Source: Nitrospirota bacterium (GTDB lineage: Bacteria; Nitrospirota; Thermodesulfovibrionia; Thermodesulfovibrionales; UBA1546). From it: a DNA stretch of 40,337 bases. Shown piece after piece: positions 1 through 40,337 of the stretch. Location of the stretch: positions 1 through 40,337 of the forward strand of contig JACQXD010000159.1 in NCBI GenBank assembly GCA_016208875.1, read 5' to 3'. Position 1 is the stretch's first letter. Every line of letters begins with the position of its first letter. Both the position numbers and the translations under genes were made by a program. The notes beneath the pieces are model-generated. The model was given only the letters and a program-made list of their open reading frames with translations, was not told the origin of the DNA and made no database searches.

Positions 1-76
1 AAATTGCAGCAGCACCATCTTGTGTTAAGCCAAATTCAGTTCTTTTTTGTTTTAAGTATCTACCATCAATGCCCAT
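1..76 (-). CDS. XRE-family HTH regulator, N-terminus only (cut by window edge)
   Basis: The minus strand reads MGIDGRYLKQKRTEFGLTQ and continues off the left edge after 25 codons. The pattern of a basic helix followed by glycine, L, T, Q is the first half of a Cro/C1-type (XRE) helix-turn-helix. A strong ribosome-binding site (GGAGGT) lies just upstream of the ATG, which supports a real start. Nothing is visible of the rest of the protein, so its role as repressor, antitoxin or phage/element regulator is open. A hairpin-forming inverted repeat lies 107-146 bases upstream and may belong to its control region. Confidence 0.6.
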   Translation of the reverse strand, partial: MGIDGRYLKQKRTEFGLTQDGAAAI

Positions 77-182
77 ATTCTTACCTCCAAAAAATAAAAA
101 TGGGGCGGTTCACTTTTCTATTGTTTAATCTTTTCCGTCTCTTGCCTGCAATGAACGGCTAACTTGTTTATAATTGCACTCA

Positions 183-222
183 GGTGCAACTTTTGTCCCG
201 AATCCGGGGGGATAGTTGCACC
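183..222. repeat. Inverted repeat GGTGCAAC...GTTGCACC upstream of the XRE gene
   Basis: An 8-base perfect inverted repeat (183-190 and 215-222) encloses a partly complementary core (TCCC against GGGGA), so a longer imperfect hairpin can form. The outer flanks CTC and GAG extend it with one bulge. It lies between the XRE start and the integrase stop. It could be an operator, a terminator without a T-run, or a recombination site. It does not fit the attC core consensus. Confidence 0.45.
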
Positions 223-275
223 GAGGTACGTTTATTCCTTTTCTGGCTGAATCGCAACCTCAGCCTAATTGTACA

Positions 276-1223
276 CTATTCTTCTACATCACCTCCTTCA
301 ATATCCAGATTGTCCAACGGGCTTTTTATTCTGCCCAGACTTCTTGTGCTTACATGAGTATATATTTCCGTAGTCTTGCTGCTCGCATGCCCTAATAATT
401 CCTGAATATAACGTAGATCGGTGCCACCTTCAAGGAGATGCGTAGCGAAGCTGTGACGAAGGTTGTGAACGGAAACATCCTTTATTACACCTGCCCTATC
501 GCGTGCTTGTTCGAACACCTTCTCGATTGATCTTCTGGAAAGGTATCTGCCAGCTTTTGCTCCTTCAAAGAGCCATTTCTTTGGCTCATACTTCTGGATA
601 TACCTGTCAATCAGTTCCAGTGCCTTTTCGGAAAGCAGGGTATACCTATCTTTACGCCCCTTTGCTCCCTTAACGAAAATAAGCATCCTATCCCGATCGA
701 GGTGCGCCAACTCCAGCCGTGCAGCCTCGCCGAGCCTAAGACCGCCTGAATATATGATCATAAGAAGCGATTTGTGTTTTATGTTATCAGTTAGTTTGAT
801 GATTCTGGACACTTCTTCCCTGCTGAGCACATCCGGCAACAGTTTGTCTTTCCTTGGTCTTTTGACCTCGTACATAAATTTCTTCTTGAGCATCGAGCCG
901 TAATAGAATTTCAAGGCGTTTATAGCCTGATTGAGGGTTGATGTTGCAGACTCTTTTTCTTCGGAAAGATAAACAAGATAATCTTTGATGTCGTTGTCGG
1001 TTATGTCTGATGGACTTTTGCCGATGAAATTCAGAAAATCTCTGTTGTAATAAACATAGCCTTTGACGGTTTTGTAGCTATATTTTCTTGAGAGGAGTTC
1101 ACGGCGGAGGTCTTCGAAATCGTGATGCGTAATGCGTGATACGTGATGGGTTTGAGATTGCTTTGTCGCTTCGCTCCTCGCAATGACAGGAGTGGAAAGT
1201 TTAGCTTGAAGCTCAGGAGCCAA
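276..1223 (-). CDS. Tyrosine recombinase / integrase (XerC/D-like)
   Basis: A site-specific recombinase that cuts and rejoins DNA through a covalent tyrosine intermediate. The N-terminal SAM-like DNA-binding domain spans about residues 36-120 and the catalytic domain about 130-300. The catalytic set is complete: R163 in GGLRLGEAARL, a lysine near 188-191 in KGAKGRKDR, H253 and R256 in HNLRHSFATH, H279 in LLGHAS, and nucleophile Y288 in EIYTHV. The SPLD tail is shared with integron-integrase-like proteins, but the extra IntI-specific insert is absent. The start is doubtful. The TTG at 1223 has no convincing ribosome-binding site, the frame stays open to a TAG near 1293 without an ATG, and residues 11-34 are the translation of dispersed repeats. 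The N-terminus may therefore be rearranged, while the enzyme core looks intact. It may serve a mobile element that includes the XRE gene. Confidence 0.85.
   Translation of the reverse strand: MAPELQAKLSTPVIARSEATKQSQTHHVSRITHHDFEDLRRELLSRKYSYKTVKGYVYYNRDFLNFIGKSPSDITDNDIKDYLVYLSEEKESATSTLNQAINALKFYYGSMLKKKFMYEVKRPRKDKLLPDVLSREEVSRIIKLTDNIKHKSLLMIIYSGGLRLGEAARLELAHLDRDRMLIFVKGAKGRKDRYTLLSEKALELIDRYIQKYEPKKWLFEGAKAGRYLSRRSIEKVFEQARDRAGVIKDVSVHNLRHSFATHLLEGGTDLRYIQELLGHASSKTTEIYTHVSTRSLGRIKSPLDNLDIEGGDVEE
1121..1190. repeat. Dispersed repeat inside the integrase N-terminal codons
   Basis: Two widespread repeat words lie side by side. One is a CGTGATGCGTAATGCGTGAT type string at 1121-1150. The other, at 1153-1190, begins GATTGCTTTGTCGC and ends GCGAGG-type on the opposite strand (CTCCTCGCAATGAC). 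Both are translated in frame as residues 11-34 of the recombinase. This is a non-coding repeat absorbed into a gene. Confidence 0.7.
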
Positions 1224-1491
1224 AAGGATTTCTTCATCTTTAAAGACATCTAAAATCTTTTCCTGTGCTGTCTTTTTCCAACACTATCGAATTAGTGTCC
1301 GGTTTGCTGACTGTTACTACCCCAAACTCCTCTTTACCCCTTCTCCCCATAAGGGAATATAAGTTGACCCCATTGGAAATATCTTTTCTAACGGGATTAA
1401 GACATCGTGCCAGTTAATTATTGATTAAAAAACCATTTATTGTCAACAGAAAAAAGAATCAAAATTAAGGAAGGAGTAGGGGTATAAGCGG
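1224..1491. other. Intergenic stretch with one inverted repeat
   Basis: No gene is seen here. An inverted repeat ACACTA...TAGTGT lies at 1281-1298. The frame of the integrase stays open through about 1290 without a start codon, which suggests remnant coding sequence. The MshEN gene on the left of the pilus operon ends at 1492, and no T-run terminator is obvious. Confidence 0.4.
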
Positions 1492-2475
1492 CTACATGTC
1501 CATTATTTTTTTCCTGAGTATTAATATCTCAAATGCTATCGATGCTGCGGCAACAAGCGTATTCAGATAATTGAGATTTGCATCGAGTACCGAACTGTTC
1601 CCATTATCGGCATACATGATAGATATCGCCCTATCCCTTATATTTATCGGTATCGTCAGACTGTCCTGCGGGGTACCGGATAGGATTCTTATAAATTCTT
1701 CATTGCCCGGTATATTTAGAACCGGTCCCCTGTAATACGCCTTCCTGGTAAGCACTTCATTAAAAATCGATGGGACTGTCGCAGCAATATTTACCCCTTC
1801 GATATTTATGCCCTTCGATTTCCAGCCGGAGACGCTATTGCCTTTTACTACGAATATTGCAACCCTCTTTGCAGCCTTCTGTGCCTCGTTTATGATCAAT
1901 TCCGCAATCTCTTCTTTGTCCTTTATATTTGCAAACGCCTCTTTTACCTTTTTAAGTGCCTCCATATCGGCAGCTATAGCAGGCAGAGCCTGTTTTTCCT
2001 CTTTCTCCTCTTCCTCGATGCGGTCGAAGATACTTATGTACCTGAGGTCTCTTTTGATCCCGTAGTATTTCTCGAGGGCATAAAGGACCCTTAGTTCCGA
2101 TGCAGCATAGGGAATGATATCGTATCCGCTCGAAAATCTGAATTCATCCACCTGATGTACTGCCTTGGGATCGAGCATTGCCACATGCAGCCTATTTTTC
2201 TCTTTTTTGAAAGGGATGGCCTTATATTTCTCGGCCATCTCCTTGCTTAAACATGCAATGACTTCCTCGTCTATATTGACCAACAGCGATGCCTCGACCA
2301 CCGGGATCTTAAGATAACGGCTCAAAAATTTTGTGAATTCTTCTTCCTTAAGGATTCCGAGTTCGACTATATTCGTTCCTATTCGGCCCCCGAATATGAC
2401 CTGTCTTTCAAGGGCAAGCTTTAGGTGTTCCTTTGTAATAAGACCCTCTTTAACCAATACCTCGCCGAGTTTCAT
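1492..2475 (-). CDS. Free-standing MshEN-domain protein with a GAF-like C-terminus
   Basis: The first 140 residues match the N-terminal domain of PilB/GspE ATPases (MshEN). Two helical repeats carry the family's LG..LV..G.I pattern (KLGEVLVKEGLI, then RIGTNIVELGIL), a fold known in MshE to bind cyclic di-GMP. There is no ATPase: no Walker A or Walker B motif. Residues of about 170-327 instead look like a GAF-type sensory fold. It starts only 3 bases after the pilR stop, so it is probably co-transcribed with the pilus motor genes. I infer a regulatory partner for pilus assembly, perhaps linking cyclic di-GMP to PilS/PilR or to the motor. Family assignment of the C-terminal half is weak. Confidence 0.7.
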   Translation of the reverse strand: MKLGEVLVKEGLITKEHLKLALERQVIFGGRIGTNIVELGILKEEEFTKFLSRYLKIPVVEASLLVNIDEEVIACLSKEMAEKYKAIPFKKEKNRLHVAMLDPKAVHQVDEFRFSSGYDIIPYAASELRVLYALEKYYGIKRDLRYISIFDRIEEEEKEEKQALPAIAADMEALKKVKEAFANIKDKEEIAELIINEAQKAAKRVAIFVVKGNSVSGWKSKGINIEGVNIAATVPSIFNEVLTRKAYYRGPVLNIPGNEEFIRILSGTPQDSLTIPINIRDRAISIMYADNGNSSVLDANLNYLNTLVAAASIAFEILILRKKIMDM

Positions 2476-2478
2476 AGA

Positions 2479-3846
2479 TTATTTTATACCATATTTCGAT
2501 AATCTGTGTCTGAATGAGCGAAAGGAAAGGTTCAATAATTTTGCCGCCTCGGTTTTATTTCCATTTGCCGCTTGAAGTGCATCAAGGAGATAAGTTTTCT
2601 CGATATTCTCGACTATATTGTCCAGATATATGCCGTCTTTTGTCAGGGCAGGTATATGATCGGTATCCTTTGAAAACATCAACATCTCTTGAGGTACATC
2701 TCCAATGGTTATCTCGTCCTTATCCGTTAATAACAGTATTCGCTCTATGACATTTTCAAGCTCTCTGACATTGCCTCTCCACGGGTATTCCATAAAAAAC
2801 TCGATTACTTCGGAAGACATCTGCCTTTTAGCAGACGAGAATTTTGTCAGGAAATGCTCTACGAATAACGGTATATCCTCCTTTCTTTCCCGCAGGGGGG
2901 GGATGTGCAGAGGAACCACGTTCAGTCTGTAATATAAATCTTCCCTGAAATTGCCCGATCCGATTTCTTCCTTAATGTCTTTATTTGTAGCGGATATTAT
3001 TCTCACATCAACCTTGATATCCGATATCCCGCCGACCCTCCTGAACGTACTGTTTTCAAGCACTCTCAGCAGTTTAGCCTGGAGGTTAACGGACATCTCG
3101 CATATTTCGTCTAAAAAAATGCTTCCGCTGTCTGCTACTTCAAAGAGTCCCTGTTTGTTGTAGGCAGCACCTGTGAATGAACCTTTCATATGTCCGAAAA
3201 GTTCGCTTTCCAGAAGGCCCTCGGGAAATGCCGCACAGTTTATTGCAACAAGATTTTTTCCCTTCCTCTGACTGAGATTATGGATTGCGGTTGCAACCAG
3301 TTCCTTTCCAGTACCGCTTTCACCTGTTATAAGGACATTGGAATTGCTTTGGGCTATTTTAGGTACGATATTCAGGAGTTCCTGCATCTTGGGACTTTTC
3401 CAGAAAATATTACCGAGTTCGTAGGCTGTTTTAATCTTTTCACGGAGTATCGAAACCTCTTCTTTAAGCCGTCGTTTTTCAATGGCCTTTTTAACTATCA
3501 CACGTATCTCATCGATCTTAAACGGTTTGTGAATGTAATCATAAGCACCGAGCTGCATTGCCTCTATCGCGGATTCCGTCGTACCGAATGCCGTTATCAT
3601 GATCGTAATAGTGTCGGGAGATATCTCCTTGATCTTCTTGAGTATGTCGAAACCATCTATCTTGGGCATTTTGATGTCTGTAATTACCATATCGAAGATA
3701 TCCCTGCTAAGCAGTCCCATGCCGTCGGTGCTGTCGGCAGCAGCCGTAACATCGTATCCCTCCCCTTCGAGAAGAATCCTCAGGACTTCTCGCATGCTCT
3801 TCTCATCTTCAACAATAAGAATTTTCCCTTTATTTAGATTTTCCAT
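2479..3846 (-). CDS. pilR: Sigma-54-dependent response regulator PilR/NtrC-type
   Basis: Three-domain activator of 455 residues. The receiver domain (about 8-120) has phospho-acceptor D57 in TDIKMPKIDGF. The AAA+ domain has Walker A GESGTGKE (175-182), the sigma-54 contact loop GSFTGA (222-227, where most family members have GAFTGA) and Walker B FLDEI (about 244-248). A Fis-type helix-turn-helix ends the protein (NKTEAAKLLNLS). It should activate sigma-54 promoters, typically the major pilin gene, which is not in this window. It overlaps the kinase gene upstream by 17 bases, so the two are translated together. The call as pilR rather than another NtrC relative rests on the pilus operon context and on the membrane kinase partner. 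Confidence 0.9.
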   Translation of the reverse strand: MENLNKGKILIVEDEKSMREVLRILLEGEGYDVTAAADSTDGMGLLSRDIFDMVITDIKMPKIDGFDILKKIKEISPDTITIMITAFGTTESAIEAMQLGAYDYIHKPFKIDEIRVIVKKAIEKRRLKEEVSILREKIKTAYELGNIFWKSPKMQELLNIVPKIAQSNSNVLITGESGTGKELVATAIHNLSQRKGKNLVAINCAAFPEGLLESELFGHMKGSFTGAAYNKQGLFEVADSGSIFLDEICEMSVNLQAKLLRVLENSTFRRVGGISDIKVDVRIISATNKDIKEEIGSGNFREDLYYRLNVVPLHIPPLRERKEDIPLFVEHFLTKFSSAKRQMSSEVIEFFMEYPWRGNVRELENVIERILLLTDKDEITIGDVPQEMLMFSKDTDHIPALTKDGIYLDNIVENIEKTYLLDALQAANGNKTEAAKLLNLSFRSFRHRLSKYGIK

Positions 3847-5425
3847 TGTCCTGAGGTATTAAAACCTTAACAGTAGTGCTCTCACCCTGCTTGCTGATAA
3901 CGCTTATCTTTCCTTTATGTTCTTCGATAATCTTGTATGCCAGAGCCAGACCAAGCCCCGTACCCTCAATCTTTGTAGTAAAAAATGGATAAAATATCTT
4001 GCCCATATCCTCCTTTGCAATGCCTACGCCGGTATCCTGGAAAACTACCTCGATAAAATTATTTTCCCTCCTTGTACTTACCTTCAGCTCTCCTCCCGAG
4101 GACATTGCCTCTATAGCATTCATCCCGAGATTCCAGAAGACCTGCTGTAATTTCTGAGGATCTGCAGTTACCTTAAGATTGCCGTAAAAATCTTTTCTTA
4201 TACTAATGTTTTCTCTTTGAGCGGTTGTATTTTTGAGTAGTTCGAGCGTATCGTCGAGCAGAAGATCGAGATCAAACATAGTGAACTCGGCAGCAGTTGG
4301 ACGTGAATACGTCAGAAAATCCGTAATAATCTTATTCAGCCTCTCCATCTCCTTTAAGGCTATCTCCATCAATTTTTCTTTATATTCTTCAGCGACCCTA
4401 TTTTCCAGCAGCATCTCTACCGATCCCTTCAATGATGCAAGCGGATTCCTGATCTCATGGGCTATGCTTGCCGAAAGTTCGCCGATAGCCGCCAGTTTTT
4501 CTTTATTCTTTATCTCTGCCTCCATTTTTTTAAACTGAGTAAGATCCTGAAATATACCGATAAATCCTATCCTCTCTCCTCTGATATCCTTAAGCGATGA
4601 TATGGACAGACTGATAATCCTGTCTCCTTTATTATGCCTTATTACACCCTCTGCCCGCTCTATATCCGTAATGTGCTCTATAAAAGGGAATACGGTATCT
4701 ATCTTTTTGCCCTGTGCAATCTTTCTCTCAATATCTGTTATATCCTCGGCAGCCTTGTTAAATACCAATATATAGCCATCGGTATCTGTAGTAAATATGC
4801 CGCTTGGAATATTTTCGATCAGCTCCTCGCTGAAGAGTGTCAGTTCTTTAAGATCAGAGTCCGTTTGTTCGAGGACCTCGGTAGTCTTTTCAAGTCTCGA
4901 TGAAAGATAACCGCTCAGAAAGGCTACAAGATAAAAGGCGGATATATGTACGAAAATGTTATAAAGAAAATCTCTTTCTATAAGTGTTGTATCGAACTCT
5001 ACGGGCAAAAGTTTGTAGTACTGAAGGTCAATGATGGCCCCATATAGGATGCTATTGAAAGTTGCGATTATATAACCCGCCCTTTTATTCAGGACCGTGC
5101 TTGCCGACATCACGGTCAGGAGCATAATGAATGAGAACCAACTCTCTATTCCGCCTGTGAGATATATAAGTATATTTGTGGCTAAGGCATCTACGAAAAG
5201 TTGAATGTAGGCAAAGATAACATATATTTTTATCCTGTTTAATAAAACAGAATAAATTATGGTTAGGACATAAAGTGCCACTATCAGATTTGATATAGCG
5301 CGCGGATGAGGAAAGTTGCTGTATCTAACCTGGAGCAGGAAAAATGAACCCAGCAGGAGTGAGATAAAGATAACCCTTATCGAGGTAAGGGCCTTTAATT
5401 TTTTAATCAGAACAGTATCGATCAT
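3830..5425 (-). CDS. pilS: Membrane sensor histidine kinase PilS-type
   Basis: 531 residues. Several hydrophobic segments fill the first 175 residues (typically six in PilS). A PAS domain follows at about 200-300, then HisKA with phospho-acceptor H323 in IAHEIRNPLAS, and a C-terminal HATPase with an N box (GMNAIEA), DTGVGI and GTGLGL. It should phosphorylate the adjacent PilR. In Pseudomonas the equivalent kinase senses pilin level in the membrane; that role is inferred here, not seen. It is preceded by a 40-base palindromic repeat that separates it from pilC, and no strong ribosome-binding site is visible. Confidence 0.88.
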   Translation of the reverse strand: MIDTVLIKKLKALTSIRVIFISLLLGSFFLLQVRYSNFPHPRAISNLIVALYVLTIIYSVLLNRIKIYVIFAYIQLFVDALATNILIYLTGGIESWFSFIMLLTVMSASTVLNKRAGYIIATFNSILYGAIIDLQYYKLLPVEFDTTLIERDFLYNIFVHISAFYLVAFLSGYLSSRLEKTTEVLEQTDSDLKELTLFSEELIENIPSGIFTTDTDGYILVFNKAAEDITDIERKIAQGKKIDTVFPFIEHITDIERAEGVIRHNKGDRIISLSISSLKDIRGERIGFIGIFQDLTQFKKMEAEIKNKEKLAAIGELSASIAHEIRNPLASLKGSVEMLLENRVAEEYKEKLMEIALKEMERLNKIITDFLTYSRPTAAEFTMFDLDLLLDDTLELLKNTTAQRENISIRKDFYGNLKVTADPQKLQQVFWNLGMNAIEAMSSGGELKVSTRRENNFIEVVFQDTGVGIAKEDMGKIFYPFFTTKIEGTGLGLALAYKIIEEHKGKISVISKQGESTTVKVLIPQDNGKSK

Positions 5426-5433
5426 TCGACATT

Positions 5434-5473
5434 CAGCTATCAGCCTTCAGCTTATAGCTGATAGCTGACAGCT
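5434..5473. repeat. AGCTATCAGC/GCTGATAGCT dispersed palindromic repeat
   Basis: The words CAGCTATCAGC and GCTGATAGCTGACAGCT lie close together in inverted order and can fold into a hairpin. It fills the pilC-pilS junction. The same vocabulary recurs at 16409-16446, 22585-22611, 25690-25730 and 32903-32934. Confidence 0.75.
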
Positions 5474-5480
5474 TCCTTTT

Positions 5481-6692
5481 CTATTTTATCAGTGTGATGA
5501 GTTTGAATATCGGAAGATACATTGCTATTACAATAAAACCGACCGACCCGCCAAGAAATACCATCAGGAGCGGTTCCATCATAGCCGTAAGATTTCCAAC
5601 TGCCGCGTCGACCTCGTCGTCATAGAAATCGGCAATCTTTGAGAGCATCGAGTCGAGTGCGCCCGTTGATTCTCCGACCGATATCATATGCGTTACCATT
5701 GGAGGGAAAACCTTTGCCTTTGATAAAGGCTCGGCCAGGGTCTTTCCTCCCGTTACCGACTTTCTCACCTCCATAATCGCAAATTCTATTACCTTATTCC
5801 CTGATGTCTTTGCCGTTATCTCCAGTCCATCCAGTATCGGCACGCCGCTGCTGACAAGCGTCCCGAGTGTCCGTGTAAATTTAGCAACAGACATCTTATT
5901 GAGCAGCATCCCGAATATCGGCAGCCTTAAGAGTATTTTATCCGTTATATGCATACCTTTTTCGGTTTGCCTGAATTGTTTTATACCGAAGATTGTACCG
6001 GCTATTGCACCAGCCGACATTATTCCACCTATGCCGGCGAGAAAATTACTCAAATCAATAATCATTTTGGTAGGGAGTGGAAGCGTTCCGCCGAGTGAGG
6101 CAAACATCTTCGAAAAAATAGGAACGACAAAGACCATTATAACGGTAATCGCTCCAATTGCTACGGTAGAAACAACTATCGGGTATGTCATGGCACCCTT
6201 AACTTTTTTCTTTAATTTCATCGATTTTTCTATGTACGCCGCGAGTCTATTAAGGATGGTATCGAGGATACCGCCTGCCTCGCCTGCTGCAACCATATTT
6301 GCATATAGCTCGGAGAATACCTTTGGATGTTTCTTGAGTGAGTCGGCATAGGTCGAACCTGCCTCAACATCCTCCTTGATTTGTGCCAGCACCTTGGCAA
6401 GGCCTTTATTTTCAACCTGTGTTGAAAGGATATCCAGTGCCTGCACAAGTGGAAGACCTGCATCGATCATAGTGGAAAACTGTCTTGTGAATATAACGAT
6501 ATCCTTGTCCTTAACTTTAGGTGCTCCGCCGAATAGTTTCCTTACCGCTTCCTTTTTCTCGGTAATCAACGTCGGCGTTATATTTCTCTTTTTAAGCTGT
6601 GCTATTACCTCGTCTTTTGTAGATGCGGTAATCTCTCCCGACTCTAACGCACCTCTCGTTGTTTTACCCGACCATTGAAAAACTGTTGCCAT
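5481..6692 (-). CDS. pilC: Type IV pilus inner-membrane platform protein PilC
   Basis: 403 residues, the usual length. It has two GspF/PilC domains (about 70-190 and 270-395) with hydrophobic segments near 165-200, 215-235 and 375-400. Conserved stretches include FTRQFSTMIDAGLPLVQALD and the matching second-domain ARTLGTLVSSGVPILDGLE pattern. PilC is the membrane rotor or platform that couples the cytoplasmic PilB and PilT ATPases to the growing pilus. The start follows pilT by 2 bases with a purine-rich ribosome-binding site (AGGGGG), so the two genes are in one operon. Confidence 0.93.
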   Translation of the reverse strand: MATVFQWSGKTTRGALESGEITASTKDEVIAQLKKRNITPTLITEKKEAVRKLFGGAPKVKDKDIVIFTRQFSTMIDAGLPLVQALDILSTQVENKGLAKVLAQIKEDVEAGSTYADSLKKHPKVFSELYANMVAAGEAGGILDTILNRLAAYIEKSMKLKKKVKGAMTYPIVVSTVAIGAITVIMVFVVPIFSKMFASLGGTLPLPTKMIIDLSNFLAGIGGIMSAGAIAGTIFGIKQFRQTEKGMHITDKILLRLPIFGMLLNKMSVAKFTRTLGTLVSSGVPILDGLEITAKTSGNKVIEFAIMEVRKSVTGGKTLAEPLSKAKVFPPMVTHMISVGESTGALDSMLSKIADFYDDEVDAAVGNLTAMMEPLLMVFLGGSVGFIVIAMYLPIFKLITLIK

Positions 6693-6694
6693 TT

Positions 6695-7786
6695 TTACCC
6701 CCTTCCTCTACCAGCCGATGCTGATATTCTTTGGAGCATTGTTATTAATTCTTCTGGCACGGAAGAACGACCTATCGCATCCTCGTAACTAATGAATCCT
6801 TTTGTATAAAGCTCGGTCAAAGACTGATTCATTGTTTGCATCCCGAATTTTGCCTGTCCTGTCTGCATCATGGAATATATCTGATGTATCTTGTCTTCCC
6901 TTATCAGGTTCCTTATAGCGGGATTGGGTACCAGCAATTCAACCCCGAGAACCCTTCCCTGCCCTGATTTTTTGGCAATGAGCTGCTGGGCAAGTACTCC
7001 CTCAAGGACAAAAGATAACTGTACCCTGATCTGCTCCTGTTGATATGGAGGGAATACATCTATTACACGATTTATAGTCTGAACAGCAGAATTTGTGTGT
7101 AATGTGGCAAGGGTTAAATGCCCCGTCTCCGAGACTGTAAGGGCTGCCTCTATTGTCTCGAGATCCCGCATCTCACCAATCAGGACCACATCGGGGTCCT
7201 GTCTGAGGACGTACCTTAAGGCGGTTTTAAACGATGCAGTATCGGCATTTACCTCTCTCTGATTAATCAATGACTTTTTATGTGTGTGAAGATACTCTAT
7301 CGGATCCTCTACCGTTATTATGTGGTCATGCCTCTCCATGTTTATCCTGTCGACCATGGCTGCGAGCGTTGTGGATTTACCGCTTCCGGTCGGCCCTGTG
7401 ACGAGGATTAAGCCCCTCGGTTTTTTTACCAGATCATTCATAATCTCGGGCAGCCCCAATTCCTGAAAGGTCTTGATCCCGAACGGTATGGTTCTGAATG
7501 CTGCTGCCACTGCTCCCCTCTGCATGAAGACATTGGCCCTGAACCTGCTTAACCCCTTAACACCAAATGATAGGTCGAGCTCATTGCTCTCTTCGAATTT
7601 ATGTTTCTGGGCGTCCGTCAGGATACTGTAGCAGAGGGCCTTAGTATCGGCAGGCATCAATTGCGGATGGTCAAGGGGAACAAGTCTGCCATCGATCCTG
7701 ATGCGCGGAGGACTCCCCGTGGTTATATGAAGATCGGTTGCCCCCTTTTCCGTCATTATCTTAAGCAAATCATACAGTGTCGCCAT
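6695..7786 (-). CDS. pilT: Type IV pilus retraction ATPase PilT
   Basis: 363 residues. Walker A GPTGSGKS lies at 131-138, then an Asp box (TVEDPIEYLH), Walker B (VVLIGEMRD) and a His box (HLTLATLHT). The PilT-specific AIRNLIRE motif is present near residue 290, which separates it from PilB and PilU-type relatives. It is a cytoplasmic hexamer that drives pilus retraction and twitching motility. It lies between pilB and pilC in the same direction. Confidence 0.95.
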   Translation of the reverse strand: MATLYDLLKIMTEKGATDLHITTGSPPRIRIDGRLVPLDHPQLMPADTKALCYSILTDAQKHKFEESNELDLSFGVKGLSRFRANVFMQRGAVAAAFRTIPFGIKTFQELGLPEIMNDLVKKPRGLILVTGPTGSGKSTTLAAMVDRINMERHDHIITVEDPIEYLHTHKKSLINQREVNADTASFKTALRYVLRQDPDVVLIGEMRDLETIEAALTVSETGHLTLATLHTNSAVQTINRVIDVFPPYQQEQIRVQLSFVLEGVLAQQLIAKKSGQGRVLGVELLVPNPAIRNLIREDKIHQIYSMMQTGQAKFGMQTMNQSLTELYTKGFISYEDAIGRSSVPEELITMLQRISASAGRGRG

Positions 7787-7798
7787 TCAGCCTCCCTG

Positions 7799-7853
7799 TT
7801 CGTAGCTCATGGCTCATAGTTTATATTTTGCTATAAGCTATAAGCTACGAGCT
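7799..7853. repeat. Palindromic repeat at the pilB-pilT junction
   Basis: CGTAGCTCATGGCTCATAG at the left and CTATAAGCTATAAGCTACG at the right form an inverted repeat around an AT-rich loop. It fills nearly all of the 70-base space between the two genes. Confidence 0.7.
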
Positions 7854-7856
7854 TAT

Positions 7857-9683
7857 TTAGTCTCCAACGGTAACTCTCAAAACCTCTTCTATTGTAGTAG
7901 TACCTTCTCTCACCTTTGTCAGACCGCTCATCCTCAACGATTTCATGCCGCCCCGTATAGCAGCCTTTTTTAGATCATCTGTAGATGCGCCTTCGAGCAC
8001 GAGCTTTCTGACCTCATCGTTAATAATCATAACCTCATAAAGGGCTATCCTCCCTTTATACCCGGAATTATTGCAGATCGAACACCCTTTCCCTTTGTAA
8101 CATTTAATAGTCTGTGCTTCTTCTTCCGGGAGACCCAAGTTTATAAGGGTCGGCACCGGGATCTTTTCGACTTCCTTCTCGCACTGCTGGCATATTTTTC
8201 TTGCGAGCCTTTGGGCCATTATCATTATAACAGATGATGACACTAAAAATGGTTCTATACCCATATTTAACAGTCTGCTTATACTGCTGGGGGCGTCGTT
8301 AGTATGCAAAGTGCTGAGGACAAGATGGCCAGTTAAGGCCGCCTTTACCGCGATCTCTGCCGTCTCAAAGTCGCGTATCTCGCCGACAAGGATAATATCG
8401 GGGCTCTGTCGCAAAAATGCCCTCAGCGCAGATGCAAATGTCAGTCCTATCTCCTCTTTCATCTGTACCTGATTTATACCAAGGAAGTTATATTCGATGG
8501 GGTCTTCGGCAGTCATTATATTTATATTGGGCTTGTTGAGATAATTCAATGCAGAGTAAAGGGTCGTTGTCTTCCCGCTTCCGGTAGGTCCTGTTACGAG
8601 TATCATTCCATAGGGTTTATTCAGAGCCTCCATAAATTTCTGGAGCGCCCCTTCTTCAAACCCGAGTTTTGTAAGGTCTACCTGCAATGAAGCTTTATCG
8701 AGAATCCTGAGAACAGTCTTTTCACCGAAAAGCGTGGGTAGAACAGACACACGGAAATCCACCTCTTTTTTCTTGCCGAGTCTCAGCTTTATCCTTCCGT
8801 CCTGCGGGAGCCTTCTCTCTGCGATGTCGAGTTTTGACATAATCTTAAGCCTTGAGGTTATGGAACCTTTGACTTTTAACGGCAGATTCATGGCCAGGGC
8901 AAGGACACCGTCAACCCTGTATCTGACCCTGAGGGATGTCTCATAAGGTTCTATGTGAATATCGCTTGCACCGAGCTTTATTGCGTTTATAAGGATGCCG
9001 CTTACAAGCTTAACAATCGGTTCCTCGACCTCGGTTTTTCCGGTCAGTACATCTTCTTCGGTTATATGTTCGATATCATCGAGTGCGTCTCCGACGACCT
9101 TATCAAATTCATCAACATCAACCGTAGGTCCCTCTTCAAATGACACATCCTCTTCCCCTGCAAGCTCGGTATCCGAAAGGGTATAGTCCTTTGCCTCCAG
9201 TTTGATTCCCTTTGCCGCTGCCTGCGACTGCAGCCTTGCCGCTATAAGTCCCTCGCCCTTACCGCCATAATATGTAGTTATCGTATCTATAAGTGCAGAT
9301 TCTGTTGCGATTACAACCTCAACATTGTATCCTGTCATAAACTTAACATCGTCTATCGCAAAAACGTTGGATGGATCTGCCATAGCAATTGTCAGTGTAG
9401 CTCCCACCCTTGCTACGGGCATTATCATGTATTTCTTTGCCATGTCTGCAGGGATAAGCTTTAATACGGATGGGTCAATCTTATAATCGGAAAGATTCAT
9501 TGCCGATACGCCATATTGCTTACTGAGAAAGGCAGCAAGTTTATCCTCGGTAATATGACCTAATTTAACAAGGTTGGTACCGAGTCTACCGCCGCCCTTT
9601 TTCTGAAGTGCAAGGGCCTCTTTCAATTGTGCCTCGGTAATAACCCCCGAGGCTGTGAGTATCTCGCCTAATTTTACCGCCAC
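7857..9683 (-). CDS. pilB: Type IV pilus assembly ATPase PilB, second copy
   Basis: 608 residues. An MshEN domain fills about residues 1-145 (RLGTNLVKLGHITEDKLA), a variable acidic linker runs 165-220, and the GspE-type ATPase begins near 225. Walker A GPTGSGKT is at 365-372, followed by an Asp box (TAEDPIEY), Walker B (IILVGEIRD) and a His box (LVLSTLHT). A four-cysteine zinc loop near 490-545 (KICQQC and CSICNNSGYKGR) is the PilB/GspE hallmark. It powers pilus extension. The upstream neighbour at 9826-11664 is a close paralogue in tandem. Both keep all catalytic motifs, so neither copy is a pseudogene. Confidence 0.93.
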   Translation of the reverse strand: MAVKLGEILTASGVITEAQLKEALALQKKGGGRLGTNLVKLGHITEDKLAAFLSKQYGVSAMNLSDYKIDPSVLKLIPADMAKKYMIMPVARVGATLTIAMADPSNVFAIDDVKFMTGYNVEVVIATESALIDTITTYYGGKGEGLIAARLQSQAAAKGIKLEAKDYTLSDTELAGEEDVSFEEGPTVDVDEFDKVVGDALDDIEHITEEDVLTGKTEVEEPIVKLVSGILINAIKLGASDIHIEPYETSLRVRYRVDGVLALAMNLPLKVKGSITSRLKIMSKLDIAERRLPQDGRIKLRLGKKKEVDFRVSVLPTLFGEKTVLRILDKASLQVDLTKLGFEEGALQKFMEALNKPYGMILVTGPTGSGKTTTLYSALNYLNKPNINIMTAEDPIEYNFLGINQVQMKEEIGLTFASALRAFLRQSPDIILVGEIRDFETAEIAVKAALTGHLVLSTLHTNDAPSSISRLLNMGIEPFLVSSSVIMIMAQRLARKICQQCEKEVEKIPVPTLINLGLPEEEAQTIKCYKGKGCSICNNSGYKGRIALYEVMIINDEVRKLVLEGASTDDLKKAAIRGGMKSLRMSGLTKVREGTTTIEEVLRVTVGD

Positions 9684-9701
9684 TGCTTGCTCCGCGAAAA
9701 T

Positions 9702-9824
9702 TCATGATGCACGATGCATGATGCATGATGCATAACACCCCCCTTTAATTCCCCTCTTACTAAGGGGGGACATAGGGGGGTGTATCGTGCATCGTGTATC
9801 GTGTATCGTGTATCCTGCATCACG
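9702..9824. repeat. Nested compound palindrome between the two pilB genes
   Basis: Three layers are nested. Outer arms of ATGATGCACGATGCATG type (about 9703-9733) face arms of GTATCGTGCATCGTG type (about 9782-9822). Inside them ACACCCCCCT (9735-9744) pairs with AGGGGGGTGT (9774-9783). Inside those a CCCCT (9751-9755) pairs with the AGGGG at 9763. It looks like one repeat element inserted into the loop of another. No T-run follows, so it is not a classical terminator. Confidence 0.75.
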
Positions 9825-9825
9825 G

Positions 9826-11664
9826 TCAGTCCCCGAATGTCGCCCTTACTATCTCTTCCACGGATGTAATGCCATCTTTTATTTTCGTTAAACCGCTTAT
9901 CCGCAGCGTCCTCATACCGAGTTTGATGGCATTTCTCTTTATCTCATCGGCAGATGCACCTTCGAGCGTCAGTTCCTTGATCTCTTCTTTCAGCGGCATA
10001 ACCTCATAAATTCCTATTCTTCCTTTGTACCCTGAATTATTACATACAGGGCACCCCTTCCCCTTGTAGCATTTTATGGCTGCTGCCTCATCTTCCGGAA
10101 AGCCCAGCTTTATCAGGGCCGGTACAGGGATCTTTTCCTCTTCCTTACACTGGGGACATATCTTCCTTATAAGTCTCTGGGAAGCAATAAGGATAACCGA
10201 TGCTGCTACAAGAAACGGCTCAATGCCCATATTTAACAACCTGCTTATAGTGCTGGGGGCATCGTTTGTATGAAGGGTACTGAGGACGAGGTGACCTGTT
10301 AAGGCGGCCTTAACCGCGATCTCTGCCGTCTCAAAGTCGCGTATCTCACCGACCATGATAATATCCGGATCTTGCCTAAGAAATGACCTGAGGGCTGCGG
10401 CAAATGTAAGCCCTATATCATCTTTTACAGCAACCTGATTTATACCCGGGAAGTTATATTCGACCGGGTCTTCGGCCGTAGATACATTTACACCGATCTT
10501 ATTCAGATAATTTAATGCAGAATAAAGGGTTGTTGTTTTTCCGCAGCCGGTGGGACCGGTAACCAATATCATTCCATTGGGTCTTTCGAGTGCAATCATA
10601 AAATCTTTTAAAGGTTCCTCATCTATACCCAATTGGGCAAGGTCCACTTTAAGATTACCCTTATCGAGTATCCTCATGTTGGTCCTTTCACCGAAGAGAC
10701 ACGGTACGGTCGAAACCCGGAAGTCTACCTCTTTCTTCTTCCCGAGTTTTAACTTAATTCTTCCATCCTGTGGAAGTCTCCTCTCCGAAATATCGAGACG
10801 TGCCATTATCTTGAGCCTTGACGTTAGGGCACTCTTTATCTTTGCAGGTAGATTCATAATAACGCGGCACTCGCCGTCAATCCTGTATCTTACTCTGACC
10901 GAATTCTCATAGGGCTCGATCTGAACATCACTCGCGCCTGCCTTTATTGCATTTAAAAGAATACCATTGGTGAGTTTTATTATCGGAGCCGCAACCTCTT
11001 TTATCTCCTCTGCATCTTCTCTCTCGTCTACAACCTCAACGTCGCCGAGTGCCTTGCCGACAACCTCATCGAATTCTTCGACGTCAACCGTAGTCCCCTC
11101 TTCACTACCACCTAACATATCTTCTACATTCATATCGTCCGACAAAGTATAGTCCTTTGCCTGCAATATTTCCGTTGCAGCGGACACACTTGTAGCCTGT
11201 GATTGTGCCTGTTGCTTTGCCGCTATAAGTCCCTCGCCCTTACCGCCATAATAAGTAGTTATTGTATTTATGAGTGCCGATTCCGTTGCTATTACAACAT
11301 CAACGTTGTATCCGGTCATAAATTTAACATCATCTACTGCAAAAACATTGGAGGGATCTGCCATAGCGATCGTTAGTGTGGCCCCGACTCTTGCCACGGG
11401 CATTATCATATACTTCTTTGCCATATCGGCGGGAATAAGCTTTGATACGGATGGGTCGATCTTATAATCGGAGAGATTTATCGCCGACATTCCATATTGT
11501 TTGCTGAGAAAAGTGGCAAGTTTATCTTCGGTTATATGTCCTAATTTGACAAGGTTAGTACCGAGCCGGCCGCCCTTCTTTTTCTGGAGATTAAGGGCCT
11601 CTTTTAACTGATCTTCAGTTATTACGCCTGCTGTAATGAGTATCTGGCCTAATTTTACTGCCAT
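9826..11664 (-). CDS. pilB: Type IV pilus assembly ATPase PilB, first copy
   Basis: 612 residues with the same architecture as the gene that follows: MshEN domain (1-145), acidic linker (165-225), GspE ATPase with Walker A GPTGCGKT, TAEDPVEY, IIMVGEIRD, LVLSTLHT and a four-cysteine zinc loop (KICPQC and CPVCNNSGYKGR). The MshEN parts of the two copies are nearly identical, while linker and ATPase have drifted further, with sequence differences throughout. It is the first gene of the operon, with a sigma-70-like promoter just upstream. No ribosome-binding site is visible before the ATG and the predicted leader is only about 8 bases, so translation may be nearly leaderless. Confidence 0.93.
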   Translation of the reverse strand: MAVKLGQILITAGVITEDQLKEALNLQKKKGGRLGTNLVKLGHITEDKLATFLSKQYGMSAINLSDYKIDPSVSKLIPADMAKKYMIMPVARVGATLTIAMADPSNVFAVDDVKFMTGYNVDVVIATESALINTITTYYGGKGEGLIAAKQQAQSQATSVSAATEILQAKDYTLSDDMNVEDMLGGSEEGTTVDVEEFDEVVGKALGDVEVVDEREDAEEIKEVAAPIIKLTNGILLNAIKAGASDVQIEPYENSVRVRYRIDGECRVIMNLPAKIKSALTSRLKIMARLDISERRLPQDGRIKLKLGKKKEVDFRVSTVPCLFGERTNMRILDKGNLKVDLAQLGIDEEPLKDFMIALERPNGMILVTGPTGCGKTTTLYSALNYLNKIGVNVSTAEDPVEYNFPGINQVAVKDDIGLTFAAALRSFLRQDPDIIMVGEIRDFETAEIAVKAALTGHLVLSTLHTNDAPSTISRLLNMGIEPFLVAASVILIASQRLIRKICPQCKEEEKIPVPALIKLGFPEDEAAAIKCYKGKGCPVCNNSGYKGRIGIYEVMPLKEEIKELTLEGASADEIKRNAIKLGMRTLRISGLTKIKDGITSVEEIVRATFGD

Positions 11665-11678
11665 AAATTTAATTTTAC

Positions 11679-11706
11679 ACTATATATAAGCATAATGTGA
11701 AGTCAA
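11679..11706 (-). promoter_or_regulatory. Sigma-70-like promoter of the pil operon
   Basis: On the minus strand TTGACT (11701-11706) and TATAGT (11679-11684) are separated by 16 bases. The -10 box ends 15 bases before the pilB ATG, which implies a very short 5' leader. It sits between the 3' end of tRNA-Ala and pilB. Confidence 0.5.
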
Positions 11707-11749
11707 ACACAGGTTTTTTATATCGACAGTATTTAGACTAAAAAGAAAG

Positions 11750-11822
11750 TGGACGGTAGGGGATTCGAACCCCCGACTTCCACGTTGCGAACGTGGCGCT
11801 CTCCCAACTGAGCTAACCGCCC
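11750..11822 (-). tRNA. tRNA-Ala, anticodon CGC
   Basis: The minus strand folds into a full cloverleaf. The acceptor GGGCGGT pairs with ACCGTCC, the D arm is GCTC...GAGC, and the anticodon stem CCACG/CGTGG holds loop TTCGCAA (anticodon at 11787-11789). The T arm is GGGGG-TTCGAAT-CCCCT, with discriminator A at 11750. Position 3:70 is G:U, the alanine identity element. CCA is not encoded. It reads codon GCG. Confidence 0.96.
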
Positions 11823-11828
11823 ATTGTT

Positions 11829-11890
11829 AAATTCCAATAACCAACTCTCAATAACCAAGTTTGGAATTTGGGATTTGGTAATTGGTTATT
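11829..11890. repeat. CCAATAACCAA-type dispersed repeat
   Basis: Strings AATTCCAATAACCAA and TTGGTAATTGGTTATT face each other around TTTGGAATTTGGG, giving an imperfect hairpin. It fills the whole space between the cytochrome stop codon and the tRNA. Confidence 0.7.
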
Positions 11891-12322
11891 CTATTCCTTA
11901 TGGCATTTTATACAAAACGCAGAATTATTAGGAAACCTTAACAGCATTTCATATCCCTTTGTACCATGAGGATCATGACATGTTATACAAGTTATCCTCC
12001 CATCAGGGTCTAAAGGGAACCCTTCCACAGTCACAGAAACTTTTATCCCTACCGCGTGTTCTCCCTTGCCGATCCTTTCTTGATGGCAGGATACACAAAT
12101 ATCTGCTGCCGGTTTACCGAGCAAAGGCTTTTCTTCTCCTTTGTGTGATAAGTGACACATACTACAATTTTTTGCTTCATGTGCCGTAACCTCAGGCGGT
12201 TTGATTTCCGGAACCTCGATCTTTGGAGCTGCACAGGCTATAAAAAGCACCAGTAAAGCTAACCCCCAAAATGCGTTTAGAAAAGTGTAGATGTCTGCAA
12301 TTTTGAATTTTGATTTTTGCAT
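11891..12322 (-). CDS. Tetraheme c-type cytochrome, lipoprotein
   Basis: 143 residues from the ATG at 12322. A short basic start and a hydrophobic stretch end in a lipobox-like LFIAC with C30, so the protein is probably lipid-anchored outside the cytoplasm. Four haem c sites follow: CSMCH, CVSCH, CITCH and CIKCH, paired in the doubled-CXXCH manner of small periplasmic electron carriers. The CHDPHGT and CHLSHKGE surroundings fit that family. The frame is open further upstream, but that part overlaps the small UGA-containing gene, so I chose the later start. The start codon itself lies in a dispersed AAAATTCAAAATGCAAAAATC repeat and has no ribosome-binding site, so coupling to the upstream gene (16 bases away) is likely. 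Confidence 0.82.
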   Translation of the reverse strand: MQKSKFKIADIYTFLNAFWGLALLVLFIACAAPKIEVPEIKPPEVTAHEAKNCSMCHLSHKGEEKPLLGKPAADICVSCHQERIGKGEHAVGIKVSVTVEGFPLDPDGRITCITCHDPHGTKGYEMLLRFPNNSAFCIKCHKE

Positions 12323-12335
12323 TTTGAATTTTATT
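12304..12335. repeat. AATTCAAAATGCAAAAATC repeat supplying a start codon
   Basis: On the minus strand this common dispersed word contains the ATG used by the tetraheme lipoprotein and encodes its first residues (MQKSKFKI). A relative encodes [11 protein letters not shown] in hemC at 25252-25290. Confidence 0.6.
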
Positions 12336-12338
12336 AGG

Positions 12339-12506
12339 TTATGCCCTGTTGCACGGACGGAGTGAGATGTCCCTCCATGTATCCTCATCTATCTCGTCGA
12401 TATACTCTTTCAACGGATATATTCTGCCGCATTCCATGCAGCGAAAGGTAACTGCCCTTCAACCGAAATGGAGTTTTAAGTTGCCTTTACACTCTCTACA
12501 TTTCAT
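12339..12506 (-). CDS. Candidate dual-CXXC small selenoprotein with in-frame UGA
   Basis: A 55-codon frame from ATG (12506) to TAA (12339), interrupted by one TGA at 12459-12461 (codon 16). The translation is MKCRECKGNLKLHFG, then UGA, then RAVTFRCMECGRIYP and an acidic tail ending RPCNRA. Two CXXC pairs (C3/C6 and C23/C26) flank the UGA, as in a zinc-ribbon or redox protein. The frame makes good sense on both sides of the UGA, and a 7-base-pair hairpin with a GGA loop follows it at bacterial SECIS spacing. I recall a family named dual CXXC motif small (seleno)protein in public annotation, which this fits. A TG-extended -10 promoter lies upstream, and the tetraheme lipoprotein follows after 16 bases. 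The alternative is a pseudogene with one nonsense mutation. No selA, selB or selC is in the window. Confidence 0.65.
12426..12442 (-). promoter_or_regulatory. Bacterial SECIS-like hairpin
   Basis: On the minus strand GCTGCATGGAATGCGGC folds as seven consecutive pairs (one G-U) around the triloop GGA. The loop starts 23 bases after the UGA. Bacterial SECIS models ask for a loop 16-37 bases after UGA with a G in its first two positions, and both conditions hold. The hairpin overlaps the codons of the second CXXC motif, so some complementarity could be coincidental. Confidence 0.55.
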
Positions 12507-12546
12507 CTTGAAATTTTATTCCTTCAAATTTGTACTTAGTTCTGCA

Positions 12547-13557
12547 ATGTATTTAATAATTATACCAATTACAATATATAAAGAGGAACTGCTTGAAATA
12601 AAATTTTCCCCAAAAGAGAATTATTGTTATATGGTCAAGGATATTGATCCAAAAAATTACCGCCCTGTTCCCTCTCTTCCTTTAGCAATAGTAGCCTCAT
12701 ATCGAGGCATGACTCAAGAGGAGATAGAAAAAGCCCTCTTTAATTATCATGACAATAACATCACCCTGCATGGAAAGAATAACTATGTCCAGAATGACAT
12801 TCATATACACATGGCAAAAGGCGGCAGGATAACCCCTATTTTCATCGGGAACTATGAAAGGTTTGACAGGGAAGTAAACCTCGATCAATTGCTTAAAGAG
12901 TACGGCAGAGAGCAACCGGCGAACGACACAATATTCAAGAATAAGATAGTTTTTGTCGGCGGCAGTTATGATAAAAGAGATTTTTATTATACTCCTCTCG
13001 GCAGGATGTCCGGACTGGAAGTTGTGGCCAATATAACTCAGAGTATCCTGAGCGGTACTCTGATCACCCACATGAGTTTTTTAAAGGCATTCATAATTGA
13101 GCTTATCCTCGGAAGTATAGTTGCGGTTATATTTGTTTTAACCTCGCCCTGCCGGGCATCCATCATCTGTTTTATTGCCCTCATTCCTGCAATAGTATTA
13201 GCCAGTTATCTTGCCTTCTCTACTTCGTACTACTGGTTTGACTTTGTCCCGACTATTGCAGGAGTTATGGTTCATGGTTATATAAGCAAAAAAGAAAAAG
13301 GCAGGGGAAAGGTAATGGAAGGCGAAGGGGTAGCGAACTTTGCAAGGGCATTTCAACATGCTGGTGCAAGGAGTGTTGTTGTGAGCCTCTGGTCAGTGGC
13401 ATCAAATGAGACAGTGGAATTCATGAAGGTCTTTTATGGTTATCTTAAAGCCGGTAAAGGAAAAGCAGAAGCCCTGAGACTTGCCAGAAACGAGATTAAA
13501 GCAAAATACCCCAACCCCTACTTCTGGTCGCCTTTTATATTGCATGGAGAGGGGTAA
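12547..13557 (+). pseudogene. CHASE2/CHAT deletion chimera
   Basis: The frame joins two truncated domains. Up to about codon 260 it matches the second half of a CHASE2 sensor (IFKNKIVFVGGSYDKRDF, then TPLGRMSGLEVVANI), followed by three membrane segments. The last 85 codons match only the C-terminal third of a CHAT (caspase-like) domain (GEGVANFARAF, ARSVVVSLWSV, YFWSPFILHGEG). The CHASE2 first half and the CHAT catalytic His and Cys are missing. The junction falls in similar K-K-E-K-G/G-R-G-K-V codons, as expected if neighbouring genes were fused by deletion. Upstream codons to 12349 are the antisense of the small selenoprotein gene, and no ribosome-binding site is seen. Expression as a membrane protein is possible but protease function is not. 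Confidence 0.75.
12559..12567 (-). promoter_or_regulatory. Extended -10 promoter for the selenoprotein-cytochrome pair
   Basis: The minus strand reads TGGTATAAT, a TG-extended consensus -10 box, about 50 bases before the ATG at 12506. No good -35 box is seen, as is usual for extended -10 promoters. Confidence 0.45.
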
Positions 13558-13656
13558 GACTGTAAAATATAAGCAGGAGACAGAACAGGGTCAAAACCTA
13601 AAATATACATTTTATAATTCTAATAAGGATAGAATATCTTTAAAAAGGTGAGAGGT

Positions 13657-13662
13657 TATAAT
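13657..13662 (+). promoter_or_regulatory. Possible -10 box of the toxin-antitoxin operon
   Basis: TATAAT lies 33 bases before the antitoxin ATG in an AT-rich stretch. The -35 region is weak (ATATCT at 17 bases). Confidence 0.35.
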
Positions 13663-13695
13663 ATTTAATGAGTAAAGGAATCGGGAGGTGCAACT

Positions 13696-13893
13696 ATGAA
13701 AGTTGCTGACTTAAGTACCGATGAGCTTAAAGAATTGATAAGCAAGATAATTGAAGAAAAATTCAGAGAACTTATTGACCCTGATTTCGGACTTGAATTA
13801 AGAGAAGATTTTGTTCAAGCCCTTGAAGCTTCAATTGCTTCCAAAGAAAGAATTCCCTTTGATGAAATTAAAAAGCGTCTCGGATTGAGCTGA
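13696..13893 (+). CDS. Putative antitoxin of a type II system
   Basis: 65 residues, acidic and helical, with repeated charged helices (STDELKELISKIIEEKFREL) and a C-terminal RIPFDEIKKRLGLS. A strong ribosome-binding site (GGGAGGTG) lies 5 bases before the ATG. It lacks an obvious DNA-binding fold by eye. It is called antitoxin because a RelE/ParE-type toxin begins one base after its stop codon. It should bind and neutralise that toxin, and the pair may autoregulate. Confidence 0.75.
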   Translation: MKVADLSTDELKELISKIIEEKFRELIDPDFGLELREDFVQALEASIASKERIPFDEIKKRLGLS

Positions 13894-13894
13894 C

Positions 13895-14158
13895 ATGATA
13901 TTTGCGATTAAGTCTACGCCTCAGGCGGAAGAAGACTTATCTCGTCTTGATAAGACAATTGCCCAAAATATCTCGAATAAAATAGAGTGGCTTTCCCAAA
14001 ATATAGAAAATATCATTCCATCTCCACTCAAAGGAAAATTTAAAGGCAAATACAAGCTTAGAGTTGGTGACTGGAGAGTTGTATATTCCTTTGAACACTC
14101 ATCTCAGATTATTACGGTATATGCAGTCAGACATCGCAGTGAAGTATACAAAATATGA
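13895..14158 (+). CDS. RelE/ParE-family toxin
   Basis: 87 residues, the usual size. The start MIFAIKSTPQAEEDLSRLDK and the core PLKGKFKGKYKLRVGDWRVVY with the end ITVYAVRHRSEVY are the typical pattern of a RelE-type fold. The RVGDWRVVY strand and the HRSEVY tail hold the usual basic and aromatic active-site residues of mRNA-cleaving RelE toxins. Its ATG follows the antitoxin stop by one base. ParE (gyrase poison) cannot be excluded from sequence alone. Confidence 0.88.
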   Translation: MIFAIKSTPQAEEDLSRLDKTIAQNISNKIEWLSQNIENIIPSPLKGKFKGKYKLRVGDWRVVYSFEHSSQIITVYAVRHRSEVYKI

Positions 14159-14244
14159 ACCAGCAGTCTTCATTATCCTCAGTTGACCAAAGCCACGCTG
14201 CTTCAAAAAGCATTTTATAGGCATTAACAAATTGAAGGTATCCT

Positions 14245-14919
14245 TCATGGACTAAACCTCACGTAATTCTCCCAGTAATAAAGAAGCTCCTTTGTTGCCC
14301 TGACATCTCCCATACAGTATCTCGCAATATCAACGTATCTCTTATCGGTGAAAATGGCTTTAATATCGTATCCCGTAATGCCGTCCTCTTTAGGACTCTT
14401 TATGCCGAATGTCTTGCACCACATATCGAGACTGAACCTGCGCCGTGAGGCCCCATAAAAAGTCAACTGGTCAAACAGGTCTATATGCGGTCCATTATAT
14501 CTGTTCGGCATAATTTCCCTTGAGGGTTTTATCTTATGCACTGCGGAACGGATGAGTATGAAAGGGCAATCGAACCCTCTGCCGTTGAACGTAATAATTT
14601 GCGTATAAGTTTTTACTGTATTCCAGAATTTTTCGAGTATCTCTTTTTCGGTTCCCGTCTCAAATTTTATTCCGTTCTCCTCGAAAGGAAGACACTCGGT
14701 CCCCGGCGACTGGAAATATACTGCGCCTTTATCGGTGTCGGGATTCAGAAGACCGATAGTTATTATCTCGCCTGTCAGAGGATAAAACGACAGGCTTTCT
14801 TTAACATCCTTAACATCTTCATCCGTCTCTGCCCATTTAAGAAGATAGTCCTGCGTCCCTTTATCGAGGGAATCGAAGTCCTTGCCGAGAGTCTCTATAT
14901 CAAAAATTATTCGGGACAT
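14245..14919 (-). CDS. Predicted 3'-5' exonuclease, PolB-exonuclease-like (DnaQ fold)
   Basis: 224 residues. The three exonuclease motifs are visible: Exo I FDIETLG (D7, E9), Exo II ITFNGRGFDCPFI, and Exo III YCMGDVRATKELL with the last Asp near the C-terminus. This is the stand-alone family related to the proofreading domain of family B polymerases. A metal-dependent single-strand exonuclease role in repair or RNA trimming is inferred. It is the last gene of the minus-strand run and is separated from ctpA by an 84-base palindromic repeat. Confidence 0.88.
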   Translation of the reverse strand: MSRIIFDIETLGKDFDSLDKGTQDYLLKWAETDEDVKDVKESLSFYPLTGEIITIGLLNPDTDKGAVYFQSPGTECLPFEENGIKFETGTEKEILEKFWNTVKTYTQIITFNGRGFDCPFILIRSAVHKIKPSREIMPNRYNGPHIDLFDQLTFYGASRRRFSLDMWCKTFGIKSPKEDGITGYDIKAIFTDKRYVDIARYCMGDVRATKELLYYWENYVRFSP

Positions 14920-14928
14920 AATCTAAAC

Positions 14929-15012
14929 GATACACGATGCACGATGCATGATACATGATACGCAATGCAAGACGAGTTTGTTAATCGTGTATCGTGAATC
15001 ATGCATCGTGGT
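14929..15012. repeat. ACGATGCATGATAC / GTATCGTG palindromic repeat
   Basis: Words of the ATACACGATGCACGATGCATG type (14931-14960) face words GTGTATCGTGAATC and ATGCATCGTGG (14986-15011) across a short spacer, so a long hairpin can form. It is of the same type as the outer arms at 9702-9824. Confidence 0.75.
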
Positions 15013-15013
15013 T

Positions 15014-16348
15014 TTACGATGCCTTAGGCAGTTCCTTAAATACCTTCCATGATTTCAGGAGATCTATTGCCCTTTGAAGTTGAGAATCGTCTTTTTCACC
15101 GACATCTAAAGGTATCGCATCTTCAGACTCTTTGGGTTTTTCTTCCAATTGTTCGTTATCGTTCTTCAGATGTCTCTCAAGGTCCTTCTCCCTGACAACA
15201 GGGTGTTCTTTCGCACCGTTTTTTGGCTCCACTTTTACGACGATATCCGGTGTTATCCCGGTGGTCTGAATTGATATGCCCTTCGGCGTATAATAACGTG
15301 CAGTTGTTAGTCTCAGTCCGGAGCCGTCGCTAAGAGGAATTACGCTCTGGACAGACCCTTTGCCGAAGGTCTGCACACCGAGTACAACAGCCCTGCCCCA
15401 ATCCTTTAGTGCACCGGCAACGATCTCCGAGGCACTTGCGCTGCCTTGATTCACAAGCACGATCATCGGTATAGTGACAAAGGGATTTGTTTCTTCTCTC
15501 CGGGGTTCATCGGCCTTTCCCCCTTCCGTACGATACTCTGTTTTTTCTCCCGACCTACCTTTTATTGCTACTACTACCTTGCCCTGCGGCAAGAATTTGC
15601 CCGAAACATCAACCGCGCTGCTCAAAAGACCGCCGGGATTATTCCTGAGGTCAAGGATTAACGAGGCAACTCCGTCCTGTGAGAGGTTGGACAGTGCCTC
15701 TTCAAGATCGGATGCAGTCCGTTCCTGAAACTGGTTAATCTTCACATAACCGATGTTGTTTTCCATAACTTTGGACTTTACGCTCTTCACCTTTATTATG
15801 TCCCTTATGATCGTGAAGTCCTTATGCTCTTTCCACCCTTCACGCATAATTGTAATTGTTACGGATGTCCCTTTTTGTCCCCGCATCTTATTGACCGCAT
15901 CCTGTACGCTAATGTCTTTTGTCGGCTCGCCGTTAATCTTCACTATTTTATCGCCTGCTATGATTCCCGCCTTGAAGGCCGGTGTATCTTCGATGGGAGC
16001 TATTACGGTCAGAACTCCGTCTTTAATGCCGATCTGTATTCCGATACCGCCGAACTCGCCTTTTGTCTCAACCTGCATCTCCTTGTATGTCTCAGGGGGC
16101 ATAAATGCCGAATGAGGATCAAGCGTATTGAGCATCCCCCTTATTGCACTGTAGACAACATCTTTTATCTTTACATCTTCAACGTAGTTCCGCCTTATGA
16201 TGGAAATCACCTCTGTAAATACCTTCAGGTCTTCATAAGCTTCCCCCTCTGCGCTTACACTAACGACGGATAACCTGCCTATAAGGATACCGCTTATCAT
16301 AGTAGTCAGTACGAGAACCCATATAAGCACCAAACTTCTTTTCTTCAT
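15014..16348 (-). CDS. ctpA: C-terminal processing protease, S41 family
   Basis: 444 residues from ATG 16348, preceded by GGAGG. A start six codons earlier is a TTG that is itself part of that ribosome-binding site. A signal anchor (SLVLIWVLVLTTMISGILIG) is followed by the S41 N-domain, a PDZ domain (about 85-165; GGIGIQIG, AGDKIVKINGEP) and the peptidase core. Catalytic serine lies in GSASASE and the general-base lysine in TFGKGSVQ. It is a periplasmic protease that trims or degrades envelope proteins, often murein hydrolases or their adaptors. Directly upstream is envC, and ftsEX precede that, so a link to cell-wall splitting at division is plausible. Confidence 0.93.
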   Translation of the reverse strand: MKKRSLVLIWVLVLTTMISGILIGRLSVVSVSAEGEAYEDLKVFTEVISIIRRNYVEDVKIKDVVYSAIRGMLNTLDPHSAFMPPETYKEMQVETKGEFGGIGIQIGIKDGVLTVIAPIEDTPAFKAGIIAGDKIVKINGEPTKDISVQDAVNKMRGQKGTSVTITIMREGWKEHKDFTIIRDIIKVKSVKSKVMENNIGYVKINQFQERTASDLEEALSNLSQDGVASLILDLRNNPGGLLSSAVDVSGKFLPQGKVVVAIKGRSGEKTEYRTEGGKADEPRREETNPFVTIPMIVLVNQGSASASEIVAGALKDWGRAVVLGVQTFGKGSVQSVIPLSDGSGLRLTTARYYTPKGISIQTTGITPDIVVKVEPKNGAKEHPVVREKDLERHLKNDNEQLEEKPKESEDAIPLDVGEKDDSQLQRAIDLLKSWKVFKELPKAS

Positions 16349-16408
16349 CTTCCGTATAACCTCCAATTTAATCTCCGCTCTAAAATAATAACTTTCACTG
16401 TATTGCTT

Positions 16409-16446
16409 AAAGCTAACAGCTAATAGCTAATAGCTATTAGCTATTA
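16409..16446. repeat. AGCTAATAGCTATTAGCT palindromic repeat
   Basis: A run of AGCTAACAGCTAATAGCTAATAG-type words followed by the inverted word CTATTAGCTATTA. It fills the envC-ctpA junction. Confidence 0.7.
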
Positions 16447-16450
16447 AGGA

Positions 16451-17614
16451 TCATCTTCTTTTTAACCACTGTATCGGATCGAGCGGTTTACCCTTATATC
16501 TTATCTCAAAATAAAGACCCGGGGCATTCACCATTCCCGACTCCCCGATCTTTCCGACAATCTGTTGTCCCTTTATTATATCTCCAACGCTATAAAAAAT
16601 CTCTGCCAGATTTGCATAAAGGGTATGATACCCATCCCCGTGGTTTATTATAATAAGCTTACCATATCCCTTAAACCATTCCGCAAAAACTACCTTGCCG
16701 CTGTGAACCGCCTTAGCATCGGAATCGTCTTCCGCCTTTATCTGAATACCGTTCCTGAACATAGGAGTATTGAACCTGGGGTCTTTCTGGGTACCATACG
16801 GAATTACGACCCTGCCGTTAACAGGCCACGGCAGCCTTCCCTTCAGGTTATGGAACCCCTTGGCAGCGTATGTCTCCGTCTCCTCCGAGCGTCTTATTAT
16901 TTCGAGGAGTCTGTTGGACGACTCCTTTAATTCCTTCACTATTTTTTCATAAGAAGATTTCTCTTTCCTGATCGAGGACAGGAGGATTTCCTTATTCTTC
17001 TTCTTTTCCGAGATTGCTGCCGCGGTTACCTTGGTATCTTCTTCGTTTGTCTTTAGTTCTGCGCGAAGCGATTTAAGACGATCTTCTTGCCCGGCAAGTT
17101 TATTTATGGTCTCCTTATAACTTTCCAGCATATTACGATCGTGGAGCGTAATCTCCTTAATATACCTCCACCTTCTCATTAATTGGGACATGTCGTTTGA
17201 GGTTGAAAGCAAAAGTATTATATCGCCGGAGTATCCATATCTCTGCATAATACGGAGTTTTCTTTTCAGCCACCCGGCCTGTTTTTCCAGCTTGGCTTTA
17301 TTTGCTGCGATCTCCACCTCGACCTTGCGCATCTCATTCTCGAGTCGCCGGAGCCTTTCCCTGTATTTTTTCAGATCTGCCTGTACCTGACTTATATCTT
17401 TATTTGTCCTGTCGATTTCGTCGAGGGTCGAATGCTCGAGCCTTTTTGTCTTTTCAATCTTTTCCTTATGAACATCGATCTCTTTCTGAAGCTTATTGTA
17501 TTCTTCCTTCGGATCCCCGGCATAAGCAGTAAGAAAAGTAGCAAGTAGTAAGCAGCAAGCAGCAAGCGAGAAAACAAAATAAAATAAGGATCTTCGCATA
17601 AGAGTATAGGTCAT
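16451..17614 (-). CDS. envC: Murein hydrolase activator EnvC-like, degenerate LytM
   Basis: About 387 residues from ATG 17614 (ATG 17599 is an alternative; 17665 starts inside a repeat). Signal peptide, then a long coiled coil (about 35-250), then an M23/LytM domain. The zinc ligands of active LytM enzymes are lost: NGIQI stands where HxGxD is expected and LYFEI where LHFEI is expected. Such degeneration is the mark of EnvC-type amidase activators, which FtsEX controls in E. coli; ftsE and ftsX lie directly upstream here. Oddly, the hydrophobic core of the signal peptide (LAACCLLLATFLT) is encoded by a dispersed AGCAAGCAGCAAG repeat, and a MITE-like element separates the gene from ftsX. Confidence 0.85.
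   Translation of the reverse strand: MTYTLMRRSLFYFVFSLAACCLLLATFLTAYAGDPKEEYNKLQKEIDVHKEKIEKTKRLEHSTLDEIDRTNKDISQVQADLKKYRERLRRLENEMRKVEVEIAANKAKLEKQAGWLKRKLRIMQRYGYSGDIILLLSTSNDMSQLMRRWRYIKEITLHDRNMLESYKETINKLAGQEDRLKSLRAELKTNEEDTKVTAAAISEKKKNKEILLSSIRKEKSSYEKIVKELKESSNRLLEIIRRSEETETYAAKGFHNLKGRLPWPVNGRVVIPYGTQKDPRFNTPMFRNGIQIKAEDDSDAKAVHSGKVVFAEWFKGYGKLIIINHGDGYHTLYANLAEIFYSVGDIIKGQQIVGKIGESGMVNAPGLYFEIRYKGKPLDPIQWLKRR
17528..17572. repeat. AGCAAGTAGTAAGCAGCAAG repeat encoding a signal-peptide core
   Basis: Tandem-like words (AGTAGCAAGTAGTAAGCAGC and AGCAAGCAGCAAGC) of the dispersed repeat type. On the minus strand they translate to the hydrophobic stretch of the EnvC signal peptide. Confidence 0.6.
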
Positions 17615-17649
17615 TTCATACCCGCAATCTTTTGAGCATAAACCCAAAA

Positions 17650-17740
17650 TACCCCTCTTTGGCAAAGAGGGGCGAGGGGAGATTTTATGAATCCATTTAT
17701 CTATAAAATCCCCCTTTATCCCCCTTTTCCAAAGGGGGAA
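17650..17740. mobile_element. MITE-like element, empty pair of inverted hairpin arms
   Basis: The left arm is a CCCCTCTTTGG-type hairpin (17652-17672) followed by CGAGGGGAGATTTTAT. The right arm is ATAAAATCCCCCTTTATC followed by a CCCCCTTTTCC-type hairpin (17720-17738). Read from the outside the two arms match: hairpin, about 3-4 bases, G-tract, GATTTTAT. Only about 15 bases lie between them. The same arm pair encloses a DUF559 remnant at 27106-27341. It sits between ftsX and envC and supplies part of an upstream, probably unused, start for envC. Confidence 0.7.
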
Positions 17741-17769
17741 TATGATTCTTTTCCATTTGCATTTTACAA

Positions 17770-18648
17770 TTAACTAAACCGTATTCTCCCCAGTGCTACA
17801 ACGGCACCGCATATGCCGAGTAACAGACCGGTAAAAGGGAGAGCGATAAATATCTCGGATGGAAATACGATGACCTTCAGTATGGGCATTGTGAGGACGA
17901 GCTTATAAAAAAAGGCGTAATAAAATGCAATCGCACCGAACATACCGACTACACCTCCTCCGGCGCCGAGCATCCCTCCTTCTATAACAAAAGGCGCCCT
18001 TATAAAACCCTTTGTTGCACCAAGCAGCTTAAAAGTCTCTATCTCTTCTTTTCTCCGGTAAAACATAATCTTTACCGTGCTGTAACAAACAAAGATAATT
18101 CCGGTAGACATTAAAACAACCATTAACATACTGATGGTCTGCGCACCGGTTCTTATAGAATGCATCGAGTTTAGGAATTGTTCGCCGTATTCCACCTCGT
18201 CGATGCCCTTTATCTTTCCGATATCCGCTGCAAGTTTTTTTACGCCAGAAATGCTGACCGATTCATGTTTAAGTCTCAGTTCTATCGAAGCGGGGAGGGG
18301 ATTTTCATCTATGCCTTCAAGGACATAGTCTGCATTTTTTAGAACCCCTCTAAGTTCTTCCATTGCCCTATCCTTGGAGATGAACTTTACATGCTCGACC
18401 ATGCTATTTTTTTTTAATACTGCTATTATATTTCCCCTGTCCTGCTCCGATACCCTATCGTTCAGGTATAGTGTCATCGAGAATTTCTCGGGGAGTTTTT
18501 TTGTTGCAAGGTCTATGTTATAAACGGAAAAAAATGTAAGCGTAATCATAAAAAGTCCTGCCGCTATTGTCAATATTGAGAGGAGGTTTATCCACTTTTC
18601 ACGCCATACGCTCTGAACGGCAAGCCTCAACGAATATAACATATACAT
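17770..18648 (-). CDS. ftsX: Cell division protein FtsX
   Basis: 292 residues with four membrane segments (about 25-45, 165-190, 215-245, 260-285) and a periplasmic domain between the first two (about 50-160), the standard FtsX layout. The cytoplasmic FYRRKEEIETFKLLGATKGFI coupling-helix region is well conserved. FtsX is the membrane partner of FtsE and transmits ATP-driven signals to periplasmic hydrolase activators. Its start overlaps the ftsE stop by one base. Confidence 0.93.
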   Translation of the reverse strand: MYMLYSLRLAVQSVWREKWINLLSILTIAAGLFMITLTFFSVYNIDLATKKLPEKFSMTLYLNDRVSEQDRGNIIAVLKKNSMVEHVKFISKDRAMEELRGVLKNADYVLEGIDENPLPASIELRLKHESVSISGVKKLAADIGKIKGIDEVEYGEQFLNSMHSIRTGAQTISMLMVVLMSTGIIFVCYSTVKIMFYRRKEEIETFKLLGATKGFIRAPFVIEGGMLGAGGGVVGMFGAIAFYYAFFYKLVLTMPILKVIVFPSEIFIALPFTGLLLGICGAVVALGRIRFS

Positions 18649-19310
18649 CAGCCTATCTCCTCGCCGACGAGGTTTCCGTTATCGAGCCTGAATACCTTTC
18701 TCCCTGTATTCCTGAAGGATTCCCTGTTATGTGTGGCGATAATGACCGTTGTCCCTTTTGCATTTATATCCTTGAACATCCGCGTAATCCCTGCAGCAGT
18801 GTCTGAGTCAAGATTTCCGGTAGGTTCATCGGCCAACAGGATTGTCGGCTCTCCTACAATTGCACGTGCAATAACAACTCTCTGCTGTTCTCCGCCTGAA
18901 AGTGTCTTCGGGAAACCATCGGTCTTATGTCTGAGATTCACTGTCTTTAATATCTCCATGACCCTTTCCTTTACTTCGTATTCCCCTATCCCTCGTATTC
19001 TCAGTGCCATGGCGACATTGTCAAACACATTTCTGTTGTCGAGGAGCCTGAAGTCCTGAAATACCACACCGATATTTCTTCTCAAAAACGGAATGCTCGA
19101 TTCTTTAATCTTGCCGAGTTCCCAATCCGCTATAGTTATACTGCCCTCATCAGGTTTTTCAGAAAGGTAGATAATTTTAAGGAGTGTTGATTTCCCTGCA
19201 CCGCTGGGCCCGGTAATAAAGGCCATATCCCCCTTTTCGACAGAGAAGGTTATATTTCTCAGCGCGGTCTGGTGATCATAAAACTTTGATACGTTCTCAA
19301 AATGTATCAT
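18648..19310 (-). CDS. ftsE: Cell division ATP-binding protein FtsE
   Basis: 220 residues, ABC-transporter ATPase. Walker A GPSGAGKST at 34-42, Q-loop VFQDFRLL, signature LSGGEQQR at 137-144, Walker B ILLADEP at 157-163, and the switch histidine in IIATHNRE. Together with the adjacent FtsX it should control septal cell-wall hydrolysis through the EnvC-like protein encoded just downstream. Confidence 0.95.
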   Translation of the reverse strand: MIHFENVSKFYDHQTALRNITFSVEKGDMAFITGPSGAGKSTLLKIIYLSEKPDEGSITIADWELGKIKESSIPFLRRNIGVVFQDFRLLDNRNVFDNVAMALRIRGIGEYEVKERVMEILKTVNLRHKTDGFPKTLSGGEQQRVVIARAIVGEPTILLADEPTGNLDSDTAAGITRMFKDINAKGTTVIIATHNRESFRNTGRKVFRLDNGNLVGEEIG

Positions 19311-19327
19311 CTAATAAATTTGTGTCT

Positions 19328-19383
19328 GTGTCAGTGATTAGTGTCAGTAAAAAAATACTGTCACCGGTTACTGTCACTGACAC
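19328..19383. repeat. GTGTCAGTGA...TCACTGACAC hairpin
   Basis: A 10-base perfect inverted repeat (19328-19337 and 19374-19383) with further TGTCAGTA/TACTGTCA complementarity inside. It touches the stop codon of tktC and lies before ftsE. Read as RNA on the minus strand it could act as a processing or stabilising hairpin. Confidence 0.65.
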
Positions 19384-20420
19384 TATTTTATTGCCTCTTT
19401 TACAGTCCGTACAATATCGTCGGCTGTCAATCCGTATAATTTCATCAACCCCTCCGCAGGTCCGGAGCATCCGAAGGTATCTTTGATTCCGATCCTTTTC
19501 ACAGGAACCGGATAATTTTCAGTTAGTATCTCGCACACCGCTCCTCCAAGCCCTCCTATAATCGAATGTTCCTCTGCCGTAACGATAAGCCTCGATGCCT
19601 TTGCAGCCTTGATTACCGCATCATTGTCCAGTGGTTTAACCGTTGACATGTTGATTACCCCGGCATCTATCCCGTTTTCCTTGAGAATTTCCATCGCCTT
19701 TATCGCAACGGATACCATTATGCCGCAAGCAATAATATTTGCATCTTTACCAAGACTGAACGTATATGCCTTGCCTATACTGAATTTATAGTCTTCGGGC
19801 ATTATAACGGGGACCTTTACCCTTCCGAGCCTGACGTATACAGGGTAGTTGTAGTCTGCTATCGTCTCGATGACCTGTTTTGTCTCTATGCCGTCTGCAG
19901 GCACGATTACGGTCATATTGGGAAGCACCCTCATAAGGGCTATATCTTCGATCGCCTGATGTGAGGCACCGTCTTCTGCAACAGTGATCCCGCTGTGGGT
20001 GGCAACGAGCTTTACATTCAGATTCGAGTAGGAGACAGTCTGTCTTATCTGTTCCCATGCCCTTCCGGTTTCGAAAACGGCAAATGTAGAGGCAAAGGCC
20101 AGTTTTCCCGTGAGGGAAAGGCCGCTTGCAGTACCGATTAAATCCTGTTCCGAAATGCCCATATTATAAAACCTCTCCGGGAATACCTTTGCAAATGTGC
20201 CTGTCTTTGTAGATGCCGAAAGATCTGCATCGAGAACAACTACGTTATTTCTTTTTTTGCCGAGTTCGAGGAGTGCCTCTCCATAAGCATCCCTCGTTGC
20301 TACCAGTTGTGACGAGTCATAACTCCCCCTTCCCCCTCTTATCTTAAGAGGGGGATTAGAGGGGGCGTTATCCTTACTTGTCTCTTGTCTCTTGTCTCTT
20401 GTCTCTTCTTTCTCACCCAT
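19383..20420 (-). CDS. Transketolase C-terminal subunit
   Basis: About 345 residues from ATG 20420, which overlaps the stop codon of the N-terminal subunit (ATGGGTGA). It holds the pyrimidine-binding domain (VVLDADLSAST, FAKVFPERFYNMGISEQDL, GITVAEDGASHQAIED) and the transketolase C-terminal domain (from about 220). With the neighbouring subunit it makes a split transketolase of the pentose phosphate pathway. Residues of roughly 6-35 are translated repeats: TCTCTTG units give RDKRQETS and a C-run/G-run hairpin gives NPPLKIRGGRG. The catalytic fold begins only after them (QLVATRDAYGEAL). Confidence 0.92.
   Translation of the reverse strand: MGEKEETRDKRQETSKDNAPSNPPLKIRGGRGSYDSSQLVATRDAYGEALLELGKKRNNVVVLDADLSASTKTGTFAKVFPERFYNMGISEQDLIGTASGLSLTGKLAFASTFAVFETGRAWEQIRQTVSYSNLNVKLVATHSGITVAEDGASHQAIEDIALMRVLPNMTVIVPADGIETKQVIETIADYNYPVYVRLGRVKVPVIMPEDYKFSIGKAYTFSLGKDANIIACGIMVSVAIKAMEILKENGIDAGVINMSTVKPLDNDAVIKAAKASRLIVTAEEHSIIGGLGGAVCEILTENYPVPVKRIGIKDTFGCSGPAEGLMKLYGLTADDIVRTVKEAIK
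20321..20410. repeat. C-run/G-run hairpin plus TCTCTTG tandem repeat inside tktC
   Basis: The hairpin at 20321-20369 has an outer CTCCCCCTT/GAGGGGGCG pair and an inner CCCCCTCTTA/TAAGAGGGGG pair. Next to it (20379-20410) lie four near-perfect copies of a 7-base TGTCTCT unit. All of it is translated within the N-terminal extension of tktC. Confidence 0.75.
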
Positions 20421-21252
20421 TATCTTCAAGCTCCCTTAGTGCCTTTTTAAGTTCTTCATGCGTAGGCGCCACGCCGTGATACTGGACCTTCCCTTCAAAG
20501 AAAGAGACGCCTTTACCTTTTACCGTGCGCGCAACTATGACCGTCGGTTTTCCCTTTATCGTTTCAGCCTCATCGAGGGCGTCGAGTATAGCTCCAATAT
20601 CATGCCCGTTTATATCTATCACATTCCAACCGAAGGCGATCCACTTATTTACAATAGGCTCTATCGTCATTACATCATGACAACATCCATCTATCTGAAG
20701 ACCGTTGTTATCTATAATTGCACACAGATTATCGAGACTATAATGTGACGCACTCATTGCAGCCTCCCATATTTGTCCTTCCTGGATCTCGCCGTCTCCG
20801 AGAAGGCAATAGACGCGTGAGTTTAAGCCATCCATCCTGAGCCCCAGCGCAATCCCGTTTGCAATAGAGAGTCCCTGTCCGAGAGAGCCTGTTGATATCT
20901 CGACTCCGGGAAGCAGTTTTGAGCACGGGTGTCCCTGCAGCGGGCTTCCGATCTTTCGCAATGTCCCGAGCAGCGATTTATCAAAATATCCCGAGAGTGA
21001 AAGTGCAGCGTACAACAATGGCGCCGCATGCCCTTTAGAGAGTATAAACCTATCTCTCTCTTTCCACAAAGGGTCTTTCGGGTTATGCCTCATTTTGTAA
21101 AAATATAGTGCCGTCACGACATCTGCTGCAGACAGCGAACCGCCTGTATGTCCTGAACCGGCTTCGGTAAGCATCTCCAATATCTCGATCCTTACCGTCT
21201 TTGCCTGCCTTCTCAGGAAGTTAATATCTCTTGAGACTGAAATAGGATTCAT
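20413..21252 (-). CDS. Transketolase N-terminal subunit
   Basis: 279 residues, the thiamine-diphosphate-binding half. The cofactor motif runs GDGEIQEGQIWEAAM to IDNNGLQIDG, and the early helices GSGHTGGSLSAADVVTALYF are typical. HPCSKLLPGVEISTGSLGQG lines the active site. It pairs with the C-terminal subunit encoded immediately downstream, the arrangement common in archaea and many anaerobes. It begins 3 bases inside the end of the preceding hypothetical gene. Confidence 0.94.
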   Translation of the reverse strand: MNPISVSRDINFLRRQAKTVRIEILEMLTEAGSGHTGGSLSAADVVTALYFYKMRHNPKDPLWKERDRFILSKGHAAPLLYAALSLSGYFDKSLLGTLRKIGSPLQGHPCSKLLPGVEISTGSLGQGLSIANGIALGLRMDGLNSRVYCLLGDGEIQEGQIWEAAMSASHYSLDNLCAIIDNNGLQIDGCCHDVMTIEPIVNKWIAFGWNVIDINGHDIGAILDALDEAETIKGKPTVIVARTVKGKGVSFFEGKVQYHGVAPTHEELKKALRELEDNG

Positions 21253-21647
21253 TTGCCTTTCCCCTTTTGCATTATATAATCCAGAAGAATATCGTCCAGT
21301 GTTTTATCTGCATCGGATTTTACGGCAGTTCCGGAAGCCTCTACGCCGGCAGCTATTTCTATTGCAGCCTTACCTTCATCCGTCTCCTCTTTTACCTCAC
21401 CGGTATGTTTCCCCGCTATCAATTCCTTCATCATTGCCTTTTGCTGCTCCTTCATCAGTTCTCTGACCTGTTTATTGATGTCGGGACTTCCGATAAGGCG
21501 GGAATAATCAGTCTTCTTGGAGGCGAGGATCGTACCTTTGAAATATAAGAGCGTAACTATAACAGGGTTTTTCAATCCGCTGTCCTCTGTCTGGACATGA
21601 TAAACCTTTCCCTTGTAGGTTATGTTATTGTTATAACCGACAAGCAT
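21249..21647 (-). CDS. Conserved hypothetical protein
   Basis: 132 residues, soluble, no signal peptide. The first half looks like a small beta-rich domain (NNNITYKGKVYHVQTEDSG, IVTLLYFKGTILASKKTDY). The middle is a charged helix (LMKEQQKAMMKELIAGKH) and the end is acidic and alanine-rich. I know similar uncharacterised proteins from delta-proteobacteria-like genomes by this TEDSG and GGTILASKK pattern but not their function. It overlaps the transketolase N gene by 4 bases, so it is co-transcribed with it. Confidence 0.7.
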   Translation of the reverse strand: MLVGYNNNITYKGKVYHVQTEDSGLKNPVIVTLLYFKGTILASKKTDYSRLIGSPDINKQVRELMKEQQKAMMKELIAGKHTGEVKEETDEGKAAIEIAAGVEASGTAVKSDADKTLDDILLDYIMQKGKGK

Positions 21648-21695
21648 AGCCCTGAAATATTTTCATAGAGTCTTGAATGCAGCAAATCCAGAGTT

Positions 21696-21701
21696 ATTAT
21701 A
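21696..21701 (-). promoter_or_regulatory. Possible -10 box before the hypothetical/transketolase genes
   Basis: TATAAT on the minus strand about 50 bases before the ATG at 21647, in a 123-base gap. The -35 candidate TTCCCT is 18 bases upstream and weak. Confidence 0.35.
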
Positions 21702-21770
21702 TTACAGCAGTAACAAAAAAGGGAAGGGGCATCTGTGCCGGCAGCGATTTCATAACAAAAGCGGGTTTTG

Positions 21771-22580
21771 CTACTCCTTATATCCGACAATCGAGATACC
21801 GGCTTCATTCGCCTCTTTAATAATTTTTTCACGCTGGAGGAGGATGCTCTTATTTGCCTCAACAGCAAGTACCCGGGCATTGACCTCTATCATCGCCTTC
21901 ATAGTATTCACCCCAACTACAGGGACGTCGAATCGCATATCCTGCTTGGGTTTGCTCACCTTAACAATAACAGCACCTTCGCATGCAAGCCTTCCGCCTC
22001 TGAGAATTGCCTCGTCCGTTCCTTCTATTGCCTCGATTGCCATGACAGCCTGATCTTTGATTACAACAGTCTGCCCTATGTCCAGACGGCCGATCTCTTT
22101 TGCAATCTTCCATCCGAATGCCACGTCCTTCCATTCGTTTTCCGACAGGCTGTCTTCTGTGAGGAGACCTTCCGGTGTGAGAAGACCTGAACTGAAGTCG
22201 GTTGTATTAAGGAGTATTATGCCGTCCTTTTCGAGTTCTTTTGCTATTGCAAGCATTATGGAATCGTCACTGTGGTCTTTCAGGGTGAACAGGAGCTTAA
22301 CCGCCCTCAAATCGGGTATGATCTTGCTCTTGTAAAGAAGTGACTTTGGTACCTTCCCTGCCATTACAGCCTCTTTTACACCGCTCTTTTTGAGAGAGTC
22401 TATGATCTCGCCGAGCTTGCCGACGCTTATCCTCTTTATCCCGTCAACGTATTTATCGAGGTTCTTGTCTGCCAACGGCTCAAGGGCTACGGCTATTACT
22501 TTATATCCCTTATCCCTCGCTTCCGTTGCCACGACCTTCGGCAACTCGCCCATGCCTGCTATAAGACCAAGAGTCTTCAT
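21771..22580 (-). CDS. lpxI: UDP-2,3-diacylglucosamine hydrolase LpxI
   Basis: 269 residues, matching the LpxI (DUF1009) family over its full length: MKTLGLIAGMGELP at the start, VMAGKVPKS, and GFDIGQTVVIKD-like GRLDIGQTVVIKDQAVMAIE with an EGTDEAI motif. LpxI removes UMP from UDP-2,3-diacylglucosamine to give lipid X in lipid A synthesis, doing the job LpxH does in E. coli. It follows lpxA in the same direction, separated by a short palindromic repeat. Confidence 0.93.
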   Translation of the reverse strand: MKTLGLIAGMGELPKVVATEARDKGYKVIAVALEPLADKNLDKYVDGIKRISVGKLGEIIDSLKKSGVKEAVMAGKVPKSLLYKSKIIPDLRAVKLLFTLKDHSDDSIMLAIAKELEKDGIILLNTTDFSSGLLTPEGLLTEDSLSENEWKDVAFGWKIAKEIGRLDIGQTVVIKDQAVMAIEAIEGTDEAILRGGRLACEGAVIVKVSKPKQDMRFDVPVVGVNTMKAMIEVNARVLAVEANKSILLQREKIIKEANEAGISIVGYKE

Positions 22581-22584
22581 AAAA

Positions 22585-22611
22585 TAGCTGATAGCTAATA
22601 GCTTATAGCTA
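22585..22611. repeat. TAGCTGATAGCTAATAGC repeat providing the lpxA stop codon
   Basis: AGCTGATAGCTAATAGCTTATAGCTA-type string between lpxI and lpxA. On the minus strand its GGTAGCTA edge contributes the TAG stop codon of lpxA, so the repeat reaches the very end of that gene. Confidence 0.65.
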
Positions 22612-23388
22612 CCGGCATATCCCTCTCTTATTCTTCTCTATGAATTCTACGAGATGCCTTATCTCTTTCGAATCAGGGAATTCCTTCTGCACCTTCTTAA
22701 GTGCTTCCTTTAAGGTATGTTTCTCCCTGAAAATTATCTTGTATGCCTTTTTAAGGTTATTTATTGTCGAATCGGGAAATCCCTGCCTCTTAAGACCAAT
22801 GGAATTAAGCCCGAAAAGTTTTGCCCTCGGTCCAGACGCCATTGTATAAGGTGGTATATCCTGACCCACGCCGCTGAACCCGCCTACCATGGAATATCCG
22901 CCTATCCTCGTAAACTGGTGCACTGCGACAATGCCTCCGATATATGCATAATCCTCAACCACCACGTGTCCTGCGAGGGTCGCAAGATTGGTCATGATTA
23001 CATTGTTCCCTATTTTGCAGTCATGGGCTATATGGACATAAGCCATAAGGAAGTTATTATTCCCGATCCCGGTTATACCGTCGCCGCCGACCGATCCCCT
23101 GTGGATAGTGACATATTCTCTTATAATGTTGTTGCTGCCGATCCTTACCCCGGTTTTTTCTCCTTTATACTTGAGGTCCTGTGGAGGAAGCCCGATGCCT
23201 GCAAAGGGATATATCTGGCAGTTCTCTCCGATTTCGGTATTCCCCTCTATAATAACGTTAGATGATAGTCTCACCCCTTTTTTTAATTTAACTCCTTCCC
23301 CCACGATGCAGAAAGGACCTATAAACACTCCTTCGTCAATGGACGCCTTGGGGTCTATAATAGCTGTTTTATGTATTTCTGTCTTCAT
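22609..23388 (-). CDS. lpxA: UDP-N-acetylglucosamine acyltransferase LpxA
   Basis: 259 residues. A left-handed beta-helix of hexapeptide repeats (about 5-190) carries the LpxA signatures HRGSVGGDG, FLMAYVHIAHDCKIGNN with the catalytic histidine, and the GLNSIGLKRQGF helical-domain start. It transfers an acyl chain to UDP-GlcNAc, the first lipid A step. It overlaps fabZ by 4 bases, so the order lpxD-fabZ-lpxA is the classic one. The C-terminus ends within a dispersed repeat. Confidence 0.95.
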   Translation of the reverse strand: MKTEIHKTAIIDPKASIDEGVFIGPFCIVGEGVKLKKGVRLSSNVIIEGNTEIGENCQIYPFAGIGLPPQDLKYKGEKTGVRIGSNNIIREYVTIHRGSVGGDGITGIGNNNFLMAYVHIAHDCKIGNNVIMTNLATLAGHVVVEDYAYIGGIVAVHQFTRIGGYSMVGGFSGVGQDIPPYTMASGPRAKLFGLNSIGLKRQGFPDSTINNLKKAYKIIFREKHTLKEALKKVQKEFPDSKEIRHLVEFIEKNKRGICR

Positions 23389-23825
23389 CTTTGCTCCTTC
23401 GCATCTGTGACAACCATTGCAGTGAATTCGGATTCCGTTGCAACTTTATCATCTACCGTACCGATACCCGAAAATCTCCATACATTACCTCGCTGTTGAA
23501 GCACCTTCACCTCAAGCCTCAATTGATCTCCGGGCACAACAGGTTTCCTGAACTTTGACTTTTCTATACTCATAAAATAGACGGCGCTACCCTTGACCCC
23601 CGAACCGAATGCAAGCACGCCTGCAACCTGTGCCAATGCCTCTACCACTAAAACCCCGGGCATTATCGGGTTACCGGGGAAATGTCCCTGAAAGAAAGGT
23701 TCGTTTATCGTAACATTTTTGATCCCTACCGCCTCTATATTCGGCTCCAGTTTGATGATCCTGTCAACCATAAGAAAAGGGTATCTGTGCGGGATTAAAT
23801 TCTGTATACCTTTAACGTCTATCAT
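23385..23825 (-). CDS. fabZ: 3-hydroxyacyl-ACP dehydratase FabZ
   Basis: 146 residues, hot-dog fold. [14 protein letters not shown] at the start, and the [20 protein letters not shown] helix with catalytic His and, further on, Glu, are diagnostic for FabZ. It dehydrates 3-hydroxyacyl-ACP in fatty acid synthesis and competes with LpxA/LpxD for that substrate, which explains its place in this operon. It overlaps lpxD by 14 bases and lpxA by 4. Confidence 0.95.
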
Positions 23826-24843
23826 TTTTTTCTCTCCTTTCGAAAGTTTCTATCTTTTCTTCAAGTTCCTTTATCTTTTTATTGAGTTCCGGCAGTTTTG
23901 CAAATATCGCGACCGCCTTGAGCCAGTCCCTATGAGGAATGACAGGAGAGCCTGAATAAACTCCTTTTTTAAGATGTCCCATTATTCCGGATTGAGCTCC
24001 TATCATACAGCCGTCATCTAACCTTGCATGGTCGGCAATACCTACCTGACCTCCTATTAGAACATAACTTCCTATTTTAGTGCTCCCTCCGACTCCAACC
24101 TGTGAAACGATGATAGAATTCTCCCCTATCTTCACATTGTGGGCGATCTGGACAAGATTGTCTATTTTTGTGCCTTTACCGATAACTGTGTTGTCTGTAG
24201 TCGCCCTATCAACCGTAACATTTGCGCCAATCTCAACGTCATCCCCGATTATAACGCCGCCTATCTGAGGGATCTTATAATGGATTCCTTTCTCCAATAC
24301 ATAACCGAATCCGTCCGAACCTATCACCGAGCCGGAATGTATTATAACCCTGCTGCCGATCTTTATATCTTCCCGGATCGTTACATTCGGATATATTATG
24401 CACCCGTTTCCAATCACCGAGTTCTCTCCTATAAATACACCGGGATGGATCACGGTATTATCCCCGATAGAGACATTGTCTGCGACAAAGGCAAGGGGAT
24501 GAATCGAGACATCTTTTCCCGGTCTTGCCTTATCGGATACATATGCCTTATCGCTTATACCGGACGGCACGAGAGGCTTAACATAAAAATGCTCCAGAAG
24601 TTTTGCAAAGGCGTATTGCGGATTCGGGACCTTGACCTGCGGCTTTTTTATATCCGATATAAAGTCTTTTACTATTACGCAAGCAGCCCTGCTTTCCGAA
24701 CATTCCCTTACAAGCTTTATACCCGACAGGAATGTTATATCGCCCTCCGACACCTCGGATATACCTGCAACCCCTCTTATCTCCGTCTCCGGGTCACCGG
24801 CTATCTCTCCATGAATCAGCTCCGCAATCTCTTTTAATTTCAT
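23812..24843 (-). CDS. lpxD: UDP-3-O-acylglucosamine N-acyltransferase LpxD
   Basis: 343 residues. An N-terminal uridine-binding domain (about 1-100; [16 protein letters not shown]) is followed by a hexapeptide beta-helix (100-300) with GSDGFGYV and [14 protein letters not shown], which includes the catalytic histidine. The C-terminal coiled tail ([14 protein letters not shown]) is usual. It adds the second acyl chain in lipid A synthesis. It is the first gene of the long minus-strand run, with a GGGG ribosome-binding site 5-6 bases before ATG and a promoter shared face to face with hemC. Confidence 0.95.
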
Positions 24844-24866
24844 CTATTCCCCTGATTCAAATCTCC

Positions 24867-24895
24867 TTGAGCTTTTTCTGCTGAGATATTATACT
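24867..24895 (+). promoter_or_regulatory. Sigma-70 promoter of hemC
   Basis: TTGAGC (24867-24872), 17 bases, TATACT (24890-24895). The expected start of transcription lies about 20-25 bases before the hemC start codon. Confidence 0.55.
24888..24893 (-). promoter_or_regulatory. -10 box of the lpxD operon, overlapping that of hemC
   Basis: The minus strand reads TATAAT over the same bases as the plus-strand hemC -10 box. The -35 region is weak. RNA polymerase could occupy only one of the two at a time. Confidence 0.4.
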
Positions 24896-24925
24896 ATAAA
24901 TCTTTAATCCATTTTGGAGATGAAA

Positions 24926-25960
24926 TTGGCAAAAAAGATTGTTATAGGCACGCGAGGAAGCAAACTTGCGTTATGGCAGGCCGAATGGGTCAAGGCAGAA
25001 CTTTTAAAACTCGATCCGGATTTAAGTATCGAATTAAATAAGATAAAGACAACCGGTGACAAAATTCTTGATGTCCCGCTTGCAAAGGTCGGTGGTAAGG
25101 GGCTTTTCGTTAAGGAGTTAGAAGAGGCAATGCTCAGAGGTGAGGCAGACCTTGCCGTTCACAGCATGAAGGATGTGCCAACCGACTTTCCCGTGGGACT
25201 TCATCTGGCAGTAATATGTAAGAGGGAAGATCCGAGGGATGCATTCATTTCACAAATTCAAAATTCAAAGTTCAAAGTTCAAAATTTTAGAAGCCTTCCC
25301 CAATATGCGACCGTTGGGACAAGCAGCTTAAGGCGTTCCTGTCAGCTTTTAAATATTAGGCCGGATTTAAAGATTGAGCAGCTCAGAGGTAATCTTGACA
25401 CGAGATTGAGAAAACTCGACGAAGGACAGTTCGATGCGATAATACTCGCTGCTGCCGGCGTCAAGAGACTCGGATGGGAGAAAAGGATTACCGAGATCAT
25501 AGAACCTGGAATAAGCCTTCCGGCAATAGGTCAGGGTGCTATCGGAATAGAATGCAGGGTTGATGATAAATTTGTTAATAACCTTATTGCACCATTGAAT
25601 CATATAGAGACGTCTATATGCGTCAGGGCGGAAAGGGCATGCCTTAAAAAACTCGAGGGAGGCTGTCAGGTCCCGATCGCCGCACATGCACGATTAATCA
25701 GCTATCAGCAGTCAGCCATTAGCAGTCAGAAAAATTCCGCAATCCGCAATCCGCAATCCGAATTATTAGTTATGGATGGCCTTGTCGGAAGTGTCTTGGG
25801 TGATAAGATTATTAAGGCTCATATCGAGGGGAATCCGGAAGACGCGGAATCCATTGGACTTAAACTCGCCGAAGACCTTCTTTCCAAGGGCGCAAAAGAA
25901 ATACTCGATGAAGTTTATGGCAAAGGCATACGGCCCGTTAACGGTGAGATAGCGAGTTAG
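24926..25960 (+). CDS. hemC: Porphobilinogen deaminase (hydroxymethylbilane synthase)
   Basis: About 344 residues against a usual 305-315. The start is most likely TTG 24926, 6 bases after GGAG; ATG 24920 overlaps that site. Motifs are complete: [42 protein letters not shown] with the catalytic Asp, [11 protein letters not shown], and [11 protein letters not shown] with the cysteine that holds the dipyrromethane cofactor. It makes the linear tetrapyrrole for haem and sirohaem, in demand here because of the many c-type haems. The extra length comes from two in-frame repeat insertions, [12 protein letters not shown] near residue 112 and [19 protein letters not shown] with its continuation near 255, both in surface loops. 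Confidence 0.94.
25252..25290. repeat. ACAAATTCAAAATTCAAAG repeat inserted in hemC, first site
   Basis: Dispersed AAATTCAAAATTCAAAG words read through in frame between [10 protein letters not shown] and [11 protein letters not shown], a loop of variable length in the family. Confidence 0.75.
25690..25765. repeat. AGCTATCAGCAGTCAGC and CCGCAATCCGCAATCCG repeats inserted in hemC, second site
   Basis: Two repeat words lie next to each other: the AGCTATCAGC family and a tandem 7-base CCGCAAT unit (three copies). They are translated in frame in domain 3, just after the cofactor-binding cysteine motif. Confidence 0.75.
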
Positions 25961-25971
25961 CCGGTTGGTTC

Positions 25972-26877
25972 TCAGTGAGAATGGCCTGCATGTCTATCGT
26001 CACTACGAATCCGGCAATAAAGTTCGTTGCCCCCGCATTCTGCACATTCTATCTGTATCACCGAGTGTTTAATGCCGAGATGTAAGAGTCTGTGTTCGAT
26101 CTCTTTTCTAATCGAATCGGCCTCACTTATCTTCCGGTCGGGAATCTGCACGTGTGCAGAGAAGGCAGGGATCCCGTGTCCTATCGACCAAACATGAACA
26201 TCATGTACGCACGTTATTCCCGGAATTTCAGAGATTAATGTTGAAATTTCTTCCGGATGAAATCCTATCGGACTTAACTCAAGAAATATCCAGAACGCCT
26301 CCTTTATAACACGGGTTCCACCTACTATTACAATAATACCCACAAATCCACTCGCTATCGGATCAACAAGTACCCAGCCTGTAAATTTTATTGTTATCCC
26401 GGCGATAATTACTCCAGCCGACGAAATAGTATCGCCCAGCACATGAAGCCATGCACTTTTTATATTTAAATCCTTATGCCCTCTGCTGAGAATCGAGGTC
26501 ATAATAAGATTGCCTGCAAGACCCGCGGAGGCTACGATCAACATTAATGAAGAGTTAATCTCAGGAGGTGCAAGAAAACGCTTATATGCCTCTATGAAGA
26601 TAAAAACGGCAATGACTACAAGACTGACTCCGTTTATAAGGGCAGCAAGTAAACCTATTCTCTGGTATCCGTAGGTTGCCCTGTAGTCGGAGGGTCTTCT
26701 CATTATCAAAGCCGCAGTAAGGCTCAATCCCAATGCAAAGGCATCGGTCAGCACATGGCCTGCATCGCTTAGAAGGGCAAGACTATTGCTTATTATCCCG
26801 CCGATTACCTCTCCGATAAGAATCAGCAGCGTTACAGTCAAACTCCATAACAGTCTTTTTATCGAAGATGCTTCCAT
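25972..26877 (-). CDS. Cation diffusion facilitator, CzcD/ZitB-type exporter
   Basis: 301 residues with six membrane segments. Two metal-site motifs of the HxxxD type (LLSDAGHVLTD with a second half at SAWLHVLGD) mark zinc-transporting members. A cytoplasmic domain (about 205-285) and a Cys/His-rich tail (CAECGGNELYC, HAGHSH) probably bind metal. It exports Zn2+ or similar ions in exchange for protons. It is convergent with hemC, whose stop lies 11 bases away, and no operon partner is seen. Confidence 0.92.
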   Translation of the reverse strand: MEASSIKRLLWSLTVTLLILIGEVIGGIISNSLALLSDAGHVLTDAFALGLSLTAALIMRRPSDYRATYGYQRIGLLAALINGVSLVVIAVFIFIEAYKRFLAPPEINSSLMLIVASAGLAGNLIMTSILSRGHKDLNIKSAWLHVLGDTISSAGVIIAGITIKFTGWVLVDPIASGFVGIIVIVGGTRVIKEAFWIFLELSPIGFHPEEISTLISEIPGITCVHDVHVWSIGHGIPAFSAHVQIPDRKISEADSIRKEIEHRLLHLGIKHSVIQIECAECGGNELYCRIRSDDRHAGHSH

Positions 26878-27105
26878 ATTATCTGCTCCTTCTTTTACTT
26901 TAACCTAAATCGGGCGATTTTACTAAAATCCCCTACCAATCCATTTAAAAAGGTAACTTTGTAGAGCCCTTCCCCTTGTGTTATTATATTTTCTATAAAT
27001 GATGCACATCTGTCCAAAATAAAATTTAGCTTCTTCAGGGTTTAGTGTGGGTATAATAGTGTGCAGATATAATAAAGTCTCCCTCTGGCAAAGATATACT
27101 CTTGT
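26878..27105. other. Intergenic stretch without recognisable gene
   Basis: No open frame of merit. A TATAAT box lies at 27052-27057 on the plus strand without a good -35 box. It ends at the left arm of the DUF559-bearing element. Confidence 0.5.
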
Positions 27106-27341
27106 CCCCCCTTTGGCAAAGGGGGGTGAGGGGGGATTTTAAGAACAGATGCTTTCTTATGATAAAGAAGAAGAGGGAAGAACAAAAGATGGGCGGAGAG
27201 ATGAGTTTATGAGAAGCATTGGATTACGGGTTTTGAGATTTTCTGACAGAGAAGTTTTTGAAAACATAGAAGGCGTAATTAAAAGATAGGGGGAAATTTA
27301 TGATTTATAAAATCTCCCCTAACCCCTCTTTTCCAAAGAGG
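27106..27341. mobile_element. Hairpin-armed element enclosing a DUF559 remnant
   Basis: The left arm is a CCCCCCTTTGG-type hairpin (27106-27126), then TGAGGGGGGATTTTA. The right arm is ATAAAATCTCCCCTAACC (27308-27325) running into hairpin CCTCTTTTCCAAAGAGG (27325-27341). Read inward, both arms give hairpin, short spacer, G-tract, GATTTTA, so they are terminal inverted repeats of about 35 bases. Between them lies a 46-codon remnant of a DUF559 endonuclease gene. The empty pair at 17650-17740 has the same arms. The M56-like protease gene begins 34 bases beyond the right arm. Confidence 0.75.
27149..27289 (+). pseudogene. DUF559 (Vsr-like) endonuclease, internally deleted
   Basis: The frame runs from MLSYDK to a stop and ends GLRVLRFSDREVFENIEG plus VIKR. 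The N-terminal six residues and the last 35 or so are those of full-length DUF559 proteins, which are about 115-130 residues. The middle, with the conserved nuclease core (LLW..., VDFYC, IEIDGGQH), is missing, replaced by an abrupt join at EEEGRTKDGRRDEF. DUF559 is related in fold to the Vsr mismatch endonuclease. The remnant cannot be an active nuclease. Confidence 0.75.
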
Positions 27342-27375
27342 CGGATCCACAGGAAAGCCAGTAGAACCAAAATTT

Positions 27376-28356
27376 ATGAAATTCTTTGATTCATATATGG
27401 GCATGTTCATTGCCCAGTCAGTTCTTCATTCCCTCATAGCTGCAATAATCGTCGACAGGGCAATTCAGATATGGGGGATCGGCGATCCTCTGGTAAAACA
27501 GAGGTTTTGCCTAATTGTCATCCTGTTTCCCATCTTTTCTTTCCATGGGTATCAGATGATAAATCCAGAGAGGGGGGCGATATCTTTCAGATTAAATGCG
27601 ATCTTTGATATCAACAGATGGCTTAAGCTGGAGTTTTGGAATATCCCTCTGGGTCTGCTGTTCATTTTGATTTTATCCGGTACCACCCTTATCTTTTTTT
27701 TTCAAGAGATGATCCCCATACTCAGGCATACCTTTGAATCAAAGGAACACGCATTCCATGAAAAAAAGGCCGATGACTATCCTCCTATAAGCGATGCACT
27801 AAGAGGCCTGTCCGTAGAGAAGCCGGAAACCTTTATTATAGAGGATAGGGATCGTATATTATTTTCCATAATGGGAGAAAGACCTGCAATATTTTTATCC
27901 ACCGGACTTGTAGAAATATTGAACAGCGAGGAAATAGTGACGGCAATTGCCCATGAGATTGCACATATCAGGAGGAACAAGCGACCGATACTCGTTATTG
28001 TTTTTATACTGAGGGTGCTGATGTTTTTTAATCCTGTAGTTCTTTTGGAGTTCAGACGGGCAGTTCAGGAGGAAGAAAAAATATGCGATGATATGGCTGT
28101 CTCTTTAACGCAGAAACCCCATGTACTGGCCGAAACCCTGAGAAAACTTTATTATGAAGTGAAAGATTTTAACCCCCTAAAGAATGGTAATCTTTCTAAT
28201 TTAAAGGATTCTCTTGAGGAATACAGCCACAATATCCATATAATGAACAGGATTATAAGACTTGAACAGGGATCGGTATCCGGGAATGGCGGTGAATGGA
28301 TGAAATTTATACTTACGCTTGCGGTCATCGTAGTAATAAACTATTTTGTCGTATAA
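27376..28356 (+). CDS. Membrane metallopeptidase, M48/M56 type
   Basis: 326 residues. Hydrophobic segments lie near 10-25, 43-60, 88-110, 203-220 and at the C-terminus (WMKFILTLAVIVVINYF). Zinc motif HEIAH at 193-197, preceded by the conserved RPAIFLSTGLVEILNSEE and followed by EEEKICDDMAVSL, which supplies the third ligand region. This is the BlaR1/M56 or HtpX-like arrangement of a protease facing the membrane. No sensor domain or BlaI-type repressor gene is nearby. It is followed after 12 bases by an unknown membrane-anchored protein, probably its partner or substrate. Confidence 0.82.
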   Translation: MKFFDSYMGMFIAQSVLHSLIAAIIVDRAIQIWGIGDPLVKQRFCLIVILFPIFSFHGYQMINPERGAISFRLNAIFDINRWLKLEFWNIPLGLLFILILSGTTLIFFFQEMIPILRHTFESKEHAFHEKKADDYPPISDALRGLSVEKPETFIIEDRDRILFSIMGERPAIFLSTGLVEILNSEEIVTAIAHEIAHIRRNKRPILVIVFILRVLMFFNPVVLLEFRRAVQEEEKICDDMAVSLTQKPHVLAETLRKLYYEVKDFNPLKNGNLSNLKDSLEEYSHNIHIMNRIIRLEQGSVSGNGGEWMKFILTLAVIVVINYFVV

Positions 28357-28368
28357 TGAGGAAAAAGA

Positions 28369-28899
28369 ATGCGTAAAAATTTTCTAAATTTTATTTTTTT
28401 CGGGATAACCATTACAATCTTGATTACAACGTTAAAGGTTCTTAATTGGTTGCCTACGGTATTTCATGAAGGCGCTATGAGAAAATACGATAATATCGAA
28501 GAAGTAAGGGTAAAGTTAAGGATTAAAGAAGTATATATCCCGTCTTATTTTCCTCAAAGCATAAAATGGCCTCCATCCGATATATTCGCACAAGCTAAAC
28601 CTTTTACCGCTATCGTAATGGAATTTAAAAATGCGGCAAAGGGAGATACCACACTCATAATATCCCAGGTTACCGCCGGTTCTAATTTTATTTACGATAG
28701 AAAAATAAAGATGCTGCAGACGAGGGAAAGGATAAACTATCCGTTAAAAGGCAGAAATGCATCTTTAGAGGTTGGGGTATGCGTGAATGATGAGCCGTGC
28801 AGCCGGATTTCATGGGATGAAGGGGAATACAGGATAAATGCCGTAATGAAATCAACCCCTATCGACTTGCTGAAGATCGCAGAAAGTATGCTTCATTAA
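28369..28899 (+). CDS. Membrane-anchored protein of unknown function, partner of the protease
   Basis: 176 residues. One membrane segment lies near the N-terminus (FLNFIFFGITITILITTLKV), followed by a soluble domain with the pattern EVYIPSYFPQSIKWPPSDIF and a CVNDEPC pair of cysteines. I do not recognise the family. The close spacing after the peptidase gene and the extracytoplasmic domain suggest a co-expressed partner. Confidence 0.65.
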   Translation: MRKNFLNFIFFGITITILITTLKVLNWLPTVFHEGAMRKYDNIEEVRVKLRIKEVYIPSYFPQSIKWPPSDIFAQAKPFTAIVMEFKNAAKGDTTLIISQVTAGSNFIYDRKIKMLQTRERINYPLKGRNASLEVGVCVNDEPCSRISWDEGEYRINAVMKSTPIDLLKIAESMLH

Positions 28900-28926
28900 C
28901 CTGCTTTTTTCAAAACAATTACTGAG

Positions 28927-29066
28927 ATAGACAGGATATAGTACCTTCGCTCATTCTCAGTCGCCTGAAGCGACCTCCGAGGCTTTTGCCTCTTGATTTT
29001 ATATTATAAAAACACCCTGTCGGACTATCGGCAAAAAAATCCGCTCTGATACTATATCCTGTCTAT
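28927..29066. mobile_element. MITE-like element with 17-base perfect terminal inverted repeats
   Basis: ATAGACAGGATATAGTA (28927-28943) and its exact complement TACTATATCCTGTCTAT (29050-29066) bound a 140-base element without coding capacity. Inside are two small hairpins: GTCGC-CTGAA-GCGAC, and GAGGC-TTTT-GCCTC. The terminal TA on each side could be a duplicated TA target, as with IS630/Tc1-type elements. It lies in the 363-base gap before the small membrane protein gene; the rest of the gap holds one further inverted repeat. Confidence 0.75.
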
Positions 29067-29145
29067 GGATTTATGAATTAAGTGGGTTACAATTCCACTC
29101 ACCTCGGATAATCTTCGATTTTAAACAAAATTCCTGCACGTATTA

Positions 29146-29179
29146 GGAAAGAATTCCATGGGAAATAGGAATTTCTTCC
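29146..29179. repeat. GGAAAGAATTCC...GGAATTTCTTCC inverted repeat upstream of the cytochrome cluster
   Basis: Two 12-base arms (29146-29157 and 29168-29179) match with two mismatches around a 10-base loop. It lies about 85 bases before the first gene of the electron-transfer cluster and could be an operator or a leader hairpin. Confidence 0.5.
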
Positions 29180-29262
29180 AATTACATTCGATTGAATCAT
29201 CTGTTATTGTGTAATCGAGAGAACGGGAAAAGAGAAAATTTATAGGAAAGGAGGTGAAGAAA

Positions 29263-29511
29263 ATGATGGCATACTATGAAGAAAAACACGAGATAGGGAA
29301 AGGCGTGGTCATGTTGCTGCTGGGGCCGGTCATAGGTCTCCTCTATGTGATATTTCTGCCGTTCATAGCAATCGCAACAATAACCACACTGGTAGCGAGA
29401 AAGGTTCTGGGCGGCGTATTGAGTTTGGTAAGAAATATCGTATCGTTCGGATGGAAACCCTCGGAGGCGTATCTGTCAGGCAGGAAGAGAAAGAAAAAAG
29501 ACGGAAGCTGA
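29263..29511 (+). CDS. Small membrane protein with FGWKPSEAYL tail, copy 1
   Basis: 82 residues from ATG 29263, 8 bases after the strong site AAAGGAGG; an earlier GTG is part of that site. A hydrophobic hairpin (about 12-45) is followed by FGWKPSEAYLSGRKRKKK. The next gene has the same C-terminal signature and a similar hydrophobic region, so the two are paralogues. I do not know the family. Their position directly before the cytochrome genes suggests small accessory membrane subunits. Confidence 0.7.
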   Translation: MMAYYEEKHEIGKGVVMLLLGPVIGLLYVIFLPFIAIATITTLVARKVLGGVLSLVRNIVSFGWKPSEAYLSGRKRKKKDGS

Positions 29512-29566
29512 CTTTGGCTGCAAAAGGGTCGGCTGACGGGAATTCGGAAAAAAGACAAAAGAATGG

Positions 29567-29591
29567 ATTCCCGCTTAATGACGGCGGGAAT
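29567..29591. repeat. ATTCCCGC...GCGGGAAT hairpin
   Basis: An 8-base perfect stem with a 9-base loop, of the widespread GGATTCCCGC...GCGGGAAT repeat type, in the gap between the two small membrane protein genes. Confidence 0.65.
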
Positions 29592-29609
29592 TAGAAAAAG
29601 GAGGAAAAG

Positions 29610-29999
29610 ATGCATACACTGTTCGATTTTTTAACTTATGTTAAAGGGATAGAGTATATAATAGCCGTCCTGTTTATTGTAGGATATATCCTCTACTGGG
29701 AGCTATTAAAGCCAAGGCCTTTCAAGTCGCTGGTGCATACTGCCAAGGATGATCTGGCTCATATTAAAAGGACAGGAACAATGCAGACCGTCAGAAAGAT
29801 AGCAACTGCACCGTTTATCGGTCTGGCTTATATCGTTGCACTACCGTTTGTCTTTATGTTCACGCTCGGCACAACCGTGATTAACGGTATATTGGGTCTG
29901 GCAGGAAGAGAGGCATCGTTCGGGTGGAGACCCACAGAGGCTTATCTGGCGGGCAAGAAAAAGGAAAAGGGAGAAGATAAACAGGATGAAGAGAAGTAA
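29610..29999 (+). CDS. Small membrane protein with FGWRPTEAYL tail, copy 2
   Basis: 129 residues with a good ribosome-binding site (AGGAGG). It has an N-terminal membrane segment (IEYIIAVLFIVGYILYWELL), a short linker, a second hydrophobic region (FIGLAYIVALPFVFMFTLG) and then SFGWRPTEAYLAGKKKEKG. The second half matches the neighbouring 82-residue protein. The function is unknown. The N-terminal segment resembles that of subunits that anchor electron-transfer complexes, but this is only suggestive. Confidence 0.72.
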   Translation: MHTLFDFLTYVKGIEYIIAVLFIVGYILYWELLKPRPFKSLVHTAKDDLAHIKRTGTMQTVRKIATAPFIGLAYIVALPFVFMFTLGTTVINGILGLAGREASFGWRPTEAYLAGKKKEKGEDKQDEEK

Positions 30000-30015
30000 A
30001 TTCCGAGTTAATATC

Positions 30016-30059
30016 CGGCAATCCCGTGTGAATGTGATATTCTTCTCATGGAATTGCCG
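30016..30059. repeat. CGGCAATCCC...GGAATTGCCG inverted repeat
   Basis: Arms at 30016-30025 and 30050-30059 match in 9 of 10 positions around a 24-base loop. It lies between the second small membrane protein and the cytochrome gene, 18 bases before the cytochrome start codon. Confidence 0.5.
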
Positions 30060-30077
30060 AGTAAGGATGGGAAATAA

Positions 30078-30533
30078 ATGAAAAGAACAGTAATAGCAGC
30101 GATCGTTATGAGTATTTTTTTTGCAACAGCCATCTATGCGGAAATGTCGGCAAAGATTCCTGTGATCGTTAAGCTCGACAGCCTGTCCGTAAAATACGAA
30201 CCGGTTCGGTTTGATCATTCGAAACATGTCTCTATTGCAGCAAACTGTGGAATGTGCCATCACCAGCACGGTGACAGCGGAAAACTGCCGTGTAAAGAGT
30301 GCCATTCCGTTACCCCTGCGACTTTCAAGAACTCGGTCTGTAATAATTTTATGGCTTGTAAGGATTGTCATAGTTCTTACGACCCTGCAAATCCGGCTAT
30401 GCCGGGCCTTAAGACCGCATACCATCAAACGTGTTTTCAATGCCACAAGGGTATGGGTAATGTAGGGGTAGATCCTAAGGGTTGTGCAGAGATGTGTCAT
30501 GCAGTAAAAGAACAAAAAACGAGTCTTAAATAA
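30078..30533 (+). CDS. Periplasmic multiheme cytochrome, class III (c3/c7)-like
   Basis: 151 residues with a signal peptide ending near ATAIYA. Four standard haem sites are seen: CGMCH (57-61), CKECH (72-76), CKDCH (94-98) and CFQCH (119-123). A fifth, CAEMCH (136-141), has three residues between the cysteines (CX3CH) and may or may not carry haem. VRFDHSKHV gives the histidine ligand pattern of the c3/c7 class. It probably passes electrons between the membrane complex encoded next and periplasmic or outer-membrane carriers. Confidence 0.88.
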   Translation: MKRTVIAAIVMSIFFATAIYAEMSAKIPVIVKLDSLSVKYEPVRFDHSKHVSIAANCGMCHHQHGDSGKLPCKECHSVTPATFKNSVCNNFMACKDCHSSYDPANPAMPGLKTAYHQTCFQCHKGMGNVGVDPKGCAEMCHAVKEQKTSLK

Positions 30534-30554
30534 TGAGTTTATAAGGAGGAGTTT

Positions 30555-31556
30555 ATGGCTAAAATACCCAAAAGATTAGCCCCTAAAAAATATATCGAAA
30601 ACAAAGATTCCGAAACACCGGAGAGAGAGGGTACAAAGGGATTTAACAGGAGGGACTTTCTGAAGACCGCAGCAGTAGTCGGTGGTTCTGCCCTCATTGG
30701 TAGTTATGCGACTGCGTCCGCCTCCAAAGACCTTTCAGGGTGGCCCGATCGCTATGGCTGTCTTACGGATTTAACCAAATGCGTGGGCTGCCGAAGCTGT
30801 GAAAAGGCATGCAATGAGGTAAATAATCTTCCAAAACCGGAGACCTCATTTGACGATGGGTCTGTCTTTAAGGAAAAAAGGAGGCCCACTGCAAAGGCAT
30901 ATACGGTGGTCAACCGGTACAAAAACCCAAAAGATGAAGGTACGCCTATATACCGCAAGGTGCAATGTAACCACTGCAATGAGCCGGCATGTGCCTCTGC
31001 ATGTCCGATACATGCCTATACAAAGACTAAAGAAGGTGCTGTTCTTTATGATCCGGAGAAATGCTTCGGATGCCGGTACTGTATGATAGCCTGTCCGTTT
31101 TATGTGCCGGCCTATGATTATGAAAGCGCCCTTGAACCCAAAATCGTAAAGTGCGTAATGTGTTATGACAGGATAAAGACCGGAGGCATCCCTGCATGTG
31201 CAGAGGCATGCCCGGCAGGTACCATAACCTTCGGCAAAAGGAAGGATTTAATCAAGTTAGCAAGGAAAAAAATAGCTGAAACCCCGGACAGGTATATCGA
31301 CCATATTTACGGGGAACACGAGGCCGGAGGCACGAGCTGGATGTATATCTCAGGTGTTCCTTTTGAGCAGCTTGACTTTCCGACAAATATCCCCAACAGA
31401 CCGATCATCGAGGAGACCAAGGGATTTCTCGGTGCTGTTCCTGTGGTATTTACCGTCTGGCCGGCCCTTTTCGGGATGTGTTATGCGGCCCTGCGCCACA
31501 GGGAGACAATGGAAGAAGATAAGGATCAAAATTCGAAGAAAGGAGTGGAAAAATGA
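30555..31556 (+). CDS. Tat-exported 4Fe-4S protein (HmcB/DsrO/CbcQ-like)
   Basis: 333 residues, with ribosome-binding site AAGGAGG. A twin-arginine signal FNRRDFLKTAA (R32-R33) follows a 30-residue leader. Four cysteine groups, CVGCRSCEKAC, CNHCNEPACASAC, CFGCRYCMIAC and a last one with CVMCYDR and CAEAC, can bind four Fe-S clusters. A C-terminal membrane segment (GAVPVVFTVWPALFGMCYA) anchors it. This is the electron-wire subunit of complexes that join periplasmic cytochromes to the quinone pool through NrfD-type proteins. Its stop overlaps the nrfD-like start. Confidence 0.92.
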   Translation: MAKIPKRLAPKKYIENKDSETPEREGTKGFNRRDFLKTAAVVGGSALIGSYATASASKDLSGWPDRYGCLTDLTKCVGCRSCEKACNEVNNLPKPETSFDDGSVFKEKRRPTAKAYTVVNRYKNPKDEGTPIYRKVQCNHCNEPACASACPIHAYTKTKEGAVLYDPEKCFGCRYCMIACPFYVPAYDYESALEPKIVKCVMCYDRIKTGGIPACAEACPAGTITFGKRKDLIKLARKKIAETPDRYIDHIYGEHEAGGTSWMYISGVPFEQLDFPTNIPNRPIIEETKGFLGAVPVVFTVWPALFGMCYAALRHRETMEEDKDQNSKKGVEK

Positions 31557-32788
31557 ATCATAACGGAACATTATCAAAAGACGACTTTAGATCCTGGTTC
31601 ATGGATAAACTGCTCATGGGGATGTCCTGGCCCGAATATGCAGGCAAACTCTTAACGCCGTTTAACATTGTTGCAGCGATTATCCTGAGCATCGGTATCC
31701 CTGTTATAGCGGTGCGTTTTATATACGGACTTGCCACGGCTACCCATGCATCCAACGAATACCCATGGGGAATCACACTCGGTTGGGGACTGTTCGCTGG
31801 TGTTCCCCTCTCTGCCACCGGATTTATAATGGGTACTGCCTACTACATTTTTGGTTTTAAAAAATTCAAGCCATTGGTGAGACTCGGCATACTGACGGGT
31901 TTTTTGGGTTACTTATTTGCCGTTATTTACCTCTTAACCGATATTGGAAGACCATGGCGTATATATTACCCCATGATAATCGGATTCGGTACAGCCTCGG
32001 TTCTCTTCCTTGTGGCATGGCATGTTGCCACTTACCTTACAGTCCAGTTTCTTGAGTTCAGCGAGGCTATACTGGAATGGATCAAGTCGAGGAGGGTTTA
32101 TAAATGGGCAACGATGATGGTTATCGGCATGACCATTGCCGGTATAATCCTGTCAACGCTTCATCAGTCGGCACTCGGCGCGATGTTCCTGCTCACCCCC
32201 GGCAAACTCCATCCCCTATGGTTTTCATCGTATATACCGCACCTCTTTCTCAGTTCGAGCATCTATGCAGCCCTCGCAATGGTAATCGTCGTCAGCACCC
32301 TCGCAGCTCGATTCCTTAGAAGTGCTGCGGGCCATACTTTTCTCGAAAGTCTTGACAGCCTTACAGTCGGACTCGGGAAAGGCGCCTGTGTCGGTATCTA
32401 TGTCTATTTTGCATTGAAATTGGTAGCTCTAGCCCATGATAACAACTGGTACCTGCTGAACACCCCTTATGGAAAATGGTTTCTCCTCGAAATGCTGGGA
32501 TTTGTTCTCCTTCCTGCCCTTGTTCTTACATACGGAGTAAAGAAATACAGCGCAGGTATTGTCAGGTTCGGGGCATTCTATGCCGTTGCCGGCATCATAG
32601 TAAACAGGATAAATGTCTCGGTAATAGCATTCAACTGGAATTTGCCGGATCACCTGCACCACATAATTCCACCGTGGCAGGAGGTTTCTATAGTTATGAC
32701 CCTCGCCACCATTCACATCCTCATTTTCAGATGGATATTGAACAGGATGCCTGTTATCAGGGAAGAACCCGGGTATGAGGGACATTAA
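31553..32788 (+). CDS. NrfD/HmcC-type integral membrane quinone protein
   Basis: 411 residues with about ten hydrophobic segments, the size of HmcC/QrcD-type members. Conserved features include YPWGITLGWGLFAGVPLSATGF and WRIYYPMIIGFGTASVLFLVAWH. It should bind menaquinone in the membrane and exchange electrons with the Fe-S protein encoded upstream (4-base overlap). Direction, quinol oxidation or quinone reduction, cannot be read from sequence. Confidence 0.9.
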   Translation: MNHNGTLSKDDFRSWFMDKLLMGMSWPEYAGKLLTPFNIVAAIILSIGIPVIAVRFIYGLATATHASNEYPWGITLGWGLFAGVPLSATGFIMGTAYYIFGFKKFKPLVRLGILTGFLGYLFAVIYLLTDIGRPWRIYYPMIIGFGTASVLFLVAWHVATYLTVQFLEFSEAILEWIKSRRVYKWATMMVIGMTIAGIILSTLHQSALGAMFLLTPGKLHPLWFSSYIPHLFLSSSIYAALAMVIVVSTLAARFLRSAAGHTFLESLDSLTVGLGKGACVGIYVYFALKLVALAHDNNWYLLNTPYGKWFLLEMLGFVLLPALVLTYGVKKYSAGIVRFGAFYAVAGIIVNRINVSVIAFNWNLPDHLHHIIPPWQEVSIVMTLATIHILIFRWILNRMPVIREEPGYEGH

Positions 32789-32809
32789 ATTTTTATTGAA
32801 AAAATCTGC

Positions 32810-32845
32810 CGGGAGGGATACTATTGTGAGACGGTATTCCTCCCG
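32810..32845. repeat. 12-base-pair hairpin between the NrfD-like and 13-heme genes
   Basis: CGGGAGGGATAC (32810-32821) pairs with GTATTCCTCCCG (32834-32845), 11 Watson-Crick pairs and one G-U, around a 12-base loop. A palindrome CCGATATCGG follows directly. No T-run follows, so an mRNA processing or stability element is more likely than a terminator. Confidence 0.6.
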
Positions 32846-32867
32846 ATATCGGAGAGATAGTTCGGAA

Positions 32868-34457
32868 ATGCAGACATTGCTCAAAAATTTATTAAACGCA
32901 TGGATAGCTAAAAGCTGTCAGCTATCAGCTATTACTAATGCAGTCATAAGTATGAAGACTCTAATTATAAAATCCCTCCTAACCTCCCTTTGCCAAAGGG
33001 AGGAAAGATTCCCCTCTATTAAGAGGGGATTAAGGGGTGTGTTCCTCTTGCTGCCTCTGTTCTTTGTTCTTTTAGTTAATAGCGGTATTGCAAAAGAGAC
33101 AGGTCTTTCGGAGGAATCGCAGGGATGTCTGGGATGCCACGGTAAAAAAGGTATAACCGCGAGTTTTGAGAATAACGAATTCGTAGAGGCATATGTGGAT
33201 GCGGAGAAATTTAAGGCCTCCATCCATAATTCCTTAACATGTTCAGACTGTCATATTGATTTTTCCGCAGATAAACATCCGGAAAGAAGGTTCAGAAGCA
33301 AAGAGCAGTATACGATACAATTGTCCCGGGTGTGCAGGCGATGCCATACCCAAGAGCAGATCAAGGCAAAATCCATCCATGCCAGATTGTTCAGCGAGGA
33401 AGAAGAAGGCAGATCGCATCCCTGCACTAACTGTCACGGTTCTCATTCGATAATACGCGTGGGCAAGAGGATGTTTAAGAATGAGGAGCAGTACTGCCTG
33501 AAATGCCACGGCAATGGGGTGGAGATGGAATTTAAAAACGGGGAGATATTATCGCTCGGAATAGATATTTCGTTATTAAACGACTCCGTTCATAACAAGC
33601 TTAGCTGCTCGGACTGCCATTTTGGTTTTTCTTCTGAAGAACATCCCCAGAGAAACTTCAGGTCAAGGCGCGAATATACCCTTGCCTCCTCGGAGAATTG
33701 CAGGAGATGTCATTTCGATAAATATACCAAGACCCTTGAAAGCATACATTTTTCCGTGCTCAGTCAGGGCAATTTGCGTGCGCCGGTATGTATCGACTGC
33801 CACGGTTCCCACTCCATATCCCATTTTGGTAAGGAAAGGATATCGATAGCACGGAGATGCCAGAGATGTCATTCGGAGGTATATAATGTATATACCAAGA
33901 GTGTTCACGGCAATGCCCTTATCAACGAATCCAACCAGGATGTCCCCATATGCATAGACTGTCACAGGGTACATGACATCCAGAATCCCCTTACATTGGA
34001 GTATCACGAGAGGATACCCGAGATGTGCGGTAATTGCCATGCCGACAAAGCCATCATGGGGAAATACGGTCTTTCAACCGATGTTGTAAAGACCTACCTG
34101 ACGGATTTTCACGGTGTTACCTTAAGTTTCTACAAAATGCAGAGAGAGACGCTTACAAAGCCTGCGAGACCGATAGCTGTCTGCACCGACTGTCACGGGA
34201 CCCATAATATAACCAGTACGAGAGGCACATCCGCAGCAATCCTAAAGGCCAACATGGTGAAAAGATGTCGGCAGTGTCATAAGGATGCAACAAAGAATTT
34301 TCCGGATGCGTGGCTATCTCATTACGAACCGAGCCTAAAGAAGGCACAGTTGGTTTTTGTTATTAACCGGGCATATGACATTTTAATGCCTGTTATGGTG
34401 ATCGGTCTTCTGCTTCAAATTATATTGCATATCTGGCGATACGCGATAAACAGATGA
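32868..34457 (+). CDS. 13-heme c-type cytochrome with C-terminal membrane anchor
   Basis: About 529 residues from ATG 32868 (GGAGAG 11 bases before; ATG 32775 and 32952 are alternatives). Thirteen CXXCH sites are seen, beginning CLGCH and ending CRQCH, several in CIDCHGSH and CTDCHGTH surroundings. A final membrane helix (VMVIGLLLQIILHIWRYAI) anchors it. It matches the large multiheme subunits that pair with cytochrome b in quinol:cytochrome c complexes (Cbc/Hmc-like). The stretch before the signal-peptide core (FLLLPLFFVLLVNS) contains translated repeats (AKSCQLSAIT, and LTSLCQREERFPSIKRG), which lengthen the leader. Confidence 0.88.
   Translation: MQTLLKNLLNAWIAKSCQLSAITNAVISMKTLIIKSLLTSLCQREERFPSIKRGLRGVFLLLPLFFVLLVNSGIAKETGLSEESQGCLGCHGKKGITASFENNEFVEAYVDAEKFKASIHNSLTCSDCHIDFSADKHPERRFRSKEQYTIQLSRVCRRCHTQEQIKAKSIHARLFSEEEEGRSHPCTNCHGSHSIIRVGKRMFKNEEQYCLKCHGNGVEMEFKNGEILSLGIDISLLNDSVHNKLSCSDCHFGFSSEEHPQRNFRSRREYTLASSENCRRCHFDKYTKTLESIHFSVLSQGNLRAPVCIDCHGSHSISHFGKERISIARRCQRCHSEVYNVYTKSVHGNALINESNQDVPICIDCHRVHDIQNPLTLEYHERIPEMCGNCHADKAIMGKYGLSTDVVKTYLTDFHGVTLSFYKMQRETLTKPARPIAVCTDCHGTHNITSTRGTSAAILKANMVKRCRQCHKDATKNFPDAWLSHYEPSLKKAQLVFVINRAYDILMPVMVIGLLLQIILHIWRYAINR
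32903..33043. repeat. Three dispersed repeat words inside the 13-heme cytochrome leader
   Basis: An AGCTGTCAGCTATCAGC word lies at 32903-32934. A type-1 arm begins ATAAAATCCCTCC at 32967 and contains a CCTCCCTTTG/CAAAGGGAGG hairpin. A type-2 arm follows with hairpin CCCCTCTATTAAGAGGGG at 33011-33028, then ATTAAGGGGTGTGTT. All are read in frame within the N-terminal extension. Confidence 0.75.
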
Positions 34458-34470
34458 GGGGTGGGAAAAG

Positions 34471-35193
34471 ATGAAAGATAACGGAATAAAAAAAGATATT
34501 AAAAGATTCGATGTCCTGCGGATAATCGAGCACTGGATTATCGCTGCAACCTTTATGGTATTGGTAGCGACCGGGTTGTCACAAAAATTTTATATCTTCG
34601 AGGCGTCGCAGTGGCTCGTCATCAAACTGGGCGGCATAGATGCGGTCAGGCTTATCCATCGCATCTCCGGCCTGTTCCTAACATTTTTGACCCTTCAGCA
34701 TATCGTAGTTGCATCTTACGGTATCCTTTTCAAAAGATGGAGACCCGTTATGATTATCAACAAAAAGGATTTCACGGACTCTATAGACAATATGAAATAC
34801 TATCTTGGTCTGACAGACCGGCCGGCCTGCTGCGATAGATACAATTATAAGCAAAAATTCGAATATTGGGGAATCCTTACAGGCGTGCTTTTAATGATTA
34901 TGACGGGATTTATACTCTGGTTCCCTATGCCGGTAACCGGATTTCTATCAGGAGAGATCATCCCTGCTGCAAAGGCACTGCACACAAATGAGGCATTGCT
35001 CATTTTTCTTGTTATTGCCATATGGCATATATACAATTCCATATTCAGCCCCGATGTTTTCCCTCTCGATACGGGAATTTTAACTGGTTATGTCTCGAGG
35101 GAAAGGATGCTGCGGGAACACCCTGTAGAATTGGCACGTATGGAAGGTCTACGTTCGGAAGATATCTGCGGACAACATGACAGTGAGCGGTGA
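34471..35193 (+). CDS. Membrane cytochrome b (b561/FdhI-like)
   Basis: 240 residues with four main membrane helices (about 22-40, 60-85, 130-152, 170-190). Candidate haem ligands are histidines in RIIEHW, RLIHRISG, LQHIVV, ALHTNEA and IAIWHIYN, placed on helices as in di-haem cytochrome b of the formate dehydrogenase gamma/NiFe hydrogenase type. It should take electrons from quinol and pass them to the 13-heme cytochrome encoded 14 bases upstream. Confidence 0.85.
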   Translation: MKDNGIKKDIKRFDVLRIIEHWIIAATFMVLVATGLSQKFYIFEASQWLVIKLGGIDAVRLIHRISGLFLTFLTLQHIVVASYGILFKRWRPVMIINKKDFTDSIDNMKYYLGLTDRPACCDRYNYKQKFEYWGILTGVLLMIMTGFILWFPMPVTGFLSGEIIPAAKALHTNEALLIFLVIAIWHIYNSIFSPDVFPLDTGILTGYVSRERMLREHPVELARMEGLRSEDICGQHDSER

Positions 35194-35240
35194 CGATCAT
35201 GAGGGTAGACAAAAAAATAAGTATAGCTTAAGTTATAACC

Positions 35241-37031
35241 ATGCAAAGAAGGATAATACTTTCGGTTATATTGAGCATGCTCATTATTCTCGTCAGCCTC
35301 GGTATCATCAGCCATCTAAGCATCAATGACAGTATAAGAAGATCATTGGAAAAGAGGCTTACACTATCGCGTATTATAGGCCAATATATCGAACATCTGA
35401 TCGAGGAGAATCTTACGCGATTATACGACATCTCGCTTTCCGGCAAGATAGACATTGATGATGGCGATTGGGAACCCGAAAAAAAGGCACTCAAGACCGC
35501 CTACGAATACTCTATCTTTACGGACAGGATTTTTCTGATAGACATGGGCGGTAATGTCCTTATGACTTATCCGTACAAAGAAGGTGAGAAAATAAACCTG
35601 TTAAGCATCCCTTTTGTCAGTAAGAACATCGCGGAGGGAAAACCTATAGTCTCCGACGTATACACAATAGAGACCACAAAGAGAAAGGTTATCTTTGCAC
35701 TTGTACCGTTGAAGAACAAAGACGGAAAGGTCATCGGCATGGCAGGCGGCGAGGTCAATCCTACAAATTACGCATTTACCAGGATAATAAAATCCATTCC
35801 GGCAGAGGCAAATACTTCCATAGAACTCGTTGACAGCCACGGTATCATAATTGCATCAAACGCCCCCAGGCGAATTCTCACCTGCAGCGACCATAACCGG
35901 TTCATCGGAAATCTGATAGCCGGTAAGAAAAGCTTTGTGGGAACATGTCATAGATGCCACACAGAAGACGGCCATAAGAGTAAAACGGAAGACATGCTTG
36001 CCTTTGTCCCGCTCTCTATGGCCCCGTGGGGCGTAGCTATAAGGGAACCCCAGAGGATAGTCTTTTCCCCATCGACAAAATTAAGAGAGGGCTTCCTAAT
36101 TCTAAGCATTATCTCTATCGTAACTGCCTTATTGCTCGGAATAGGAATGAGCAGAAGTATAGTAAAGCCCGTACATAGACTGATCGGCGCAACTCATAAA
36201 ATTGCATCCGGAGATATGTCGAGGTCGATCGAATTCGGGGGGACGGACGAGATCGGGATGTTAAGTAGCAGCTTTGAGGTCATGAGAATTAAGCTGGCAG
36301 ATTCGTTAGAAGAGCTTCGCAGGTATAATATAACCCTCGAAGATCGGGTAATCGAAAGGACAAGACAGATAAAGGCCGGCCGGGAAAAGCTGGAGAACCT
36401 GCTTAAGAAAGTAATATCCGCACAGGAAGACGAGAGAAAGAGGATAGCCCGCGGTCTTCACGATCAAACAATGCAGTCGCTTTCGGCCCTTTTGATGAAG
36501 ATCGATATGTGTAAGGTGTATCCCGAACCTTCTCCGGAAAAGGTAGAGGAGATGAGAAACATTGTGCTTACGACTCTCGACGGGATACACAATACGATTC
36601 AGAACCTAAGACCATCTGTTCTCGATGATTTCGGGCTTGAATCGGCTGTCATGTGGCTCCTCGACAGGCACCTGTCGGAAAAGGGCATTAAATATTATTT
36701 AGATATCATAGAGGCAGGGGGAGCAAAACTCAAACCGAGGATCGAGATAACACTTTTCAGGATCATGCAGGAAGCGATAATGAATATCTCCAGGCATTCG
36801 GCAGCAGAAAATGTTTTTATCCGTTTAAACTATAATAAAAATTCTTTAAATGTCGATATAGTGGACGATGGACAGGGATTTGATGCCTGTTCTATATTAA
36901 GGCATACCGAAGATGAGAGGTCTCTCGGCATATTAGGCATGAGGGAAAGGGCTTATCTTATCGATGCTAAATTTGAAATATGTTCTATGCCGCGTTGTGG
37001 AACAGGGATCAGCTTAAAGATTCCTCTGTAG
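35241..37031 (+). CDS. Sensor histidine kinase (NarX/LiaS-type) with periplasmic CXXCH motif
   Basis: 596 residues. A first membrane helix (5-25), a large periplasmic Cache-like domain (30-280), a second helix (283-303), HAMP (about 304-360) and a coiled coil precede HisKA_3 with H407 in ARGLHDQTMQSL and an HATPase with DDGQGFD. In the periplasmic domain C236, C239 and H240 form CHRCH, a covalent haem-binding motif, so the sensor may read redox state, oxygen or another haem ligand. It lies just downstream of the electron-transfer genes and partners the response regulator that follows. Confidence 0.9.
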   Translation: MQRRIILSVILSMLIILVSLGIISHLSINDSIRRSLEKRLTLSRIIGQYIEHLIEENLTRLYDISLSGKIDIDDGDWEPEKKALKTAYEYSIFTDRIFLIDMGGNVLMTYPYKEGEKINLLSIPFVSKNIAEGKPIVSDVYTIETTKRKVIFALVPLKNKDGKVIGMAGGEVNPTNYAFTRIIKSIPAEANTSIELVDSHGIIIASNAPRRILTCSDHNRFIGNLIAGKKSFVGTCHRCHTEDGHKSKTEDMLAFVPLSMAPWGVAIREPQRIVFSPSTKLREGFLILSIISIVTALLLGIGMSRSIVKPVHRLIGATHKIASGDMSRSIEFGGTDEIGMLSSSFEVMRIKLADSLEELRRYNITLEDRVIERTRQIKAGREKLENLLKKVISAQEDERKRIARGLHDQTMQSLSALLMKIDMCKVYPEPSPEKVEEMRNIVLTTLDGIHNTIQNLRPSVLDDFGLESAVMWLLDRHLSEKGIKYYLDIIEAGGAKLKPRIEITLFRIMQEAIMNISRHSAAENVFIRLNYNKNSLNVDIVDDGQGFDACSILRHTEDERSLGILGMRERAYLIDAKFEICSMPRCGTGISLKIPL

Positions 37032-37054
37032 CCTTGTGCAGAGAGGGAGGGTCT

Positions 37055-37708
37055 ATGTCTAAGATAAGAGTTCTAATTGCAGATGATCACGCACTGGTAA
37101 GGGAAGGCATTGCGGCATTCCTTAAAATGTCATCTAACATAGAGGTGGTAGGAGAGGCAGCGGATGGGCTGGAGGCCATAGATGGCGTCAAGAAGCTCAA
37201 TCCGGATATCGTACTTATGGATATATCCATGCCTAAACTCGGCGGGTTGGAGGCGGTGACCGAGATTAAAAAAATCCGGCCGGACGTTAAAATCCTTGTC
37301 CTTACCCAATATGATGACAAGGAGTATATAAAGCGATTTCTAAGGGCAGGGGCCTCGGGATATATGCTGAAGAAGGCCGTAGGCAAAGACCTTATTACAG
37401 CTATAAACGCCATTGCCGGAGGTGAGGCATACCTGCATCCATCCATCGCCGCCAGTGTTATCGATGAATACGTGGGGACTAAAAAGGCTGAAAAGATAGA
37501 CGACCCTTACGATATTTTAACGGACAGGGAAAAACAAATCTTAAAACTCATAGCAGAGGGTTATACACATAAAGAAATGGCCGATACCCTCGGTATAAGC
37601 GTTAAGACAGCCATTGCCCACCAGACAAACATCTCTGAAAAACTCGATATACACACACGCACCGGTCTTATAAAATTCGCGATTGTCAAGGGTATAATAA
37701 AATTGTGA
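37055..37708 (+). CDS. NarL/FixJ-family response regulator
   Basis: 217 residues from ATG 37055, after GGGAGG. Earlier in-frame codons overlap the kinase and have no ribosome-binding site. The receiver domain (1-120) has DDHALVREG and phospho-acceptor Asp in [15 protein letters not shown]. The LuxR-type DNA-binding domain (about 150-215) has [20 protein letters not shown] and [15 protein letters not shown]. It should be phosphorylated by the upstream kinase and control nearby promoters, probably those of the electron-transfer cluster. Confidence 0.93.
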
Positions 37709-37734
37709 AGTTCGATCCCCATCTTTTTTCCATT

Positions 37735-37762
37735 TTGCATTTTTTGTTTTTTGTCATATAAT
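37735..37762 (+). promoter_or_regulatory. Sigma-70-like promoter before the CFI-box protein
   Basis: TTGCAT (37735-37740), 16 bases, TATAAT (37757-37762), 58 bases before the ATG at 37821. A T-rich stretch before it may end transcription of the regulator gene. Confidence 0.5.
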
Positions 37763-37820
37763 ATATCGTACCTTTCCTCAGGGAGAGCGAAAAATCAGGG
37801 AAAAGAGAGGAATCTTGAGT

Positions 37821-39521
37821 ATGAGAATATCTCCGGTCTTATATCTCGTTCTATGGTTTTTATGTACTCTGGCGCCTTCCGTATATGCTGCGGACTGTAC
37901 AACGACAGTCGCTTTGGATGAAAGTATACAGACGGCCATAGATAGTTCATCTTCGGGCAGCACGATCTGTATAGAGCAGGGGACATACTATGAGCAGATA
38001 ACCTTGAAGGAAGGGATCACTGTAAAGGGGCTTGAAACGGCGAGGACGGTAATTGACGGAAGTGGAAGCGGAACAGTAGTGACCGGGGCCAAATCGGCAA
38101 GCATTGTCAATATAACCATAACGGATGGTTCTACAGGGATAAGCCTGACAAATATAACCGGTTTTACTATAAAAAATGTGGTTGTCAACGGCAACAGCAC
38201 AGGAATCAACTGTGATGCCTCGTCAGGTACGATCGAAAACTCGGTTATAAACGGAAATAGTACCACAGCAATAAGCCTGAGTAATCAACCCACTATAACC
38301 ATATCCAACACGATCCTTTCTGATAATGAAACCGATATAACCACCGGGGCATCGTCCGACATGGATGGGTTAACGTTGGAGACAAACCTTTTATACAATA
38401 ATACTACCTCCAATTATCCTTCAAGCGACACTACGAGTATTACAGGAGATCCGAAATTCGTTGATACATCTTCTAACGATTTTCATCTCCAAAGCGGATC
38501 CCCGGCCATTGACTCAGGAACCGGTTCAGACCCTGATGGTACGACTGCGGATATAGGCGTATACGGAGGGTCCGATATGGATCAGACCATCTTCCGCATC
38601 GGGAGTATTACCGTCGAAAAAGTTGATACTACATCAATGAACGTAACATGGTCGACGAATGCTGCATACAACATCACGGGATATAAAATATATTTTGATT
38701 ATGACGGCTCCGGCGAATCGTATAACGGGACCTCGGCCGAGGGAGCATCGCCTATAGACGTAGGGAATGTAACAAGCATTACACTTACAAATTTATCCGG
38801 ATATGCAATCGTAGCCCCGGATGGTCTCTCTGTCGGATTTGGAGACAGGAGATTATATATTTCATGGAATGCGGTCTCAGGGGCATCCGGATATTATCTC
38901 TATTACGGAACTTCTTCCGGCAGCTATGGAACCCCCATCGATGTAGGGAATCAGACGTCTCATACCCTTGAAAACCTCACCAATAATACTACTTATTATA
39001 TCGCTGTATCGGCATACTTTACGTCCACTTATTATGCATCGGTATCCGCTTATGATAATTACGGCCACGAGAGTGAATTGCTTAATGAGGCAATCGCGGA
39101 ACTATCCTCAAAGGCGGAGGGGCCGAAATCGGGCGAGAAGAGCGACTACCCCGAAGAAAGTAGCTTTTTCCCGCATCTCAAGGATACAAACATGTGTTTC
39201 ATAGCTACGGCAGCATATGGTTCGGGCATGGAACCGGAGGTTATGCTGCTGCGAAAATTCAGAGACCGGTTTCTTCTTACCAATACGGTTGGAAGGGTAT
39301 TTGTATCCGGCTATTATACCCTAAGTCCGCCTATCGCCTCTTTCATCAGAGACCATGAAGCGATCAAACCGGTTATCAGGTGTGCACTGATCCCTTTCAT
39401 CTGGACTGCAAAGATATACCTCGGTACGTCATCCGGATGGATGATAACTATCTTATTGTTGATCCTGCTTTCCTCAGCGTATCTCGGTTTGTATCGGTGG
39501 AAACGGAGGAAGACAAATTGA
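37821..39521 (+). CDS. Beta-helix / Fn3 surface protein with CFI-box C-terminal domain
   Basis: 566 residues from ATG 37821 (TTG 37815 possible; AGAGAGG lies before both). Signal peptide to about residue 23 (SVYAAD). A right-handed beta-helix with many N, S, T, G repeats spans about 25-200, and a [20 protein letters not shown] segment closes it. Two fibronectin-III-like domains follow (about 265-430). The end carries [23 protein letters not shown] and YYTLSPPIA, the CFI-box C-terminal domain, then a membrane helix and RWKRRK. It is probably exported and sorted at the cell surface. The ligand is unknown. Confidence 0.85.
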
Positions 39522-40156
39522 AACATAAATATTTCATATTCATAATAGCTATTACCATCTTCTTTGCTGCCGGATATCCTGTTTCTGCCGAATCTCCCCG
39601 ATGGTCATTAGGTCTAAGGGGAGGATCTTTAAAATCAGAAATCGTAGGATGGGAAGATCATTATCACCATAAAGGTAGCGGGCTTTTCGGGATAGAGGCA
39701 GGGTGGAAACCGTTCAGACAGGCAGAACTGAATATTGACGTCTCATATTCCTCTGCAAAGGGCAGCGCAATAACCCAGAGCGGGAGGACAAGCAGCGACA
39801 CCGTGACATTCACACAAATACCGGTACACCTTTCTCTTCTCTTCAGGCTTGCGTTTTTAGAAAACCAGATTGTGGTCCCGTATGCCGGTGGAGGATATTC
39901 TTGCGTTGCTTACAGGGAGAGGCTGAACGGAGAAACCGTATCGGGCGGTATGTCGGGTTACCATGTTAAAGGAGGTCTGCAGTTCCTCCTCGACATACTT
40001 GAGCCCGAAGTGGCAAAGGATTTCTACGATAGCTGGCACGTTTCCAATACCTACCTTTTTATCGAGATCATGTCATCGAAAGTGGATAATTTCGGGAAGG
40101 AAAATATTGACCTGGGCGGGCGCTCTATTATGGGCGGGTTGTTGTTCGAGTTTTAA
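39518..40156 (+). CDS. Outer-membrane beta-barrel protein
   Basis: 212 residues starting at TTG 39518, 7 bases after GGAGGA and overlapping the previous stop codon. The frame is open further upstream but that part is out-of-frame sequence of the preceding gene. Signal peptide ([19 protein letters not shown]), then alternating beta strands ([34 protein letters not shown]) and a final GGLLFEF ending in phenylalanine, the outer-membrane insertion signal. It is an OmpW/OprF-like small barrel of unknown cargo. Co-expression with the CFI-box protein is likely. Confidence 0.8.
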
Positions 40157-40238
40157 GCCATTAATATCAGAAGAAACATTTCGAATCTATACATTAAAAA
40201 AATGGTTCTTTTTCATATTGAGTGGGTAGTCTTAAGTT

Positions 40239-40274
40239 CCCCTCTAAAAAGAGGGGTGCAGGGGTGTGTTTATA
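40239..40274. repeat. Type-2 hairpin arm directly before a DUF559 start codon
   Basis: Hairpin CCCCTCTAAAAAGAGGGG (40239-40256), then TGCAGGGGTGTGTTTATA, which runs straight into the ATG of the DUF559 gene at 40275. The same arm type (hairpin, G-tract, GTGTGTT) occurs at 33011-33043. Confidence 0.7.
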
Positions 40275-40337
40275 ATGAAAAGAATACAATATAATCCAAA
40301 GCTGAAAGAAGCAGCCAGGCGTTTATGAAACAATAGT
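40275..40337 (+). pseudogene. DUF559 endonuclease start with an early nonsense codon (cut by window edge)
   Basis: Translates as MKRIQYNPKLKEAARRL, then TGA (40326-40328), then NNS to the window end. This is the typical start of DUF559 proteins, where the next residues are usually R-N-N or K-N-N. A CGA to TGA change would explain it. The rest of the gene is outside the window. Whether the full gene is otherwise intact cannot be seen. Confidence 0.65.

Follow-up and report, generated by a model that had tools for sequence, protein, structure and literature searches.

Results

Arms and DUF559 remnant in the window

The window analysed here, a stretch of 40,337 nt, carries at 27106-27343 the remnant of a DUF559 gene between two inverted hairpin arms, and in this the preliminary description was correct. 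The left arm (27106-27141, + strand) reads CCCCCCTTTGGCAAAGGGGGG TGA GGGGGGATTTTA and comprises a hairpin (27106-27126), the TGA spacer, a mirror G-tract (27130-27135) and then ATTTTA. Its inverted copy, the right arm (27308-27343, - strand), reads TAAAATCTCCCCTAACCCCTCTTTTCCAAAGAGG.. and is made up of TAAAATC, a C-tract and the hairpin; both arms were predicted to fold as hairpins. The enclosed ORF (27149-27289, + strand) has 46 codons, which hold the start and the last third of the gene around an internal deletion, and it matched Pfam DUF559 (PF04480) over profile positions 65-102 (E value 1.6e-6, 28.4 bits, cut-off 20.6). Since a longer sister copy on contig C21 (L002) still has the missing middle portion, the remnant evidently lost this portion by a deletion within the gene, at a GAA repeat. 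The DUF559 protein at this site is dead.

Arms of the same class (subfamily C) also form a pair that encloses no gene. This empty pair, previously placed at 17650-17740, was confirmed at 17652-17740 with a left arm at 17652-17686, a right arm at about 17700-17739, approximately 20 bp between them and a fold z of -5.4. An Rfam scan of the window returned a tRNA as the sole match. Genome-wide counts in the host were based on sequence patterns, and one arm pattern by itself occurred 60 times in the 2.93-Mb draft genome versus 0 times for the reversed control; the arm repeats are far above chance expectation.

Further short repeats were seen in the window. The detector found pyrimidine/purine hairpins of other classes at 20331-20355, overlapping predicted ORFs, and at 40239-40256. 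Scattered intergenic runs of AGCTGATAGCT-like units lie at 5442-5474, 16390-16443, 22572-22618 and 32905-32933, units resembling GCATCGTGTATCGTG at 9700-9826 and 14909-15012, and units resembling TTTTGAATTTTG at 12294-12332 and 25254-25291.

MITE-like carriers of the arms

The arms and the remnant are nested in a MITE-like carrier of 340 bp (27029-27368, + strand), which the preliminary description did not contain. Its ends, GCTTCTTCAGGG...CCAGTAGAACC, are shared with the copies on contigs C21, C26, C48 and C196, and a further copy lies on C30, these copies being partial or longer; the identity between the window and sister copies extends past the arms to these ends. The carrier has the features of a DDE transposon or MITE, namely terminal inverted repeats (GCTTCTTCAGGGTTTAGTGTGG / GGTTCTACTGGCTTTCCTGTGG, imperfect with a 17/25 match) and a fixed-length target duplication, the 8-bp AAAATTTA read directly from the sequence at 27021-27028 on the left and 27369-27376 on the right. 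At the C21 copy the flanking bases match at just 6/8. Because identity continues past the arms, the ends are inverted and AAAATTTA stands on both flanks, the window copy most likely came in as MITE cargo; it therefore gives no demonstration of DUF559-driven movement, and spread of this copy by its own, now dead, DUF559 protein is not supported. An ISL3 transposase as the driver of the outer MITE was dropped after a profile search of the host genome with PF01610 gave no match.

Two other units of the host genome bear arms. A second MITE family (L049-L059) has GTAACCATTCAGT ends, which look IS66-like, an empty arm pair, and 8-bp duplications, of which L059 shows GGATTCAG and L051 shows TTTTCGGG. 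A third repeat unit of about 45 host-genome copies is represented in the window at 32963-33030 (within 32955-33050, - strand) by a C-class arm (32963-33004) and a second hairpin (33010-33029). It has CATAAGTATGAAGACATTAAT-like outer ends and two arm classes in the outward order ..AAAATC-C-tract-hairpin, CACACCCCTTAATCCCCTCTTGATAGAGGGG, hairpin-G-tract-GATTTTA... Because many arms lie within such units, carriers account for much of the arm copy number here, and not all arms are simple empty derivatives of a DUF559 element. The earlier view of the hairpins as ends and empty derivatives of such an element is retained for its association and co-variation parts given below and limited by the arms that sit in other MITE-like units.

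Association of arms with DUF559 genes

Hairpins were scored at two sets of DUF559 loci, 50 from genomes of the window's order (best-scoring matches taken) and 80 out of a scan of 84,980 species. As a diverse DUF559 alignment proved too variable to scan genomes with, the window's subfamily served as seed for the wide set, which is biased to relatives of that subfamily. The detector was strict, requiring a perfect stem of 6 or more with pyrimidines on the 5' strand and at most 200 bp from the profile match, and it missed decayed arms. In the order set, whose loci are not independent, hairpins were found upstream at 40/50 and downstream at 41/49 (41/49 and 40/50 after strand correction). The likewise non-independent loci of the wide set gave 58/79 and 67/80 on the two sides and came from Nitrospirota, Nitrospinota, Deltaproteobacteria, Planctomycetes, Chloroflexota, Zixibacteria, Omnitrophota, Bacteroidetes, Patescibacteria, Gammaproteobacteria, Clostridia and Cyanobacteria.

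The background rate at the same loci, taken 800-1800 bp away, was 5% in the order set and 3-5% across phyla, and DUF559 domains within ORFs of 802-1922 aa had hairpins at 0/7 and 0/8. Over the approximately 130 loci, arms were 10-30 times as frequent beside DUF559 as nearby or at control genes, and every host-genome DUF559 copy with readable flanks has an arm, both as expected if the arms belong to DUF559 genes rather than to random ones, which the preliminary description had supposed. The orientation was regular, with the hairpin outermost and the G/C tract facing the gene. The DUF559-arm link is general and spans many bacterial phyla. Genomes of the order with DUF559 had a median of 15 arm-pattern matches versus 2 in those without (p 2e-8); one exception, G083, has 145 matches without a DUF559 match, and other such arm-rich genomes exist. 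The open-access literature searched yielded no paper linking DUF559 to repeats or triplexes.

The preliminary description had also proposed looking for empty sites, and none of the loci compared gave a clean pair of full and empty sites for an element bearing DUF559. In Acinetobacter, a fixed position for DUF559 had been suggested by single-linkage grouping and was unsupported by direct neighbour comparison; the flanks diverge there and no clean empty site was found. DUF559 relatives on plasmids came to just 39 plasmid records, mostly typed non-mobilizable.

Arm anatomy and potential triplex

Each arm is laid out as a pyrimidine tract, a loop, a purine tract, a few nucleotides and a second G-tract that mirrors the purine strand, often with T for A (AAGGAGGGG..GGGGTGGTT, AGAGGGG..GGGGAGA). 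Among 141 asymmetric arms the mirror order beat the direct order in 129 and lost in 5 (scores 0.84 vs 0.35), which ruled out the second G-tract as a direct repeat forming an alternative hairpin. When partners were shuffled among the 77 unique arm pairs, the observed mirror score was never reached (0/2000). Antiparallel purine-motif triplexes follow the same rule, in which the mirrored strand places G over G and either A or T over A. Judged by its sequence, the arm is a potential foldback purine-motif triplex hairpin (G.GC, A.AT or T.AT) on one strand, and it has the sequence makeup of intrastrand triplex motif class II, namely a pyrimidine tract, a purine tract, a mirrored purine(-T) third strand and short loops.

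In Clostridia (L204, L216, L218 and L221) the arms have a small extra hairpin between the purine tract and the mirror G-tract, in the pattern GGGAGAG..hairpin..GAGAGGG, as if a stem had replaced the third-strand loop.

Co-variation of arms with the DUF559 protein

Within a locus the two arms resembled each other (similarity 0.593) more than arms of different loci did (0.426; 0/5000 permutations), and arm similarity rose with DUF559 identity (Mantel r 0.52-0.65, 0/2000, in six tests without phylogenetic correction). Divergent DUF559 genes sharing a genome had an arm similarity of 0.430, versus 0.440 for unrelated loci, while similar DUF559 genes from different genomes reached 0.664 (p 1.6e-6 for the contrast with the divergent same-genome pairs). 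The arms track the DUF559 sequence and not the host genome. Such co-variation is predicted by cognate recognition or by joint movement as one cassette, and it could also arise if arms and gene were simply inherited together as a cassette, with no recognition between them. The arm and the DUF559 protein very probably form a functional pair.

Fold of the DUF559 protein

A structure model built from an alignment of 29 DUF559 proteins had a pLDDT of 90.8. The nearest solved fold was NGO0050 (3hrl; Foldseek E 1.5e-7, profile E 5e-30), followed by the catalytic domain of the homing endonuclease I-Bth0305I (3r3p; Foldseek E 2e-4, profile E 3.7e-4), so that DUF559 shares the homing-endonuclease fold by the 3r3p matches; Vsr (1vsr, 1cw0) and TnsA matched more weakly. 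The invariant residues include D46, E57, D59 and H63. Stand-alone DUF559 is thus modelled as a small PD-(D/E)XK nuclease with a fold of the Vsr / EDxHD-homing type. The likeness to Vsr drawn in the preliminary description holds, with the homing enzyme as the closer relative.

E. coli YcjD had been assigned to the PD-(D/E)XK superfamily, and the DUF559/YcjD profile detects Vsr (PMC1189080). In a Caulobacter methylase mutant, the SOS response depends on a DUF559 protein, VsrA, which is linked to DNA damage there (PMC12907096). Taken together, these two reports indicate that at least some DUF559 members probably act on DNA.

Relation to BoxC/PIT/TM repeats and to E. coli ycjD

By their anatomy, the DUF559 arms are of a published repeat type that was named BoxC in 1992, PIT element in 2000 and TM in 2015 (PMC4666352). 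These repeats were described in E. coli, Synechocystis and H. influenzae as gene-less and of unexplained origin, and mobility functions were never found near them by the survey authors (PMC4666352). An oligonucleotide of the E. coli motif formed a stable triplex in vitro by CD and NMR, and footprinting in E. coli cells did not clearly reveal one (PMC4666352). The common features are the pyrimidine tract, the purine tract and the mirrored G-tract, inverted A+B pairs and an intergenic location. The window arms differ in being of another sequence class, with a TTTGGCAAAG loop and a GATTTTA end, and do not fit the E. coli consensus CCCTCNCCC..GGGNGAGGG..GGGNGAGGG; the triplex data concern the E. 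coli sequence alone. Arms of subfamily A, for example L074 and L086, resemble the E. coli BoxC/TM consensus.

In E. coli K-12, TM #9 (1351204-1351239) lies 168 bp from ycjD (1351407-1351760), which is annotated as DUF559, and a decayed second TM, intact in strain KE47, overlaps the ycjD 3' end. By our estimate from 18 TM sites in 4.64 Mb, the chance of a TM that near ycjD is roughly 0.3%. Five K-12 TM pairs are inverted and resemble the empty pair of the window. The ycjD region is absent from about 2000/5426 E. coli genomes. In the fabI-sapF interval (L226, L232-L239), ycjD and TM #9 stand where O157 and B2 strains have the eef RND efflux operon; a simple insertion of ycjD was rejected, as this operon occupies the place in other strains (PMC12817139).

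All six TM loci examined in E. coli differ between strains, in comparisons made without outgroup polarisation. At fepB-entC, K-12 has a 186-bp arm-pair insert that O157, D8 and OW1E2 lack at this site, and at hrpB-mrcB Nissle has 12 different bases. At alx-sstT, B2 strains have one hairpin versus the K-12 pair, as if deleted between the C-tracts; at lldD-trmL, ST131 has no pair and ECE313 retains the G2 tract alone. Different sequence stands in place of the arms at adk-hemH and yihR-yihS. Target duplications, a further check named in the preliminary description, did not mark arm presence or absence at these loci in any clear or fixed form, so the signature of DDE transposons and MITEs was lacking there. 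Presence and absence with small replacements fit break repair better than DDE transposition.

Discussion

The core idea of the preliminary description, an element made of a DUF559 nuclease gene and hairpin ends, was largely right, and its reading as a whole is partly supported. The account that we favour, and consider rather probable, pairs the nuclease with cognate triplex repeats in a system that would operate in the manner of REPIN-RAYT but through homing-type chemistry. Gene-arm association, arm pairing and orientation, host-independent co-variation, the mirror rule, the nuclease fold and strain differences in arm presence are observed; from these we infer that DUF559 binds, cuts and copies the arms in the following way. 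An arm would fold once its strand becomes single during replication or transcription, and the cognate DUF559 protein would bind the folded arm and nick or break the DNA there or at a target. Repair of the break would copy the arm, either alone or together with the gene, to a new place, where a few bases would be replaced and no fixed target duplication would form. Inverted arms are seen to frame the gene, and gene-less pairs and solo arms are scattered across the genome.

The system does not belong to REPIN-RAYT, nor is it a proven homing element. It shares with REPIN-RAYT a small gene between inverted hairpin repeats, and single and paired repeats without the gene dispersed in the genome; it differs in that the gene encodes a PD-(D/E)XK nuclease rather than a Y1 HUH enzyme and in that the repeats are mirror (triplex) hairpins. 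The EDxHD homing endonucleases (I-Bth0305I, 3r3p) offer the closest solved fold with a known mobility role, but they interrupt a single, defined target gene and lack terminal hairpin repeats, whereas DUF559 loci occupy many intergenic places. Vsr is of the same superfamily but is a very-short-patch mismatch-repair enzyme without terminal repeats. IS-derived MITEs are matched by the carrier at 27029-27368, with its terminal inverted repeats and 8-bp target duplication, but the arms inside it are a separate feature without a duplication of their own.

Among the alternatives, the one that we find unlikely rather than remote takes DUF559 as a Vsr-like nuclease that polices or repairs triplex and hairpin DNA, with neighbouring arms that regulate or stabilise the gene and multiply otherwise, by slippage or carriage. 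It accounts for recognition without mobility and agrees with the Vsr-like superfamily (PMC1189080) and with the tie of Caulobacter VsrA to DNA damage in the methylase mutant (PMC12907096), but it leaves two things unexplained: the inverted arrangement of both arms with the G-tract facing the gene, and the excess of cognate arms dispersed through DUF559-positive genomes. Passive cargo of IS-derived MITEs, the arms being structural filler amplified by transposases, is what the window copy with its 8-bp duplication and the second MITE family with its arm pairs and duplications (GGATTCAG, TTTTCGGG) would suggest, and about 10 DUF559 loci of the order appear by eye to carry outer ends of this kind. 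In most of the 130 loci, however, no outer ends are visible by eye, and carriers of differing families cannot yield the co-variation of arms with DUF559 or the mirror rule, which makes cargo alone quite improbable as a general explanation.

Stable hairpins on both sides of a small gene might also be bidirectional terminators or mRNA stabilisers. The arms have no T-tract, a mirror third strand would be useless in a terminator, other genes lack such arms, and the published tests of the E. coli repeat, as cited in PMC4666352, gave neither promoter nor terminator activity; we give this explanation very little weight. Hardly credible is the reading in which RAYT (Y1) transposases move the arms as ordinary REP sequences and DUF559 is a chance neighbour. 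Y1_Tnp genes are present in 69/101 of these genomes. The Y1 genes of the same genomes lack the arms, however (hairpins at 5/27 and 2/25, both oriented arms at 0), the arms inspected by eye have no GTAG/CGTC tag at the hairpin foot, and arm proximity to DUF559 is far over background. The RAYT origin was rejected on the lack of arms at Y1 genes.

Returning to the nuclease with cognate triplex repeats, its meaning may reach further. It is possible, and proposed here tentatively, that DUF559 elements make up a class of bacterial mobile DNA not described before, in which a self-spreading cassette of one Vsr/homing-type nuclease and triplex-forming ends would use structure-guided cutting and copy repair, with no transposase or target duplication, and would be the source of the BoxC/PIT/triplex repeats across phyla. 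If true, repeats could spread in a transposase-free and structure-directed manner. No gene, origin or function has been attached to BoxC/PIT repeats since their description in 1992, and the DUF559-arm link suggests their source; ycjD with TM #9 offers a direct and testable answer within E. coli itself. A common "domain of unknown function" would also gain a role from the link, and the matching of proteins with arms provides ready-made pairs for biochemistry.

Arm units within DUF559 genes

In two divergent DUF559 copies, L115 (G087:C103) and L002 (G000:C21), a complete arm unit of C-tract, hairpin and G-tract lies inside the gene at the same position, directly after the DFYC codons. The unit in L115 is in frame and places TTPFIPPLLRGTEG where there are usually about 5 residues. 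The DUF559 reading frame of L167, from Patescibacteria, has one stop codon under table 11, and a pseudogene or another genetic code is possible.
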